From NCBI RefSeq assembly GCF_030540835.1, contig NZ_JAUOEK010000117.1, positions 1-64,000 of the forward strand: 64,000 bases of DNA, read 5' to 3'. Positions 1 to 64,000 of this stretch are shown here, in pieces. The position numbers were made by a program, and so were the translations under genes. A model generated the notes under the pieces. It saw only the letters and a program-made list of their open reading frames with translations, was not told the DNA's origin and did not search any database. The stretch's first letter is position 1; each line of letters begins with the position of its first letter. The stretch is from Flavivirga aquimarina. GTDB taxonomy: Bacteria > Bacteroidota > Bacteroidia > Flavobacteriales > Flavobacteriaceae.

Positions 1-80
1 TCGTGAAATATGGTAAAACTGAATTCGTGTGAATTCGTGAAACCTGCCAGCCGGCAGGCTGGTTCGTGTCAAAAGTTTTT
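1..80. repeat. Intergenic TTCGTG-rich repeat with GC-rich palindrome
   Basis: The octamer AATTCGTG occurs twice with a 10-bp period (22-29, 32-39), and TTCGTG recurs after a GC-rich block at 43-62. In that block CCTGCC can pair with GGCAGG, or CCAGCC with GGCTGG, giving two overlapping hairpins. The same combination (TTCGTG motifs beside a CCTGCC hairpin) is seen on the minus strand at about 48036-48106. I read both as members of one intergenic repeat family; no gene is visible here. Confidence 0.6.
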
Positions 81-138
81 AGAAGCTGAAAGCGACATAC
101 ACTAAAGTACATAGTTTTAACTCCATTTGAGACCAATA

Positions 139-170
139 AAAAAAACCTAAGCAGAACACTTAGGTTTTTT
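139..170 (-). terminator. Rho-independent terminator after the P-II gene
   Basis: On the minus strand AAACCTAAG and CTTAGGTTT form a 9-bp stem around a short loop, followed by a run of T. It lies just past the stop codon of the P-II gene and would end the amt-P-II transcript. Confidence 0.85.
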
Positions 171-186
171 ACATTCAAAAATATTG

Positions 187-528
187 TTATATAATAGCAT
201 CGTTTCCTTGTACGCCCGTACTAAGCCGTATGGCATCCTCAACGTTATAAATAAATATTTTACCGTCTCCTACTTTATTTTCAGAGGCATTTTTTTTAAT
301 AACATCAATACATTTTTCTAAATGGTTATCACTTATAACACAAATAATCATAACACGGCTATGTAAAATCATAGATTGTTCGGTTCCTCTATAGCGTTCA
401 GAATAACTTGTTTGTAATCCAGTTCCTTTTACAGGAACAACCGTAATACAAGGAATTTCTGCTTCTTTTAGTCCACGTTGAACTGCTTTTAATTTTGAGG
501 GTCTTATAATGGCTTCTACTTTTTTCAT
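187..528 (-). CDS. glnK: P-II family nitrogen regulatory protein (GlnB/GlnK type)
   Basis: A 113-residue trimeric signal protein that senses 2-oxoglutarate and ATP/ADP and typically docks on the ammonium channel to block it. The beta-alpha-beta start (MKKVEAIIRP), the T-loop with ERYRGTE around residues 44-50 and the GDGKIF nucleotide/C-loop motif near residue 88 fit the family. It lies 29 bp downstream of the amt gene on the same strand, so the two are probably co-transcribed and this is the GlnK-type partner of that channel. By position, the residue matching the uridylylated Tyr51 of the E. coli protein is Gln here, whereas Tyr46 is kept. Uridylylation at the classical site is therefore unlikely. 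Confidence 0.93.
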   Translation of the reverse strand: MKKVEAIIRPSKLKAVQRGLKEAEIPCITVVPVKGTGLQTSYSERYRGTEQSMILHSRVMIICVISDNHLEKCIDVIKKNASENKVGDGKIFIYNVEDAIRLSTGVQGNDAII

Positions 529-557
529 GTAAATGTTTTAAATTTCGTTTAAACTAA

Positions 558-1811
558 TTATTCAAAAGTGGTATAAGCTTCAACACCAAAAGAAGCTGCA
601 TCAATACCTGCTGTTTCTTCAGAACGGTCTACTCGTATTCCTATTGTTTTCTTTAAAATAGTTAAAATAATAAAAGTAACCGCAAAAGAAAATATACCTA
701 TTACAAATACACCTGTAGCCTGAGTTATTAATAAATCTGTACCTCCGCCAAAAAACAATCCGCTTTCAGCAGCAAATAACCCAACGGCTATAGTACCAAA
801 AAATCCATTTACTCCATGTACTGCAATAGCACCAACTGGGTCGTCAATCTGCATCTTATCAATAAAGATTACAGCCACATCTACTAAAACACCAGCTATC
901 AACCCTATTATTATAGCAGAACCTGGTTCTACCACATTGCAACCAGCAGTAACAGCTACTAATCCTGCAAGCACACCATTTATAGTCATAGTTACATCAA
1001 TTTGCCCATACTTAAAGTAAGTATATACGATTGTTGATATTCCACCAGCAGCCGAAGCTAAAAAAGTATTAGTTGCAACACTACCTATCAATTCCCAATT
1101 ACCTACAGCTCCTAAGGTAGAGCCTGGATTAAAACCAAACCAACCAAACCAAAGAATAAATCCTCCAACAGCTGCCAAGGGTAAGTTATGACCTGGAATT
1201 GCTACAGGTTTACCATTTTGATCGTATTTGCCAATACGTGCTCCTAATACAATTGCTGCTGCTAAAGCTGCAAAACCTCCCATAGCATGAACTGCTGCAG
1301 AACCTGCAAAATCATTAAACCCTTTTACGGCTAACCACCCATTAGGGTTCCATACCCAATTTGCTACCAAAGGGTACAAAACTGCGCAAAATAGTATCAC
1401 AAAAATGGCATACGCCCAAACTTTCATACGTTCTGCTACTGCACCAGAAACTATTGAAATAGCAGCTATTGCAAAACCTAATTGAATAAACCAAAATAAT
1501 TTATTTGATACAGTTAGTCCCAGCCCTAAATCTGCATCTGTTATTCCTGTGTCAAATGCAAACCAACCATTAGATGCACCGTAGGCAATGCCAAAACCAA
1601 CAGCGTAAAATGCTACGCCTCCAAAAGTAATATCTATAATGACCTTGGCTATGATACTCATGGCATTTTTTGCCCGTACAAAACCTGCTTCAAGTAAGGC
1701 AAAGCCTCCTTCCATTAAAAAAATAATTGCTGCGCATATTGAAACCCAAACGGTATCAATTGCTGAAATAATTTCTGTTTGCGCTATGGCAACAGTAGTA
1801 ATATCTTGCAT
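558..1811 (-). CDS. amt: Ammonium transporter
   Basis: A 417-residue inner-membrane Amt/MEP/Rh channel that imports ammonium. The Amt signature region near the N-terminus (FLMEGGFALLEAGFVRAKNA), the first pore His in AAVHAMGGF, the second in AVHGVNGFFG and about eleven hydrophobic spans are visible. The C-terminal tail (RVDRSEETAGID) is the segment that couples to P-II in studied homologues. The order is amt then P-II, the reverse of the common glnK-amtB arrangement. There is no cleavable signal of the long proteobacterial type; the N-terminus is short. The 243 bp upstream (1812-2054) show no clear sigma-54 site. Confidence 0.95.
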   Translation of the reverse strand: MQDITTVAIAQTEIISAIDTVWVSICAAIIFLMEGGFALLEAGFVRAKNAMSIIAKVIIDITFGGVAFYAVGFGIAYGASNGWFAFDTGITDADLGLGLTVSNKLFWFIQLGFAIAAISIVSGAVAERMKVWAYAIFVILFCAVLYPLVANWVWNPNGWLAVKGFNDFAGSAAVHAMGGFAALAAAIVLGARIGKYDQNGKPVAIPGHNLPLAAVGGFILWFGWFGFNPGSTLGAVGNWELIGSVATNTFLASAAGGISTIVYTYFKYGQIDVTMTINGVLAGLVAVTAGCNVVEPGSAIIIGLIAGVLVDVAVIFIDKMQIDDPVGAIAVHGVNGFFGTIAVGLFAAESGLFFGGGTDLLITQATGVFVIGIFSFAVTFIILTILKKTIGIRVDRSEETAGIDAASFGVEAYTTFE

Positions 1812-2054
1812 AAATTAGTGTTTTGATAAGTTAACAAATACTCAGTTTTTCATAAAAAAACACCAATATATAAAAAATAACCACTGCATTTTTTACGGAT
1901 TTAATAAAAAAAAAAATCACTTTATTGATAAATCTCATTTTTCACTAAATCGTTAATTATTTTTTAACGTTTAAACAGGATAAGCTAAAAATCCATATCG
2001 AAATTGAACAAAAAAATCTCATGTAAAAAGCTGTACATTAATTTTAAAGTCTAA

Positions 2055-2693
2055 TCATTTTATAGCTCTACCGCGAATTTGTGAAACAATAGGAATGAAT
2101 GGAGAATACAAATTATAGCTTACTAATTTTAAACTACTAAACCCCGCCAGTTCTAATACCTGTTTAGTATCTCGATTGGTATGACAACCTTCAAAAAACC
2201 AATGCCATGGTTTATGCATTATATTCTGTATCCATCTTAAAATTGAATTCTTTTGAGCTTTTACATGTTCAATAAAAATAAATGTCCCAGATGGTTTTAA
2301 TATGCGTTTAATTTGTTTTACACACTGTTCTGGACTCTTTACTGTACAAAGTACCAAGGTGCTAACAACAAAATCACAGGAATTATCAGCTAAATCGATT
2401 AACTCTCCTTTAATCGCTTTAATCTCTAAGTTAATACCATATTTATCAGCACTCTTTTTTAAATTGGCATGCATATGGATATTAGGTTCGATAGCTATTA
2501 AAGTTGTTCCTGGTTTTAAATAACGCATATTAGCTCCTGTTCCTGAACCGATTTCTACTACTGTTTCTGGATGGTTTCTAAAAAGTTGTCGTTTTGATTT
2601 TCCAAATAATCTATCCATATAACCAGATAATACTTTAAACATAAAGGCATTAATAGGACCACGAATAGCGTTATTTTTAAAGTCATTATTCAT
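2055..2693 (-). CDS. Class I SAM-dependent methyltransferase
   Basis: A 212-residue soluble methyltransferase. Motif I is visible as EIGSGTGANMRYL near residues 47-59, followed by the acidic IAIEPN strand that usually holds the ribose hydroxyls, then LADNSCDFVVSTLVLCTV and ILKPSGTFIFIEH, as in ubiquinone/menaquinone-type and METTL7-like enzymes. The substrate cannot be read from the sequence. It ends a run of minus-strand genes, 18 bp from the M43 protease gene, so it may be the last gene of that unit. Confidence 0.85.
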   Translation of the reverse strand: MNNDFKNNAIRGPINAFMFKVLSGYMDRLFGKSKRQLFRNHPETVVEIGSGTGANMRYLKPGTTLIAIEPNIHMHANLKKSADKYGINLEIKAIKGELIDLADNSCDFVVSTLVLCTVKSPEQCVKQIKRILKPSGTFIFIEHVKAQKNSILRWIQNIMHKPWHWFFEGCHTNRDTKQVLELAGFSSLKLVSYNLYSPFIPIVSQIRGRAIK

Positions 2694-2711
2694 TTATCTG
2701 TATGTAACTTA

Positions 2712-3635
2712 TTAATTAGATTTAAGTGCTGGACTCGATAATAAAGCATGACGCCCTAAATGGTTTTTTAAAACATAATGCATACGAGCAATTTGATCAT
2801 TTGTAAATACATTCATTACTTCATCGTCGGACCAATTCATATAATTATTAACCATCACAGGGTCTCCTTCACATCCCGTAAAAGGGATATTATATACTGG
2901 TTTATGTACGGCAGGTGTGTCATCACAATAATCATTAGTCTCACAAGCTCCACCAGCCCAGGGGTGCAATAATCCTAAATAATGTCCCATTTCATGCGTT
3001 AGAGTTCTGCCGTACCTTGCTTGACAATCAATATCTGATTCTCCGAAATGATACCGACTAATTATAATGCCTTCTTTATCATCTGGCCCTGGAACTGCTA
3101 ATAAATATGCTCCAGGTAAATCTATATCTGGCCCTGTGGCTAAGCCAAGGGCTAAACACATGGAATCTTCTGGTAAAGCTGTTGTCCAAATATTAATATA
3201 TTGACTAGTATCCCAATAGTCATATTGTGCAAAATGATTTGTATTATAGCCTAGAGTTGGTACATCTACTTTATTTTGGTCTATCCTATTTATACCATTT
3301 ATTGGGTTTCCATTTGGGTCTTGTTTTGCTAAAACAAACTCAATTTTTGAATCTCCTCCGTCTGGATGATCGTTGTAACCTCTGGTACCAAATTTTCTTC
3401 TGTAATCTTCATTAAGTATTTCAATCTGTCTATAAATGCGTTCTTCAGAAAGGTTTGCACCCTCGCCAACAGATTCTCCTTTATGCATAACATGAACAAC
3501 CACCGGAAGATAAAACACCTCATCATCTGGGTTTATGATTATTTGGTTATCATCGTTTGAACAGGAGCCAAACAATAAAGATATTAGCGCCATAGCAAAC
3601 AGGTTTTTAAAATAAATTTTATTAAGGGTTTTCAT
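2712..3635 (-). CDS. M43-type zinc metalloprotease, lipoprotein
   Basis: A 307-residue secreted metalloprotease of the pappalysin (M43) type. The zinc site is HEMGHYLGLLHPW (HExxHxxGxxH) near residue 213, and a Met-turn is seen in NNYMNW about 50 residues later. The N-terminus is a lipoprotein signal ending in LFGSC-SNDD; Asp residues right after the Cys match the flavobacterial surface-export signal for lipoproteins, so display on the cell surface is likely. The usual Cys-rich segment (CETNDYCDDTP) follows the zinc site. The length fits a single catalytic domain without the C-terminal secretion domain often seen in this family. Confidence 0.9.
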   Translation of the reverse strand: MKTLNKIYFKNLFAMALISLLFGSCSNDDNQIIINPDDEVFYLPVVVHVMHKGESVGEGANLSEERIYRQIEILNEDYRRKFGTRGYNDHPDGGDSKIEFVLAKQDPNGNPINGINRIDQNKVDVPTLGYNTNHFAQYDYWDTSQYINIWTTALPEDSMCLALGLATGPDIDLPGAYLLAVPGPDDKEGIIISRYHFGESDIDCQARYGRTLTHEMGHYLGLLHPWAGGACETNDYCDDTPAVHKPVYNIPFTGCEGDPVMVNNYMNWSDDEVMNVFTNDQIARMHYVLKNHLGRHALLSSPALKSN

Positions 3636-3676
3636 AATTTTAATGTAATAATTGAATTGATTGAATAATACGTTAG

Positions 3677-4141
3677 CTATGGGTTTGTAATTTCTTCTAA
3701 AACTCTATTACCCCATCCTCCATAACTACCTAAACTTTCACTATAATTAGCTAGTTCGGCATCACTATAAGCACAGCCATCATAGATTTCAATTCCTAAT
3801 TCAACCATTTCCCATGAGTCTTCAACAAAATGCCAATTAAATGCATGTGTTGCATTCTTATTGTAACCGGAACTTCCCTTTTCAATTTTACCTAAAGGAA
3901 AAAGTCCTCTAGATGCTACAGGCAATTTTAACTGATCCAAACATTGCTCTATAACTATTGGGTTAGATGTTGCTGCCACAAATGAAGTGTCTTGCCAATT
4001 ACCATGGCTGCTTTCTGGGCAACTATTAAATCTAAAATAACGTTTTGTTGATATATTCTTTTCGTCATCATTACTACAAGATGCTAGAAACAGACCTGTA
4101 GCACATAAAATTATACTTAAATTAAAAATTACTTTTTTCAT
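3677..4141 (-). CDS. Lipoprotein, possibly BP74-like domain
   Basis: A 154-residue lipoprotein with signal peptide MKKVIFNLSIILCATGLFLASC and lipobox LASC followed by SNDDE, an acidic tail that suggests surface export. I chose the ATG at 4141 because it starts directly at the signal peptide and avoids overlap with the upstream gene; an in-frame ATG at 4183 is possible but adds a non-signal extension. The body (HAFNWHFVEDSWEMVELGIEIYDG region) resembles the pattern of BP74-type domains, where an Asn-x-Trp-x-His stretch is followed by a Cys/Asp-rich end, but this is a weak likeness. Function unknown; it sits between the M43 protease and a sterol-desaturase-family gene, all on one strand. Confidence 0.7.
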   Translation of the reverse strand: MKKVIFNLSIILCATGLFLASCSNDDEKNISTKRYFRFNSCPESSHGNWQDTSFVAATSNPIVIEQCLDQLKLPVASRGLFPLGKIEKGSSGYNKNATHAFNWHFVEDSWEMVELGIEIYDGCAYSDAELANYSESLGSYGGWGNRVLEEITNP

Positions 4142-4163
4142 ATTTATTTTTTTAAAAGGTGTA

Positions 4164-4943
4164 TTATTTCTTATTTGAAACATCTCTGAATAGCAGCATA
4201 TCTATAATGCGATTGGAAGCTCCTAAATAATAACCTGTTTCATGCTCAAAATTTTTAGGGTTTTTAAATGTGCCGAATAACATGTCTATAATCGGTAAGT
4301 CTGTATAATTATATTTATGAATCCCTTTAGCATGATGAATAGTATGACTTTCTGGTCGTTGAATAATATAGCCTATCCATCTTGGAGTATGGATGTTTGC
4401 GTGCTGAAAAACACCCAAAAAAGTAAGTGATAGAATGATAATGGTGATGGCTTGAGGCGCTAGCCCCATTAAAAATGCAAAAGTAATTGAACCAACAAGA
4501 GATAACCCTATCATATCATTAATACTAAACATAAAAGCACTAGATACATCTAATCGTTCTGCACTGTGATGTATTTGATGAGAGATTCTAAACAAAAAAT
4601 TTGATTTATGCATGCTTATATGCCATCCATATTGCACTAGTTCAAATAAAAACACACCCAAAACAACTTGTGCTGTTAAGCTTAAATTGCTAAAATCTAC
4701 TAACTGAAAAGACGCAAAAAAATCGTCCCATAGTAAAGGTATATAGGTAGTAAGTAACATATAGGCTAAAAAGAATAGTAGGCCTCTAAGTTTCCAAAAT
4801 TTAATACTTGGTAACGCTCTTGCAGGGAATAATTGTTCCCAAATAAATAAACCTCCAAAAATAGCATAAACGATTAACGATACTGGATCGGTTAAAATCT
4901 CTAAAGGACTTGGTAATTGTGACATAATAATTTCTAAATTCAT
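4164..4943 (-). CDS. Sterol desaturase / fatty acid hydroxylase family protein
   Basis: A 259-residue integral membrane di-iron oxygenase. The histidine clusters that bind the two irons are present: HISMH (108-112), HQIHH (122-126), HANIH (181-185) and HTIHH (200-204). Four or so hydrophobic spans surround them. Members hydroxylate or desaturate sterols, carotenoids or fatty acyl chains; the substrate here cannot be read. The start could be the Met at codon 1 or codon 7 (MSQLPS); the longer one is given. The lipoprotein gene downstream starts 22 bp past its stop codon, so they may be co-transcribed. Confidence 0.88.
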   Translation of the reverse strand: MNLEIIMSQLPSPLEILTDPVSLIVYAIFGGLFIWEQLFPARALPSIKFWKLRGLLFFLAYMLLTTYIPLLWDDFFASFQLVDFSNLSLTAQVVLGVFLFELVQYGWHISMHKSNFLFRISHQIHHSAERLDVSSAFMFSINDMIGLSLVGSITFAFLMGLAPQAITIIILSLTFLGVFQHANIHTPRWIGYIIQRPESHTIHHAKGIHKYNYTDLPIIDMLFGTFKNPKNFEHETGYYLGASNRIIDMLLFRDVSNKK

Positions 4944-5076
4944 AGCTTTTAAAGTTTTTTCACAAAATTACACGCTGTTTAAAAAGGAAACTAAAAATTG
5001 CCCTTGACCTATGTTAGGAAATTGATTTTTAAAGCGTTAACAAAGCACTAAAAAAAGGGTATATTTAAATATTCTT

Positions 5077-5084
5077 TATATTTG
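5077..5084 (+). promoter_or_regulatory. Bacteroidota -7 element
   Basis: TATATTTG matches the TAnnTTTG -7 consensus and lies 55 bp before the start codon of the lipoprotein gene at 5140. No convincing -33 element was found. Confidence 0.45.
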
Positions 5085-5139
5085 TTGTTGCTAACTTTTC
5101 TAATATTTATTAGAAAACCCAAATTATAACCTACTTACT

Positions 5140-5964
5140 ATGAAATACTATACACTATTATTCGTATTATTTATTGCGTTTTCGTGTTCGGAAAAAGAGG
5201 ATGATCTATCACCTCAAAGTGATGTGCCTGAACAAAATGAAAATGATCAAGACGACACCACTGATGACAATCAAGACAACAACACTACTACAGGCTTTGT
5301 TGATAATTTTGAGGGCACTGGAGCATTAGTTAATTACGTAACTAACAATGCATCGGCATTACCAGATGTATTAAGAGTATCGGGAAGATACAGTGCAGCG
5401 CTAACAGATAATACTGATAATAAAACGCTGCATTACAACCAAGATCAAGGTCGGTTAGATGCAAAATTAGTCACTTTTCCTTTTGAGTTTATTGCAAGGA
5501 ATATTGGTATTGGTACTATAGAGAACTCACAAATAGCGCCTTCATCAGAAAATAATCCTTATAATTTTTCGGGTGTTCAAGTTCATGTAGAAGATTTTAA
5601 TTCTATAAATTCATCTCATGTTGTTGTTGGACATAGAGGTGCTACAGGCTTTACAATTGAAGGAAAAAACACTTTAAATGGCGATTCTTCTGTAAATGAT
5701 ATTGGTGCAAACACAGTTCCAGAAGGAAGAGCTGACATACGTATTGTTGGTAACGAAAATAATACGCTTACTGTATATTGGCAACTCCCTAATCTAACAG
5801 GTAATAGTACTTCTGATGATTGGGTACTTTATAACGGAACTGGTAATTTACCAGGAACAGCTCCAACGTATGGCAATACTGTTTATGTTGGACTTATTAC
5901 TTACGCTTTCTATACAACGGGTGTTCCTTTTGTGGGAACTTGCGATGCTATTGAAATTAAATAA
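5140..5964 (+). CDS. Hypothetical surface lipoprotein
   Basis: A 274-residue lipoprotein of unknown function. The signal peptide MKYYTLLFVLFIAFSC ends in a lipobox Cys followed by SEKEDD, which resembles the lipoprotein export signal for surface display in this phylum. Residues 30-50 form an acidic low-complexity Asp/Asn/Gln/Thr linker, then comes a globular part of about 220 residues rich in beta strands, Asn and Gly, suggesting a beta-sandwich of lectin or carbohydrate-binding type. This last point is inference from composition only. It stands alone between opposite-strand genes. Confidence 0.7.
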   Translation: MKYYTLLFVLFIAFSCSEKEDDLSPQSDVPEQNENDQDDTTDDNQDNNTTTGFVDNFEGTGALVNYVTNNASALPDVLRVSGRYSAALTDNTDNKTLHYNQDQGRLDAKLVTFPFEFIARNIGIGTIENSQIAPSSENNPYNFSGVQVHVEDFNSINSSHVVVGHRGATGFTIEGKNTLNGDSSVNDIGANTVPEGRADIRIVGNENNTLTVYWQLPNLTGNSTSDDWVLYNGTGNLPGTAPTYGNTVYVGLITYAFYTTGVPFVGTCDAIEIK

Positions 5965-5986
5965 CAGAGTTAAAGTCATATCATAT

Positions 5987-6553
5987 TTAAGAATGTATTT
6001 TTTTTCTAATTCTGCTTAAACTTTCTGGGTGAATCCCCAGATATTTAGCTATTTTATTAACTGGAATATTAGAGATATAATCTGGTTTGTTTTTAAACAT
6101 TTCAACATAAATCTCTTCGGCTGTTTTTGTTAAAAGTGCTTTTTCTCTATTAGATTTTCTTATATAACCATGTTCGGTCATAATTCTTCCAAACTTATTT
6201 ACATCAAATGAATCATTATAAGCTTGCATCAAATCTTCACGTTTAATGACTTCAACATCACAATCCATTAATGCCATTACCCGAACATCTCCGGGTTGTT
6301 GATTCAGAAAAGAAGTAAAACAGCAAAAAAACTCTTTTTCAAAAAAGAAGTCTATTATTTTTTCAGACACATAACTTTTTATAGTAATTTCGGCAATCCC
6401 CCTATTCATAAAATACAAAGAGTCCTCCACTTGTCCATATTCGGTAACGATCTCACCTTTTTTTAAAAAACTCTTTTTTACAGGAAAAGGTAAATCTTCG
6501 TATGAGGGTGTAGAGATATTTAAAGTTCTATTAAAAAATTCCAGAAAAGTCAT
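5987..6553 (-). CDS. Crp/Fnr family transcriptional regulator
   Basis: A 188-residue regulator with an N-terminal cyclic-nucleotide-binding-like jelly roll (residues about 25-115, with KKGEIVTEYGQVEDSLYFMNRG) and a C-terminal helix-turn-helix (KIAKYLGIHPESLSRIRKK, 167-185). It lacks the conserved phosphate-binding Arg cassette of true cAMP receptors and the Cys cluster of Fnr, so its ligand is unclear; many Bacteroidota proteins of this form are single-copy stress or redox regulators. Its target cannot be inferred from its neighbours. Confidence 0.88.
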   Translation of the reverse strand: MTFLEFFNRTLNISTPSYEDLPFPVKKSFLKKGEIVTEYGQVEDSLYFMNRGIAEITIKSYVSEKIIDFFFEKEFFCCFTSFLNQQPGDVRVMALMDCDVEVIKREDLMQAYNDSFDVNKFGRIMTEHGYIRKSNREKALLTKTAEEIYVEMFKNKPDYISNIPVNKIAKYLGIHPESLSRIRKKIHS

Positions 6554-6692
6554 TTTTAAAAACAGGTTTAGTTTTAGGGTTACAATTTAACTCAATATAA
6601 ATAGTTGAGTGAATTTCTATAAAGCACAAATACAATATAATAGATGCTATTCTTAATTAATAGTTGCGTTAAATTATAAGAAATATGATATC

Positions 6693-6727
6693 AAAAAAAA
6701 TCCCAAGCCAAAGCTCAGGATTTATTT
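6693..6727 (-). terminator. Terminator after ferredoxin gene
   Basis: On the minus strand a 9-bp stem (ATCCTGAGC pairing with GCTTGGGAT, one G-T pair) is followed by a run of T. It lies 25 bp past the ferredoxin stop codon. Confidence 0.8.
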
Positions 6728-6751
6728 TATAAATTAATATTGGTTTAAACT

Positions 6752-7105
6752 TTATCCCTCAGGATGCATAAAGCGTTGCTTAGCTAGCAACTCTTCTTCT
6801 GTTTCTACAACATCTTCATCTGGCACACAACAGTCTACAGGGCAAACCGCTGCACACTGTGGCTCATCATGAAAGCCTTTACATTCTGTACATTTATCGG
6901 GAACGATATAATAAATTTCATCACTTACAGGTTCTTGAGCCTCATCCGCATCTACTTCATTCCCATTCGTTAAGACAACAGTACCATCCAGACTTGTACC
7001 ATCTTTATAACGCCAATCATCGGCGCCTTCATATATTGCTGTATTTGGACACTCCGGTTCGCAAGCACCACAATTTATACATTCATCTGTTATTATAATA
7101 GCCAT
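6752..7105 (-). CDS. Ferredoxin with two [4Fe-4S] clusters
   Basis: A 117-residue electron carrier. The first cluster motif [12 protein letters not shown] is at residues 9-20; the second set is split around a long insertion ([22 protein letters not shown], residues 73-94), the layout of the Allochromatium-type 2[4Fe-4S] ferredoxins. The segment between them is acidic. It is divergently transcribed from the acyl-CoA reductase gene across a short shared promoter region, an arrangement common in this family of bacteria. Its redox partner is not identified by the sequence. Confidence 0.93.
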
Positions 7106-7130
7106 ACCTTATTTTTCTCTTGAGTTTGCT

Positions 7131-7138
7131 TAAATTTG
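7131..7138 (+). promoter_or_regulatory. -7 element of the acyl-CoA reductase gene
   Basis: TAAATTTG fits TAnnTTTG and lies 44 bp before the ATG at 7183. It sits downstream of the TTG at 7120, which therefore is unlikely to be the real start. Confidence 0.5.
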
Positions 7139-7144
7139 CAAACA

Positions 7145-7176
7145 CAAAAATAGCGCCAAAACCATTCATAACCAAA
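7145..7176 (-). promoter_or_regulatory. Promoter of the ferredoxin gene
   Basis: On the minus strand TATTTTTG (7145-7152) matches the -7 consensus and TTTG (7173-7176) the -33 box, with a 20-bp spacer. Transcription would begin about 30 bp before the ferredoxin start and overlaps the divergent plus-strand promoter. Confidence 0.6.
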
Positions 7177-7182
7177 TACAGA

Positions 7183-8241
7183 ATGAATTTACAACAAAGA
7201 ATTAACGCTTTTGTAAAATTAGGAGATTTTTTAAGCCAATTTTCTAACGAAGTGATTCTAAAAAAAGATAATATTGAACACAACGATATATTCTTTGATG
7301 GTTTTAAGCATCAATTAAAATTAGCCGAAGAACATAATGGTTGGTTTACAAAAGAAAATATTCGGTTTTCACTTGAAGGTTGGGTACAATCCTTAACACC
7401 AGACAACCTAAACACATGGCTAAAATCTTATCAAATTAATATAACCAAGCCTAAACAAGTTGCCATCATCATGGCCGGAAACATACCATTGGTAGGCTTT
7501 CATGATTTTTTGTCGGTACTCATTTCTGGACACCGTGTTTTAGTAAAACAATCATCAAACGATAAACACCTATTACCCTACTTGACAAAATATTTAGAAT
7601 TTGTTGAACCGGGATTTAAAGGCCTCATAACATTTACCGAAGACAAAATAGAAAATTTTGATGCCGTAATAGCTACAGGAAGCAATAATACAGCACGTTA
7701 TTTTGAACACTATTTTAAAAATAAACCGTCCATTATAAGAAACAACCGAAATTCGGTAGCTGTTTTAAACGGAAAAGAATCTACAGAAGAGCTCAAAACA
7801 CTCTCCGAAGATATTTTTAGATATTATGGCTTAGGGTGTAGAAACGTATCTAAAATATTTGTTCCTAAAAATTACAATTTTGATGCTTTTTTTGAAGCGA
7901 TGTACCATTGGCATCCCATAATTGAAAAAGCTAAGTATGCAAATAATTACGACTATAACAAAGCTGTATATTTAATGAGTGAATTTGATATGCTAGAAAA
8001 TGGATTTTTAATGATAAAAGAAGATAAAAGCTATGCATCTCCTATCGCTACCGTTTTTTATGAATATTACGATTCTGCACAACAATTGAAAGAAAAATTA
8101 GACCTAGAAAAACAGCAAATACAATGTATTGTCTCTAATGGATTTACAGAAAATGAAATCTCTTTTGGAGCGACTCAAAAACCGCAGCTTTGGGATTATG
8201 CAGATCGAGTGGATTCTATTGAATTTTTATTATCAATTTGA
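7183..8241 (+). CDS. Acyl-CoA reductase (LuxC-like)
   Basis: A 352-residue NAD(P)H-dependent acyl-CoA reductase related to LuxC of the aldehyde dehydrogenase superfamily, expected to reduce a long-chain acyl-CoA or acyl thioester to an aldehyde. A Rossmann-like part (VAIIMAGNIPLVGFHDFL, VLVKQSSNDKH), the strand DAVIATGSNNTARYFEHYF and the catalytic Cys in YYGLGCRNVSKIF near residue 217 are visible. I chose the ATG at 7183 rather than the in-frame TTG at 7120 because a -7 promoter element lies between them. It is divergent from the ferredoxin gene and followed by serC, a conserved neighbourhood in flavobacteria whose purpose is not established. Confidence 0.85.
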   Translation: MNLQQRINAFVKLGDFLSQFSNEVILKKDNIEHNDIFFDGFKHQLKLAEEHNGWFTKENIRFSLEGWVQSLTPDNLNTWLKSYQINITKPKQVAIIMAGNIPLVGFHDFLSVLISGHRVLVKQSSNDKHLLPYLTKYLEFVEPGFKGLITFTEDKIENFDAVIATGSNNTARYFEHYFKNKPSIIRNNRNSVAVLNGKESTEELKTLSEDIFRYYGLGCRNVSKIFVPKNYNFDAFFEAMYHWHPIIEKAKYANNYDYNKAVYLMSEFDMLENGFLMIKEDKSYASPIATVFYEYYDSAQQLKEKLDLEKQQIQCIVSNGFTENEISFGATQKPQLWDYADRVDSIEFLLSI

Positions 8242-8421
8242 TGAAAAAATTATCAATTTTATAACATAAAATCCCTAATTAATTAGCAACTTTGCATCTT
8301 TAAATTTCATCTCATCCTTTAATCCTTCACCATGAGAATAAAGGTTGGAGTTAAAACTAATATTAACTAAAAATTCGCCCATAAAATTCCCTTTTTTAAG
8401 GAAAGGGTTAGGGATAGGAAA
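8242..8421 (+). other. Intergenic region before serC
   Basis: This gap contains a stretch ending in AAATTCCC...GGAAAGGGTTAGGG with a short inverted repeat (CCCTTT / AAGGG), a sort of sequence often repeated between flavobacterial genes. No gene is visible. It must carry the serC leader, but I cannot place a convincing promoter. Confidence 0.35.
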
Positions 8422-9486
8422 ATGAAAAAACACAACTTCAGTGCAGGACCATCTATTTTACCACCAGAAGTATTATTAAAAGCTTCGCAAGCAGTTGTCG
8501 ATTTAGACAATAGTGGTTTATCTCTAATCGAAATATCTCATAGAAGTAAAGCTTTTGTGGATATTATGGAAAATGCCAGAGCTTTAGCTTTAGAATTACT
8601 TGGTTTAGAAGGTAAAGGATATAAAGCTTTATTTTTACAAGGTGGTGCCAGTACGCAATTTTTAATGGTTGCATTAAATCTTTTAGAAAAAAGAGCAGGC
8701 TATTTAAATTCTGGTTCTTGGGCTGCTAAATCGATTAAAGAAGCTAAAATTTACGACGACATATACGAAGTAGGATCATCTAAAGACGCCAACTATAATT
8801 ATATTCCTAAAGGTTATGAAATTCCTGAAGATTATGATTATTTCCATTGTACGTCAAACAATACCATTTACGGTACACAAATGAAATCGTTTCCAAAAAC
8901 CGATATTCCTTTGGTTTGTGATATGAGCAGCGATATTTTTTCTCGTACTTTAGATTTTACTCAGTTTGATTTAATATATGCAGGTGCCCAAAAAAACATG
9001 GGACCTTCAGGAACTACTTTGGTAGTTGTTAAAGAAGATATTTTAGGGAAAGTATCTCGTAAAATCCCATCAATGATGGATTATAAAGTACATATAGACA
9101 AAGGAAGCATGTTCAACACGCCTCCAGTTTTTCCAGTTTATACATCCATGTTAACACTTCAATGGTTAAAAGATCTTGGTGGTATTGCTGCCATAGAGAA
9201 AGAAAACGAAAAGAAATCGCGTTTAATGTATTCTGAAATAGATTTAAACCCATTATTTAAAGGCTTTGCTGCTAAAGAAGATCGTTCGGACATGAACGCA
9301 ACATTTACTTTAGAAAATGAAAACCTAAAAGAAACATTTGAAACGATGCTTAAAGAAGCAGGAATAAGTGCTGTAAACGGACACCGAAGTGTTGGCGGTT
9401 ACAGAGCTTCTATGTACAATGCATTGCCACTAGATAGTGTTAAAGCGTTGGTTGAAGTGATGAGCGAATTAGAAAGTAAAGCTTAA
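8422..9486 (+). CDS. serC: Phosphoserine aminotransferase
   Basis: A 354-residue PLP-dependent aminotransferase that converts 3-phosphohydroxypyruvate and glutamate to phosphoserine and 2-oxoglutarate; the same fold also serves pyridoxal phosphate synthesis in some bacteria. The N-terminus HNFSAGPSILP, the phosphate cup GGASTQF, the PLP-lysine stretch YAGAQKNMGPSG near residue 192 and the C-terminal HRSVGGYRASMYNA are diagnostic. Length is normal. It is followed by serA after a 215-bp repeat-rich gap, so the first two steps of serine synthesis from 3-phosphoglycerate are encoded side by side. Confidence 0.97.
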   Translation: MKKHNFSAGPSILPPEVLLKASQAVVDLDNSGLSLIEISHRSKAFVDIMENARALALELLGLEGKGYKALFLQGGASTQFLMVALNLLEKRAGYLNSGSWAAKSIKEAKIYDDIYEVGSSKDANYNYIPKGYEIPEDYDYFHCTSNNTIYGTQMKSFPKTDIPLVCDMSSDIFSRTLDFTQFDLIYAGAQKNMGPSGTTLVVVKEDILGKVSRKIPSMMDYKVHIDKGSMFNTPPVFPVYTSMLTLQWLKDLGGIAAIEKENEKKSRLMYSEIDLNPLFKGFAAKEDRSDMNATFTLENENLKETFETMLKEAGISAVNGHRSVGGYRASMYNALPLDSVKALVEVMSELESKA

Positions 9487-9608
9487 AACAGTTTGCAGTA
9501 GGCAGTGGCAGTTTTCAGTGCTTACTCAAAACTTTAAAAAATTAATAGTCATTTTGAACAACTTGTGTTGAACATAGTCGAAGTAAGTATAAGAATCTTA
9601 TTAAAAAA

Positions 9609-9684
9609 GATTGCCACGTCATACTTCCTCGCAATGACAAAAAAATAAAATTTAATAAGAAAGATTCCCTCCTTCGAGGGAATA
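9609..9684. repeat. Palindromic intergenic repeats between serC and serA
   Basis: Two hairpins stand close together: ATTGC (9610-9614) with GCAAT (9631-9635), inside the widely seen GATTGCCACGTC...CCTCGCAATGAC pattern, and ATTCCCTC with GAGGGAAT around a CTTC loop (9664-9683). Their form resembles dispersed REP-like elements of Bacteroidota. The rest of 9487-9701 is AT-rich without a gene. Confidence 0.55.
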
Positions 9685-9701
9685 ACAAAAATAAAATTTC
9701 A

Positions 9702-10652
9702 ATGAAAGTATTAGCAAATGACGGTGTTTCTCAAAGCGGAATTGATGCACTAGAAAAAGCAGGTTACGAGGTTATAACAACGACAGTAGCTCAAGAACAA
9801 TTAATAAACTACATAAACGAAAAAGAGATTTCTGTTTTATTAGTTAGAAGTGCTACAACAGTTCGTAAAGATTTAATTGATGCTTGCCCTAACTTAAAAA
9901 TCATTGGTCGTGGTGGTGTTGGTATGGACAATATTGATGTAGAATACGCTCGCGAAAAAGGACTATCTGTAATTAATACGCCAGCAGCTTCTTCGCATTC
10001 GGTTGCAGAATTGGTATTTGGTCATTTATACGGATTAGCACGTTTTTTACATAACTCTAACAGAGAAATGCCTCTTGAGGGAGATAGCAACTTTAAAGGC
10101 TTAAAGAAAGCCTATGCTAAAGGTACCGAATTAAAAGGAAAAACTTTAGGCGTGTTAGGTTTTGGTCGTATTGGTCAAGCTACAGCAAAAGTAGCTCTTG
10201 GAGCTGGTATGAAAGTAATTGCTTTCGATCCGTTCTTAGAAAAAGCTAATTTAGAATTAGACTTTTTTGACGGACAAAAAGTAAACTTCGATATTGAAAC
10301 TATTTCTAAAGAAGATGTTTTAAAACAAGCCGATTTTATAACATTACATGTTCCCGCACAAAAAGAGTATGTTATTGATGAAGCTGAGTTTAACATTATG
10401 AAAGATGGTGTTATTATCGCAAATGCAGCTCGTGGAGGTGTCCTTAACGAAGTAGCCCTTGTTAAAGCTATTGAAAGTGGTAAAGTTGCCAGAGCAGCTT
10501 TAGATGTTTTTGAAAAAGAACCAAAACCAGAAATCCAGTTATTAATGAATCAAGCGTTATCATTAACACCGCATACAGGTGCTGCAACTAATGAAGCTCA
10601 AGATAGAATTGGTACAGAATTAGCGTCACAGATTATTAGTATTCTCGGATAG
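9702..10652 (+). CDS. serA: D-3-phosphoglycerate dehydrogenase
   Basis: A 316-residue NAD-dependent 2-hydroxyacid dehydrogenase that oxidises 3-phosphoglycerate to 3-phosphohydroxypyruvate. Motifs in order are GRGGVGMDNID (substrate Arg region), the Rossmann loop GVLGFGRIGQATA near residues 150-162, NAARGGVLNE with the catalytic Arg, and LTPHTGAAT with the catalytic His. It is the short form lacking the C-terminal ACT domain, so serine feedback through that domain is not expected. Its position directly after serC supports the role. Confidence 0.95.
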   Translation: MKVLANDGVSQSGIDALEKAGYEVITTTVAQEQLINYINEKEISVLLVRSATTVRKDLIDACPNLKIIGRGGVGMDNIDVEYAREKGLSVINTPAASSHSVAELVFGHLYGLARFLHNSNREMPLEGDSNFKGLKKAYAKGTELKGKTLGVLGFGRIGQATAKVALGAGMKVIAFDPFLEKANLELDFFDGQKVNFDIETISKEDVLKQADFITLHVPAQKEYVIDEAEFNIMKDGVIIANAARGGVLNEVALVKAIESGKVARAALDVFEKEPKPEIQLLMNQALSLTPHTGAATNEAQDRIGTELASQIISILG

Positions 10653-10677
10653 GTATTAAACCTGAGATTCCGCTAAT

Positions 10678-10693
10678 CCCGATAGCTATCGGG
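10678..10693. repeat. Perfect 16-bp palindrome
   Basis: CCCGATAGCTATCGGG is a perfect palindrome just after serA. It has the look of a dispersed palindromic unit rather than a terminator, because it is not followed by a T-run. Confidence 0.6.
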
Positions 10694-10701
10694 ACAACTA
10701 T

Positions 10702-10739
10702 CTGTTTTGAATACATTACTTCGTAATTTTTCAAAACAG
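10702..10739. repeat. Hairpin repeat after serA
   Basis: CTGTTTTGAA (10702-10711) pairs perfectly with TTCAAAACAG (10730-10739), and an inner ATTAC...GTAAT pair continues the stem. There is no T-run. It sits between the palindrome above and the true terminator below. Confidence 0.6.
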
Positions 10740-10777
10740 AATTTCACTAATAAAATGTGACTTAAAAGTTATATTTG

Positions 10778-10807
10778 AGTCCTAACTATATGTTGGGACT
10801 TTTTTTG
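10778..10807 (+). terminator. Terminator after serA
   Basis: AGTCCTAAC and GTTGGGACT form a stem with one mismatch or wobble and a five-base loop, followed by seven T. It ends the serA transcript before the DUF937 gene. Confidence 0.8.
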
Positions 10808-10853
10808 TACCTTCAAAATCCATTTTTAACATATATAATTAAAAACAATAATC

Positions 10854-11492
10854 ATGTCTGGAATTTTAGATTTATTAAACAGCGATCTGGGAAAAACTAT
10901 TATTAATGGTGTTGCTGGTCAAACCAAACAACCACAAAGCAAAACGCAAGATGTTTTAACTATGGCATTACCTGTTTTAATGCAAGCAATGAAACGTAAT
11001 ACTTCTTCTCCCCAAGGCGCCGAAGGTTTATTAAGTGCATTAAACGGTAAACATGATGGGAGTATACTTGATAATTTAGGAGGCTTATTTAGCGGTGGTG
11101 TAGACGATAATGTTCTAAATGATGGGAGTAAAATATTAGGTCATGTTTTAGGTAGCAAACAACAAAATGTAGAAAACGCATTGGGAGCAAAAGCAGGTAT
11201 GGATGCTGGTTCTGTTGGACAAATACTAAAAGTAGCGGCTCCTATTTTAATGGGTGTTTTAGGTAAACAATCCAGACAACAAAATGTTAGTAGTTCAAAT
11301 GGAATAGGTGACTTATTAGGTGGATTACTAAGCGGAAACTCACCTCAGCAAGAACAAAGCTTTTTAGAGTCTATTCTTGATGCAGATGGAGATGGAAGTG
11401 TTATTGACGATGTAGCAGGCATGGTATTAGGTGGTAGCAAAAAGAAAGGCGGTCTAGGCGGGTTACTTGGCGGACTTTTTGGAGGAAAATAA
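10854..11492 (+). CDS. DUF937 domain-containing protein
   Basis: A 212-residue protein of the DUF937 group (YidB-like), function unknown. The N-terminal helix MSGILDLLNSDLGKTIINGVAGQ and two related halves each with a VLTMALPVLMQAM / ILKVAAPILMGVL core are visible, followed by DADGDGSVIDDVAGM, which looks like a single EF-hand-like calcium loop near residues 180-190, and a Gly-rich tail. No signal peptide or membrane span. It is a single transcription unit bounded by terminators on both sides. Confidence 0.8.
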   Translation: MSGILDLLNSDLGKTIINGVAGQTKQPQSKTQDVLTMALPVLMQAMKRNTSSPQGAEGLLSALNGKHDGSILDNLGGLFSGGVDDNVLNDGSKILGHVLGSKQQNVENALGAKAGMDAGSVGQILKVAAPILMGVLGKQSRQQNVSSSNGIGDLLGGLLSGNSPQQEQSFLESILDADGDGSVIDDVAGMVLGGSKKKGGLGGLLGGLFGGK

Positions 11493-11516
11493 GTTATTAA
11501 ATTATATAAATACCAA

Positions 11517-11548
11517 AACGTCGAACATTGCTGTTTGACGTTTTTTTT
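11517..11548 (+). terminator. Terminator after DUF937 gene
   Basis: AACGTC and GACGTT form the outer stem, with AACA/TGTT pairing inside, followed by eight T. Confidence 0.85.
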
Positions 11549-11724
11549 GTTAAAACAACTCAAAAACAGCTATTTAAGGTATGATTTTTGTAAATTTATT
11601 TAAAAACTAACATATCTTAAAAGATGCTATAACTCAATGAGACTATTAGTTAACTCATTCTTGTTTTTATAAAAAAAAGTAGTAGCATACTTTTAAAGTA
11701 TATTATCGAAATCCATTGAAAGTT

Positions 11725-12168
11725 ATGAAAAAAGTTATTTACATAGTATTCCTCTCTGTATTTGTTTTTAATTGTAATACATATAAGCCTACTGCATCTC
11801 ATAAAAACGAATCTGAAAAAGCCCTTGCAGAAGTAAACAGTGATACTGTTACCATTGCCAATGATGAGTTAGAATACGAAATTATTATTATTGAACCTGG
11901 TTTTAATACCTGGTTGGTAAGCGTTGCCAAACCCGAAGGTTATTATTCGCAACAATATCTGGAAAGCAGAAACAATATTTACGTCATAGAATGGAATCAA
12001 AGAGTACTTCAACCACAGCGTTTTAATCCTAATTTGTACGAAATGCGAATTGATTACGAATCTGGTATTGATTACGGTTATGATGTTAATTATAAGCTCT
12101 TTAATTACTTTATCTATTTTCAATTAACATATAATGAACGATTAGCCGGATTTGTTCCCAGAATTTAA
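11725..12168 (+). CDS. DUF6146-like conserved hypothetical protein
   Basis: A 147-residue protein with a signal peptide MKKVIYIVFLSVFVFNC that ends in a Cys, so it is a probable lipoprotein. The body has EYEIIIIEPGFNTWL, YYSQQYLESRN, YVIEWNQRV and a Tyr-rich C-terminus (IDYGYDVNYKLFNYFIYFQLTYNERL), a pattern I associate with a flavobacterial family of unknown function (DUF6146). The ATG at 11725 is taken; an in-frame TTG at 11716 is possible. The next gene begins 35 bp downstream and probably belongs to the same unit. Confidence 0.7.
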   Translation: MKKVIYIVFLSVFVFNCNTYKPTASHKNESEKALAEVNSDTVTIANDELEYEIIIIEPGFNTWLVSVAKPEGYYSQQYLESRNNIYVIEWNQRVLQPQRFNPNLYEMRIDYESGIDYGYDVNYKLFNYFIYFQLTYNERLAGFVPRI

Positions 12169-12203
12169 AGTCTTTTATTTATTTTAGCAAATAAATTGCA
12201 TTT

Positions 12204-12698
12204 GTGAAAAAATTAAAAGAACGTTGGGATATAGAATCTAATTGGCAATTTCTATTTCTTTTTTTGGGATTAATAGGTTTAACTTATTCATCTTATAAGC
12301 TATCGCTTTTGTTCGTTGAGCACTCTCATATATTATATTTATTTGTGATAAATCTCATAATATTTTTTTTGTTATTAAAACTAACACTTTATATTTTTTC
12401 TAAATTAGAAAAGAAATGGGAAGTAAGTTATAGATGGGAGATGATCAATATTTTTCTCGTATTTGCTATTACTGGATCTTCATCTGTATTTATTAGTAAA
12501 CCAATAATTAAATTAATTGGAATTACAAAAGAAAATCTTTCGCCTGTACTATATTGGATACTATATATAGTTATTGGATTTATCTTTTACCAAATACTGC
12601 TTATATGTATAGGGTGGCTTTTTGGACAATATAAATTCTTCTGGAATTTCGAAAAGAAAATGCTTCGCCGAATAGGTTTTAAACGTTTTTTAGATTAG
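12204..12698 (+). CDS. DUF6787-like membrane protein
   Basis: A 164-residue membrane protein with four or five hydrophobic spans and charged ends (KKLKERWDIESNWQ; KMLRRIGFKRF). The motif VFAITGSSSVFISKPIIKLIGI is typical of a small Bacteroidota family sometimes mislabelled as diacylglyceryl transferase. There are two similar segments (ERWDIESNWQFLFLFLGLIGLTYSS near the start and KKWEVSYRWEMINIFLVFAITGSSS in the middle), which suggests an N-terminal extension or an internal duplication. The start is GTG; the stop overlaps the next gene's GTG by one base. Confidence 0.65.
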   Translation: MKKLKERWDIESNWQFLFLFLGLIGLTYSSYKLSLLFVEHSHILYLFVINLIIFFLLLKLTLYIFSKLEKKWEVSYRWEMINIFLVFAITGSSSVFISKPIIKLIGITKENLSPVLYWILYIVIGFIFYQILLICIGWLFGQYKFFWNFEKKMLRRIGFKRFLD

Positions 12699-13030
12699 TG
12701 AATCAAATAAAACAACATATTATATTTAGAATAGCAACCTTATTACTGGTTGTTTCTTTATTAGTACCAACTGTTGTTAAATTTGCGCATATCTTTGCAC
12801 ATCACAAACACGAAGTTTGTTTAGGAGAAAAAGCAACACACTTACATGAAATCGATCTGGATTGTGAGTTTTACAAGTTCAAATTAAATAACCAATATTT
12901 ATATACATTTAAATATAATGAGATAGTCAATATTTCATTTTATTTTAAAATTCCAATTTTAACATACAAATTTCTTGATAATCATCGGCAATTATCTTTT
13001 TCTCTTCGAGGTCCGCCTGCTTTAATTTAA
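12698..13030 (+). CDS. Small His-rich exported protein ahead of TonB receptor
   Basis: A 110-residue protein with an N-terminal hydrophobic segment (IATLLLVVSLLVPTVV, about residues 12-28) and then a His/Cys-rich patch HIFAHHKHEVC...THLHEIDLDC, typical of transition-metal binding. It ends in SLRGPPALI, a C-terminal motif that I recognise from small proteins preceding TonB receptors in flavobacteria. It starts with GTG overlapping the previous stop by one base and lies 36 bp before the receptor gene. A role in metal sensing or uptake is inference from composition and context. Confidence 0.65.
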   Translation: MNQIKQHIIFRIATLLLVVSLLVPTVVKFAHIFAHHKHEVCLGEKATHLHEIDLDCEFYKFKLNNQYLYTFKYNEIVNISFYFKIPILTYKFLDNHRQLSFSLRGPPALI

Positions 13031-13066
13031 AGTGTCTATTCTTTAAACTAAAACATATTTATAATA

Positions 13067-15466
13067 ATGAAACATTATATATTGATTGTGGCTTGTTGTT
13101 TCATCAACATAGCTTACAGTCATAATTGCAACTCCAAGTTTTATGGAGAAGTTCATGATTTTCATGATGGTTCGCCTATTGTAGCTGCCACCATTTACAT
13201 CGAAACACTTAATAAATATATTGTCACAGATATCAATGGAAAATTTTCTATTGACAGCCTCTGTGATGGTAAAATAATCGTTCATGTATCTCATTTAGCA
13301 TGTGAGACAAAACGATTAGAAATTCAAATAAAAGGTGATACATTTTATGTAATTAATTTAGAACATCATATTGAAGAACTTAATGAAATTGAAGTTAAGG
13401 GAACATCAAGCACTAAATTGACCAAAACATCACAAGAAACACTTCTAAAAACGGAAGATATTGAACGTTTCAGTGCTTTTAACCTTGGTGATGCGTTAAA
13501 ACAAATTAGTGGCGTATCGTCGATTAATACAGGTAATACCATAGTAAAACCAGTAATTAATGGTTTGCATAGTAGTCGAGTTCTAGTAATAACCAATGGT
13601 GTGCGTTTGCAAGACCAAGAATGGGGTATCGAACATGCACCAAATATAGACTTGAATGCTTCTGGTAGTATTAACGTAATAAAAGGTGCTAATGCATTAG
13701 CCTATGGTGGTGATGCTATTGGTGGTGTTGTTATTTTAAAACCTCCAAGTATTAGTTTAAAAGATTCGCTTTACGGAAAAACAATTATTAGTGGACAAAC
13801 CAATGGCAGAGGTGTTAGTGTAAATTCATCAGTAACAAAAACCTATCAAAAAGGATGGTATGTTGGAGCTCAAGCTTCCATGAAACGCTTTGGTGATTTT
13901 GAAGCACCAGATTATATCCTTACTAATACTGGTTTGAATTCAAAAGGTTTTTCTGTAAATACAGGCTATAAAACTTTTGAGCAGGGGTTTAATATGTTTT
14001 ATAGTTTTTTAAACAATGAAATAGGCATATTAAGAGCCTCACATATTGGAAATATTGAAGATTTAGTGAATGCTATTAATAGTCAACAACTATTAGTGAC
14101 CGATGCTTTTAGCTATGATATCAATGCGCCTCGTCAAGATGTAACGCATCAGATTGTAAAAGCTGATTTTTACAAACGCTTTAAAAAGTTTGGACGCTTA
14201 GATGTACAATATGATTTTCAAAATAACAAACGTTTAGAATATGACTTGCGAATAGGTGATGATAGATTCAAGCCTGCTATTGATTTGACTTTAAAAACAC
14301 ACACCGTAAGAACAAATTTAAAAATAGATGCTAAAAGTAATATAACTCATGAATTTGGGGTTAATGTTGGCTATCAAAACAATTTTGCAAATCCTGATAC
14401 GGACATAAGACGCTTGATTCCTGATTACGATAAATATGATGCCGGCTTTTTTGCTATTTCTAATTTAAGATTAAACGATAACATTAATTTAGATTTAGGC
14501 ATTCGCTATGATTTTAATCGTATAGATGCCAAAAAATTCTATCTCACCAGTCGTTGGGAAGAACGTGGTTATGATGAAGACTTTGACGATATTGTAATCG
14601 AAGATGCGGGGAATCAATTGCTTACAAATCCCGTTTTTAATTATCACAATATATCTGCTTCAGCAGGAATGGCATATCAACTAAATGATAACAGTTCGTT
14701 TATATTCAATTATGGATTATCAAACAGAGCACCAAATTCATCTGAATTGTTTAGTGATGGCTTACACCATTCGGCAGCAAGAATAGAGTTGGGAGGTTTA
14801 CATATAAAACAAGAAACATCAAACCGTGTTTCAGGTACTTATAAATATAACCATGATACGTTTTCTATCAACCTCGAGGGGTTTTATAATCACATAAACG
14901 ATTATATTTTTATAGAGCCTACAGGAACAGAAGTCACTATTAGAGGGGAGTTCCCTGTTTGGAGTTATAACCAAACCAATGCATCATTATTTGGTTTAGA
15001 TGTAACGGGGCAATACAACCTAAACGAACAATGGTTTTTAAATACTAAATCCTCATTTATAAAAGGTAGGGATTTAAGTAAAAAAGAGGGGTTGATTGAT
15101 ATGCCTTCGTTTAAAACTGTTAACATTTTAGGCTATTCAAACGAAAAATGGTTGCAACTTCATACCGAATTACAAAGTGAATTGGTATTGAGGCAAAATG
15201 ATTTTCCGAATAACAACTTTGATGTTTATATAGCCACAACAGATAGTTCGGTTTTATTGGACATTAGTTCGCCACCCCCAACCTATCATTTGCTACATTT
15301 TCAAAGTGACATCACTCTAAATGTATCAAAAAAGACAAACCTGAATATAGGTTTAAACATAACTAACATTTTTAATACTTCTTATAGAGAATACCTTAAT
15401 AGATTAAGGTATTTTGCCGATGATTTAGGAAGAAATATCATGTTACAAATAAAATTTAATTATTAA
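13067..15466 (+). CDS. TonB-dependent receptor, probable metal uptake
   Basis: A 799-residue outer-membrane active transporter. After the signal peptide (to about residue 18) comes a carboxypeptidase-regulatory-like domain (residues about 25-100, GEVHDFHDGSPIVAATIYIETL), then the plug (LGDALKQISGVSSIN, VLVITNGVRLQDQEWG, IKGANALAYGGDAIGGVV, about 140-225) and a 22-strand-type barrel ending in aromatic FNY. Several His residues lie in the plug and barrel (IEHAPN, GLHHSAARIELGGLH), which fits zinc or copper uptake as in ZnuD-like receptors, but the ligand is not proven. It lies between a His-rich small protein and a lipoprotein in one operon. Confidence 0.88.
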   Translation: MKHYILIVACCFINIAYSHNCNSKFYGEVHDFHDGSPIVAATIYIETLNKYIVTDINGKFSIDSLCDGKIIVHVSHLACETKRLEIQIKGDTFYVINLEHHIEELNEIEVKGTSSTKLTKTSQETLLKTEDIERFSAFNLGDALKQISGVSSINTGNTIVKPVINGLHSSRVLVITNGVRLQDQEWGIEHAPNIDLNASGSINVIKGANALAYGGDAIGGVVILKPPSISLKDSLYGKTIISGQTNGRGVSVNSSVTKTYQKGWYVGAQASMKRFGDFEAPDYILTNTGLNSKGFSVNTGYKTFEQGFNMFYSFLNNEIGILRASHIGNIEDLVNAINSQQLLVTDAFSYDINAPRQDVTHQIVKADFYKRFKKFGRLDVQYDFQNNKRLEYDLRIGDDRFKPAIDLTLKTHTVRTNLKIDAKSNITHEFGVNVGYQNNFANPDTDIRRLIPDYDKYDAGFFAISNLRLNDNINLDLGIRYDFNRIDAKKFYLTSRWEERGYDEDFDDIVIEDAGNQLLTNPVFNYHNISASAGMAYQLNDNSSFIFNYGLSNRAPNSSELFSDGLHHSAARIELGGLHIKQETSNRVSGTYKYNHDTFSINLEGFYNHINDYIFIEPTGTEVTIRGEFPVWSYNQTNASLFGLDVTGQYNLNEQWFLNTKSSFIKGRDLSKKEGLIDMPSFKTVNILGYSNEKWLQLHTELQSELVLRQNDFPNNNFDVYIATTDSSVLLDISSPPPTYHLLHFQSDITLNVSKKTNLNIGLNITNIFNTSYREYLNRLRYFADDLGRNIMLQIKFNY

Positions 15467-15477
15467 TAAAAAGAACC

Positions 15478-16053
15478 ATGAATACATTAAAAAATAATTT
15501 AAAAAGTGCCTTTTTAATCTTAGTATCAACGCTTACATTTATTGGATGCTCTAATGATGATGATCCAGAAATAGTCATTGAAGAAGAAGTTATTACCACA
15601 ATGACAGCAACCTTAGTTCCTGTTGGAGGGGGCACCACCATAACTTTAATGACTCAAGATTTAGATGGTGATGGGCCAAATGAACCCGAAGTAACGGTTT
15701 CTGGAGATTTAGTTGCCAATACAACATATAATGGAAGTTTGGTATTATTAAATGAAACTAAAAATCCTGCCGAGGATATTACTGAAGAAATTGAAGAGTT
15801 AGATGATGAACATCAATTTTTCTTTCAGGCAACAAATAGTATAGCAACATTTGCTTACAGCGATACGGATGGTGATGGCAACCCTGTTGGGCTAAGTTTC
15901 ACACTTACCACAGGAAGTGCTGGTACAGGTACTATTACCATTGTCTTAAGACATGAACCCAATAAAGGTGCTACTGGTGTTAGTGATGGAGATATAACTA
16001 ATGCTGGTGGTTCAACCGATATTACGGAAACGTTTTCTGTAACAGTTATTTAA
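15478..16053 (+). CDS. Surface lipoprotein linked to TonB receptor
   Basis: A 191-residue lipoprotein with signal FLILVSTLTFIGC and SNDDDPE following the Cys, which matches the flavobacterial surface-export signal. The mature part has two acidic calcium-type loops, DLDGDGPNEPE and DTDGDGNPVG, and beta-rich segments. It starts 11 bp after the receptor stop codon, so it is expected to work with the receptor as an accessory surface protein. The exact ligand is unknown. Confidence 0.75.
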   Translation: MNTLKNNLKSAFLILVSTLTFIGCSNDDDPEIVIEEEVITTMTATLVPVGGGTTITLMTQDLDGDGPNEPEVTVSGDLVANTTYNGSLVLLNETKNPAEDITEEIEELDDEHQFFFQATNSIATFAYSDTDGDGNPVGLSFTLTTGSAGTGTITIVLRHEPNKGATGVSDGDITNAGGSTDITETFSVTVI

Positions 16054-16071
16054 TTTAACAACTTATTCTAT

Positions 16072-16109
16072 AAAAAAAATCCCTTTCGAAATTGAAAGGG
16101 ATTTTTTTT
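16072..16109 (+). terminator. Terminator of the TonB receptor operon
   Basis: AATCCCTTTC and GAAAGGGATT make a perfect 10-bp stem with a short loop, flanked by A-run and T-run. It closes the operon that seems to begin upstream of 12204. Confidence 0.9.
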
Positions 16110-16339
16110 ATTACTTAACTTCTAAAATCGTTTCTTGTATACTAAAAACATAGGTTTTAAGCTATACATTATATAATGCTAGAAATAGCAAAAACCGCTT
16201 CAACAATAATCTATTAATAACCTGGCCTAGCTAAGTCTAATAGCATATTCAATATAATAGAAATTTTAGTTTCGGATTTACTTACTTTATAAAGTAGAAA
16301 AAACTTATCTTAGGTTCTGTCTATCAAATCATATTTCTA
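16110..16339 (+). other. Intergenic region before histidine kinase
   Basis: AT-rich sequence with no gene-like reading frame and no clear -7 promoter element. It must hold the leader of the kinase gene. Confidence 0.4.
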
Positions 16340-18406
16340 TTGAATAAATATTGTTTATTTATAGCATATCTTCTTCTTACTCTTAACATAAATGCTCAAA
16401 ACGATAGCTTTGATGTGATGTTGGATAGCATCCAAGAATTAAGAAAGTTGTCTAAAAAGAAAAGTTTAAATCTCGATGACAGGCTTAAATATGCTGAACG
16501 GTCTAGTGAATTATCAAATGAAATAGGTATTGATTCTCTTATTCTTTTATCTAATGAGAAGGTAGCTTACCTCTATTCATTAAAAAAAGATTACGAATAT
16601 TCAATAAAACTATACCGTAAAAATTTAAAATTAGCACATAAACTTAATGATTCTTTAAGTTATGCATACGCTGCTGCTGGTATCGCCTACGGATATAATT
16701 TTTACGGAGTACACATTGATAGTTCCCTTTTTTATTTCAAAAAATCAATAAAAATCTCCGAAAAAATAAATTATGCTAAATTAACTTTAATATCACTAAG
16801 AAACATTGCTTTATTACAAAAAGACAAACGTGATTATCTTGGTAGCGACATTAGCACTTTTAAAACAATTAACTTATTAAAAACACTTCCAAAAAGTGAT
16901 GAAAATCTAGATAATTTATCGGATTGTTATAATAACCTTGGGCTCAATGCTAAATATTTAAAACTTTATGATAAAGCTATTGAATATCACCAAAAATCTT
17001 TATTAATTAATAATGAATTATCTGACAGGTATGAAAGTGAAAATGTCAATGATCTTAATAAGTTTGGAAACTATTTATATGCTAAAATCAATTTAGCGGA
17101 GGCTTATAAAGAAAAAGGGAATTATAAAAAAGCTTTATCTATATATGAAAGATTACTTGAAAACAAAGATTTATTAAAAAAAGACCCGCTGTCATATGTT
17201 GCCGTAATTAATAATAAAGCTTATAATTTATTTTTGTCAAAAAATAGCAATACAAAATACATTAAATCTCTTTTTAATAAAGCTTATAAAATTAGTGACA
17301 GCCTAAATGCTTTATATGAAATTACTGCTGGAGGTAACGATATGGCTGAGTTTTACCATGCTATCAATAAAAAAGACTCAGCTCTTATGCTTTCTAAAAG
17401 GTCATATGCTATTGGTAAACAGATTAAAAACTATTATGAAGTTTCCAGAGCCTTATTAATGCTTTCTAAACTAGAGGAAGGAGAAACAGGGAAGCAATAT
17501 TTATACGAACATATAAAACTTAATGATAGCCTTCTTGATATTGAACGTGCTTCAAGAAACAAATTTGCCAGAATTCAATATGAAACTGATAACTACAAAG
17601 ACGAAACCAAACGTTTAGCAACTCAAAACATTTTAATTGTTTCTATTGGACTTATCATCATTTTAGTTTCTGCTCTTATTTTTAGTATTAAAGTTCAAAT
17701 TACTAAAAACGAACTATTACGCTTTGAGAGTGAGCAACAAAAAGCCAATGAAGAAATTTATACGCTCATGCTAAGGCAACAGTCAAAAATTGAGGAAGGA
17801 CGCCTTATAGAGCGTCACCGTATCTCTGAAGAATTACATGATGGGATTTTAAATAGACTTCTGGGCTCTAGATTAGGATTAGAGTTTTTAACTATGGATA
17901 ATCATAACAAAGAAAAATACCGTTTTTATATTGACGAAATTCAAACTATAGAAAAAGAAATAAGGAACCTCTCACATGAATTAAAGAATACAAAATTAGA
18001 TGCCGATAAAGATTTTGTTGCGGTTCTAAAAGACTACATTAGTAATCAAAGTAATTTACATGCTTTTCAATACAATCTTCATCTAAAAGGAACCATTGCT
18101 TGGGACGACATTAATGATTATATAAAGGTTAATCTGTATCGGATTATTCAAGAGGCTATCCAAAATGTTATCAAACATGCTAAAGCAAAAACGATTACTA
18201 TTAATTTCTATTTAAAGTCTAATAACTTATATGTAGATATTGCAGATGATGGTATTGGTTTTGGTCCAAATCTAAAAAGAAACGGTATCGGTTTATTGAA
18301 TATAGAATCTAGAGTATCAAAGCTTAAAGGTAAACTAACAATTATATCTAAAATAAAAATTGGAACAATTTTAGTTATTCAAGTCCCTCTTTTTAAATCT
18401 CTATAA
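16340..18406 (+). CDS. TPR sensor histidine kinase (HisKA_3 type)
   Basis: A 688-residue membrane kinase. A signal peptide (MNKYCLFIAYLLLTLNINAQ) is followed by a periplasmic tetratricopeptide region (about residues 30-410, e.g. NLGLNAKYLKLYDKAIEYHQKSL), one membrane span (ILIVSIGLIIILVSALIFSI, about 430-450), a DHp helix with the phospho-His in RHRISEELHDGILNRL and an ATPase domain with NVIKHAKA (N box) and DDGIGFG (G1 box). The start is TTG, chosen because it begins the signal peptide. Family members pair with a LuxR-type response regulator, but none is adjacent, so it is an orphan here. Its last 14 bp overlap the gene on the other strand. Confidence 0.88.
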   Translation: MNKYCLFIAYLLLTLNINAQNDSFDVMLDSIQELRKLSKKKSLNLDDRLKYAERSSELSNEIGIDSLILLSNEKVAYLYSLKKDYEYSIKLYRKNLKLAHKLNDSLSYAYAAAGIAYGYNFYGVHIDSSLFYFKKSIKISEKINYAKLTLISLRNIALLQKDKRDYLGSDISTFKTINLLKTLPKSDENLDNLSDCYNNLGLNAKYLKLYDKAIEYHQKSLLINNELSDRYESENVNDLNKFGNYLYAKINLAEAYKEKGNYKKALSIYERLLENKDLLKKDPLSYVAVINNKAYNLFLSKNSNTKYIKSLFNKAYKISDSLNALYEITAGGNDMAEFYHAINKKDSALMLSKRSYAIGKQIKNYYEVSRALLMLSKLEEGETGKQYLYEHIKLNDSLLDIERASRNKFARIQYETDNYKDETKRLATQNILIVSIGLIIILVSALIFSIKVQITKNELLRFESEQQKANEEIYTLMLRQQSKIEEGRLIERHRISEELHDGILNRLLGSRLGLEFLTMDNHNKEKYRFYIDEIQTIEKEIRNLSHELKNTKLDADKDFVAVLKDYISNQSNLHAFQYNLHLKGTIAWDDINDYIKVNLYRIIQEAIQNVIKHAKAKTITINFYLKSNNLYVDIADDGIGFGPNLKRNGIGLLNIESRVSKLKGKLTIISKIKIGTILVIQVPLFKSL

Positions 18407-18671
18407 TATCTTTTTTCTTATTAAAAACATAGGTGTATAGCCACATGAGTGTGAATGTTGGTATAACATCTAAACCTGGTAATGCCTCTTCAACAAACGT
18501 TATAATACCAGCTATTTTACCTGGTTTTCCTTTGTAAAGTTTTGTCATTAGCCAACCCGAAATAGGCGCCCATACAATATCTGAAAACTCGCCAACACCC
18601 GGAATTATAAAAGATGCATATCCAACAGCATCGAAAATAATACCAAGTATTAATTTTTTGTACTTATTCAT
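18393..18671 (-). CDS. Small conserved membrane protein
   Basis: A 92-residue protein I do not recognise. It has two or three hydrophobic stretches (LGIIFDAVGYASFIIPGVGEF, the ALPGLDVIPTFTLMWLYTYVF end) with conserved-looking Gly/Pro and ends in Lys-rich KKKDIIEI. The hydrophobic segments are consistent with an inner-membrane protein. It is convergent with the histidine kinase gene, overlapping by 14 bp, and lies 56 bp downstream of folE on the same strand. Confidence 0.6.
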   Translation of the reverse strand: MNKYKKLILGIIFDAVGYASFIIPGVGEFSDIVWAPISGWLMTKLYKGKPGKIAGIITFVEEALPGLDVIPTFTLMWLYTYVFNKKKDIIEI

Positions 18672-18727
18672 TAAACAATATTTGATATCATAAAATACGC
18701 AAGAAACATACCAAAATCATTCACTGG

Positions 18728-19315
18728 CTACTTCCCTATCAACTTTAAAAATTCGTTTCTGGTTTCAATTTTTTCAAACTGCCCTCTAAACCCCGATGTT
18801 GTTGTAATAGAATTTTGTTTTTGCACCCCTCTCATCATCATACACATATGAGATGCTTCTATAACTACAGCAACACCTTGTGGTTTTAAAGTATCATTTA
18901 TACAATCTAAAATTTGTTCTGTTAAACGCTCCTGTACCTGTAAACGCCTTGCAAAAACATCTACAATTCTTGGCAATTTACTTAACCCAACAATTTGTCC
19001 ATTAGGGATATAGGCAATATGTACTTTTCCAAAAAAAGGTAATATATGGTGTTCACAAAGAGAATACAACTCAATATCCTTTACAATAACCATTTCATTA
19101 TAAGATTCCTTAAACATAGCACTTTTAAGTATCTCAACAGGATCTTGATGGTATCCTTGAGTTAAAAACTGCATGGCTTTAGCTGCACGTTCCGGGGTCT
19201 TTAACAGTCCGTCACGACCAACATCTTCTCCTAAATCTTTAATAATGTCTTTGTACCTGTTCTTAACATCATCAGTTACTTGCATGTTGTATTCTTCAAA
19301 CTTCTTATATGGCAT
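18728..19315 (-). CDS. folE: GTP cyclohydrolase I
   Basis: A 195-residue enzyme that converts GTP to 7,8-dihydroneopterin triphosphate, the first step of folate (tetrahydropterin) synthesis. Zinc-binding residues are seen in LCEHHILPF (Cys-Glu-His-His) and in HMCMMMRGV; the active-site signature [22 protein letters not shown] is intact. The length is near the short end of the family but complete. The gene stands 267 bp from the divergent ABC ATPase gene, with no promoter element I can place. Confidence 0.97.
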
Positions 19316-19581
19316 ATCCTCTTAATATATTTCTTAATTTCAAGAATTGTTTTTCATAATTTTTAAAGTTAAGTAAATTTTAGCTTTTAATTAGTAAAAC
19401 TAAAAACTCTAAAAGATTCTTATTTCAAAGCACTAATATATTATTTGATCGATATTTAACATACTTTTTACTTCATTTTATAGATTTCAATGACCTAAAA
19501 GGTGTTTTTAGAAGAAAAGTAGCCCATAATCGTTGCTCATAAATCTATAAAGTAGTATTTTCAGCGTTCCAATTAATAAAA

Positions 19582-20244
19582 ATGATTCAAGCAAAAAATA
19601 TTCACAAGTATTACGGTGATTTACACGTACTAAAAGGTGTAGATATCCATATTGAAAAAGGTGAGGTTGTTTCTATTGTTGGCGCGTCTGGTGCTGGAAA
19701 AACAACCTTGTTACAAATACTGGGGACATTAGACAATGCTTCTACAGATGAAAATTTTCAGTTGCATATAAATAATATCAACATTAAGTCTCTTAATGAT
19801 AAAGGGTTGGCGAAGTTTAGAAACGAACATATTGGTTTTATATTTCAGTTTCATCAGCTACTTCCGGAGTTTACAGCTTTAGAAAATGTGTGTTTACCAG
19901 CTTTTATAAAAGGCACTAATAAAGCCGATGCTGAAAAACGGGCTTTAGAACTTTTAGACTTTTTAGGTTTATCAAAGCGTTATAATCATAAACCAAATGA
20001 ATTATCGGGCGGTGAGCAACAACGTGTGGCAGTTGCCAGAGCATTAATAAATAATCCCGATTTAATTTTTGCTGATGAACCCTCGGGCAATTTAGATAGC
20101 GAATCTGCAGAAATGTTGCACAGCTTGTTTTTTAAATTAAGAGATGAATTCGGTCAAACCTTTGTAATTGTTACCCATAATAAAGAATTAGCAGATCTAG
20201 CCGATAGAAAACTCACCATGGTAGATGGTAGGATTATAAGGTAA
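19582..20244 (+). CDS. LolD-type ABC transporter ATP-binding protein
   Basis: A 220-residue ATPase of the LolD/MacB group. Walker A is GASGAGKTT (about residues 35-43), Q-loop [11 protein letters not shown], signature [15 protein letters not shown] and Walker [16 protein letters not shown]. In such systems it drives a membrane partner that extracts lipoproteins or substrates from the inner membrane; no permease gene is adjacent, so the partner must be elsewhere. The assignment to LolD rather than another MacB-like export ATPase is therefore only likely. Confidence 0.85.
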
Positions 20245-20284
20245 TTTGAATTGTTTGTTATTGCTTAGGTTTATACTAAATATA

Positions 20285-21397
20285 TCATTCCCCTCCATAC
20301 AATTTATATACTTCTGAACCTGCACATAAAAATGCTCCTGTACCGTAAACTTCAGTTTTGTCTACCCAAGCACTACCCGGAGCAGCTCCAATAGGTTGAA
20401 CATAACCTAACATACCTTCTTTTGTAACGTAACTAACCATAGCATTCCATCCTTTTTTTACTGCTGGTGTATAAGTTTGTTTATCTAAAATTCCATTGTT
20501 TAAACCCCATGCTAAGCCATAAATATAGAATGATGAACCACTTGTTTCAGGTGTAGGATAAGACGCTTGCTTCAATAAACTCATTGACCAGTGACCTTCT
20601 GAAGTCTGAATTACAAGTAGTTTTTTAGCCATTTTTTTGTAAATATTCAGAAAGTATTTGTATTCATCACTTTGTGGGTTCAACTCATTCAATATATTTA
20701 CCAAACCGGCAAATACCCAGCCATTACCTCTTGACCAAAATATTTTTGTGCCGTCATCCAATTTGTCTATATAGCTTTGATCTCGGTAATACAAGTTTTC
20801 TTTTTTATCGAATAAAAAATCGGTTGTGGCCTTATATTCTGTCATCATAAAATCAAGGTATTTTTTTTCTCCTGTAATGTTATACAATTTTGCCCAAACT
20901 GGCGGTGACATAAATAAAGCATCACACCAGTTCCACCTATCTAGGTGATAAGGGCTTTTCCACTCTAAAGATGTTTGTGCAGGATGATACATAATGAAAT
21001 CAAACTGCTCTATTGTTGGTTTAATCATATTCTCATCCATAAACTTACGATATAACTCAACATATAATTGACCTACGGCATGATCGTCTGCATGATATTT
21101 ACGACGGTGTAACTTCCACTCGTGCTTTTCTCCTATTTCTTTAAGCCAATTATAATATTTCTCATCATCTGCCATATCTGCCCATTTTACTAAACCAACA
21201 TACAATGCACCATTTGTCCAATCTAATGGATGGTGAGGTTTTTTATGTCCGCTATACAAATCTTCAAAATGATCAATTTGCCAATTAGCAACTTTTTTCA
21301 TGATTTTTTTCACATCGGCTGGCTCTATGTTTTGGGCTTGAGATAAATCAGTAATTGTCAATACTACTAACAATGTTATAATCTTTAATATTTTCAT
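20285..21397 (-). CDS. GH105-family unsaturated glucuronyl/rhamnogalacturonyl hydrolase
   Basis: A 370-residue exported enzyme, signal peptide MKILKIITLLVVLTITDLSQAQ. It has the (alpha/alpha)6 barrel features of GH88/GH105: WTNGALYVGL, YHADDHAVGQLYVELY with the candidate catalytic Asp, WNWCDALFMSPP and WSRGNGWVFAGL. Members remove the unsaturated uronic acid from oligosaccharides released by polysaccharide lyases (pectin, ulvan). No lyase, SusC/D pair or other glycan gene lies beside it, so it is not part of a visible polysaccharide utilisation locus. Confidence 0.85.
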   Translation of the reverse strand: MKILKIITLLVVLTITDLSQAQNIEPADVKKIMKKVANWQIDHFEDLYSGHKKPHHPLDWTNGALYVGLVKWADMADDEKYYNWLKEIGEKHEWKLHRRKYHADDHAVGQLYVELYRKFMDENMIKPTIEQFDFIMYHPAQTSLEWKSPYHLDRWNWCDALFMSPPVWAKLYNITGEKKYLDFMMTEYKATTDFLFDKKENLYYRDQSYIDKLDDGTKIFWSRGNGWVFAGLVNILNELNPQSDEYKYFLNIYKKMAKKLLVIQTSEGHWSMSLLKQASYPTPETSGSSFYIYGLAWGLNNGILDKQTYTPAVKKGWNAMVSYVTKEGMLGYVQPIGAAPGSAWVDKTEVYGTGAFLCAGSEVYKLYGGE

Positions 21398-21520
21398 CCT
21401 TTAATAATTGTTACTGGTTTAAAATTAATGACTTAATTATCTGAAAAACGAAGTTAATTTTTTAATTATAATTTTAATACTCTTAAAGATTATTATTTCA
21501 CATTACTTATTAAGAATAAC

Positions 21521-21528
21521 TACTTTTG
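21521..21528 (+). promoter_or_regulatory. -7 element before split TIGR02757 gene
   Basis: TACTTTTG matches TAnnTTTG and lies 19 bp before the TTG start at 21548, so the fragment probably still has its original promoter. Confidence 0.5.
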
Positions 21529-21547
21529 TTTTTAAATTTTTTGAACT

Positions 21548-22090
21548 TTGAATAAAGCTGAACTTAAAGACTTTTTAGACGTTAAAGTTTCACAATACAA
21601 TAACCTAAAGTTTATTGAAAGTGACCCTATACAAATCCCGCATCGGTTTAGTAAAAAAGAAGACATAGAAATCTCAGGCTTTTTAACAGCCACTATAGCT
21701 TGGGGAAATAGAAAAAGTATTATTAATAATGCGAAGCGTTTAATGGAATTGCTAGACAATTCTCCTTATGATTTTGTTTTAAATCATTCGGAAACTGATT
21801 TAGAAAAACTGAGCCCTTTTGTCCATAGAACTTTTAACGGTAATGACTGCATTCAGTTTATAAAATCCCTAAAGCACATTTATAAAAAACATGGTGGTTT
21901 AGAGTCAGTTTTTTCAAAACATGCGAAAACGGAATCACTACAAGTATCTATCTCAAAATTTAAATCAACATTCTTTGAAATTGAACATTTACAAAGAACA
22001 CAAAAACACGTAAGTGATCCTTTAAAAAATTCTAGGTCACTACCTTTTTTTTTAAATAATTTAATTCCTACATCATTTAATGATATATAA
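21548..22090 (+). pseudogene. TIGR02757 family protein, N-terminal fragment (interrupted gene)
   Basis: This frame encodes 180 residues whose first 162 (to DPLKNS, position 22033) align throughout with the complete copy at 31474-32247, including SDPIQIPHRF, ATIAWGNRKSIINNA and HRTFNG. After that the match stops abruptly and an unrelated AT-rich tail leads to a stop at 22090. The missing C-terminal part is found 10.3 kb away, on the same strand, from about 32302. No stop or frameshift occurs in the fragment, so the break looks recent. It starts with TTG. TIGR02757 proteins are conserved in Bacteroidota and have no well-established function; the family has DNA-glycosylase-like (HhH-type) features. 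Confidence 0.9.
22039..22048. repeat. Left copy of 10-bp direct repeat flanking the island
   Basis: ACTACCTTTT lies 6 bp past the end of homology in the N-terminal fragment. An identical copy lies at 32281-32290, 12 bp before homology resumes. It may mark the insertion ends. Joining the two copies does not restore the reading frame, so it is not a simple target duplication. Confidence 0.5.
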
Positions 22091-22125
22091 ATACTATATT
22101 TATTGATTCAAAAAACTCTCTCTAA

Positions 22126-22335
22126 ATGAATCGAATTCGAGTAATTCTTGACGAAAAAGGCATAAAACAAACTTGGTTAGCCGAAAAGCTTAATAAAAGC
22201 TACAATATGGTAAATAGCTATGTGACAAATAAGAGGCAACCGAGTGTAGAAGTTTTATATCAAATAGCAGAACTATTGAATATTAGTGTGAAGGATTTAT
22301 TAACTGACAACCAAGAGTTTAATGCAGATAATTAA
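22126..22335 (+). CDS. XRE-family DNA-binding regulator
   Basis: A 69-residue single-domain helix-turn-helix protein: IKQTWLAEKLNKSYNMVNSYVTNKRQPSVEVLYQIAELLNI covers the five-helix Cro/CI fold. It is the first gene of the island operon and overlaps the helicase gene by 14 bp. Its size and position match controller proteins that time expression of restriction-modification genes, so autoregulation of this operon is a fair inference. Confidence 0.85.
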   Translation: MNRIRVILDEKGIKQTWLAEKLNKSYNMVNSYVTNKRQPSVEVLYQIAELLNISVKDLLTDNQEFNADN

Positions 22336-25300
22336 CAATAAAGACAGCCGATTACTAGATGTTTTAAAAACACTGGTGAATGAAAAATCCAATATTTATT
22401 TAAGTTGTAATTATTTCACATCATTTGCAGTTTTTGAGCTTACCGAAATCTTAAAAAAATCAAATAAAGTTGAAGTTTTACTCGATTACCAATTTCAGGA
22501 TGAGGAAGATTTCAAATTTATTCATAACGATAATGAAAGCCAACTCAATTTAAAGTTGGACAGGAAGCATAGAATAAATCAAGTACTAGGTTTAATTGAA
22601 GATAAAATTCAATTTCGGAAAGGCAGTATTGGTAATCAAAACATTCTTATTGTTGAAAAAGAAGGAATATCTACTTGCTTTACCTTAACTCCAATGAATT
22701 TAGATTCTGTTAGTTTAGGAGTGCTACCTTCAGGCATACCAATCTTTATCAATTCATTTGAAGACATCAACAATCAATACTTAAGTTTATTTCAGAACTC
22801 GTGGAATAATAGTACGCAATCCTTAAATGACTTAGTTCTTGAGAAATTAGAAAAAGGCATTAGAGGTTATACAGGTGAAGAGATATATAAATACTGTATT
22901 CAAGAAATATTCCATTATTCTACCATTAGTGAACGAGCTGATGAAAAATTACAGAAAGTTGGCTTCAAAGATTCTAAAGTATGGAACTTACTGTATAATT
23001 TTCAAAAGGATGCCGTTATTGGAGCAATTGAAAAAATAGAAACCTATGGTGGTTGCATTATTGCAGATTCAGTAGGATTGGGTAAAACTTTTGAGGGGCT
23101 TGCGGTAATGAAATACTATCAATTGAGAAATAGTAGAATTCTAGTATTAGCACCTAAAAAGCTACGTGAAAATTGGACGGTTTATCAAATGAATGACAAA
23201 CGTAATATTCTAGCAGAAGACCGTCTTAATTATGATGTATTAAACCATACAGACCTTTCAAGAGCTACGGGAAAATCAGGTGATATAGACCTAGAAATGA
23301 TTAATTGGGGGAATTATGATTTGGTGGTTATAGATGAGTCACATAACTTCCGAAACAACCCTACAAAACGAGGTATAACTCGTTACAGACGTTTAATGAA
23401 CGATGTTATCAAATCAAATATTCGCACCAAAGTTTTAATGTTATCTGCTACACCAGTCAATAACAAAATGAATGACTTAAAAAATCAGATAGCCTTTATA
23501 ACGGAAGGTGATGACCAAGCATTCAGCTCTTATGGAATAGATAGCATTACTCAAGTCATGCGAGATTCTCAACGTAGGTTTACACAATGGTATCGTGATG
23601 ATGACCCAGACGACCTTGATGTAAATGAGTTAATGGAAAGTTTAGATGGTGCATATTTTAGAATCCTAGATATGCTTACTATAGCAAGGTCTAGAAAACA
23701 TATCGAAAAATATTATGACACTTCAAATATTGGTAAATTTCCAACTCGTTTAAAGCCAGATACGGTACATCCCGAAATTGATACCAAAGGAAAATTTAGA
23801 GATATTGGTCAAGTTTATGATGAGATAAGTACACTTACACTAGCCTCTTATACGCCTTTAGGATATGTAAGAGCAGATAAACGAGATTTCTATGAGGAAA
23901 AATACGATATGCAGACGTATACAGGTAGCGTATTTAGACAAGTAGACCGTGAACAGAGTTTGATATATTTAATGCGTGTGAACCTTTTAAAACGTCTAGA
24001 AAGCTCTATTCATTCCTTTAAATTAACTACAGAAAAGTTAATTGAATTGGTAAATGCTAATTTGAAGCAACTTAAAGACCATCAAAACGGAGAAACTGAT
24101 TACGACCTCAACATTACAGATGTAGATATTGATGATACAGAACTGGAAGATTTATTAGTTGGTGGAAAAACCAAAGTATTAATTCAAGATATTGATACGA
24201 TTCGTTGGAGACAGGATTTAGAACATGACAAGCGTATTTTAACAAAGTTATTAGGGAATATCAAATTAATTGATGTAGAACGGGATGCAAAACTTAAAGA
24301 ATTAAAAGACCGCATTTCTGAAAAGGTAGACAAACAACCGTACAATAAAGGAAATAAAAAGGCTATCATTTTTACAGCTTTTGCTGATACTGCAAACTAT
24401 TTGTACAAAGAATTAAGTGGTTGGTTAAAAGAAGAAAAAGGGCTCAATAGTGCTTTAGTAACAGGTTCTGGTAATAACAAAACCAATATGAAGGATTGTC
24501 TAAGCGACCTCAGCTCGATTTTGACCCATTTCTCACCTCGTTCAAAAAACAGAAAAGATATTTTTCCAGATGTCACCAGTGAGATAGATATTTTGTTTTG
24601 TACCGATTGTATTTCAGAAGGTCAAAATCTTCAAGACTGTGATTATCTAGTTAACTATGATATTCACTGGAATCCAGTACGTATTATTCAACGTTTTGGA
24701 CGTATAGACCGTATAGGTTCTATTAATGAAAGCATCCAACTAGTAAACTTCTTCCCTTCAATGGAGTTAGACCAGTTTATAGATTTAGTGGCTCGTGTAC
24801 AAGGTCGTATGGTAATGCTAGATGTATCTGCTACAGGTGAAGATAATGTGATTAGTAGGTCTAACCGTGAAATGCAAGACCTCGATTATCGTAAAAGACA
24901 ATTAAAACAATTACAAAATCAAGTATTGGATTTAGAAGATATTGATGGAAATATTTCTATTACCGATATGACTTTTAATGATTTCAAGATTGATTTAGAA
25001 AAAAGTTCCGACCAGCAATTAGCAGATTTAAGCGATATTCCACCAGCATCTTATGCTGTGGTAAAATCTAATCTTTCTGAGGTTAAAGATGGTGTGATTT
25101 ACTGCTTAAAAGATACAAGTGCAGATTACAAAGACAAGCTTAAAAATAACATATTATATCCATTCTTTTTAGTTTACATTAGTCTAGATGGTACACACAT
25201 GGTTAAACCATCTCAATCGAAAAAAGCTCTAGATTATTTCCGTAAACTGTGTATGGGGCAAGATGGTGTATTAACAGATTTAGTGGCTCAATTTGAGAAA

Positions 25301-25489
25301 GAAACCAAGAATACCAAAAATATGACGGCTTACACCAAAGCTTTAAAAAATACCATACAAGAAGTTATTGGGGTTCAAGAAGAAATAGGATTAGATTCCC
25401 TAGCTAGTCAAGGTGGTACAACATTGTTTAGCAAAGCTATGAGTGATGAAGATTCGTTGGAATTAGTAAGTTATTTAATAATCAAATAA
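22322..25489 (+). CDS. SNF2/DEAD-like helicase with degenerate PLD-like N-terminus
   Basis: A 1055-residue superfamily-2 ATPase. Helicase motifs are clear: Walker A DSVGLGKTFEGL (about residues 249-260), motif II VVIDESHNFRN, motif III MLSATPVNN, and the C-terminal RecA lobe with AIIFTAFADTANYL, TDCISEGQNLQ and NPVRIIQRFGRIDRIGS (motif VI). The first 180 or so residues resemble the PLD-type N-domain of such helicases (LSCNYFTSFAVFELTEIL; FTLTPMNLDSVSLGV; FINSFEDINNQYLSLFQNSW), but no HxKxxxxD signature is visible, so nuclease activity there is doubtful. In the operon it precedes a DUF4391 gene and Type III-like mod and res genes. A role in DNA translocation during defence is inferred. Confidence 0.88.
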   Translation: MQIINNKDSRLLDVLKTLVNEKSNIYLSCNYFTSFAVFELTEILKKSNKVEVLLDYQFQDEEDFKFIHNDNESQLNLKLDRKHRINQVLGLIEDKIQFRKGSIGNQNILIVEKEGISTCFTLTPMNLDSVSLGVLPSGIPIFINSFEDINNQYLSLFQNSWNNSTQSLNDLVLEKLEKGIRGYTGEEIYKYCIQEIFHYSTISERADEKLQKVGFKDSKVWNLLYNFQKDAVIGAIEKIETYGGCIIADSVGLGKTFEGLAVMKYYQLRNSRILVLAPKKLRENWTVYQMNDKRNILAEDRLNYDVLNHTDLSRATGKSGDIDLEMINWGNYDLVVIDESHNFRNNPTKRGITRYRRLMNDVIKSNIRTKVLMLSATPVNNKMNDLKNQIAFITEGDDQAFSSYGIDSITQVMRDSQRRFTQWYRDDDPDDLDVNELMESLDGAYFRILDMLTIARSRKHIEKYYDTSNIGKFPTRLKPDTVHPEIDTKGKFRDIGQVYDEISTLTLASYTPLGYVRADKRDFYEEKYDMQTYTGSVFRQVDREQSLIYLMRVNLLKRLESSIHSFKLTTEKLIELVNANLKQLKDHQNGETDYDLNITDVDIDDTELEDLLVGGKTKVLIQDIDTIRWRQDLEHDKRILTKLLGNIKLIDVERDAKLKELKDRISEKVDKQPYNKGNKKAIIFTAFADTANYLYKELSGWLKEEKGLNSALVTGSGNNKTNMKDCLSDLSSILTHFSPRSKNRKDIFPDVTSEIDILFCTDCISEGQNLQDCDYLVNYDIHWNPVRIIQRFGRIDRIGSINESIQLVNFFPSMELDQFIDLVARVQGRMVMLDVSATGEDNVISRSNREMQDLDYRKRQLKQLQNQVLDLEDIDGNISITDMTFNDFKIDLEKSSDQQLADLSDIPPASYAVVKSNLSEVKDGVIYCLKDTSADYKDKLKNNILYPFFLVYISLDGTHMVKPSQSKKALDYFRKLCMGQDGVLTDLVAQFEKETKNTKNMTAYTKALKNTIQEVIGVQEEIGLDSLASQGGTTLFSKAMSDEDSLELVSYLIIK

Positions 25490-26260
25490 GTGGCGTTTCA
25501 ATATAACAACATATTAAATATTCCTGAACGAAGCATTTTAGATAAACGCTTAACTAAAGCCTTTTTTCTAAAAAATTTCTCGTTATCTACTGCTGAAAAA
25601 AAGCTATTAAATAATAATATTCAAAGCATGACTTGGTTAGCAAGTATTAAACCAGCTACGATTAATATTCCTGCTATTATTAATTCAGATTATAATTATG
25701 AAGAAATTCAAATTATGGTGTGTACAATTGCGGATAATAAGCTAAACGAACTTGCAGAAAAATGTATGACATTATTTCAAAAGTATATTCCTTACCAGAT
25801 GCTTGTTATTGTTGAAGATACTAATGAATTTAAAATCAATGTATGTGATAAGCGTATTAATAAAGCAGAAACAAATAAACGTACTATTGACCGTTTCTTT
25901 ATAACAAATAATCTATCAAAACTTTATAAAAACAACCTCAGCGAATTATTTTTTAAGGCACTAGATTTTAAAAATTTAGATAAAACCAATCTGGAATTGC
26001 TTTATAAAAGCTATATACAAGCTGTAGTGCAATTTCAAGCTGCAAGTATTACAGGTAGCTACCAAAAGCGAACTAACAAACGTACTGCTGAAGATATGCA
26101 AAATCTTGAAGCTATAGAATTATTGGAGCGAGACATAATTTCATTAACAAGTCAGATAAAAAAAGAAAATCAACTGAATGAAAAAGTGCAGTTGAATATT
26201 AAAATACAAGAAAAACGTAAAGAGATACAATCTCTTAAAGATACACTAACCAAAGTATGA
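25490..26260 (+). CDS. DUF4391 domain-containing protein
   Basis: A 256-residue protein that I place in DUF4391 by its pattern: N-terminal RSILDKRLTKAFFLKN, TWLASIKPATINIPA, the strand-rich EEIQIMVCTI core and a C-terminal coiled coil (about 200-254, EAIELLERDIISLTSQIKKEN and on). Proteins of this family accompany a helicase and a methyltransferase in restriction-like clusters, but their biochemical role is not established. It starts with GTG one base after the helicase stop codon and overlaps the methyltransferase gene by 4 bp (ATGA), so translation is coupled. Confidence 0.8.
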   Translation: MAFQYNNILNIPERSILDKRLTKAFFLKNFSLSTAEKKLLNNNIQSMTWLASIKPATINIPAIINSDYNYEEIQIMVCTIADNKLNELAEKCMTLFQKYIPYQMLVIVEDTNEFKINVCDKRINKAETNKRTIDRFFITNNLSKLYKNNLSELFFKALDFKNLDKTNLELLYKSYIQAVVQFQAASITGSYQKRTNKRTAEDMQNLEAIELLERDIISLTSQIKKENQLNEKVQLNIKIQEKRKEIQSLKDTLTKV

Positions 26261-28089
26261 GCATGGATAAAATAGAAAAAGGTGATAGCCTTTCTCAAAG
26301 CGAAAACATTGTAGAAACTAATATTGATACACTTAAAAGTTTATTCCCTGAAGTTGTTACCGAAGGAAAAATAGATTTTAAAGTACTACAAGACCTTTTA
26401 GGTGAAGAATTAGAAGAAGGTGAAGAATACTACCGTTTTACATGGGCTGGAAAAGCCAATGCCAGACGTGAAGCCCAAAAACCTAGTACTGGTACATTAC
26501 GTCCAGCTAAAGATGAGAGCGTAGATTGGGAAACCACCCAAAACTTATACATTGAGGGTGACAACCTTGAAGTACTTAAGCTGCTGCAAAAAAGCTATGC
26601 TGGTAAGGTTAAAATGATTTACATAGACCCACCTTATAATACTGGTAAAGACTTTGTATATAAAGATAATTACAAAGATAACTTACGCAATTATCAAGAG
26701 GTTACTGGGCAGATAGATGAAGAAGGTAATAAACTAAGTACTAATAGTGATAGTGATGGTCGTTATCATTCTAACTGGCTCAACATGATGTACCCTCGTT
26801 TACGTTTGGCTCGAAATTTATTGAAAGATGATGGAGTCATATTTATTAGTATTGATGATAATGAAGTAGAAAATTTAAGTAAAATTTCAAATGAGGTTTT
26901 TGGTGAAGAAAATTTCTTAACAAGATTTATTTGGAGAAGAAGAAAAACTCAAGCAAATCTAGCTAAACACATTGCGCCTGTCCACGATTATATTTTGGTC
27001 TATTCAAAAAATTCAAATAAATTAAAATTGAATAGAATTCCTTTTTCTGATGAATTTATAAAAAAATCATTTTCCAATCCTGATAATGATAAAAGAGGAT
27101 TGTATCAAACAGGGCCTTTAGCTAGACCTGCTAATTCAAATAATAAGGAATATGAACTAGAGTTGCCGAATGGAAGAAAAGTTAAAGCAAAATGGTCTTG
27201 TTCGCAACAAACTTTCGATGAGTATGTAAAGGATAATAGACTTGTCATTCCTAGAAATGGAGAAGGAATGCCGAGGAAAAAGATTTTCCTATCTGAGTTA
27301 GAAGGATTATTACCTAATACTTGGTTGGATAATATTGCTTCTAATGACGATGCCGCTAAAGAAACTGCTGATATTTTCGGAACAAATGCTTATTTTTCTT
27401 ACCCTAAACCTACTAAACTTATGGAGTTTTTGTTAAATTTTGGTTCATCAGCTGGTGATATTGTTTTAGATTTCTTTTCAGGTTCTGCCTCGCTTGGGCA
27501 TGCGGTATATAACTTAGCAGATAAAAAAGAACCTAGAAAATATATTTTAGTTCAATTACCTGAAAAAATTGAGACTGCTAATCCTGCTTTTAAAGATGGA
27601 TTTGAAACGATTTCAAGATTAGCGATTGAAAGGCTCAAAAGAGTATCAAAAAAAATAGGCAATAAGGAAGCTGACTTAGGTTATAAAGTATTTAAACTAG
27701 ACACTTCGAATATTAAAGGTTGGGATGGTAAACCAGCAAATCTAGATGAAAGCCTTTTTGATGCCCAAGATAATATTAAAACAGACCGTACAGAACATGA
27801 TGTATTGTATGAAATATTACTTAAATATGGTTTAGACCTCACCTTGCCTATTGAAGAAAAAGTAATTGAAAACAAGACAGTATTTAGTGTTGGATATGGA
27901 GCTTTATTTATTTGTTTAGCTGATACTATTACCAGTAAAGTAGCAGAAGGTATTGGTGCTTGGAAAGAAGAACTAAAACCAGAAGTTTGTAGAGTGGTGT
28001 TTAAAGACTCTGGCTTTACCGATGTTGAGAAAACCAATAGTGTACAAACACTTAAACGTTTTGGTATCACAGAAATAAAAAGCATCTAA
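26257..28089 (+). CDS. Type III-like DNA methyltransferase (Mod)
   Basis: A 610-residue adenine-specific (beta-class) methyltransferase. The catalytic motif IV DPPYNTGKDF is near residues 124-133 and the SAM-binding motif I region DFFSGSASLGHAVY follows much later (about 405-418), the IV-then-I order of Type III Mod proteins. Between them lies a region of about 180 residues that should hold target recognition. An N-terminal acidic segment (LLGEELEEGEEYYRFTWAGK) is typical of Mod proteins from this arrangement. Its ATG overlaps the DUF4391 stop. It would protect host DNA and supply target specificity to the Res subunit. Confidence 0.93.
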   Translation: MSMDKIEKGDSLSQSENIVETNIDTLKSLFPEVVTEGKIDFKVLQDLLGEELEEGEEYYRFTWAGKANARREAQKPSTGTLRPAKDESVDWETTQNLYIEGDNLEVLKLLQKSYAGKVKMIYIDPPYNTGKDFVYKDNYKDNLRNYQEVTGQIDEEGNKLSTNSDSDGRYHSNWLNMMYPRLRLARNLLKDDGVIFISIDDNEVENLSKISNEVFGEENFLTRFIWRRRKTQANLAKHIAPVHDYILVYSKNSNKLKLNRIPFSDEFIKKSFSNPDNDKRGLYQTGPLARPANSNNKEYELELPNGRKVKAKWSCSQQTFDEYVKDNRLVIPRNGEGMPRKKIFLSELEGLLPNTWLDNIASNDDAAKETADIFGTNAYFSYPKPTKLMEFLLNFGSSAGDIVLDFFSGSASLGHAVYNLADKKEPRKYILVQLPEKIETANPAFKDGFETISRLAIERLKRVSKKIGNKEADLGYKVFKLDTSNIKGWDGKPANLDESLFDAQDNIKTDRTEHDVLYEILLKYGLDLTLPIEEKVIENKTVFSVGYGALFICLADTITSKVAEGIGAWKEELKPEVCRVVFKDSGFTDVEKTNSVQTLKRFGITEIKSI

Positions 28090-28094
28090 CGTCT

Positions 28095-31000
28095 ATGAAG
28101 ATTCAATTTGACAGTAGTTTAGACTACCAAAAAGATGCTATTAAAGCTATTACAGATGTATTTCAAGGTCAAGAAGTATGTGAGGCTAACTTTACGGTAT
28201 ACTCACCAGAATTTTTAGCTAAACAACAAAATATAGCTTTTAATGATATTGGTTACGGTAATCGTTTAACACTAACAGAAGGTAATATAGTTGAGAATGT
28301 TCAAAACATTCAACTTTCTAATGGTTTAAAACCTTCAGATAGAAGTGGTATCGATAGAAATCATCTAGATTTTACTATTGAAATGGAAACAGGTACAGGA
28401 AAAACCTATGTGTATCTACGTACTATTATGGAACTATACAGAAAATATGGTTTTTCAAAACACATTATTGTAGTGCCTTCTATTCCAATAAAAGAAGGTG
28501 TTTATAAATCACTTCAAATCACCCAAGAGCATTTTAAGCAATTATATGACAATATCAACTACAATTATTTTATATATGATAGTAGTAAACTAAATGAAGT
28601 TAGAGACTTTTCTACTAACGATGGTTTAGATATTATGGTCATTAATATCGATGCCTTTCGTAAAAGTTTCGAGAATCCAGATGATGCTAAAAAGAAAGCA
28701 AACATTATACACCGATATAATGATAAACTAGGTTATAAACCTTTAGACCTCATCAAAAACACCAATCCTGTCGTTTTTATTGATGAACCGCAAAGTACCA
28801 TGAGTACACCTCTAGCTAAAAAAGCGGTACAAAGTTTAAATCCATTAGCCATATTACGTTATTCTGCTACACATAAGGAAAAAGTGAATTTAATGTATAA
28901 ATTGGATGCTGTTGATGCTTATGATAAAAAGTTGGTGAAGCAAATTGAAGTGGGTTCTATCCAAACAGAAGGTATGAATAATCAAGCCTATATAGGTTTA
29001 TTAGATGTACGTTCCAGAGGCGGTAATATTGATGCTCGTGTTGAGGTAGATGCTTTACAAGGTGGAAAGATTAAACGAGTAAAAAAATGGGTAAAACAAA
29101 ATCAAGATTTAGAAGAACTTACTGGACGTATTGAATATGAAGGGTATATTATTAAAGATATCTATGTTCAAGATGGATATATAGATTTTACCAGTCGTGA
29201 TGAAGAGTTAAAAGTTGGTCAAGCTATTGGTAGCGTTGATGATAAGCAAATTAAAACAGCTTTAATTAGTAAAACTATTGAGGCTCATCTAGATAAAGAA
29301 CTTGTTCTTAATCTTCAAGGCATTAAGGTATTGAGCTTATTTTTTATTGATTCAGTTGGTAAATACCGTGTATACGATGAAGATGGAAATTCATCTTTAG
29401 GAGAATATGCCAAAATCTTTGAAAATGAATACCAGAGACTCATCAAGAAGACTAAATATGCTAGTCTTTTTGGAGAAATGAAAGATGTTGAGATAAATGC
29501 TTCAGAAGTGCATAATGGGTATTTCTCAATAGATAAGAAAAGTAAAGCCAGTAACAAAAAAGAAAAGTTTGAATATTTTAAAGATACTACTGGTAAAGTA
29601 AACGCTGATGAAGACACCTATAACCTCATCATGCGTGATAAGGAAAAATTATTGAGTTTTGATTCTAAGTTGAGGTTTATATTCTCACATTCGGCATTAA
29701 AAGAAGGATGGGATAATCCAAACGTTTTTCAGATATGTACATTAAAAGATGCTGGTAATTCAGATATAAGAAGACGGCAGGAAATTGGTCGTGGCTTACG
29801 TTTATGTGTAAATCAAGAAGGTGAACGCGTTTATGGTTTTGAGACTAATACGTTAACAGTAATGGCTACAGAATCTTATGTTGATTTTGTAGATAATCTT
29901 CAAAAAGAAATAGAAACTGATACAGGAATTCGATTTGGTATTTTAGAATCTCACAGTTTCAATAATGTTGTAATAAGTATTGATGGTGATGAAGTAAATT
30001 ACTTAGGTCAAGAGAAATCAGAACAGTTATATGATTACCTCATCTTAAAAGGTTATATAGATACCAGAGGAAAAGTTCAAGATTTATTACGTGTTGCCAT
30101 CAAAGAAGATAATGTTGAACTTCCTGAAGAGTTTACAGAAAGTGAACATATTGAAAAACAAATTTTAAGCAATCTAAAAGATGCTGCTGGAAAACTTCAA
30201 ATTAAAAATCAAGATGATAAAAAGAGAGTTAAAGTAAACAGACGTATTCTTAATAGTCCTGAATTCAAAGAACTTTGGGAGCGTGTTAAATACAAAACAA
30301 CATTTGCTGTAGACTTTGATTCAAGTAACCTTGTAAAAGAGTGTATAAGAGCTTTGGACGATAGATTAAAGATTACAAGAGGTAAGCTTCATTATACTAA
30401 AGTTAAGCTAGAAATGAACATTGGTGGACTTCAAGTTAATGAAGACCCAAAAACTTATTCTGAGAATGTTAAAGAAGAAGTTGATGTGTTACCAGACATT
30501 GTTGGATATCTTCAAAATGAAACACAATTAACACGAAGGTCTATTGTTAAGATTTTAACTGGTACAAATAAGCTTCCTTATTTTAAAATAAATCCTCAAA
30601 AATTCATTGAAGGTTGTATTGACATCATTAATGAACAAATGCGTTTACATATCATTGATGGTATTCAGTATAAAAAAATCGGAGATTCTGAGTATTACAG
30701 TCAAGAGCTATTCGAAAATGAAGAATTATTTGGGTATTTACAAAGTAATTTAAAGGAAAGCGAAAAATCACCTTATGACTATGTAGTTTATGATTCCACT
30801 ATAGAATCTAAATTAGCAAACGACTTTGAAAATAGTGATAACATTTCTGTATATGCTAAACTTCCAAACTGGTTTAAAATAGATACACCATTAGGAACTT
30901 ATAATCCTGATTGGGCTATCCTCTGGAAAGATGGTAATGATGAAAAACTATACTTTGTTGTAGAATCTAAAGGAACTACCTTATTGGGAGATTTAAGACC

Positions 31001-31112
31001 AAAAGAACAAGGGAAAATTGATTGTGGTAAAAAACACTTTAAAGCTTTAGATACTGAAATGATAGTAGCTGCTAATATGGAAGATGTAACGAATCAAGCT
31101 TTGATGAGGTAA
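28095..31112 (+). CDS. Type III-like restriction subunit (Res)
   Basis: A 1005-residue helicase-nuclease. Motif I METGTGKTYVYL is near residue 97, motif II VFIDEPQSTM near 227, motif III RYSATHKEK, motif V EGWDNPNVFQICTL and motif VI RRQEIGRGLRL. At the C-terminus NPDWAILW...YFVVESKGT (about 937-960) fits a PD-(D/E)xK endonuclease core. It starts 5 bp after mod, the normal partner arrangement: Mod-Res complexes cut when two sites are met in suitable orientation. All motifs look intact, so the pair is probably active. Confidence 0.93.
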   Translation: MKIQFDSSLDYQKDAIKAITDVFQGQEVCEANFTVYSPEFLAKQQNIAFNDIGYGNRLTLTEGNIVENVQNIQLSNGLKPSDRSGIDRNHLDFTIEMETGTGKTYVYLRTIMELYRKYGFSKHIIVVPSIPIKEGVYKSLQITQEHFKQLYDNINYNYFIYDSSKLNEVRDFSTNDGLDIMVINIDAFRKSFENPDDAKKKANIIHRYNDKLGYKPLDLIKNTNPVVFIDEPQSTMSTPLAKKAVQSLNPLAILRYSATHKEKVNLMYKLDAVDAYDKKLVKQIEVGSIQTEGMNNQAYIGLLDVRSRGGNIDARVEVDALQGGKIKRVKKWVKQNQDLEELTGRIEYEGYIIKDIYVQDGYIDFTSRDEELKVGQAIGSVDDKQIKTALISKTIEAHLDKELVLNLQGIKVLSLFFIDSVGKYRVYDEDGNSSLGEYAKIFENEYQRLIKKTKYASLFGEMKDVEINASEVHNGYFSIDKKSKASNKKEKFEYFKDTTGKVNADEDTYNLIMRDKEKLLSFDSKLRFIFSHSALKEGWDNPNVFQICTLKDAGNSDIRRRQEIGRGLRLCVNQEGERVYGFETNTLTVMATESYVDFVDNLQKEIETDTGIRFGILESHSFNNVVISIDGDEVNYLGQEKSEQLYDYLILKGYIDTRGKVQDLLRVAIKEDNVELPEEFTESEHIEKQILSNLKDAAGKLQIKNQDDKKRVKVNRRILNSPEFKELWERVKYKTTFAVDFDSSNLVKECIRALDDRLKITRGKLHYTKVKLEMNIGGLQVNEDPKTYSENVKEEVDVLPDIVGYLQNETQLTRRSIVKILTGTNKLPYFKINPQKFIEGCIDIINEQMRLHIIDGIQYKKIGDSEYYSQELFENEELFGYLQSNLKESEKSPYDYVVYDSTIESKLANDFENSDNISVYAKLPNWFKIDTPLGTYNPDWAILWKDGNDEKLYFVVESKGTTLLGDLRPKEQGKIDCGKKHFKALDTEMIVAANMEDVTNQALMR

Positions 31113-31126
31113 AGTAGTTTAGTAAT

Positions 31127-31460
31127 TTGAAAAAGAAAATTTATGAGTACGAATGCAAGTTTAAACAGGTCAAGAAAATTTTCAATATTGTAAATGAGAA
31201 TAAATCACCGTTTCCTCATTTCGTTTTGATATCTGATAAATTGCATTCTTTCTCTGATTTTAAAGATATACCAGATGAATTATACTATCAGATTATTAAA
31301 GAAGGTAAACCGGAAAAAACACTTGTTTCTAAATACATCTAATATTCAAAGTATTGAAGCTCGTTTAAAAATTTATCTTAAAGATAATTTAAAATATCAT
31401 TTTGGAGTTGTTGTCGAATTAAAAGGAAATTGTAATTCTCAAATAATGTTAAAATATTAA
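31127..31460 (+). pseudogene. Small island gene, possibly frameshifted
   Basis: Two overlapping frames make protein-like sequence: 31127-31342 (71 residues, TTG start, KKKIYEYECKFKQVKKIF...SPFPHFVLIS) and the adjoining frame that continues to 31460 (SIEARLKIYLKDNLKYHFGVVVEL). A six-A run at 31314-31319 lies where a single-base indel would join them into one protein of about 110 residues. I do not recognise the family. It follows the res gene by 14 bp. It could equally be one genuine 71-residue protein. Confidence 0.45.
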
Positions 31461-31473
31461 TTTAAATAATTAG

Positions 31474-32247
31474 CTAGAAACCTTCAAAAACTCCTAAACC
31501 AAACAAGGCAAAATCGTATTTTACAGGGTCATTTGGGTCAAGATTCCTTAAAGCTGTATCTAATTCTGATAGAGCTTTACCGTCATTCTGTTTTCTTTTT
31601 AATAACCCCAACTTTCTAGCTACATTTCCTGAGTGTACATCTAAAGGACATGATAATGTTGATGGAGAAATGGATTTCCAAATTCCTAAATCTACACCAG
31701 CATTATCATTACGACAATTCCATCTAAGCCACATATTTAAACGTTTAGCAGCTGAACCTCTTAAAGGGTCGCTTATATGTTTAGTTGTTCTTTGTGGATG
31801 CTCAAGCTCGAAGAATATTTTTTTAAACTCAGATATAGCATATTGAGTAGAATTATTGATTACATTTTTTGAAATAATATGTTCTAGACCATTGTGATTA
31901 GAATATATATTCCTCAAGCTTTTCATAAAATAGCTCAAATCAGTACTATTGAACGTTCTATGTACGAACCCATCAAACTTTTCAAGGTTATCATCTGTAT
32001 GATTCATAATGAAATCGTATGGTGAATTTCCCACCAATTCCATCATTCTATTAGCATTATTTATGATGCTTTTTCTATTACCCCAAGCAATAGTAGCAGC
32101 AAGAAAACCAGATATTTCCATATCTTCCTTTAGATTATACCGATGAGGTATTTGAAGTGGGTCGGAGTCTATAAAATCTAATTTATTGTATTTTTCTACT
32201 TTACTATCTAAGAATTCTTTAAGTTCGTTTTTTTGAAGTTTCATCAT
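31474..32247 (-). CDS. TIGR02757 family protein, complete island-borne copy
   Basis: A 257-residue complete member of the family that is broken at 21548 and 32302. It aligns with both fragments: roughly 60 percent similar-to-identical with the N-terminal one by eye and closer with the C-terminal one (CPLDVHSGNVARKLGLLKRKQND, FALFGLGVFEGF). It is on the opposite strand to the fragments and to the restriction genes and has its own -7 promoter element. The family has no firmly assigned function; the HhH-glycosylase-like end (CPLDVHSGNVARKLGL) suggests nucleic-acid binding. Here it most likely restores the function lost by the insertion. Confidence 0.92.
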   Translation of the reverse strand: MMKLQKNELKEFLDSKVEKYNKLDFIDSDPLQIPHRYNLKEDMEISGFLAATIAWGNRKSIINNANRMMELVGNSPYDFIMNHTDDNLEKFDGFVHRTFNSTDLSYFMKSLRNIYSNHNGLEHIISKNVINNSTQYAISEFKKIFFELEHPQRTTKHISDPLRGSAAKRLNMWLRWNCRNDNAGVDLGIWKSISPSTLSCPLDVHSGNVARKLGLLKRKQNDGKALSELDTALRNLDPNDPVKYDFALFGLGVFEGF

Positions 32248-32252
32248 ACTTA

Positions 32253-32260
32253 CAAAGGTA
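32253..32260 (-). promoter_or_regulatory. -7 element of the island-borne TIGR02757 copy
   Basis: TACCTTTG on the minus strand matches TAnnTTTG and ends 5 bp before the ATGATG start. Transcription would begin close to the start codon, giving a very short or no leader. Confidence 0.5.
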
Positions 32261-32271
32261 AAGTTTAAATA

Positions 32272-32565
32272 ATGTTATTTACTACCTTTTATACATTGAA
32301 TAATATGTTTTTACGCTGGATGGTTCGAGACGATGATGCAGGTGTTGATTTTGGCATTTGGAAAAGTCTCTCTCCCTCTAAATTGTCGTGTCCTCTAGAT
32401 GTACATTCTGGAAACGTAGCTAGAAAACTGGGATTATTAAAGCGTAAGCAAAATGATGCAAAAGCCCTATTAGAATTAGATACAGCCCTAAGAAAATTAG
32501 ATGCCAATGATCCAGTTAAATACGATTTTGCTCTTTTCGGATTGGGTGTTTTTGAAGGGTTTTAA
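32272..32565 (+). pseudogene. TIGR02757 family protein, C-terminal fragment
   Basis: From about 32302 the translation (NMFLRWMVRDDDAGVDFGIWK and onward to FGLGVFEGF) matches the C-terminal third of the complete copy at 31474-32247. It is the missing end of the fragment at 21548-22033; about 15 bp (five residues in the complete copy) are lost between the two. The frame is open with no decay. An ATG at 32272 is within non-homologous sequence and may not be used. Confidence 0.9.
32281..32290. repeat. Right copy of 10-bp direct repeat flanking the island
   Basis: ACTACCTTTT, identical to 22039-22048. It lies just upstream of the point where the C-terminal fragment becomes recognisable. Confidence 0.5.
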
Positions 32566-32592
32566 CATTTGTTTTTCTTATCTTTAAATAAT

Positions 32593-32751
32593 GAAGTGGT
32601 TTAAACTCTTTCAATTGGCTAAAAAATGATGCTTTTTTGCCCTTTTTTCGACTTTTTTCCCTCCGTAGCTATGCTATGCAACTCAAAAAAGGCTTTAAAA
32701 GAACAAAAAATCATTAATTTTCGCTTTAATCCAAAAAGTTTAAACCACTTC
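32593..32751. repeat. Long imperfect hairpin element, about 160 bp
   Basis: GAAGTGGTTTAAACT (32593-32607) has its exact reverse complement AGTTTAAACCACTTC at 32737-32751. Inside, AATGAT plus a T-rich tract on the left matches the A-rich tract plus ATCATT on the right in order, so both arms of about 70 bases pair imperfectly around a centre near CCGTAGCTATGCTATG. No transposase is present. It could be a MITE-like element or a structured RNA; it lies between the C-terminal fragment and the S10 peptidase gene. Confidence 0.65.
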
Positions 32752-32775
32752 AATCAAATATTTAATACAATTTCA

Positions 32776-34263
32776 ATGAAAAATTATTTACTTTTTCTAT
32801 TTTCAATGTCTTCGCTAATAGCTTTATCACAAAGCAGAAAAATTCCAACAGACACAACTGTAGTAACGACTCATAACACAACAATTAAAGGAATTAATTT
32901 TTCATACACAGCAACTACAGGTACGCAACCTGTTTGGAATAAAAAAGATGAACCTATAGCCACGCTTTATTACACCTATTATGAACGTACAAATATTAAA
33001 AACAGAGCAAATAGACCATTAGTTATATCTTTTAATGGTGGTCCTGGGTCTGCATCTGTATGGATGCATATTGCTTATACAGGCCCCAAAGTATTAAATA
33101 TTGATGATGAAGGTTACCCTATACAACCTTATGGTGTAAAAAACAACCCTAATTCTATTTTAGATGTTGCAGATATCGTATATGTAAACCCTGTTAACAC
33201 AGGGTATTCAAGAATGATTGAAAACAAAAAAGGGGAGCTCCCAAAAAGAGAGACTTTTTTCGGCATTAATGCCGATATAAAATATTTAGCAGAATGGATA
33301 AATACATTTGTTACTAGAAAAAATCGTTGGGAGTCGCCTAAGTATATTATTGGAGAAAGTTATGGTGGTACTCGTGTTATGGGCTTAGCAAATGAATTAC
33401 AAAGCAAACAATGGATGTATTTAAACGGTGTTATTTTAGTATCTCCTGCAGATTATAAGCTTTATGCCACATCGCAACCTGTATATTCTGCTTTAAACTT
33501 ACCCTATTTTACTGCGGCAGCATGGTATCAAAAAGTACTACCTCCTACTTTGCAACAAAAAGATTTATTAGATATTTTACCAGAATCTGAAACTTATGCT
33601 ATTCAAACTTTAATGCCGGCATTAGCCAAAGGTGGTTTTATTTCTGAAAATGAAAAACTAGAAGTTGCTAAAAAAATGGCTTACTATTCTGGTTTGAGTG
33701 AAACTGCTATTTTGCAAAATAACTTAGATATCCCAACTAGCTTTTTTTGGAAAGAATTGCTGAGAAATAAAACAGGACAGACTATTGGCCGATTAGATTC
33801 TAGGTATTTAGGAATTGATAAAACTGAAACTGGTGATAGCCCCGATTATAGCCCCGAATTAACATCATGGTTACATTCGTTTACACCTGCAATAAACTAC
33901 TACATAAAAGAGCATCTTAATTTCAAAACAGATGTTAAATATAATATGTTTGGAGATGTACACCCTTGGGATAGAAGAAATAATAACACCAGAGAGGACT
34001 TACGAAAAGCTATGGCCCAAAACCCTTATTTAAAAGTGTTAGTCCAATCAGGGTATTACGATGGAGCCACTACATATTTTGGTGCTAAATATACCATGTG
34101 GCAAGTAGACCCAAGTGGTAAGATGAAAGACCGTTTCTCTTTTAAAGGTTACAGAAGTGGGCATATGATGTACTTACGCCATGAGGACTTAATTTCTGCT
34201 AATGATGATTTACGAGCTTTTATAAAGAGTTCATTATCTAAAGGAAAATCGGCTAAGTATTAA
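32776..34263 (+). CDS. S10 family serine carboxypeptidase-like peptidase
   Basis: A 495-residue exported serine carboxypeptidase-type alpha/beta hydrolase. Signal peptide MKNYLLFLFSMSSLIALSQS; oxyanion segment FNGGPGSASVWMH; nucleophile Ser in IIGESYGGTR; Asp in SGYYDGATTYFG; His in YRSGHMMYLRHEDL. I chose the ATG at 32776 because it begins the signal peptide; a longer in-frame start at 32626 would run through the right arm of the hairpin element and is unlikely. It is a single gene, convergent with the M61 peptidase across a shared terminator. Confidence 0.9.
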   Translation: MKNYLLFLFSMSSLIALSQSRKIPTDTTVVTTHNTTIKGINFSYTATTGTQPVWNKKDEPIATLYYTYYERTNIKNRANRPLVISFNGGPGSASVWMHIAYTGPKVLNIDDEGYPIQPYGVKNNPNSILDVADIVYVNPVNTGYSRMIENKKGELPKRETFFGINADIKYLAEWINTFVTRKNRWESPKYIIGESYGGTRVMGLANELQSKQWMYLNGVILVSPADYKLYATSQPVYSALNLPYFTAAAWYQKVLPPTLQQKDLLDILPESETYAIQTLMPALAKGGFISENEKLEVAKKMAYYSGLSETAILQNNLDIPTSFFWKELLRNKTGQTIGRLDSRYLGIDKTETGDSPDYSPELTSWLHSFTPAINYYIKEHLNFKTDVKYNMFGDVHPWDRRNNNTREDLRKAMAQNPYLKVLVQSGYYDGATTYFGAKYTMWQVDPSGKMKDRFSFKGYRSGHMMYLRHEDLISANDDLRAFIKSSLSKGKSAKY

Positions 34264-34297
34264 TCTTATACTTTATTCTTTTTAAGAAAAAACAAAT

Positions 34298-34337
34298 AAA
34301 AAACGATTGACAAACAGTATGTTCGCCAATCGTTTTT
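34298..34337. terminator. Bidirectional terminator between S10 and M61 genes
   Basis: AAACGATTG and CAATCGTTT form the outer stem with further partial pairing inside; an A-run precedes and a T-run follows, so it can serve both converging genes. Confidence 0.75.
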
Positions 34338-34357
34338 ATAAAATATATTAAAAAGTA

Positions 34358-36250
34358 TTATCCTTTTAACCAAGCCTCGCGTAATGCTTTTTGAGCATCA
34401 GTAACATCTGCTTTTTCAATAATGGTTTTGCCAGCAACATAACCTTGCGTAGTCGTTGTTTTTATAACTATTTCTTCGCCACTTCTTTCTAATGTTAGTT
34501 CAATATCTTTTCCTGGTTTCCACATAAAAACCTTTTGTAAAACATCATTGGCATTTTGCAATGTTAGAGCTTCACCCCCAACAGACTTTATAACATCGTT
34601 TGCTTGTATACCTTGTTCTTCCCAAAAACTGTTCTTTAATGCCATATCTGTAAAAAATATAGTGCCTTTTTGTGGGTCTGCACTTACAATAGGAATACCG
34701 TCCATTAATATATAATTAGCTTCTACCCTACCTTCTCCAATTTCTAAACCAACTTTCTCGAAAAATACATTATAATCTATTGGTATATCTCCAATAACAT
34801 GAGTATCGAAAAACTCACGTAATGAAGGGTACGTCATAGCTACAATTTCATCTATAAGTTTATCATCTTCAAACGGTTTATTTTTTCCATATTTATTTGA
34901 TAACTCTTTCATTAAAGATAAAATACCTCTATTACCATTGCTTTCTTCACGCATTAAAATATCAATACACATACCTATTAATGCGCCTTTTTGATACACA
35001 TTTAAATACTCATCCTTATAAGGAGCTTTTAAAACATTTTCACTCATTATAGTAAAACTCATAGCATCATTCATTTGTTTAGATTGCTGAATTTTACTCA
35101 TAATTTTATTGTAAAAATCGGCTTCTTTAACAAGTCCTTGATCTACTTGGAATAACGTTGCAAAATACTCGGTTACACCTTCATACATCCATAAATGCTT
35201 AGAGAAAGTGGGATTATTATAATCAAAATAATGAACATCTTCAGAATGTACACTTAAAGGAGTTACTATATGAAAAAACTCATGAGACACAACATCTGTC
35301 ATACTTTCTGCCAAAGCATCCTCAGGCATAGATTCCGGCAATACCACTACAGTTGATGTATGATGCTCTAAAGCACCATAACCTTTTGGAGAATCTTCAT
35401 CGCCTTCAGATAAATACAAATAAATATCATAACGCGGTGTTGTATTGATGTCTCCCAAATACGTTTTTTGGGCTTGCATCATTTTAAATACCGTCTCTTT
35501 TAAAGATTTAGCAGAATGAATTTTATTAGGCGAATAAACGCTTAATACAATTTTAATATCGCCTACCTTAAATTCTTCAACATCTAAATTACCATACATC
35601 ATAGGGTTATCGGTAATATCAAAATATCTTGTAGCAAAATAACTTGTTGTTATATTTTTTCCATCTTCGCTAGTCTTAGAACCTACATTTTGTAATGCAG
35701 AAGTACGTTTAAAATCTGTAGAAGCTGTTACATCTAACTTATACTGATTGTTTTTTAAAGAATCAAAGTAGCCAATAAATCCATGTAAATTTAACACATA
35801 ATTATCGGGTTCGATATTCGTTCCAGAAGGTGAAAAAGGGGTGTCCTTTCCTATACCACCTTCAACTTCTGTATCATAAGTATCATTAACCCAATAAGTA
35901 ATTTTATCCAATTGCTTTGCATTACTAATAGACCAAGTGTTAGTATCTACTTTATTTACTGGCAAGTCATTCCCCTGATAATCAATAGCTTTAAAATCAT
36001 CAATATACTTACCAAAATCACTTACCGAATAGGTTCCTTGTATTACTTTTGGTAAACGGTATGTTACAGTTTCCACAGTAAAACGTCCCGGATCGATAGT
36101 TACCGGTGCTTTATCATTATCAATACCTGCTAAGTTTATCGATGTTGTTATTGGCAAACTTGTTGCTAAATCATTTTTTGTATTCTTTGTAGAACTACAA
36201 CTTGCTAGTAAAATGCTTGCTAATAACGCAGCAAATGTCTTAGTATTCAT
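34358..36250 (-). CDS. M61 family metallopeptidase (glycyl aminopeptidase type), lipoprotein
   Basis: A 630-residue lipoprotein, signal ALLASILLASC. The N-terminal beta domain is followed by a gluzincin catalytic domain with SHEFFHIVTPL (HExxH) and the downstream Glu in LWMYEGVTEYFATLF, then a C-terminal PDZ domain (FWEEQGIQANDVIKSVGGEALT, about residues 530-600). Members cleave peptides with N-terminal Gly or small residues. No acidic run follows the Cys, so it may stay in the periplasm. It is transcribed alone. Confidence 0.92.
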   Translation of the reverse strand: MNTKTFAALLASILLASCSSTKNTKNDLATSLPITTSINLAGIDNDKAPVTIDPGRFTVETVTYRLPKVIQGTYSVSDFGKYIDDFKAIDYQGNDLPVNKVDTNTWSISNAKQLDKITYWVNDTYDTEVEGGIGKDTPFSPSGTNIEPDNYVLNLHGFIGYFDSLKNNQYKLDVTASTDFKRTSALQNVGSKTSEDGKNITTSYFATRYFDITDNPMMYGNLDVEEFKVGDIKIVLSVYSPNKIHSAKSLKETVFKMMQAQKTYLGDINTTPRYDIYLYLSEGDEDSPKGYGALEHHTSTVVVLPESMPEDALAESMTDVVSHEFFHIVTPLSVHSEDVHYFDYNNPTFSKHLWMYEGVTEYFATLFQVDQGLVKEADFYNKIMSKIQQSKQMNDAMSFTIMSENVLKAPYKDEYLNVYQKGALIGMCIDILMREESNGNRGILSLMKELSNKYGKNKPFEDDKLIDEIVAMTYPSLREFFDTHVIGDIPIDYNVFFEKVGLEIGEGRVEANYILMDGIPIVSADPQKGTIFFTDMALKNSFWEEQGIQANDVIKSVGGEALTLQNANDVLQKVFMWKPGKDIELTLERSGEEIVIKTTTTQGYVAGKTIIEKADVTDAQKALREAWLKG

Positions 36251-36347
36251 TTAATTAATTTTAGTTTTTTTATAGACGCACAAAATACTACTATGTTACG
36301 GGCTCTTTTCTTAAGGTTATGTTAAAAAGATAAATTATATTCGCCCA

Positions 36348-37355
36348 ATGCAAACCCCTTTAGTTAGTATACTCATACCTTTTAAGAATACAGAAGCCTT
36401 TATAAAAGCCTGTTTGGTTTCTGTATTAAATCAAACATATACGCATTGGGAATTGCTTATAGTTGATGATGCTTCTTCTGATTCTAGTTTTAATATCGTT
36501 AAAGAATTTGCTGAAAATGATGATAGAATCACTCTTTTAAAGAACTCCGGGTCGGGGATTATTGATGCTTTACGATTCGCTTTTAAACATAGCAAAGGGG
36601 CATTTATTACACGAATGGATAGTGACGATATCATGCATTCCAACAAATTGGAAGTGTTAGTAACCAATTTATTAAAACACGGAAAGCAACATATAGCTGT
36701 CGGTTTAGTAAACTATTTTTCTGAAGATGGCATTAAAGAAGGTTATAAAAACTATGAGATTTGGTTAAATAACTTAACCAAAACAGGACGCAATTATTCT
36801 GAAATTTATAAAGAATGTGTGATTCCGTCGCCTTGTTGGATGGCTCACAGAAACGACTTAATAGCCTGTGATGCTTTTAACCCCAATAGATACCCCGAAG
36901 ATTACGATTTAGCGTTTAGATTTTATAAACACCAATATAAATGTATTCCTTGTGATACCGTTATTCATGATTGGAGAGATTATAGTTCGCGAACTTCAAG
37001 AACTCATGAACATTATGCCGAGAATCATTTTATAGATATAAAACTACGTTACTTTTTAGAGTTAGATTATAATCCAGACAAATCACTTGTTATTTGGGGG
37101 GCCGGAAACAAAGGGAAAACGGTTGCCAAAACACTTATTAAAAAGGCTGTCCCTTTTCAGTGGATTTGCGATAACCCCAATAAAATTGGAAGAGATATTT
37201 ACGGTAGTGTATTAAAACCTTTTAGTGCCTTAAAAAACATTAAGAATCCTCAAAGTATTATTACGGTTGCTAATAAAGAAGCACAAACAGAGATTAGAGA
37301 TTATATGAATACACTAAACTTGAAGAATGTTTGCGATTATGTTTTCTTCTGTTAA
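36348..37355 (+). CDS. Family 2 glycosyltransferase with C-terminal Rossmann-like domain
   Basis: A 335-residue GT-A glycosyltransferase. The N-terminal part VSILIPFKNTEAFIKACLVSVLNQTY, DDASSD and the DxD motif in TRMDSDDIMH (near residue 88) are typical; WMAHRN and YPEDYDL follow. From about residue 240 a second domain LVIWGAGNKGKTVAKTLI with DNPNKIGRDIYG resembles a nucleotide-binding fold found fused to glycosyltransferases. No polysaccharide gene cluster surrounds it, so the acceptor is unknown. Confidence 0.88.
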   Translation: MQTPLVSILIPFKNTEAFIKACLVSVLNQTYTHWELLIVDDASSDSSFNIVKEFAENDDRITLLKNSGSGIIDALRFAFKHSKGAFITRMDSDDIMHSNKLEVLVTNLLKHGKQHIAVGLVNYFSEDGIKEGYKNYEIWLNNLTKTGRNYSEIYKECVIPSPCWMAHRNDLIACDAFNPNRYPEDYDLAFRFYKHQYKCIPCDTVIHDWRDYSSRTSRTHEHYAENHFIDIKLRYFLELDYNPDKSLVIWGAGNKGKTVAKTLIKKAVPFQWICDNPNKIGRDIYGSVLKPFSALKNIKNPQSIITVANKEAQTEIRDYMNTLNLKNVCDYVFFC

Positions 37356-37380
37356 GAGCAATAAAATCAACTAACAGGCA

Positions 37381-37400
37381 AAAATGTCGTGAAAATGTCG
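37381..37400. promoter_or_regulatory. Tandem TGTCG repeats upstream of XRE-membrane gene
   Basis: AAAATGTCG occurs twice (37381-37389 and 37392-37400), 11 bp apart, that is one helical turn. This sits about 40 bp upstream of a -7 element, a good position for an operator bound by the downstream regulator itself. That it is an operator is inference. Confidence 0.5.
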
Positions 37401-37435
37401 CAAATAAACCGTTATCAAAAGATAGGTTTCATAAG

Positions 37436-37443
37436 TAATTTTG
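37436..37443 (+). promoter_or_regulatory. -7 element of XRE-membrane gene
   Basis: TAATTTTG matches TAnnTTTG and lies 23 bp before the ATG at 37467. Confidence 0.5.
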
Positions 37444-37466
37444 GCAATAATTAAACTAAATTAATT

Positions 37467-38042
37467 ATGAACGAAATAGGAATAAAAATTAGAGAAGTTA
37501 GAAAAATAAAAGGGTTATCTCAAGAAGAATTAGCAGATATTGCAAAAGTAAATTTGAGAACGATACAACGAATAGAGAATAATAAAAATGAACCTAGAGG
37601 AAAAACACTTCATTTAATTTGTCAAGCTTTAGATTTAAATGCAGAGGATATTTTAGATTACGGAAAACAAAGCGATAAAAATTATTTAATTTATTTTCAT
37701 TTATCTGTTTTATCATTTTTAATTATTCCTACTGGAAATATAATTATTCCCTTTATTTTATGGATGACTAAAAAAGATAAAATTATTGGATTAAAAAACA
37801 CTGGAGCCAATCTCTTAAATTTTCAAATTATTTGGACGTTAATTACTTATTCTATAATAATTTTTGGTGGGTTTCTTAAAATTATACATTTTGAAATTGG
37901 TCCAGGGAATTTTATACTTTCATTCTATGCACTTATTATCCTTTGTCCTATAAATATTATTTTGCCAATAATTTTTGCTATTAAAATTAGAAGAGGGAAA
38001 ATAAAAGCTTTTTATCCAAACATTATTAAATTAATAAAATAA
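37467..38042 (+). CDS. XRE regulator fused to DUF4870-like membrane domain
   Basis: A 191-residue protein with an N-terminal helix-turn-helix (about residues 1-62, IREVRKIKGLSQEELADIAKVNLRTIQRIE) and a C-terminal part with about four hydrophobic spans (FHLSVLSFLIIPTGNIIIPFILW; IIWTLITYSIIIFGGFL; and so on). It is thus a membrane-tethered DNA-binding protein. Bacteroidota carry several such proteins of unclear signal. The tandem TGTCG repeats upstream are a candidate autoregulatory site. Confidence 0.85.
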   Translation: MNEIGIKIREVRKIKGLSQEELADIAKVNLRTIQRIENNKNEPRGKTLHLICQALDLNAEDILDYGKQSDKNYLIYFHLSVLSFLIIPTGNIIIPFILWMTKKDKIIGLKNTGANLLNFQIIWTLITYSIIIFGGFLKIIHFEIGPGNFILSFYALIILCPINIILPIIFAIKIRRGKIKAFYPNIIKLIK

Positions 38043-38086
38043 TAATTTCTTAATAGAAGAACCTTATTTTTCATTCTATTCAATAC

Positions 38087-38116
38087 TTTGAAAATGAAAA
38101 AAAATATGTAGCTTTG
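38087..38116 (+). promoter_or_regulatory. Promoter of the BatA gene
   Basis: TTTG (38087-38090) and TAGCTTTG (38109-38116) match the -33 and -7 boxes with an 18-bp spacer, the best complete Bacteroidota promoter in the window. It would drive BatA and the overlapping downstream genes. Confidence 0.7.
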
Positions 38117-38131
38117 ACAAATCTAAAATGA

Positions 38132-40054
38132 ATGCAGTTTAAACACCCAGAACTTCTTTACGCTTTATTTTTACTGCTTATTCCTATAATTGTTCACTTA
38201 TTTCAATTACGAAAATTTCAAAAAGTGGCTTTTACTAATGTGGCCTTTTTAAAAGAAGCAACATTACAAACCCGTAAAAGCTCTCAAATAAAAAAGTGGC
38301 TAATTCTCTGTACAAGATTATTACTTCTTGCAGCTATTGTTTTTGCATTCGCACAGCCCTTTACGTCTAAATCTGATGCCTTTAAAACTAAAAAAGAAAC
38401 AGTTATTTATTTAGATAATTCATTTAGTTTACAAGCAAAAGGAAATCAAGGGGCTCTTTTAAAACGTGCCATTCAGGATATTATTAGTAACGTATCTGAA
38501 AGTGAAAACATCTCGTTGCTTACTAATGATAACACTTACAAAAACACGACCATAAAAGCTATTAAAAACGATTTACTGCAATTAGGGTACTCATCTAATA
38601 AATTAACATCACAAGCTGCTCTATTAAAAAGTAACACGATTTTTAGCAAACAAAAAAACACGTTAAGACATCTGGTTTTTATTTCCGATTTCCAACAAGA
38701 TGCAGCTAATTTCAATCCAAAAGTAGATTCGCTAACGAATCTTCATTTGGTAAAGTTACAGCCTATAAGTACTAGTAACGTCACTATTGATAGTGTTTAT
38801 ATTTCTAAAAAAACCGCAACCGCTATAGAGTTAAAAGTACTTTTAAAGAACAGCGGAAGTGCTATTGAAAGTCTACCTGTTTCACTATTTAGCAATGATA
38901 ATTTAATTGCTAAAACTTCGGTAGCTATTGAAGGTGATGCTGAAACCATATTTTCACTTCCCGTTAATGAAGTTATTAATGGAAAAATTATAATTGACGA
39001 TTCTAATTTACAATTTGACAATAGTTTATTTTTCAATATTAACAATGGCACAAAGGCTAATGTACTTTCTATAAATGCCGTAAATGATTCCTTTTTAAAA
39101 CGTATTTATACCGAAAATGAATTCAATTATACTGCCACTATAGAAAATCAATTAAACTATAATATTATTGATCAACAGCATCTCATTATTTTAAATGAGT
39201 TACAGACCATTCCAAATGCCTTAGTGTCTGCTTTAAAACAATTTACTAAACAAAGCGGCATACTCATTATAATTCCTTCAAAAAACATAAATAAACAATC
39301 TTACAATCAATTATTAGCAAATCATAGTTCTAATTTTAACAACCTACTCTTAACCGAAAAACGTATTACAACCATTAATTATGCGCATCCTTTGTATAAC
39401 AATGATGTGTTTGAAAAACAAGTGAGTAATTTTCAATACCCTAAAGTGACAAGTTTTTATGGTGTTTCGTCTAACGGCACTAATGTCTTACAATTTGAAG
39501 ATGGCAAACCATTTTTATATCAAAACAAGAATGTCTATATATTTACTGCCGCTTTAAACAATGAGAATTCAAATTTTATAAATTCGCCATTAATTGTACC
39601 GACACTTTATAACATAGGAAAGCACAGTCTAAAAACACCAAACTTATATTATACTATTGGACAGGAAAACACATTTGATGTTGATACACAATTACAACAA
39701 GATGACATTTTATCGTTAGTTAATAATGGTATTAATATAATTCCCAGACAGCAATACTTTAACAATAAAGTAGTTGTAAGCACTTCTAAAGATCCATCGA
39801 TAGCTAATACTTATACAATAAAGAATAAAAACGAAAACATTAAGAACATTAGCTATAATTATAATAGGGATGAAAGCAATTTAACTTACAGGAACCTTTC
39901 TCCTTCAAAAAATATAACAGTTAGCGATTCAATTATCGAAATTTTTAACACTTTAAAAAGTGATACAAAAATTAACGCCTTATGGAAATGGTTTGTTATT
40001 TTTGCACTAGCATTATTGATTATTGAAATGGGCATCTTAAAATACTTTAAATGA
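38132..40054 (+). CDS. BatA domain / VWA-like membrane protein
   Basis: A 640-residue protein with an N-terminal BatA-type region: two spans (ELLYALFLLLIPIIVHLFQL and WLILCTRLLLLAAIVFAFAQP) separated by FQKVAFTNVAFL. A VWA-like periplasmic region follows (VIYLDNSFSLQAKGNQG, resembling a divergent MIDAS DxSxS, near residue 90), and a C-terminal membrane span (WKWFVIFALALLIIEMGIL). Such proteins accompany aerotolerance-type or MoxR systems, but here no MoxR gene lies near. It overlaps the next gene by 4 bp. Confidence 0.82.
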   Translation: MQFKHPELLYALFLLLIPIIVHLFQLRKFQKVAFTNVAFLKEATLQTRKSSQIKKWLILCTRLLLLAAIVFAFAQPFTSKSDAFKTKKETVIYLDNSFSLQAKGNQGALLKRAIQDIISNVSESENISLLTNDNTYKNTTIKAIKNDLLQLGYSSNKLTSQAALLKSNTIFSKQKNTLRHLVFISDFQQDAANFNPKVDSLTNLHLVKLQPISTSNVTIDSVYISKKTATAIELKVLLKNSGSAIESLPVSLFSNDNLIAKTSVAIEGDAETIFSLPVNEVINGKIIIDDSNLQFDNSLFFNINNGTKANVLSINAVNDSFLKRIYTENEFNYTATIENQLNYNIIDQQHLIILNELQTIPNALVSALKQFTKQSGILIIIPSKNINKQSYNQLLANHSSNFNNLLLTEKRITTINYAHPLYNNDVFEKQVSNFQYPKVTSFYGVSSNGTNVLQFEDGKPFLYQNKNVYIFTAALNNENSNFINSPLIVPTLYNIGKHSLKTPNLYYTIGQENTFDVDTQLQQDDILSLVNNGINIIPRQQYFNNKVVVSTSKDPSIANTYTIKNKNENIKNISYNYNRDESNLTYRNLSPSKNITVSDSIIEIFNTLKSDTKINALWKWFVIFALALLIIEMGILKYFK

Positions 40055-41307
40055 ACATACTTATAAAATCTGCTACCATAATAGATTCAAAAAGCGAGTT
40101 CCATAACAAAACTCAAGATTTATTAATTGAAAATGGTAAGATTTCAAAGATTGCCACTAAGATTAAAAACACCAATAATTATCAAGAGGTTAAGTTAGAC
40201 AATCTACATATTTCGCAAGGTTGGTTTGATAGTAGTGTATGTTTTGGTGAGCCTGGGTTTGAAGAACGCGAAACCATAAAAAATGGGCTTAAAACCGCGG
40301 CATCTGCAGGTTTTACCGCTGCTGCTTTAAATGCCAACACATACCCTGTTTTAGATTCTAATTCTGATATTACTTTTGTTAACACAAAATCGCATAATAA
40401 CGCTGTATCGCTATTACCTATCGGGTCATTAACACTAGGTGGTAAAGGTGAAGATTTGGCAGAACTTTATGATATGCACTCGGCAGGGGCTGTTGCATTT
40501 TACGATTACAAAAAACCGATTTCTAATCCTAACCTTATGAAAATTGCCTTGCAATATGCGAGTAATTTTGATGGATTGGTCTGTTCGTTTCCACAAGAAA
40601 GTAAAATTTCCGGGCATGGTGTTATGAATGAAAATATAACTAGTACCTCACTAGGCTTAAAAGGTAATCCTGCTTTGGCAGAAGAATTACAGGTAGCTCG
40701 CGATTTATTTTTATTAGAATATACAGGTGGAAAATTGCATATTCCTACTATTTCTACAGCGACTTCTGTAGCACTTATAAGAGAAGCCAAAAAGAAAAAA
40801 CTAGACGTTACTTGTAGCGCTGCTATACATAATTTATATTTTACAGATACCGTATTAAAAGATTTTAATACACACTTTAAGGTACTACCACCACTTCGTA
40901 CTCAAGAAGATGTAGATGCTTTAATTGAAGGTATTAAAGATAGTACTATAGACATGGTAACGAGTGATCATAATCCTATAGATATTGAACAAAAGAAGAT
41001 AGAATTTGATCATGCCGAATATGGAACCATAGGGCTGGAAAGTGCCTTCGGGGCTTTACAAGCTATTTTTTCGACTAAGAAAACCATAGATATTTTAACT
41101 AAAGGAAAAACACGATTTGCTCTAGAACAAGCACCTATTAATATTGGTAATAAAGCGAACATAACACTTTTTAATCCAGATACTAAATATTCCTTTTCTC
41201 AAAATAACATCGTTTCAAAATCAAAGAATGCCATTTTCGAGGGAGAGGCTTTAAAAGGAACCGTTTATGGGATCATCTCGAATAACAAAGTTTCATTAAA
41301 CAAATAA
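40051..41307 (+). CDS. Dihydroorotase-like amidohydrolase lacking metal ligands
   Basis: A 418-residue amidohydrolase of the dihydroorotase family. The fold markers are present (ISQGWFDSSVCFGEPGFEERETI, SAGFTAAALNANTYP, VTSDHNPIDI, YGTIGLESAFG), but the usual metal-binding HxH after the GxxD strand is replaced by SVC, and the later His in the HxxHxST strand is missing (KLHIPTIST). Only one of the two His in the TxxHHL strand is kept (AIHNL). It therefore looks like a non-catalytic homologue of the type that supports aspartate transcarbamoylase in some bacteria; that role is inference. It overlaps the BatA gene by 4 bp and is followed after 2 bp by a membrane protein gene. Confidence 0.82.
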   Translation: MNILIKSATIIDSKSEFHNKTQDLLIENGKISKIATKIKNTNNYQEVKLDNLHISQGWFDSSVCFGEPGFEERETIKNGLKTAASAGFTAAALNANTYPVLDSNSDITFVNTKSHNNAVSLLPIGSLTLGGKGEDLAELYDMHSAGAVAFYDYKKPISNPNLMKIALQYASNFDGLVCSFPQESKISGHGVMNENITSTSLGLKGNPALAEELQVARDLFLLEYTGGKLHIPTISTATSVALIREAKKKKLDVTCSAAIHNLYFTDTVLKDFNTHFKVLPPLRTQEDVDALIEGIKDSTIDMVTSDHNPIDIEQKKIEFDHAEYGTIGLESAFGALQAIFSTKKTIDILTKGKTRFALEQAPINIGNKANITLFNPDTKYSFSQNNIVSKSKNAIFEGEALKGTVYGIISNNKVSLNK

Positions 41308-41309
41308 AA

Positions 41310-41642
41310 ATGACTGAGCAAGATATTGAAGTAGGAAGAAATAATGCTATAATTAGTTATCTAACTATATTTGGCACCATAATCGCCTTTTATTTAAATA
41401 ATGAAAACAAAAGTGAATTTTCTAGTTTTCATATACGGCAAGCATTAGGTTTATGGCTCACATTTTTTGCTCTTGGTTATATTATTGGAAGCTTTGACAG
41501 TTGGGCTATCTCCTCTGGTTTTTATATGTTTTTTGCTGTACTTTTTATATATGGTTTTGGAAGTGCATTAGGAAGAAAAGCACAAACAGTTCCTCTTGTT
41601 GGAAACTTCTATCAAAAAATATTTGCAAATCTTGGTAAATAA
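41310..41642 (+). CDS. DUF4870-like small membrane protein
   Basis: A 110-residue protein with three to four hydrophobic segments: NNAIISYLTIFGTIIAFYLN, SSFHIRQALGLWLTFFALGYIIG and GFYMFFAVLFIYGFGSALG. The pattern, a helix pair with FHIRQALGLW, is that of the DUF4870/Tic20-like group of unknown function. It lies 2 bp after the dihydroorotase-like gene and its stop codon directly precedes the next gene's ATG, so it is in the same operon. Confidence 0.75.
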   Translation: MTEQDIEVGRNNAIISYLTIFGTIIAFYLNNENKSEFSSFHIRQALGLWLTFFALGYIIGSFDSWAISSGFYMFFAVLFIYGFGSALGRKAQTVPLVGNFYQKIFANLGK

Positions 41643-42296
41643 ATGATTAACAATACACTCTCATTACATCACATAGTTCGCGAATCTACATTAACAGAAA
41701 ATGCACCGCTATTAATTATGATGCATGGTTACGGTAGTGATGAAAACGATCTGTTTTCATTTGCCAACGAATTACCTGAAGAATTTTTTATTATTTCGGT
41801 AAGAGCGCCTTATACCATGCAACCTTTTGGAAATGCCTGGTATGCTATTAATTTTGATGCAGAAAAGGGTAAATGGAACGATAATGAACAAGCTATAGAA
41901 TCTCGCGATTTAATTTCAAAGTTTATTGACGAAGCTATAGATTCTTACCCTGTAGATAAAAATAATGTATCGCTTTTAGGATTTAGCCAAGGGAGTATTT
42001 TAAGCTATGCCATCGCTTTAACTTATCCAGAGAAAATTAAAAACATAGTCGCTTTGAGTGGTTATATTAGCAAGGATATTCTTCCCGAAGATACTACTAA
42101 AGACTACTCGCATTTAAACTTTTATTGTTCTCATGGAAATGTAGATCAGGTGATTCCTGTTGATTGGGCACGACAAACTGCACCGTATTTAAGTAGCCTC
42201 AATATAAAACATCAATATTCGGAATTTCCTGTGGGTCATGGTGTGGCTCCGCAAAATTTTTATGAGTTTAAAAATTGGCTAATAAACAACTTATAA
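41643..42296 (+). CDS. Phospholipase/carboxylesterase family alpha/beta hydrolase
   Basis: A 217-residue cytosolic serine hydrolase. The oxyanion-loop HGYGSDENDL, nucleophile elbow LLGFSQGSILS (Ser near residue 114), acid region SHGNVDQVIPVDWAR and catalytic His in PVGHGVAPQNF form a complete triad of the acyl-protein-thioesterase/carboxylesterase group. Substrate unknown. It begins immediately after the preceding stop codon and is the fourth gene of the BatA operon. Confidence 0.9.
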   Translation: MINNTLSLHHIVRESTLTENAPLLIMMHGYGSDENDLFSFANELPEEFFIISVRAPYTMQPFGNAWYAINFDAEKGKWNDNEQAIESRDLISKFIDEAIDSYPVDKNNVSLLGFSQGSILSYAIALTYPEKIKNIVALSGYISKDILPEDTTKDYSHLNFYCSHGNVDQVIPVDWARQTAPYLSSLNIKHQYSEFPVGHGVAPQNFYEFKNWLINNL

Positions 42297-42332
42297 TATT
42301 TTTCGTACCTTTTTAGTCTTAAAAAGACTTAA

Positions 42333-42854
42333 ATGAAACGATTACCAACTTATATTATTAGCCTACTTCTACTTATAAGTAATAAGGCTATCTCTCAAAA
42401 CATTAATGATTTAAAAGACATTAATTCTCAAATTTGGAGCAATTTCTCCAAAGCTTTCGAAACTGTAGATTATCAATTATTTGAAAGTTTACATAGTAAC
42501 GACTTAGTGAGAGTTAACGGTGGTGACTACAAATCTATTAGAAATAAAGAAGCTTATTTAGAAGGTTATAAGGAACGTTGGAAAAACAGTTCTTTAAAAC
42601 AAACTATTTCTTTTAGGTTTTTTGAACGGATTTATAAAGATGGCCTAGCGTCTGAGCGTGGTATTTATAAATTTACCATAAATCCAGGTGAAAAAAACCA
42701 AAAATCATATTACGGTAAATTCCATGTTATCTTAAGAAAGGAAGAAGGACATTGGAAAATACTAGTCGATTATGACTCAATAGAAAATGAATCTATTAAT
42801 GAAGCATCATACAATAATTGCTTTGCTTTGAATGACTTTGAAAACATTAAGTAA
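42333..42854 (+). CDS. Exported SnoaL/DUF4440-like protein
   Basis: A 173-residue protein with a signal peptide MKRLPTYIISLLLLISNKAISQ and a cone-shaped NTF2-like fold suggested by INSQIWSNFSKAFETVDYQLFESLHSNDLVRVNGG and the strand-rich end GKFHVILRKEEGHWKILVDYDS. Proteins of this group often bind small ligands, and their roles vary. It lies 36 bp after the esterase gene and may be the last gene of that operon. Confidence 0.72.
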   Translation: MKRLPTYIISLLLLISNKAISQNINDLKDINSQIWSNFSKAFETVDYQLFESLHSNDLVRVNGGDYKSIRNKEAYLEGYKERWKNSSLKQTISFRFFERIYKDGLASERGIYKFTINPGEKNQKSYYGKFHVILRKEEGHWKILVDYDSIENESINEASYNNCFALNDFENIK

Positions 42855-43077
42855 GCACAAGGTTTCAGATGATTAACGCTGGTTTTAAAATAGTATTAAG
42901 ATGATATCATACCACATTAAGTATGATGTAATTGTATACAAAACTCAAAACACCTTATAAAAATTCGGCGCTAATAAAATAATGCTTTTATAATTCTTAA
43001 TACGTTGCAATGAATAGGTCTGCAAGGTTTATTTTTCTACAGTATATTTAGAAATAATACTGGAAAACATCTATATA
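42855..43077. other. Intergenic region with small inverted repeat
   Basis: AT-rich gap between converging transcripts. ATCATAC (42906-42912) pairs with GTATGAT (42921-42927), but no T-run follows, so I cannot call it a terminator. No gene is visible. Confidence 0.35.
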
Positions 43078-43782
43078 TTAAGAATTGATTACGAGCCTAA
43101 ACCCTTCTCCGTGTATATTTAGTATTTCTACTTTTTCATCAAGTTTTAAATACTTACGTAACTTGGCTATATACACATCCATACTACGAGATGTAAAATA
43201 ATTATCATCGCGCCATATTTTGGTTAATGCTAATTCTCGTGGCATTAAATCGTTTTCATGCAATGCCAATAAACGCAATAATTCATTTTCTTTAGGCGAT
43301 AATTTCACAGGTTCTCCACCGTTAAAACGTAGGAAACGTAATTTTGAATTTAAATCAAAACCACCTATTTTAAATTCAAATTGTTTACTATCAGAAATAG
43401 TTTCTGTGGCTTTACGCTGTATGATAGCTTTAATTTTCATTAACAATACTTCGCTATCAAAAGGCTTGTTTAAATAATCGTCTGCACCAACTTTATAGCC
43501 TCTTAAAACATCTTCTTTCATTGTTTTAGCAGTTAGAAAAACAATAGGTACATCTGTGTTTTTTTCTCTAATTTCTTTAGCTAGTGTAAATCCATCTTTA
43601 TAAGGCATCATAACATCCAGAATACATAAATCAAAATCATCTTTCTTGAATTTCTCGAACCCTTCCATGCCATTTTTAGCATGAATCACTTCATAATCAT
43701 TCATTATTAAATAATCCTTAAGAACGGTTCCGAAATTAGGATCGTCTTCTACTAATAAAATTTTCTTTTTTTGCTCTTCCAT
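43078..43782 (-). CDS. OmpR-family response regulator (RprY-like)
   Basis: A 234-residue two-component regulator. Receiver domain with acidic pocket EDD (residues 12-14), phospho-Asp in LCILDVMMP near 55 and the Lys in VFLTAK near 105; C-terminal winged helix with LSPKENELLRLLALHEND and RSMDVYIAKLRKYLK. It begins 3 bp after the kinase gene on the same strand, so the two form an operon. The pair resembles RprX/RprY of Bacteroides. Target genes are unknown from the sequence. Confidence 0.93.
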   Translation of the reverse strand: MEEQKKKILLVEDDPNFGTVLKDYLIMNDYEVIHAKNGMEGFEKFKKDDFDLCILDVMMPYKDGFTLAKEIREKNTDVPIVFLTAKTMKEDVLRGYKVGADDYLNKPFDSEVLLMKIKAIIQRKATETISDSKQFEFKIGGFDLNSKLRFLRFNGGEPVKLSPKENELLRLLALHENDLMPRELALTKIWRDDNYFTSRSMDVYIAKLRKYLKLDEKVEILNIHGEGFRLVINS

Positions 43783-43785
43783 AAT

Positions 43786-45360
43786 TTATGATATTAGTGG
43801 AAGCTTTATAGTGAATATGCTTCCTTTATCTTTTTCACTTTCTACAGATACATGTCCTTGATGATCTTCAACGATGCGTTTAACGTAAGCTAAACCTAAA
43901 CCGTGACCTTTAACGTTATGAATATTTCCTGTGTGTTCTCTATAAAATTTTTCAAACACTTTTTTAGAGGCTGCTTTACTCATACCACTGCCATGATCTT
44001 TTACTTTTAATAAAATATTTGTACCAATATTTTCAGTATATATTTCTATTTCTGGTGCGTTTGGAGAATACTTTATAGCATTATCCAACATATTAACAAT
44101 AACATTAGTAAAATGGGTTTCATTAGCTAAAATCGAAGACCTATCTGCTTCAAAAAATGTTTTAATGTAACCTTGCCTGTCTTCAACTATTAGTTTTACA
44201 TGTGCAATAGCATCTTCAACCAAATCGTGCAACTTAACTCTATCTTTACTAATATTAAGTTCGTTTTTTTCTAATTTAGATATTCTCAATACATTTTCAA
44301 CTTGAGCATGCATACGTTTATTCTCTTCTTTTATCATAGTGAGGTAACGTATTACCCTATCTTTGTCATCTATAACTTTTGGGTTTTTAATAGCATCTAA
44401 AGCCAAATTTATAGTTGCTATTGGTGTTTTAAACTCATGCGTCATATTATTAATAAAGTCAGTCTTTATTTCAGATATTTTTCGCTGTTTTAAAAGTTGA
44501 TACAAAGCACTTGAATATGCTATGATTATTATAGATGTGAAAATTACCGATAATAATATCATACCTATTATGGATGATAATATATACCCTCCATCATCAG
44601 GAAAATTAACCAAAAGCTTATAAAGGCTTTGATTGTTTTCATCATAAAAAATAGGCACACTATAAGTAGAAGCATCGTTCTCAAAACTATTGCTACGCAC
44701 TTTAGTTGCTAAATCACCATCATAAATAGCAAATTCAAAGTCTATATTGATATCATCTTTTCTAAGTCTATCAGACAATAAATCTCGAATTTCTTTCTCG
44801 GAAACCCTTTTATGTATAGGAGTTCTTTTATAAATTTCTTTAAAACTCTTTTCAAAACTTAACCGTTGTGCTTCATCCATACTCCCACTCCTAATAATCT
44901 TAGTAATAGGGCTTTGTAGGATATCTTTTTCAGATAAATCAATATTGCTGTAAATCTCAGTACTAGACTTACCTGTTATACTTTTAAAATCTATACTATC
45001 AATATCTAAACCAATGTCAAGGAGCGACGAAGAAAATTTAAAATTTTCTTCAATAATATTATTACTATAAACAAGCATTTCGTTTGTGCTGTTATTCTTC
45101 TGATAAATTAACAACTGAGAAACCGCTTCTTCATCAACTTTTTTATCTTTATCTAAGCTTAAATATTTCGAGAAATATTTTTCCGATTCATTATTTTCTA
45201 TAGTGTTAGAAGCATAACTAAGTGCGCCTTTAACAATAAACTTAAATCGTTCTTTTTCGTTTTCAACAGAATTATTTATATAATAAGCTTGAATAGATAT
45301 AATACCAATAAGTGATAAACTCATTAGTATTATTAATAGGATGAATATTTTTTTGTTCAC
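43786..45360 (-). CDS. Sensor histidine kinase (RprX-like)
   Basis: A 524-residue membrane kinase. Two spans (FILLIILMSLSLIGIISIQAYYI, residues about 5-27, and IIGMILLSVIFTSIIIIAYSSALY, about 265-290) frame a periplasmic sensor of about 235 residues. The HisKA domain has the phospho-His in NNMTHEFKTPIATIN, and the ATPase domain shows NMLDNAIKYS, VKDHGSGM and GHGLGLAYVK. Partner of the downstream response regulator. The periplasmic part gives no clear family, so the signal is unknown. Confidence 0.93.
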   Translation of the reverse strand: MNKKIFILLIILMSLSLIGIISIQAYYINNSVENEKERFKFIVKGALSYASNTIENNESEKYFSKYLSLDKDKKVDEEAVSQLLIYQKNNSTNEMLVYSNNIIEENFKFSSSLLDIGLDIDSIDFKSITGKSSTEIYSNIDLSEKDILQSPITKIIRSGSMDEAQRLSFEKSFKEIYKRTPIHKRVSEKEIRDLLSDRLRKDDINIDFEFAIYDGDLATKVRSNSFENDASTYSVPIFYDENNQSLYKLLVNFPDDGGYILSSIIGMILLSVIFTSIIIIAYSSALYQLLKQRKISEIKTDFINNMTHEFKTPIATINLALDAIKNPKVIDDKDRVIRYLTMIKEENKRMHAQVENVLRISKLEKNELNISKDRVKLHDLVEDAIAHVKLIVEDRQGYIKTFFEADRSSILANETHFTNVIVNMLDNAIKYSPNAPEIEIYTENIGTNILLKVKDHGSGMSKAASKKVFEKFYREHTGNIHNVKGHGLGLAYVKRIVEDHQGHVSVESEKDKGSIFTIKLPLIS

Positions 45361-45440
45361 TATTCAAAATTAACATTTTAACATTTATGACACTTCCCTT
45401 TTAACCTTACATTAACAAAAATGATAAAAAGGCTTTTTTC

Positions 45441-46025
45441 TTAAATTATTTTAAGAAGATCTTTATGAATATTGATTACTTGATTTTTAGTAACCTCAAG
45501 GTCGATATTATCAATTACATAATCCGAATACTTGATTTTTTCTTCATCTGTCCATTGGTTTTTCATAATGGCTTGAATCTTATCTTTAGTTGTATTATCA
45601 CGATTTAAAAGACGCTTTATCCGTAAGTCTTTTGGGGCAGTAACCGTAATAACATAATCACATGCTTTATGACCACCATTTTCAAATAAAATAGCCACTT
45701 CTTTTATAACATAAGGAGCGTCTTGTTTTAACACCCATTTTTCAAAATGTTTCGCTACTCTAGGGTGGACAATCTCATTCATTTTTTGTAAATACCCCTT
45801 ATCGTTAAATATAACATCTGCTATAAAACGCTTGTTTAATTTGTTATCAACATAGGCTTTATCTCCAAATAATTGAATAAGCTTTCTCTTAATAATTTTA
45901 GACTTATGCATAAGGTTTTTTGCTTCAACATCTGCTATATAAACGGGTATTCCAAGTTCCTCAAACTGTTTGGCTACTGTTGTTTTTCCGCTTCCTATAC
46001 CTCCTGTAAGTCCTACAATAATCAT
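45441..46025 (-). CDS. coaE: Dephospho-CoA kinase
   Basis: A 194-residue P-loop kinase that phosphorylates dephospho-CoA in the last step of coenzyme A synthesis. Walker A GLTGGIGSGKTTVA (residues 5-18), then ADVEAKNLMH and RRLLNRD-type lid residues (LRIKRLLNRDNTT) fit CoaE. The ATG lies in a 4-bp overlap with the upstream ybbR-like gene, so the two are translationally coupled. Confidence 0.95.
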   Translation of the reverse strand: MIIVGLTGGIGSGKTTVAKQFEELGIPVYIADVEAKNLMHKSKIIKRKLIQLFGDKAYVDNKLNKRFIADVIFNDKGYLQKMNEIVHPRVAKHFEKWVLKQDAPYVIKEVAILFENGGHKACDYVITVTAPKDLRIKRLLNRDNTTKDKIQAIMKNQWTDEEKIKYSDYVIDNIDLEVTKNQVINIHKDLLKII

Positions 46026-46981
46026 TTTGTAATTATAAATTCTATACGCTGCTGACTAATTTTAACATTTTTAGCAGTCTTAGGGTATTTTTCTAATTCC
46101 GGAACTAAAAGTGATTGATTACCCTTAGTTTTATTATAATCGCAAACGACTTTAAAATCTTTATTTGTGACCGAATTAAAATGGCTTAAACTAATATAAT
46201 AAGAAACATTTACTTCTTTTGGAAAATGCTTTATCTTTATACCTTTAGGAACATTAATAATATTTACTGGTATTTTTAGTGTGCCTTCTGTAAACTTTTC
46301 TACATCTGCCTTTATAACCACACTATTAGTAGAAAATTTTAAATCGGAAGTATTTTCGGGAAACTTTAGCTTAGTCGTTTCTGTTAAATTTAGCTTTACA
46401 TCATTAAAAGTAATATCTTCTGTTTCTATATGATTAATTTTAGACACTAGTACATTTGGACCTATAACCATAATTGAATCGGGTTCTGAAACCAGTTTAT
46501 CTGAGATATCGTAACCGGGACTAAAATTGATAGTGGCATTTAATTTAACCGGGATTTTTTTAACCAAGTTTACATCATATCTAAAAGTTAATTTGTCTGG
46601 AAACATATTAAGTAATTCTACTTGTTCATCAAACTGTGTATTTTTCAGATAAGCTTTAGATTTATTCCATAAAAAAACATCTTTTTTTTTGTCGACATCG
46701 TGACTAAAATCTATCTTAATTTTTGGTTTAGAAATATAATACTTGAGCCATTTAAAACCATGTGTTTTTAAAGTGATATTTAGCGTCACAGAATCATTTA
46801 AAATAACATTCTCTTCAGGTAAATTTACCTTTTCAATACCAAAAGCCATCGTATTTGTATACTCTTTTGATAACTTAGAAAATATCAAAATAATAAAAGC
46901 AAACAACAAAAACAGAATAAACACATTTATCCTTTTGTTTTTTATTGATGCTAATATTTTAGATTTTAACTTTTTTATCAT
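46022..46981 (-). CDS. YbbR-like domain protein
   Basis: A 319-residue membrane-anchored protein. A single N-terminal span (RINVFILFLLFAFIILIFSKL, about residues 18-38) is followed by repeated YbbR-type beta units (LNITLKTHGFKWLKYYISKPKIKID; IPVKLNATINFSPGYDI; LKIPVNIINVPKGIKIKHFPKEVNVSY). In Gram-positive bacteria YbbR proteins regulate the diadenylate cyclase CdaA; no such gene is near here. It overlaps the glycosyltransferase gene upstream and coaE downstream by 4 bp each. Confidence 0.85.
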   Translation of the reverse strand: MIKKLKSKILASIKNKRINVFILFLLFAFIILIFSKLSKEYTNTMAFGIEKVNLPEENVILNDSVTLNITLKTHGFKWLKYYISKPKIKIDFSHDVDKKKDVFLWNKSKAYLKNTQFDEQVELLNMFPDKLTFRYDVNLVKKIPVKLNATINFSPGYDISDKLVSEPDSIMVIGPNVLVSKINHIETEDITFNDVKLNLTETTKLKFPENTSDLKFSTNSVVIKADVEKFTEGTLKIPVNIINVPKGIKIKHFPKEVNVSYYISLSHFNSVTNKDFKVVCDYNKTKGNQSLLVPELEKYPKTAKNVKISQQRIEFIITK

Positions 46982-47985
46982 TTCGATTTAAAAAATAACT
47001 CAGGAAAATAAGCTTCCGGCTTTTTATTACGTATTGAGACTGCAAACGTTGACTTTAAAAACCCATAACCATATCCGAAAAACTGAATAATAATGGCAAC
47101 TACAGAAAGTATTGAAACCCAAAAACTTTTTGTATTTATTAAAGCTAATACTAATGCTACGAAAAAATACGACATATAGACTACCAAACCCAAATTAAAA
47201 TTTAAAAAAGCGAGTCCTAATGACATTATAAATCCTAAACAAAAAATGGTAGGAAACCAATAGGTTATTTTTTTTGTAGATGGATGCCAATTATTAAGAA
47301 TAGGACGTACCAGTCCAAATTTATGTACTTGTTTATAAAACTTACGCCATGAAATACGACGTTTATGATATACAAAAGCTTCCGGTATCAACTTAGTTTT
47401 ATAGCCTAAATCCCAAAGTCTGATAGATAAGTCGGGGTCTTCTCCCGGATGAATCCTTCCAAACCCTTTTGAAGCTATAAAAGCTTCTTTTGAAAGCCCC
47501 ATATTAAAGCTTCGTGGTTGAAACGTATCTACACTATTTTTATTTCCTCTAATACCTCCAGTAGTAATAAATGAGGTCATTGAAAAGTTTATGGCTTTTT
47601 GAAGGCTTGTAAACGAATCGTGTGCAGCATCTGGCCCTCCAAAACAATCTACATATTTATTTTTTAAGCTTTTTACGACTTCTTTAATATAGTTTTTTGG
47701 TAAAATACAATCGGAATCTAAAATGATAAAATAGTTTCCTTTGGCATGTTTCATACCAAAATTTCTTGAATCCCCCGGCCCTGAGTTTTCTTTAAAAAAA
47801 TAAGATATATCTAGTTTCTCCTTATAAGTATCAACGACCTCTTTAGACGATATAGTTGAGCCGTCTTCTACAATAACTATTTCAAAGGGTATATTACCCT
47901 GTAATAGTTCAAAACTCTGTAATAGTTCTTGTATTTCGTCCGGACGATTATAAACAGGAATAATAAAAGAAAACTGTAATTGCAT
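46978..47985 (-). CDS. Family 2 glycosyltransferase, membrane-anchored
   Basis: A 335-residue glycosyltransferase: FSFIIPVYNRPDEIQELLQSF, VEDGS, DSDCILPKNY (DxD near residue 92) and GEDPDLSIRLWDLGY, followed by three C-terminal hydrophobic spans (WFPTIFCLGFIMSLGLAFL and on). It starts the glycosyltransferase-ybbR-coaE unit. The acceptor is unknown; the membrane tail suggests lipid-linked or envelope glycans. Confidence 0.9.
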   Translation of the reverse strand: MQLQFSFIIPVYNRPDEIQELLQSFELLQGNIPFEIVIVEDGSTISSKEVVDTYKEKLDISYFFKENSGPGDSRNFGMKHAKGNYFIILDSDCILPKNYIKEVVKSLKNKYVDCFGGPDAAHDSFTSLQKAINFSMTSFITTGGIRGNKNSVDTFQPRSFNMGLSKEAFIASKGFGRIHPGEDPDLSIRLWDLGYKTKLIPEAFVYHKRRISWRKFYKQVHKFGLVRPILNNWHPSTKKITYWFPTIFCLGFIMSLGLAFLNFNLGLVVYMSYFFVALVLALINTKSFWVSILSVVAIIIQFFGYGYGFLKSTFAVSIRNKKPEAYFPELFFKSK

Positions 47986-48035
47986 AAAACAAATGTAACA
48001 AAAAAGCCACCGTTTGGGGACATCTTTAAAAAAGA

Positions 48036-48106
48036 CACGAATTACACAAATTTATACGAATCTACTAATAAGACCTGCCAGGTTTTTAAAACCTGGCAGG
48101 TCTTAT
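48036..48106. repeat. Perfect 19-bp inverted repeat with TTCGTG-type flank
   Basis: The arms at 48068-48086 and 48088-48106 (ATAAGACCTGCCAGGTTTT and its complement) are perfectly matched around one central base. On the minus strand ATTCGT and AATTCGTGTC motifs adjoin it, as at 1-80. It lies 30 bp after the fabI stop and may stop fabI transcription, but its make-up marks it as a dispersed repeat. Confidence 0.7.
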
Positions 48107-48135
48107 CTATTCTTAAAATTAATGTTTTTGTATAC

Positions 48136-48951
48136 TTAATCTTCTTTCATAAAGGTTTCCATAACAGCATCACTAACCCCCATATTACTAAAACCTCCAT
48201 CGTGGAATAGGTTTTGAAGTGAGACACGTTTGGTTAAATCACTAAACAATGAAACCGTATAATTAGCACAATCTAATGCTGTTGCATTACCTAAAGGTGA
48301 CATTTTATTAGCATAAGCTATAAAACCGTCAAAACCTTTAACACCACTCCCTGCTGTTGTTGGTGTTGGTGATTGAGAAATGGTATTTACTCGTACCTTT
48401 TTATCACGTCCGAAGAAATACCCGAAACTACGAGCAATACTTTCTAAATACGCTTTATTATCGGCCATATCGTTATAATCTGGAAAAACACGTTGGGCTG
48501 CCATATAAGTTAACGCTACAATACTTCCCCATTCATTCATGGCATCTGCTTTGTATAATGTTTGCATAACTTTGTGAAAAGACATGGCAGAAACATCTGT
48601 TCCTTTTTGAGTCCATGCATAATTCTGATCTGTATAATGTTTTCCTTTTCTAACATTAATAGACATTCCTATTGAATGCAAAACAAAATCTATTTTACCA
48701 CCTAGAATCTCCATTGATTTTTCAACTAGATTTTGTAAATCTTCTTCAGAAGTTGCATCTGCAGGAATAATTTGAGAACCTGTTTTTTCAGCTAATTCAT
48801 TTATTTGCCCCATACGCATAGCTACTGGTGCATTTGTTAATACAAATGTTCCACCTTCTTCATGCACTCGTTCTGCTGTTTTCCATGCAATTGAATTAGA
48901 ATCTAATGCTCCAAAAATGATTCCTTTTTTTCCTTTCAATAAATTATACAT
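48136..48951 (-). CDS. fabI: Enoyl-[acyl-carrier-protein] reductase (NADH)
   Basis: A 271-residue short-chain dehydrogenase-type enzyme that reduces trans-2-enoyl-ACP in each round of fatty acid elongation. The modified Gly-rich segment IIFGALDSNSIAWKTAE, HSIGM and the Tyr-x6-Lys catalytic set in PDYNDMADNKAYLE are seen. This is the target class of triclosan-like inhibitors. A palindromic repeat (TGTCC/GGACA) sits in the 135-bp gap upstream before recN, so it may have its own promoter. Confidence 0.95.
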   Translation of the reverse strand: MYNLLKGKKGIIFGALDSNSIAWKTAERVHEEGGTFVLTNAPVAMRMGQINELAEKTGSQIIPADATSEEDLQNLVEKSMEILGGKIDFVLHSIGMSINVRKGKHYTDQNYAWTQKGTDVSAMSFHKVMQTLYKADAMNEWGSIVALTYMAAQRVFPDYNDMADNKAYLESIARSFGYFFGRDKKVRVNTISQSPTPTTAGSGVKGFDGFIAYANKMSPLGNATALDCANYTVSLFSDLTKRVSLQNLFHDGGFSNMGVSDAVMETFMKED

Positions 48952-48972
48952 ACTTTTTTGTTTATGCCCCTT

Positions 48973-48985
48973 TGTCCTCCGGACA
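48973..48985. repeat. Short TGTCC/GGACA palindrome between fabI and recN
   Basis: TGTCC-TCC-GGACA, within a CCCC...TTTCCCC context, is the kind of small dispersed hairpin found in flavobacterial intergenic DNA. No T-run follows it. Confidence 0.5.
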
Positions 48986-49086
48986 TTTCCCCATGGAGGA
49001 AAATCGGGTAATTGTTCTCTTTATTAATTTTAAAGCCCAAAAGTACTAAACTTTAAACTTTAATTTTTTTAAACTTTAAACTTTTT

Positions 49087-50739
49087 TTAATTCAATAATT
49101 CTTTTGCATGTGCAATAGCAGATGAAGACATCTCTATACCTCCTAACATTTGTGCTATTTCTACAATTCGTTCATCATGATTGAGCTTTACAAGATTGGT
49201 TTGTGTCATATTATTTACATCGTCTTTATAAACCTTAAAATGCGAATGTCCTTTCGCTGCAATTTGCGGTAAATGTGTAATAGAAAACACTTGCATTGTT
49301 TTACTCATCTGTAACATAATATCTCCCATTTTGTTTGATATTTCTCCAGAAACTCCAGTATCAATTTCGTCAAACATAATGGTAGGTAATTTTATATATT
49401 TTGATAAAATTGATTTTATTGCCAACATAATTCTAGATAACTCACCACCCGAAGCTGCTTTTTTAAGCTCGTTAAAGTTCCCTCCTTTATTTGCCGAAAA
49501 CAAAAATGATAAGACATCTTTTCCGTTAGCAAAAAAAGAATCGCTATAAATTGTTTCTATTTTAAATTGTGCATTTGGCATCCCTAAGCCTACCAAAATA
49601 CTTTCTAATTGCTTTTTTAATTTTGGAATTGCTTCAATCCGTTTGTTATGGATTGTTTTAGAAATAGTATTTAATTCTACTGTTTTAGAATTGATTTCTA
49701 ATTGTTTTTTCTGAATGGTATCATCTAAATTTTCTGTTACCGATACTTTTTCTTCAAGTATATTTTTTATTTTAATTAATTCTGAAACATCTTCCGCAGT
49801 ATGTTTTTGCAGCAAATTATGAAGTGTTTTTAATTTAGAATCAACCGTTTCTAATCTCATAGGGTCTACTTCTAAATTATCTTTTAATGTATTAACTTCA
49901 CTAAATACATCGTCCATCTCTATTAAACTACTGGTAACTCTATTAAACAAATCTTCATATTTAGATGAAAATCCGGATAGTTTTTGAAAGGTATTCTTTA
50001 ATGTTGTCAATGTAGCTAAAGCTCCTACTCCTTCTTCATTTAATACATGATAAGCTTCATCTAATTTCTCTTTTATGCCTTCTATATTATTAAGTGTTTC
50101 GTATTCTTCTTCTAAATTTTCTAATTCTCCATCTACTAAATTAGCTTCAACCAATTCGTTTAATAAAAACGTATTGTAATCATGTTCTTTTATTGCTTCT
50201 GCCTGAAAGGCTAAAAGTTCTTTCAGCTCTTTTTGAAGTATTTTATAACCTTTTAATTCATCATTATAAGTCTTCAAAACGCTATCATTGTTTGCAAGTG
50301 CATCTATTACCTGAAACTGAAATTCGTTACTGGTTAGCTCTAAGGTTTGATGTTGCGAATGTATATCAATTAAACGCTCTCCTAATAATTGTAAACTACT
50401 TAAATTAACGGGAGAATCGTTTATAAATGCTCTCGATTTTCCAGAAGGTAATATCTCTCTTCGAATAATAGTTTGTAATTCGTAGTCGATATCTTCAGCT
50501 TTAAAAAGTGATTTTAAATTATAATCGGAAATATCAAAAACTGCTTCAATAATACATTTTTGAGTTTCATCTTTTAAACTATTTAGATCGGCTCGTTTTC
50601 CCAGTATTAACGACAACCCTCCTAATAGTATTGATTTGCCTGCACCTGTCTCTCCTGTAATTATAGATAAGCCATCGTTAAAATCGACATGAAGCGTATC
50701 TATTAAAGCATAATTTTTTATTGAAAGTGATGTTAACAA
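49087..50739 (-). CDS. recN: DNA repair protein RecN
   Basis: A 550-residue SMC-like ATPase acting in double-strand break repair. Walker A ITGETGAGKSILLGGLSL near residues 28-45, a central coiled coil (about 160-370), the ABC signature AASGGELSRIMLAIKS and Walker B PTIMFDEIDTGVSG are all present. Length is normal. It lies 66 bp after the DUF4835 gene in the same direction, the end of the bamD-recN cluster. Confidence 0.96.
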   Translation of the reverse strand: MLTSLSIKNYALIDTLHVDFNDGLSIITGETGAGKSILLGGLSLILGKRADLNSLKDETQKCIIEAVFDISDYNLKSLFKAEDIDYELQTIIRREILPSGKSRAFINDSPVNLSSLQLLGERLIDIHSQHQTLELTSNEFQFQVIDALANNDSVLKTYNDELKGYKILQKELKELLAFQAEAIKEHDYNTFLLNELVEANLVDGELENLEEEYETLNNIEGIKEKLDEAYHVLNEEGVGALATLTTLKNTFQKLSGFSSKYEDLFNRVTSSLIEMDDVFSEVNTLKDNLEVDPMRLETVDSKLKTLHNLLQKHTAEDVSELIKIKNILEEKVSVTENLDDTIQKKQLEINSKTVELNTISKTIHNKRIEAIPKLKKQLESILVGLGMPNAQFKIETIYSDSFFANGKDVLSFLFSANKGGNFNELKKAASGGELSRIMLAIKSILSKYIKLPTIMFDEIDTGVSGEISNKMGDIMLQMSKTMQVFSITHLPQIAAKGHSHFKVYKDDVNNMTQTNLVKLNHDERIVEIAQMLGGIEMSSSAIAHAKELLN

Positions 50740-50804
50740 TGTTGGTTTTTAGTATTTAATTTACGGAAATAAATATAATAAAAGCGTTTTATATATAGTC
50801 TAAC

Positions 50805-51692
50805 TCAAAACTTAATATTTTGCCATTTGCTATTATGCATTGGCGCTACTTTTTGAAGTGTTTCTTTAACACTGGCTATATTTACATTAGGGCCATCGCT
50901 AAAAATTAGTTGTATTTCATCTGCTTTGGCATCAAAAAAGGTACGTAGTATAAAAGAATTTGGCCTACGTCTATTCATGGCTTCAAATTGTTGTAAAGAA
51001 GCCGCAACCTTTTCTTTTCCTGTTTTTGTATTCTCACTCATAACATCCAAACCTTCCCTATGATACATGTATAAAACGTCTCTATATTCTTTAAAAGTTG
51101 GAGACAGGACATTATCTATAAGGGCAAATCTACTTTGTAAACCGTCTTCTACTTTCCACCCTTTAAAGTTACTTTGTTGCGAATAATTTGTAATAATTCG
51201 TGCTTGTGTATAATAAGCATCACCTCCTTTGCTGGAAAAACTGTCAGCATCTAATGCCAAAATCATATAAACATGGAATGCTAATACCGACACTAAATTA
51301 GATTCGAATTGATTGGGATTAAAAATTAAATTTTGAAATTCTAAATACCTGAAATTAAAATCTTTATCATTAAAATTATAAATTGGTGTGCTAAACGATG
51401 AACCGAAAACGGGACGTGATGATTGTACTTGTATAGACGCTTGAAAGGTTTCTCCGCTATAACTAGTAACATTAATAACCATACTACAATCAATGCGTTC
51501 TTGTGTTTTAAATGTTTTTTTAGTCCACTTCGTATTGTTTATAAACTCATTTAACTGTTTCTCTAAAGTTTTAAAAATTGGAAAATTTTCGTTACCTGTT
51601 TGTTGTGCATTTACAACAAGGTTACAATTTAGTTCTTGCGAAACGCCTTTAATTCCCAGACAAAATATTAAAACAACTAGAATATTACGCAT
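50805..51692 (-). CDS. DUF4835 family exported protein
   Basis: A 295-residue protein with signal peptide MRNILVVLIFCLGIKGVSQ and mature start ELNCNLVVNAQQTGN, a pattern diagnostic of the DUF4835 family found next to coaBC and recN in Bacteroidota. The middle contains FNRRPNSF-like (MNRRRPNSFILRTFF) and DAKADEIQLIFSDGPN elements. Function unknown, but the constant link with bamD suggests an envelope role. It overlaps the coaBC gene by 8 bp. Confidence 0.87.
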   Translation of the reverse strand: MRNILVVLIFCLGIKGVSQELNCNLVVNAQQTGNENFPIFKTLEKQLNEFINNTKWTKKTFKTQERIDCSMVINVTSYSGETFQASIQVQSSRPVFGSSFSTPIYNFNDKDFNFRYLEFQNLIFNPNQFESNLVSVLAFHVYMILALDADSFSSKGGDAYYTQARIITNYSQQSNFKGWKVEDGLQSRFALIDNVLSPTFKEYRDVLYMYHREGLDVMSENTKTGKEKVAASLQQFEAMNRRRPNSFILRTFFDAKADEIQLIFSDGPNVNIASVKETLQKVAPMHNSKWQNIKF

Positions 51693-52917
51693 GTATTTGT
51701 TCTATAATTTTATTTAATAAGTCTTTAGCTACCTCTGCTTTAGATTTTAATTTAAACGCTGTAATAGTTTCTTTATCATCAATAAAAGTAACTTTATTAG
51801 TATTGCTTTTAAAACCTGCTCCTTTATCTTTTAACGAATTTAAAACAATTAAATTTAAATTCTTTCTTTTTAATTTGCCTTTTGCATTTTTAAGTTCATC
51901 ATTAGTTTCTAATGCAAACCCCACTAAATATTGGTTATTTTTAATGGCTCCCAAAGATGCTAAAATATCTTTTGTTTTTTCTAACTCTAAAGTTAACGTT
52001 GGATCCTTCTTTTTTATTTTTTGAGATGCAACTTCTTTTGGTTTAAAATCTGCTACAGCTGCCGAAAGTATGGCGATATCTACATCTTTATAATAAGTAT
52101 GTACAGATTCGTACATATCTTGTGCGCTAATAACTGGAATTACCTGTATTAAAGTATGTGATACTTTTTGATGTGTTGGCCCTGTAACTAAAACTACTTC
52201 TGCTCCAAGGTTTGCTGCTGCTTTGGCTATTTCAAACCCCATTTTACCACTTGAATGGTTTCCTATAAAACGAACCGGATCTATTGCCTCGTAAGTTGGA
52301 CCTGCTGTTATAAGTACTTTTTTTCCTTTTAAGGGAAGTTTATCTAAAATATCATTTTCAATAAAAGTAACAATGTCTTCTGGTTCTGCCATTCTACCTT
52401 CTCCTACCAAACCGCTTGCTAATTCACCACTTGTAGCAGGTATCATGATGTTTCCAAAAGCCTTTAACGTATTAAAAGAACTAGCTGTACTTGGGTGTTT
52501 ATACATATCCAAATCCATAGCTGGTGCAAAATACACAGGGCATTTTGCCGACAAATAGGTTGCTAACAGTAAATTATCACTTGTACCGCTTGCCATTTTA
52601 GAAAGTGTATTGGCTGTTGCTGGAGCAATTATAAAAACATCGGCCCATAAGCCTAAGTCGACATGATTATTCCATGTAGCGTTATCCTGCCTGCCGGCAG
52701 GCATGGCATCTTCTTCATTTGTAAAAGATGAGTAAACGGGATGTTTTGAAAGTGTTGATAAGGTTAAAGGCGTTATAAAATCTTTAGATGCCGGCGTCAT
52801 AACTACTTTTACGTTAGCACCTGCTTTTATAAATAACCTTACTAATGAAGCTGTTTTATAAGCGGCAATACCGGCACTTATGCCTAATAGTATGTTTTTG
52901 CCGCTTAATATTGACAT
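51685..52917 (-). CDS. coaBC: Bifunctional phosphopantothenoylcysteine decarboxylase/synthetase
   Basis: A 410-residue two-domain enzyme that makes 4'-phosphopantetheine from 4'-phosphopantothenate and cysteine. The N-terminal flavin-dependent CoaC half has GISAGIAAYK, the active-site His in TWNNHVDLG (His85) and APATANTLSKMA; the CoaB half has ITAGPTYEAIDPVRFIGNHSSGKMG and KIKKKD. Residues 71-78 (AMPAGRQD) are extra compared with the usual spacing between FTNEED and NATWNNH. They come from an in-frame palindromic repeat, seven or eight residues before the active-site His. The frame is open throughout, so the enzyme is probably functional. Confidence 0.95.
   Translation of the reverse strand: MSILSGKNILLGISAGIAAYKTASLVRLFIKAGANVKVVMTPASKDFITPLTLSTLSKHPVYSSFTNEEDAMPAGRQDNATWNNHVDLGLWADVFIIAPATANTLSKMASGTSDNLLLATYLSAKCPVYFAPAMDLDMYKHPSTASSFNTLKAFGNIMIPATSGELASGLVGEGRMAEPEDIVTFIENDILDKLPLKGKKVLITAGPTYEAIDPVRFIGNHSSGKMGFEIAKAAANLGAEVVLVTGPTHQKVSHTLIQVIPVISAQDMYESVHTYYKDVDIAILSAAVADFKPKEVASQKIKKKDPTLTLELEKTKDILASLGAIKNNQYLVGFALETNDELKNAKGKLKRKNLNLIVLNSLKDKGAGFKSNTNKVTFIDDKETITAFKLKSKAEVAKDLLNKIIEQIHA
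52684..52707 (-). repeat. Palindromic repeat inserted in frame in coaBC
   Basis: TGCCTGCCGGCAGGCA (52688-52703) is a perfect 16-bp palindrome inside coaBC, coding for MPAGRQ in this frame. With the flanking bases it forms a 24-bp block flanked by GAT, which looks like an insertion that keeps the reading frame. Its core CCTGCC-GGCAGG is shared with the hairpins at 43-62 and 48068-48106. Confidence 0.75.
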
Positions 52918-52925
52918 TTTAAAAA

Positions 52926-53261
52926 TTATTCTTGAGAATCTTCCTCTGTATTTCTAAAATAAATTTTATCAGTTAACCATTCTTGAACAGCTAATGCATG
53001 AGGTTTTGGTAATTTTTCGTAAAATTTAGAAACCTCAATTTGCTCTTTGTTTTCAAAGATTTCTTCAAGACTATCGTTATATGTTGCAAATTCTTCTAAC
53101 TTATCGATAAGCTCTTTTTTAATCTCTGTATTAATTTGCTCTGCACGTCTTGCGATTATAGAAATTGACTCATAGATGTTATCTGTTGGTTCGTCAATTT
53201 GATTTCTGTCGTATGTTACAGAATTAACCGGAGCATTTGTTTTTTTTAAATCTATTCCCAT
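52926..53261 (-). CDS. rpoZ: RNA polymerase omega/Rpb6-like subunit
   Basis: A 111-residue protein of the Bacteroidota omega type: DEPTDNIYESISIIARRAEQINTEIKKEL contains the helix that wraps the C-terminus of beta-prime, and the remainder (LEEFATYNDSLEEIFENKEQ, KPHALAVQEWLTDKIYF) is the family-specific tail. Spaced 7 bp from bamD and 8 bp from coaBC, in the conserved order bamD-rpoZ-coaBC. Confidence 0.88.
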   Translation of the reverse strand: MGIDLKKTNAPVNSVTYDRNQIDEPTDNIYESISIIARRAEQINTEIKKELIDKLEEFATYNDSLEEIFENKEQIEVSKFYEKLPKPHALAVQEWLTDKIYFRNTEEDSQE

Positions 53262-53268
53262 AGTTATT

Positions 53269-54114
53269 TTAACTTTTAGTGCTGTATTTTTTTAATTCTT
53301 CTTCTAATACTACTGCCATATTATTGGCTTCTTCTATGTACTTTGAGTTACTATATGCGTTTTTAAATGACATATAATATTCTTTTGCAGTTTCAAGACG
53401 ATCTTTTTTTAAGGGTACTATTGTCCCATCAAGCGCTCTTTTTAGCTCTCTACTATTAATAGCTAATTGGTAAGCAGAATCAAATCTATAAAATAAAGCG
53501 TCTTCACGTAAGATTGATCCTGGGAATTCAAAAAGAAAATTATCAAAAGATGTTATTGCGGCATTGAAATCTTTAGTATATCCCGGAGCTATCTCTCCAT
53601 ATTGTTTGGCTATACTAAACGCCTTTTTTTCTAGCTTAAAATCTAATTCTTGAACTAATTTATTTGCTTCTGCAAGGTACTCAGATTCTGGAAATAAATT
53701 TATAAACTCTTGAAGCTTTTCAATAGCACCTTTTGTTTCTGTTTGGTCTTTACTATAAACAGGAGACAACATGTATTTACTTTTTGCACTTAAAAAAAAA
53801 GCTTCTTCTAATTTCTCACTTTTCGGATAACTTGATGCAAAGCGTTCAAATTGGTAACCAGCAACATAGTAATCATTCATTTTATAAAAAGAATTAGCAT
53901 ACAAATACATGAGCTTTTCTGCTTGTGGCTTCCCTCTATAACTTGGCACTATTTGAGCAAAAAGTCTATTAGCTTTTGAAAATTTACCTTCATTATATAG
54001 GGCTTCACCTATTTTGAACTTAGTAGCTATATCTTCATTTTTTAACGCCTTCTGAAATTCGCTACAACTGCTAAAAACAGCAAGCATTATTAATATGTAA
54101 AAAAGTTTTCTCAT
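53269..54114 (-). CDS. bamD: Outer membrane assembly lipoprotein BamD
   Basis: A 281-residue lipoprotein (signal MRKLFYILIMLAVFSSC) with tetratricopeptide-like helices: IGEALYNEGKFSKANRLFAQIVPSYR, YQFERFASSYPKSEKLEEAFFLSAKSKYM and EFPGSILREDALFYRFDSAYQLA. It is a part of the BAM complex that inserts beta-barrel proteins in the outer membrane. It is the first gene of the unit running to recN, with a -7 element about 85 bp upstream. Confidence 0.92.
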   Translation of the reverse strand: MRKLFYILIMLAVFSSCSEFQKALKNEDIATKFKIGEALYNEGKFSKANRLFAQIVPSYRGKPQAEKLMYLYANSFYKMNDYYVAGYQFERFASSYPKSEKLEEAFFLSAKSKYMLSPVYSKDQTETKGAIEKLQEFINLFPESEYLAEANKLVQELDFKLEKKAFSIAKQYGEIAPGYTKDFNAAITSFDNFLFEFPGSILREDALFYRFDSAYQLAINSRELKRALDGTIVPLKKDRLETAKEYYMSFKNAYSNSKYIEEANNMAVVLEEELKKYSTKS

Positions 54115-54197
54115 TTGTTATTCTTCACTGTTTCAAAAAAATAGGATACTATTTGCTTTTTAATCATGCCCAGCACATATGATTTTTAAACAGACTG

Positions 54198-54205
54198 CAA
54201 AATTA
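54198..54205 (-). promoter_or_regulatory. -7 element upstream of bamD
   Basis: TAATTTTG on the minus strand matches TAnnTTTG, 84 bp before the bamD ATG. No clear -33 box; a leader of about 75 bases is implied. Confidence 0.45.
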
Positions 54206-54297
54206 AGTTATTAATATGGATTTTAAAAATATTATTTTAAAGCTAAATTAATTGCTTAAAGTCAGTAATCATAAGGTTTAAGTAATATTTAACAATC

Positions 54298-55176
54298 TTA
54301 AAATTTATTTACAAAATTTCTTATCTTTTCTTTCAATTCATTAGATGCCGGAACCAACGGTAATCTTACACTATCTTGGCATAAATTTAGTGCTTCAAAA
54401 ACAGCTTTTATTCCTGCTGGATTATTTTCCTCAAAAATATAGCCAATGACATCCATTAATTTAAAATGAAATTTATAAGCTTCTTTAGCATCCCCTTTTA
54501 AACCTAAACGTATCATTTCTGAAAAATCCTTAGGGAATGCCTGACCTATAACAGATATCACTCCCGCGCCTCCTGCCAAAACAATACCTAAAGCCAAATC
54601 ATCATCGCCCGAAATAATTAAAAAATCTTCCGGCTTGTTCTTTAATAACTCTAAATATTGCGATACATTGTTTCCTGCTTCTTTAATACCTATAATATTA
54701 TTGAAATCGTTAGCCAATCTTATGGTCGTTTCTACTTCCATATTTTTTGAAGTTCTACCCGGAACATTATATAAAATAACATCTACCGGAGATGCTTCCG
54801 AAATAGCTTTAAAATGCTGATAAATTCCTTCTTGAGTTGGTTTACTATAATATGGAGACACCGATAAAACAGCATCTATGTTGCTTAAATCTGTTGCTTT
54901 TATTTCTGCAATAACTTCAGCTGTATTACTTCCGCCTATCCCTAAAACCATAGGCACTCGACCATTATTAGTATCTGCTATGGTTTTTATTACTTCCTTT
55001 TTCTCTTGTTTAGTAAGTGTAACACTCTCTCCTGTCGTTCCACAAATCACTAGATAATCGGTGCCGTTATCAATATTGAAATTTACAATATTTGCTAAAG
55101 CACTATGGTCTACACTTAAATCTGATTTAAAAGGTGTAACCAAAGCAACCCCAGTTCCCACAAACTTCCTATTCAT
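54298..55176 (-). CDS. dapA: 4-hydroxy-tetrahydrodipicolinate synthase
   Basis: A 292-residue (beta/alpha)8 aldolase that condenses pyruvate with aspartate semialdehyde in the lysine and meso-diaminopimelate pathway. [17 protein letters not shown], the Tyr in [11 protein letters not shown] (near residue 105-110), NVPGRTS and the Schiff-base Lys in [10 protein letters not shown] (near 160) are in place. Its start overlaps the end of the DUF6913-like gene by 8 bp, so both are probably transcribed together. Confidence 0.96.
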
Positions 55177-55696
55177 TCTTAATTTTATTTAATATAGTTA
55201 GGTATTTAATTGTCTCTTCTTTAAATACGTTAAATTCTTTTAGTTTTGTTTTAATAATTAAATCATTTAAACGCTCATCACTTTGTACAATTCCAATTTT
55301 AAATTGGGCTTTAGACTTCGCAGTAATCATCTTTAGTTCTAAAACATCTTCTGCATAATAACTAATTAAAGCATCATATTTGGTATCTAAAAACGTCTGT
55401 AATTCTACATTTTTTATGACACCTTTCCAGCCGAAATCTTTAGGACCAAAACAAACATCCCATGTTGTTAGAGTACCTTTATCGTTTTCAGAATAGGCAA
55501 TAATCTTTAATTTATTATCGCGAATTTTTAAAAAATCGGCAAACTTTCTAAACAGCTCAAAGTCATCTATTTCATCAATATTCAAGATAACACCTAAGCT
55601 TTCAACTTTCTTATCAGTAACATTTACTTGTCTTTCTGATAACAATTTGTTTAAGTGTTTTTTGTTAGATTTTTCTTTAAAACCTTTTAAAATCAT
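55169..55696 (-). CDS. DUF6913-like conserved hypothetical protein
   Basis: A 175-residue protein of a Bacteroidota family (DUF6913 as I recall) that usually precedes dapA. The pattern is [62 protein letters not shown] and [20 protein letters not shown]. No signal peptide or membrane span. Function unknown. Overlap of 8 bp with dapA. Confidence 0.75.
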
Positions 55697-55754
55697 TTAT
55701 CTTTATCCTTTGCGCAAAGGTAGCAAAAGTACATTCAAAATATTCGTTTAATAT

Positions 55755-56513
55755 ATGAGGTTAACACATTTAATTTTTTTGTTATATTTTTTTAGTCTTT
55801 TTAATTGCAAACAGACTAATTTAGGGTTAACAAAAATTGAAGGAAAGCAAATTCAGATTACAGACACTTTACCTATTGATTCTAAAATAGAGTCCTATAT
55901 AAAACCCTTTAGAGATCATATTCAAAAAGATTTAGATAGTGTTTTAGCTTATTCTCCTAATAGTTATTCTAAGTCTAATGGCTCTTTTAATACTGCTATT
56001 GGTAATTTTATGGCAGATGCTATTTACAGTGAAGCTAACCCTGTTTTTAAAAGCAGAACTGGTAAAGACATAGATATGGTTCTACTTAATCTTGGTGGTA
56101 TACGGTCTATTTTACCAAAAGGCAATATAACAAAAAGAACGGCATATAAAATAATGCCTTTTGAAAACAGTATCGTAGTAGTCGCTTTAAAAGGAAATCA
56201 AGTAGACAGTTTGGTGAATTACTTATGTAGGGTAAAACGAGCACACCCGATCGCTAAACTTAAACTAACAATAAACGAAAATGATAAAATAGTTGAAGCC
56301 AAAATAAAAGGCAAAGACATTGAACTTGATAAAGTATATTATGTTGCCACTAACGATTATTTATATAGTGGTGGTGATAATATGTCTTTTTTTAAACCGA
56401 ATGACAGTCTTTATGTTTTAAATTATAAAGTTAGAAATGCCCTAATAGATAACTTTAAAAAAGTTGATACCATTAATCCTGTAATTGACGACAGATTCAT
56501 TCAAATAAAATAA
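55755..56513 (+). CDS. 5'-nucleotidase C-terminal domain protein
   Basis: A 252-residue protein with an export signal (LIFLLYFFSLFNC, lipobox-like Cys) and the 5'-nucleotidase C-terminal fold: SNGSFNTAIGNFMADAI, LLNLGGIRSILPKGNIT, YKIMPFENSIVVVALKG and YYVATNDYLYSGGDNMSFF. In usual 5'-nucleotidases this domain follows the metallophosphatase domain in one chain. Here the two parts are separate genes in reversed order, 2 bp apart, so they probably act as a two-subunit enzyme. Confidence 0.88.
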   Translation: MRLTHLIFLLYFFSLFNCKQTNLGLTKIEGKQIQITDTLPIDSKIESYIKPFRDHIQKDLDSVLAYSPNSYSKSNGSFNTAIGNFMADAIYSEANPVFKSRTGKDIDMVLLNLGGIRSILPKGNITKRTAYKIMPFENSIVVVALKGNQVDSLVNYLCRVKRAHPIAKLKLTINENDKIVEAKIKGKDIELDKVYYVATNDYLYSGGDNMSFFKPNDSLYVLNYKVRNALIDNFKKVDTINPVIDDRFIQIK

Positions 56514-56515
56514 AA

Positions 56516-57433
56516 ATGAAACGTAGAGATTTTATACAACAAGCATCTGTAGGAACGGCATTAGTAACACTAAGTGGATTAGGTTTACAATCTTTTTCAA
56601 ACGCTGCTACATCTAAAAAAATAACGATTCTACATACCAACGATGTGCATAGTCATATTGACCCTTTTGGCTCAGATGATGCTAGAAATGCTAATAAAGG
56701 AGGGGTTGCCAGAAGAGCTAGTTTAATTGAATTTATTAGAAATGAAAATCCAAATACACTTTTACTAGATGCTGGAGATATTTTTCAAGGCACTCCTTAT
56801 TTTAATTATTACGGTGGCGAATTGGAATTTAAATTAATGAGCAAACTAAAGTATGACGCTGCCACTATAGGTAATCATGATTTTGATAATGGCATTGATG
56901 GCTTATATGCTCAATTAGAACATGCCGAATTTCAATTTGTTTCTGCTAATTATGACTTTTCAAATACTATAATGGACACGCATACTAAACCTTATAAAAT
57001 ATTTAAAAAGGACGGTCTTAAAATTGGTGTTTTTGGGCTTGGTATTGAACTACACGGTTTAGTTGATCCGGCTATGTTTAAAGAGACTAAATATTTAGAT
57101 CCTATCGAGATTGCTCAAGATATGTCTAGAATTTTAAAAACAGAAAAACAATGTGATTTAATAATTTGCTTATCTCATTTAGGATATAATTATAGGAACA
57201 ACCCAAACAAAATAAGTGATTTAAAATTAGGGGAAGCCACAAAAAATATCGATCTAATTATTGGTGGACATACCCATACATTTTTATCGAAACCAACAAT
57301 CGTTAAAAACATAGAAGGAAAAAATATGCTTGTAAACCAAGTAGGCTGTTATGGTATTAATCTTGGAAAAATTGACTTTTACTTTGATTCTAACAAAAAC
57401 ATGTCGGCAAATGGTACCTCAATAATTGTTTAA
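56516..57433 (+). CDS. Metallophosphatase, 5'-nucleotidase N-terminal domain
   Basis: A 305-residue exported metallophosphatase. It begins with a Tat-type signal (MKRRDFIQQASVGTALVTLSG). The metal motifs are complete: HTNDVHSH, LLDAGDIFQG, TIGNHDFDNG, LSHLGYNYR and GGHTHTF. It is the catalytic half of the split nucleotidase above and is 2 bp after it. Tat export of a metal enzyme fits folding in the cytoplasm before export. Its stop overlaps the next convergent gene's stop by 4 bp. Confidence 0.9.
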   Translation: MKRRDFIQQASVGTALVTLSGLGLQSFSNAATSKKITILHTNDVHSHIDPFGSDDARNANKGGVARRASLIEFIRNENPNTLLLDAGDIFQGTPYFNYYGGELEFKLMSKLKYDAATIGNHDFDNGIDGLYAQLEHAEFQFVSANYDFSNTIMDTHTKPYKIFKKDGLKIGVFGLGIELHGLVDPAMFKETKYLDPIEIAQDMSRILKTEKQCDLIICLSHLGYNYRNNPNKISDLKLGEATKNIDLIIGGHTHTFLSKPTIVKNIEGKNMLVNQVGCYGINLGKIDFYFDSNKNMSANGTSIIV

Positions 57434-58185
57434 GCTGAGATTATTTTATTATCTGAGTAAAATGCTTTTTTTATCTCCAAAATATTTTTTTTCGATTTAT
57501 TATCTGCTATAACATATTTAAAGATAAAATAAAGCCCAATTCCATAAAGTACCCTATATAACATTTCAAAACTCCAATGATACAAATAGTAAAGGTTAAC
57601 ATAGTTTAAAATAGTAGAAAAAGCTATAAAAATTACTGCGACTAAAAACAATATAGATTGTCTTGATTGTGTATTTAGATATACTCCAAAAGACACAAAA
57701 GCTAATACAATAAGCGATAAATTTTTCAAGCCAAACAAAAGCACTTCTGTTTTGTCTGGAATAATCACTTGTAACACACTATAAAGAGTATATAAGAAGA
57801 ATATATTAATTATAAACACACCTAATAAATAGACTCCTATTAGTTTTTTAACGTCTAATAATTTAAATTTAGGTATAATGATGGCAATTAAATATAAATA
57901 ACTCAAAAAGTATAAAATACTAGATACTTTGATAAATGTTTCATTTGTGAAAAAAGATAAAGACATATCTCCAAGAAAAGAAAATAACAAAAAAGAAACA
58001 AAAACAAATCCTAAAGATTTATGCTTAACTAAATAACATATCAAAAAGACCGGTATAAATAAAGCCATTGCTGTCTTTAGTAATAACGAATCTCCAATAA
58101 AAGTAACAAGAAAGTTTATAATTGTTAATCCTAATAAAGCGCAAAAAAACACCTTATTAAAAGTAAAGTCTAGAGAACTTTTCAT
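57430..58185 (-). CDS. Membrane protein, YhhN/lysoplasmalogenase-like
   Basis: A 251-residue protein with about eight hydrophobic spans. The N-terminal pattern LLKTAMALFIPVFLICYLVKHKSL...FLLFSFLGDMSLSFF is like the YhhN group (K-P-L...FSxxGDxxL), some members of which hydrolyse lysoplasmalogens. The similarity is weak, so call it with caution. I use the ATG at 58185; a longer in-frame start at 58251 would add a non-hydrophobic extension. A gene of the same type follows at 58756. Confidence 0.6.
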   Translation of the reverse strand: MKSSLDFTFNKVFFCALLGLTIINFLVTFIGDSLLLKTAMALFIPVFLICYLVKHKSLGFVFVSFLLFSFLGDMSLSFFTNETFIKVSSILYFLSYLYLIAIIIPKFKLLDVKKLIGVYLLGVFIINIFFLYTLYSVLQVIIPDKTEVLLFGLKNLSLIVLAFVSFGVYLNTQSRQSILFLVAVIFIAFSTILNYVNLYYLYHWSFEMLYRVLYGIGLYFIFKYVIADNKSKKNILEIKKAFYSDNKIISA

Positions 58186-58368
58186 GGTTTTAGGGGTTAG
58201 TAGGTTATTCCAAATATATAAATATAATTTTATTTCAACGTCAAAAATCAACTTTTTATCGATTATTTATTTAAAAACAACCGTTTATCTATAAAATTGA
58301 ATTCTAAGGACCGGTAAGTAATTACTAAAATTACGTCTAAGTTTTTAACTTATAAACTTTTATATAAA

Positions 58369-58749
58369 ATGAAAAGATATATTCCTCTTGCCTTACGAAT
58401 TATTGTTGCTATTATTTTACTGCAAACACTGCGTTTTAAATTCACAGGGCACCCGGATAGTGTCTACATTTTTAGCCAAGTCGGTTTAGAACCTTATGGT
58501 AGAATTGGCATTGGTGTTTTAGAGCTTATTGCCGGTATATTGTTATTGATTCCTAAGACAGTATGGGCAGGTACTATACTTACATTAGGCATTATAGGTG
58601 GTGCCATTTTTATGCATTTAACACAACTTGGAATTGAAGTAAATAACGATGGAGGTGTTTTATTTATTACCGCAGTAGTTACATTTGTACTTTCTACAAT
58701 TATTCTTTATATCTATAAGAACGATATTCCATTTATTAATAAAGCTTAA
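58369..58749 (+). CDS. DoxX family membrane protein
   Basis: A 126-residue protein with four hydrophobic spans. LALRIIVAIILLQTLRFKFTGHPDSVYIFSQVGLEPYGRIGIGVLELIAGILLLIPKT is typical of the DoxX/DoxD-like group (the first helix pair with RxxxGxxELxAGxxL). Function unknown; often linked to redox or thiol stress. It stands alone between two opposite-strand membrane genes. Confidence 0.82.
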   Translation: MKRYIPLALRIIVAIILLQTLRFKFTGHPDSVYIFSQVGLEPYGRIGIGVLELIAGILLLIPKTVWAGTILTLGIIGGAIFMHLTQLGIEVNNDGGVLFITAVVTFVLSTIILYIYKNDIPFINKA

Positions 58750-58755
58750 TAAATA

Positions 58756-59493
58756 TTATTCCATTACCATATACTTTTCTTCCTGATTCAAATCGTTTAA
58801 TAATTGTGATTGTTGATAGAAGAAGTAAAAAGCAACAAGTGTAAGTGTCGTAGAAATAAAATTAAGCAAACTTCTTTGCGCAATATAAAAATACGCAACT
58901 TGCATAACTTCTGAGAATACAATACATAATGATCCTATAAATAAGTATAAAGACTTTTTATTATCTCTGTAAAAATAATTTAGTAATGCGACAGACAATA
59001 ATAAAAGCATAACAATGTTATATACCATTTCTAAATAGTATTCATTTGACATGTTTATATTTGGTCCCAATATTACTTGTAAAACATATACCAGATATAC
59101 ATTTAAAATTGTTAAAACAAGTAAATGAATTTTAAAATTTTTGAACACATAAAACAGACTGAGTGATCTAATAATTTTCACAAACAAAAACAAATAGGCC
59201 AATATAAACAGGGAATTACCTATAAAATAATCCATTTTATTTAAATCAGCTATGCCATTATTAGACACGTAAGCCATGACGACCCCTAACAAGTCAGAGA
59301 TTGAATAACACAAAATAAATAACAAAAAGAATATGTTTCTTTTTTTTGCAAAAAATAAATAAATTATAGCTACTAAAGGAGTTAATAAACAATCTAAATT
59401 ATATGCAATATCGCTATCTCCTCTAAATTCATAAATGACAAATAATATATACACTAACAAGACACAACCTACCAAGACTTTCGACTTGTACAT
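58756..59493 (-). CDS. Hypothetical membrane protein, YhhN-like
   Basis: A 245-residue protein with about eight hydrophobic spans and little else. Short segments such as FFLLFILCYSISDLLGVVMAYVS resemble the FSxxGD region seen in 57430-58185, so the two may be distant paralogues on either side of the DoxX gene. Function unknown. Confidence 0.55.
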   Translation of the reverse strand: MYKSKVLVGCVLLVYILFVIYEFRGDSDIAYNLDCLLTPLVAIIYLFFAKKRNIFFLLFILCYSISDLLGVVMAYVSNNGIADLNKMDYFIGNSLFILAYLFLFVKIIRSLSLFYVFKNFKIHLLVLTILNVYLVYVLQVILGPNINMSNEYYLEMVYNIVMLLLLSVALLNYFYRDNKKSLYLFIGSLCIVFSEVMQVAYFYIAQRSLLNFISTTLTLVAFYFFYQQSQLLNDLNQEEKYMVME

Positions 59494-59602
59494 AATAGCT
59501 TTTTTTGGTTAATGCACAAATATAGATAAATTTTATAACTAAATACCAAAAAAATTACTTTTAATCGATAAAAACATGCTTTTAATCGGTTTTTAAGATA
59601 AA

Positions 59603-62461
<2,859 letters not shown>

Positions 62462-62465
<4 letters not shown>

Positions 62466-62953
62466 AAATCCTTTAGCATCCAAACGCCACAAGAATAATG
62501 ACCTGTACTACCTAATGCTTCTTTTAAATGTTTAAAACCATAGCTTTCGTAAATATGAACAGCTACTTTAAGTTGCGGAGCAGATTCTAAATAACATTGT
62601 TTATACCCTAATATTTTAGCAGCTTGCAAACATTTTTCAAACATAAATTTACCATACCCCTTACCTCTTACTTTTGGCGAGAAATACATCTTTTGAATTT
62701 CGCAAACATCAGACTCAAAACCTTTTAAAGGTTTAACACCTCCGCCTCCTAAAATGGTACCATTATTGTCGATTACATAATAAACATCATTATTGTTTTG
62801 ATAAGACTCAAACATTCTTGGAGTTTCCTCATCAGAATAAGCTGTACCTTCTAAAGGTATTTTAAACTCATAAAAACAATTTCTAATAACTTGCTCTATT
62901 TGTCTATTATCCTCAGGCTGAATTTCTCGAATAACTATAGTATCTTTACTCAC
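62462..62953 (-). CDS. GNAT family N-acetyltransferase
   Basis: A 163-residue acetyltransferase: IREIQPEDNRQIEQVI, then the acetyl-CoA loop in FSPKVRGKGYGKFMFEKCL (R/Q-x-x-G-x-G/A) and the end YESYGFKHLKEALGSTGHYSCGVWMLK. Substrate unknown. I start it at the GTG at 62953 because a longer TTG start at 62977 would overlap the divergent lipoprotein leader. It is the first gene of the GNAT-prmC-ligA operon. Confidence 0.88.
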
Positions 62954-63007
62954 TTTTAAAAGTATGATTTTGTGCAAGTGAAGATACTTAAATCTAAAAA
63001 AAACGAC

Positions 63008-63463
63008 ATGAGGAATATCATTATTTTATCAACAATGCTATTTGCTTTTATAAGCTGTTCTGTTAACGAAAAACCAGAGTTTTTGCATATTGAAAACATT
63101 AAAGTTCTGGAATCAACTTCAAAACACATAACATTTACTGCCGATGCCTTTTTTTTAAACCCTAATACTATTGGTGGGGAATTAAAAACAGATGAAATGA
63201 AAGTGTTTGTTAACGATAATGAAATGGCCACCATATCGACCAAAAGCTTTAAAGTACCTGCAAAAAAAGAATTTTCAATTCCGTTAAAAACACATATTCC
63301 AACCGATAGCATTTTTAGCAATAAAAATATAAATGGATTGCTCGGGAGTCTATTTAGCCAAAAAATCAAAGTGCAATATAAAGGAGATATCAAATATAAA
63401 GTTTTGGGTTTTTCATATACCTATAATATTGATAAGATTGAAAACGTAAAGATTAAACTATAA
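63008..63463 (+). CDS. LEA type 2-like lipoprotein
   Basis: A 151-residue lipoprotein (signal MRNIIILSTMLFAFISC) with a beta-sandwich of the LEA14/WHy type: EFLHIENIKVLESTSKHITFTADAFFLNPNTIGGELKTDEMKVFVND and FKVPAKKEFSIPLKTHIP, with the alternating polar pattern of that fold. The role in bacteria is unclear. The ATG at 63008 is chosen because it begins the signal peptide. It lies 4 bp before the ribD start. Confidence 0.75.
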   Translation: MRNIIILSTMLFAFISCSVNEKPEFLHIENIKVLESTSKHITFTADAFFLNPNTIGGELKTDEMKVFVNDNEMATISTKSFKVPAKKEFSIPLKTHIPTDSIFSNKNINGLLGSLFSQKIKVQYKGDIKYKVLGFSYTYNIDKIENVKIKL

Positions 63464-63467
63464 ATAA

Positions 63468-64000
63468 TTGACTCACCACAAAACATACATAAAACGTTGT
63501 ATTGAAATTGCTAAAAACGGGTTAGGCTCTGTTAGACCTAACCCTATGGTGGGCTGTGTTATTGTTCACAAAGACAATATTATAGGAGAAGGCTACACAA
63601 GTTCTTATGGTGGTAATCATGCAGAAGTTAATGCTATAAACTCTGTTACAGACAAAACCTTATTAAAAAAAGCAACTATATATGTAACTCTTGAACCTTG
63701 TTCACATTTTGGAAAAACCCCGCCTTGTAGTGATCTTATTATCAGACATAAAATCCCAAACGTGGTTATTGGCTGTATAGATGATAATGTTAAAGTAGCA
63801 GGTAAAGGAATTAAAAAACTTAAAGAAGCTGGGTGCCACGTTATAGTTGGCATATTAGAAGAAGTATGCAAAGATCACCATAAACGCTTTTTTACATTTC
63901 ACAATAAAAAACGTCCATATATTATTTTAAAATGGGCAGAAACTAAGAATGGTTTTATAGCACCAAAAAAGAAAAAAGAACAAAAACCTGTTTGGATTAC
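63468..64000 (+). CDS. ribD: Riboflavin biosynthesis deaminase/reductase RibD, partial
   Basis: A reading frame from the TTG at 63468 runs off the window end, giving 177 residues. It has the deaminase zinc site GGNHAEVNAI (HAE) and LEPCSHFGKTPPC (PCxxxGxxxxC), plus RPNPMVGCVIVH, and then continues into the reductase part (ILKWAETKNGFIA). It deaminates diaminohydroxyribosylaminopyrimidine phosphate in riboflavin synthesis and then reduces the sugar. The TTG is the only start I see before THHKTYIKRCIEIAKNGLG. It follows the LEA-like gene by 4 bp, so it is likely in an operon. The 3' end is not in the window. Confidence 0.9.
   Translation, partial: MTHHKTYIKRCIEIAKNGLGSVRPNPMVGCVIVHKDNIIGEGYTSSYGGNHAEVNAINSVTDKTLLKKATIYVTLEPCSHFGKTPPCSDLIIRHKIPNVVIGCIDDNVKVAGKGIKKLKEAGCHVIVGILEEVCKDHHKRFFTFHNKKRPYIILKWAETKNGFIAPKKKKEQKPVWI

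Follow-up and report, generated by a model that had tools for sequence, protein, structure and literature searches.

The 10,271-bp segment that interrupts a TIGR02757/DUF2400 gene in Flavivirga aquimarina is with a probability of about 0.9 a decayed member of a family of large serine recombinase (LSR) integrative defence elements, which carry a whole spare copy of the gene that they target. The window, i.e. the whole stretch of DNA that was analysed, comprises 64,000 nucleotides. An earlier note on this DNA had described the N- and C-terminal parts of one TIGR02757 gene on the same strand about 10.3 kb apart, a Type III-like cassette between them and, on the opposite strand with its own -7 element, a full divergent TIGR02757 gene. 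This description was confirmed in all parts, and the features of the locus are as follows.

21548-22033, + strand: N-terminal fragment of the resident TIGR02757/DUF2400 gene (TIGR02757 positions 1-141; groups with the genus in the tree)
22034-32304, no strand: what remains of the inserted element (10,271 bp), with the recombinase gene and the left attachment site lost
22039-22048, + strand: ACTACCTTTT, located at the eroded left end, where it repeats part of the right-end arm in the same direction
22126-22335, + strand: small ORF of 69 aa, helix-turn-helix-like by eye
22322-25489, + strand: HKD+Snf2-type helicase, 1055 aa (homologue in 6 of 12 elements)
25490-26260, + strand: DUF4391 protein, 256 aa
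26257-28089, + strand: Type III DNA methyltransferase (Mod), 610 aa
28095-31112, + strand: Type III restriction enzyme (Res), 1005 aa (five other elements encode a Res 73-79% identical to it)
31474-32247, - strand: complete, by sequence foreign TIGR02757 copy, 257 aa (TIGR02757 positions 1-227)
32253-32260, - strand: -7-like element (TANNTTTG) of the replacement copy, TACCTTTG
32280-32304, - strand: right attachment-site arm of the element (+ strand TACTACCTTTTATA...), shared with the Tenacibaculum element
32305-32306, + strand: putative AT crossover dinucleotide, which starts the Met codon of KRINMFLRW
32307-32565, + strand: C-terminal fragment of the resident gene (model match 32302-32550, TIGR02757 positions 147-227; groups with the genus in the tree)

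The resident gene is cut after position 22033 and resumes at 32305, where comparison with other junctions places the restart of resident sequence at the AT core. By the same comparison, 15-18 bp of the resident gene are absent immediately to the left of this core, and the left end is therefore eroded. The event had looked recent in the earlier note; with the recombinase gene and the left attachment site lost, it is not pristine. A repeat search performed on each of the two ends on its own, in which the ends were not compared with each other, gave no repeats. In comparisons of nucleotide identity with nine congeners, the N-fragment reached 79-85% and the C-fragment 81-84%, but the complete copy only 69-71%. 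The phylogenetic tree agreed with these values, as the fragments cluster with 10 congeners and the complete copy does not. On this sequence evidence the fragments are the genus's own allele and the complete inverted copy is foreign. The complete copy scored above the curated cut-offs of both TIGR02757 (224.3 bits vs 139.2) and PF09674 (DUF2400; 283.1 vs 25). A near source in phages or plasmids was considered and rejected, the best matches being 42.6% identical among phage records and 55.9% among plasmid records, with one weak match (36%) in the viral collection.

The same arrangement was found in 11 further genomes, which belong to the genera of Lacinutrix, Tenacibaculum and Flavobacterium and in which both fragments lie far apart on one contig, split at the same codon, with a complete copy between them. 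Because the split recurs at the same dinucleotide in these 11 other genomes, it is not due to chance. With the window included, a full copy lies between the fragments in 12 of 12 genomes in which the two fragments share a contig at a distance of more than 5 kb. The site is uninterrupted in close relatives: a single full-length TIGR02757 gene is present in 11 of 11 other genomes of the window's genus and, in the genus of Lacinutrix venerupis, in all 12 of the other genomes. The earlier note had proposed an integration strategy in which the element breaks a conserved gene and brings its own version, to be examined by means of related genomes, further islands in the same gene and a tree of the complete copy against resident orthologues; the empty sites, the recurrent islands and the tree all support it. 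Several loci that lack parts of this arrangement speak against it. In the draft assembly G840 an N-fragment is followed by an element-like arm, with neither a full copy nor a C-fragment, and G549 resembles it in decayed form, while G315, G529 and G737 combine a full copy with a C-terminal scar downstream of it, and neither an N-fragment nor an LSR was found there. G173 was dropped as a split locus, since its two pieces, which lie at contig ends, share an overlap of 127 identical bases and thus represent one gene cut by the assembly; G500, G641 and G816, which also have pieces overlapping at contig ends, were left out of the counts.

In all 12 elements the insertion point is the AT of the Met codon in KRINMFLRW, a conserved stretch of TIGR02757 that contains the most highly conserved codons of the gene. 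The relatives have a 2-bp AT core in common between attL and attR, whereas the window has preserved the right junction only; in G724, G686 and G690 host and element differ in the base that follows AT, and the shared core is therefore AT. Around it the element's attachment site forms a near-palindrome, in which the two arms of one element have a mean identity of 0.79 over 24 nt (11 elements), compared with 0.57 for arms of different elements and 0.30 for shuffles, and the window's right arm matches that of the Tenacibaculum element. Seven elements are inserted in forward orientation (Lacinutrix, Tenacibaculum G446, G579, G672, G695, G820 and G954) and five in reverse (the window, G447, G599, G724 and G902). 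An attP that completes the target gene in frame, as in islands of the icd type, is absent from all 11 complete relatives, in each of which the frame of the N-fragment runs into a stop 3-66 bp past the AT core. The recombinase would insert at this AT either way round, and a half-gene in attP could mend the target in one orientation only. Insertion in both orientations would therefore explain why a whole autonomous copy is carried instead of such a half-gene.

An LSR gene, intact or in pieces, is present in 11 of 11 complete relatives, located 16-31 bp from the end opposite the TIGR02757 copy in eight and elsewhere in three. Resolvase, Recombinase and Zn-ribbon domains were found in all three of the relatives' LSRs that were tested with Pfam. 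In a tree, the 13 LSRs from the TIGR02757 site form one clade with an SH-aLRT support of 100, separate from 17 of 17 related LSRs of the family search. Three LSR queries against the window's insert gave chance-level matches only (best E 0.39), and one LSR query against the window's genome, with three of ten candidates scored, gave no match at E<=1e-20. Insertion of the window's own element by the LSR route is accordingly argued from its right end, its site and its relatives, since it contains no LSR and no clean left site. The cargo, as far as annotated in the relatives, is largely devoted to anti-phage defence. With PADLOC, the window's Mod and Res matched Type III models strongly, so that the Mod + Res pair of a Type III restriction-modification system is present, and the helicase matched 'HKD+Snf2'. 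The four-gene set of helicase, DUF4391 protein and Type III genes is found in 6 of 12 elements, and the window's cassette matches that of the Lacinutrix element (Res 79%, helicase 78%), which also has, in the same place, an ORF 75% identical over 63 aa to the 69-aa ORF.

The complete TIGR02757 gene reads inward from one end of the element, at a distance of 64-100 bp in 8 of 11 complete relatives and of 1.1-3.1 kb in the other three. TANNTTTG is located upstream in 11 of 13 copies examined, where 1.0 would be expected from shuffles. Replacement copies show purifying selection by their sequence ratios, with dN/dS of 0.08 between the copies of the window and Lacinutrix and of 0.04-0.12 in 7 of 7 pairs, which share members. 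These properties bear on one alternative, in which the gene is dispensable and its site nothing more than an LSR hot spot, with the extra TIGR02757 copies as passengers that play no role in the life of the element. The gene is indeed not strictly essential, since no TIGR02757 match was obtained in 17 of 99 relatives and in 29 of 397 genomes of the family, some of which are incomplete; moreover, three of 11 elements carry the copy away from the end, and the site in G840 is occupied without a copy. A passenger would, however, hardly be expected to lie within the insert of every one of the 12 genomes, in most cases no more than 100 bp from the attachment site, with a promoter-like element and low dN/dS. 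Near ten related LSRs (genomes with a single TIGR02757 match), no duplicated or split gene was seen, and no TIGR02757 match either, in the fetched stretches, which may not span the elements in full and in G135, G237 and G408 stop early on one side. The hot-spot explanation is consequently improbable. By the same count, a target-gene copy was rejected as a general rule for related LSRs.

The carriage of a spare copy would replace the broken host enzyme, which would cut the cost of insertion and make loss of the element costly to the host. With such a copy and its promoter-like signal, a host would probably retain the gene function and in return come to depend on its island. In the window a deletion appears to have taken the recombinase gene and the left attachment site, and the element should therefore be locked in place. 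Excision of LSR elements is possible with the aid of a directionality factor, and the element might accordingly turn the gene off and restore it by excision, the extra copy being incidental. Such regulated gene integrity is very unlikely, because an inserted element brings along a complete copy that shows signs of purifying selection, which means that the function need not be off, and because the window's element should be unable to excise. Chance disruption of the resident gene by homologous recombination with foreign flavobacterial DNA, in which TIGR02757 lies beside a Type III system, would agree with the fact that in other genomes relatives of the complete copy occupy the resident locus as the only TIGR02757 gene (in G099 and G319 in inverted position). 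It is barely credible, however, as it would choose neither one dinucleotide nor both orientations; the break in many genomes falls on a single dinucleotide, the arms are palindromic, and an LSR gene lies at one end or close to it.

With regard to the function that is preserved, the predicted structure model of the TIGR02757 protein (pLDDT 92) had EndoIII and OGG1 as best PDB matches in Foldseek, the top three with probabilities of 0.99-1.00 and E values of 0.027-0.11, none at E<=0.001; a search of solved structures by sequence gave one chance match (E 0.33). On this lead the broken host enzyme is a candidate helix-hairpin-helix DNA glycosylase (EndoIII/OGG1 fold). The replacement copies may themselves be altered at the attB site. 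Its right half scores lower in them than in intact genes (median 9.1, n=15, vs 15.8, n=147), where copies of the same lineage are not independent, 2 of 17 replacement copies were missed by the search pattern, and the 147 intact rows include at least nine genomes twice as well as some sole copies of the replacement type. The left half shows no clear drop (13.5 vs 14.6 in intact genes, p 0.08), and the changed Phe (position 173) is less divergent than six alignment columns located elsewhere. Immunity of the copy to re-insertion through a recoded attB is therefore suggestive only. As a point against the main explanation, the Flavobacterium replacement copies G447, G579 and G690 are placed in the tree among Flavobacterium residents, outside the nine-member clade.

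Taken together, the LSR element with its spare gene may, as a tentative generalization that is somewhat less likely to be right than wrong, represent a third way to survive hitting an important gene. A palindromic AT core would allow orientation-free insertion, which would be accompanied by a whole target gene beside the attachment site; the site in the copy would be recoded against a second hit, and the copy could persist as the sole allele of the host after the element is gone, even in inverted position. The target would be the segment encoding the active site of a DNA-repair enzyme, suited to this use because it is nearly invariant. Bringing the whole gene would answer how an integrase without orientation control can target conserved coding sequence. 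The locus also suggests a route by which a horizontally carried allele replaces a host gene at its own locus, and it points to a family of defence islands that their carriers may be unable to lose, and to a set of flavobacterial recombinases with a defined attachment site. Since naturally split-and-replaced strains exist, the function of TIGR02757 becomes testable.

Literature searches that combined LSRs and their target genes with rescue or replacement copies showed no such element among the papers listed. Four known systems are closest. The passages on gene-disrupting LSRs in one paper report 33 LSRs that target one site of a prolyl isomerase gene (PMC10083194), which resembles the present convergence of diverse LSRs on one conserved coding site; they describe genes as disrupted and mention no replacement copy. 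The window's Mod and Res correspond to a Type III restriction-modification system, to which an HKD-Snf2 helicase and a DUF4391 protein are added here. In helper-embedded PICIs, captured late genes are proposed to act as an intact backup of the gene that is interrupted (PMC10111431); as far as described there, these are phage satellites in prophage late genes with the capture in a variable zone, whereas here every one of the 12 complete elements has the copy, in most cases adjacent to the attachment site. Integrative islands at icd and tRNA genes carry the replacement end of the gene in attP (relevant sections of PMC10111431 and PMC12884075). The likeness to islands that restore a tRNA end, which the earlier note had drawn, holds in so far as a conserved gene is the target of an integrase and its function is preserved by sequence that the element brings. 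It does not extend to the means, as those islands bring part of a gene within attP, whereas here the target stays broken and a whole autonomous gene is carried beside the attachment site, in either orientation.

The host's own TIGR02757 (DUF2400) gene is split by an inserted element, and a complete copy of the same gene is carried between its two fragments:

21548-22033, + strand, N-fragment of the resident TIGR02757 gene (model positions 1-141)
between the fragments, 10,271-bp insert encoding a helicase, a DUF4391 protein, Type III Mod and Res, and a complete TIGR02757 gene
31474-32247, strand opposite to the fragments, complete TIGR02757 gene within the insert
up to 32565, + strand, C-terminal part of the resident gene on the other side of the insert

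A search of the window's genome revealed no TIGR02757 match beyond these three. Nucleotide identity to the nine congeners compared was 79-85% for the N-fragment, 81-84% for the C-fragment and 69-71% for the complete copy. In a TIGR02757 tree of 174 rows, with the columns of the host attachment site (attB) left out, the window's fragments clustered with 10 congeners (SH-aLRT 96) and the Lacinutrix fragments with Lacinutrix (SH-aLRT 86); the window and Lacinutrix copies clustered (93) with sole copies of other genomes. Nine Flavobacterium replacement copies formed one clade (99) separate from the Flavobacterium residents, and those of the comparison genomes G447, G579 and G690 were placed among these residents. 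One full-length match was present in 11/11 other genomes of the window's genus and in 12/12 genomes that share a genus with Lacinutrix venerupis. A match was found in 368 of 397 genomes of a family sample; that some genomes have no TIGR02757 gene is a point against the replacement reading.

Named genomes were scanned with residues 1-190 of the complete copy as query; of the 219 relatives found, the best 80 were listed. In Lacinutrix venerupis DSM 28755, an element of 24.3 kb separates the N-fragment from the C-fragment and carries a codirectional complete copy together with cargo that includes the window's cassette (Res at 79%, helicase at 78%). The same layout was found in a Tenacibaculum isolate (20.1 kb) and in Flavobacterium sp. 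NRK F7 (24.0 kb). In the genus of the Tenacibaculum isolate a match was present in 141 of 146 genomes, and three of the 146 (G446, G902, G954) had a split gene with a full copy. In the genus of NRK F7, 389 of 398 genomes had a match and 28 had at least two; 26 of these were re-searched along with four genomes of weak best match, the other two being covered separately. Both fragments and a full copy were located on one contig in seven genomes (G447, G579, G599, G672, G695, G724, G820), a C-fragment adjoined or lay near a divergent full copy in four (G574, G639, G686, G690; N-fragment on a separate contig in three of them), and G454 had an N-fragment and a copy. The remaining 16 cases were contig-end overlaps, decayed or frameshifted genes, short scars and second copies. 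At one contig end of G340, a genome of the family sample, a C-fragment adjoins the beginning of a divergent copy. Counting the window, 12 genomes carry the two fragments on a single contig at a distance of over 5 kb, and in each of the 12 a full copy lies between them.

Four genomes count against this pattern. In G840 (locus L275, 8671 onward) the N-fragment is followed by an element-like arm, and no full copy was found in the draft assembly; ORFs beyond the arm resemble two from the elements of NRK F7 and G579. In G315, G529 and G737 a full copy is accompanied by a C-terminal scar, and neither an N-fragment nor an LSR (large serine recombinase) was found; the G315 copy groups with its congener (SH-aLRT 86, same tree). 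In G315 a metal-efflux island (L106, 3447-15111; CusB/HlyD-like, AcrB-family, OEP, cation efflux), in which no recombinase was found, sits between the full gene and a C-terminal scar starting at the same codon, and the final 267 bp are duplicated with 94.8% identity. In Flavobacterium flevense (L147, 11374-11430), a 19-residue C-terminal remnant downstream of an intact copy is possibly a very old scar.

An LSR, intact or in pieces, was present in 11/11 complete elements besides the window's, and its Pfam domains were confirmed in the three relatives tested. The 13 LSRs from this site grouped together to the exclusion of all 17 related LSRs of a family search (SH-aLRT 100), in which related LSRs occurred in 16 of 397 genomes. 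The host gene is interrupted at the AT of the KRINMFLRW Met codon, and since the following base differs between host and element in G724, G686 and G690, the shared core is AT alone. The two arms flanking the core are inverted copies of each other, their 24-nt identity being 100% in the Tenacibaculum element and 58-88% in the other ten; mean identity was 79% within an element versus 57% between elements and 30% after shuffling. Outward from AT, the arms have the approximate consensus GTtnAtACgGGTAATTAAgGTaGt. The AT core is its own reverse complement, and both element orientations occur (7 and 5); for Bxb1 and another system, the direction in which a serine integrase inserts is published to be determined by the central dinucleotide (Ghosh 2003, Smith 2004, as cited in PMC3783163). 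In 11/11 complete relatives the reading frame of the N-fragment reaches a stop 3-66 bp past the core, and the element site (attP) therefore does not complete the target gene.

The elements range from 7.3 to 37.9 kb, with the complete copy 64-100 bp from one end in 8/11 (1.1, 1.9 and 3.1 kb in the other three) and the LSR 16-31 bp from the opposite end in 8/11. Among 13 copies with leader examined, 11 have TANNTTTG, which we take to be the Bacteroidota -7 element, before the start (shuffles predict 1.0), and the remaining two carry TANNTTTA. Nine elements encode proteins resembling the small serine resolvase found in the Lacinutrix element. A protein of 462-512 aa is encoded in six (Lacinutrix L215, 8359-9744, and five others) and adjoins the LSR in the elements whose gene order was mapped; the Lacinutrix protein had no Pfam match, and by eye some motifs of this group resemble family A DNA polymerase. 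The window's cassette was found in 6/12 elements, further cargo including BREX genes (G695) and PDC-M01/PtuA-like genes (NRK F7). In the G599 element (L251) the LSR gene is shortened and two ORFs are, judged by eye, presumably IS21-like genes; possible Wadjet-like remnants were also named by eye.

The window's element has a clean right junction, with an arm resembling that of the Tenacibaculum element, and lacks 15-18 bp of the host site at its left end. No recombinase was found in it; that the window by itself shows no LSR counts against assigning it to such elements. By comparison with Lacinutrix, a single deletion reaching from the host gene almost to the small HTH-like gene would explain both losses. 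Because the left host site is incomplete and the recombinase absent, the element should be unable to leave. At both insert ends ACTACCTTTT occurs in the same direction (22039-22048 and 32281-32290), which may be a remnant of a second, tandem element or of the deletion.

A structure model (pLDDT 92) weakly resembles the EndoIII and OGG1 glycosylases. Lys168 and Asp203 of the complete copy, invariant among 27 sequences, are from motif comparison presumably the catalytic pair, and neither resident fragment should be active because the insertion falls between them. TIGR02757 homologues of about 30-36% identity occur in phage records H2-H14 (Bacteroides, Phocaeicola, Parabacteroides and Alistipes phages), two of which are annotated N-glycosylase/DNA lysase. 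For replacement copies, dN/dS was 0.04-0.12 in 7/7 pairs, some copies recurring across pairs. Their attB stretch is recoded, which may confer immunity to re-insertion. Two of the genomes whose sole copies cluster with the window and Lacinutrix copies, G099 (L083, 9692-10462) and G319 (L084, 9647-10411), have this gene of the replacement type in inverted position at the resident locus, and a search for fragments found none in either. Decay of scars with persistence of the carried copy would predict this arrangement, which is possibly the end state following element decay.

We assign the islands to LSR integrative elements, the new feature being a whole stand-alone copy of the target gene beside the attachment site. 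No other element of this kind was found in searches of an open-access library from which many subscription papers are missing. According to PMC10111431, known integrases that strike a gene mostly complete the target from attP, some instead leaving it disrupted, and a backup role is proposed for the late genes that satellites capture. Whereas attP completes the target gene for icd/attP-type integrases, that of the TIGR02757 elements does not, and the target stays split. In contrast to satellites, whose backup copies derive from captured late genes, the TIGR02757 elements carry a full copy of their own target in 12/12 genomes that have the two fragments over 5 kb from each other on the same contig.
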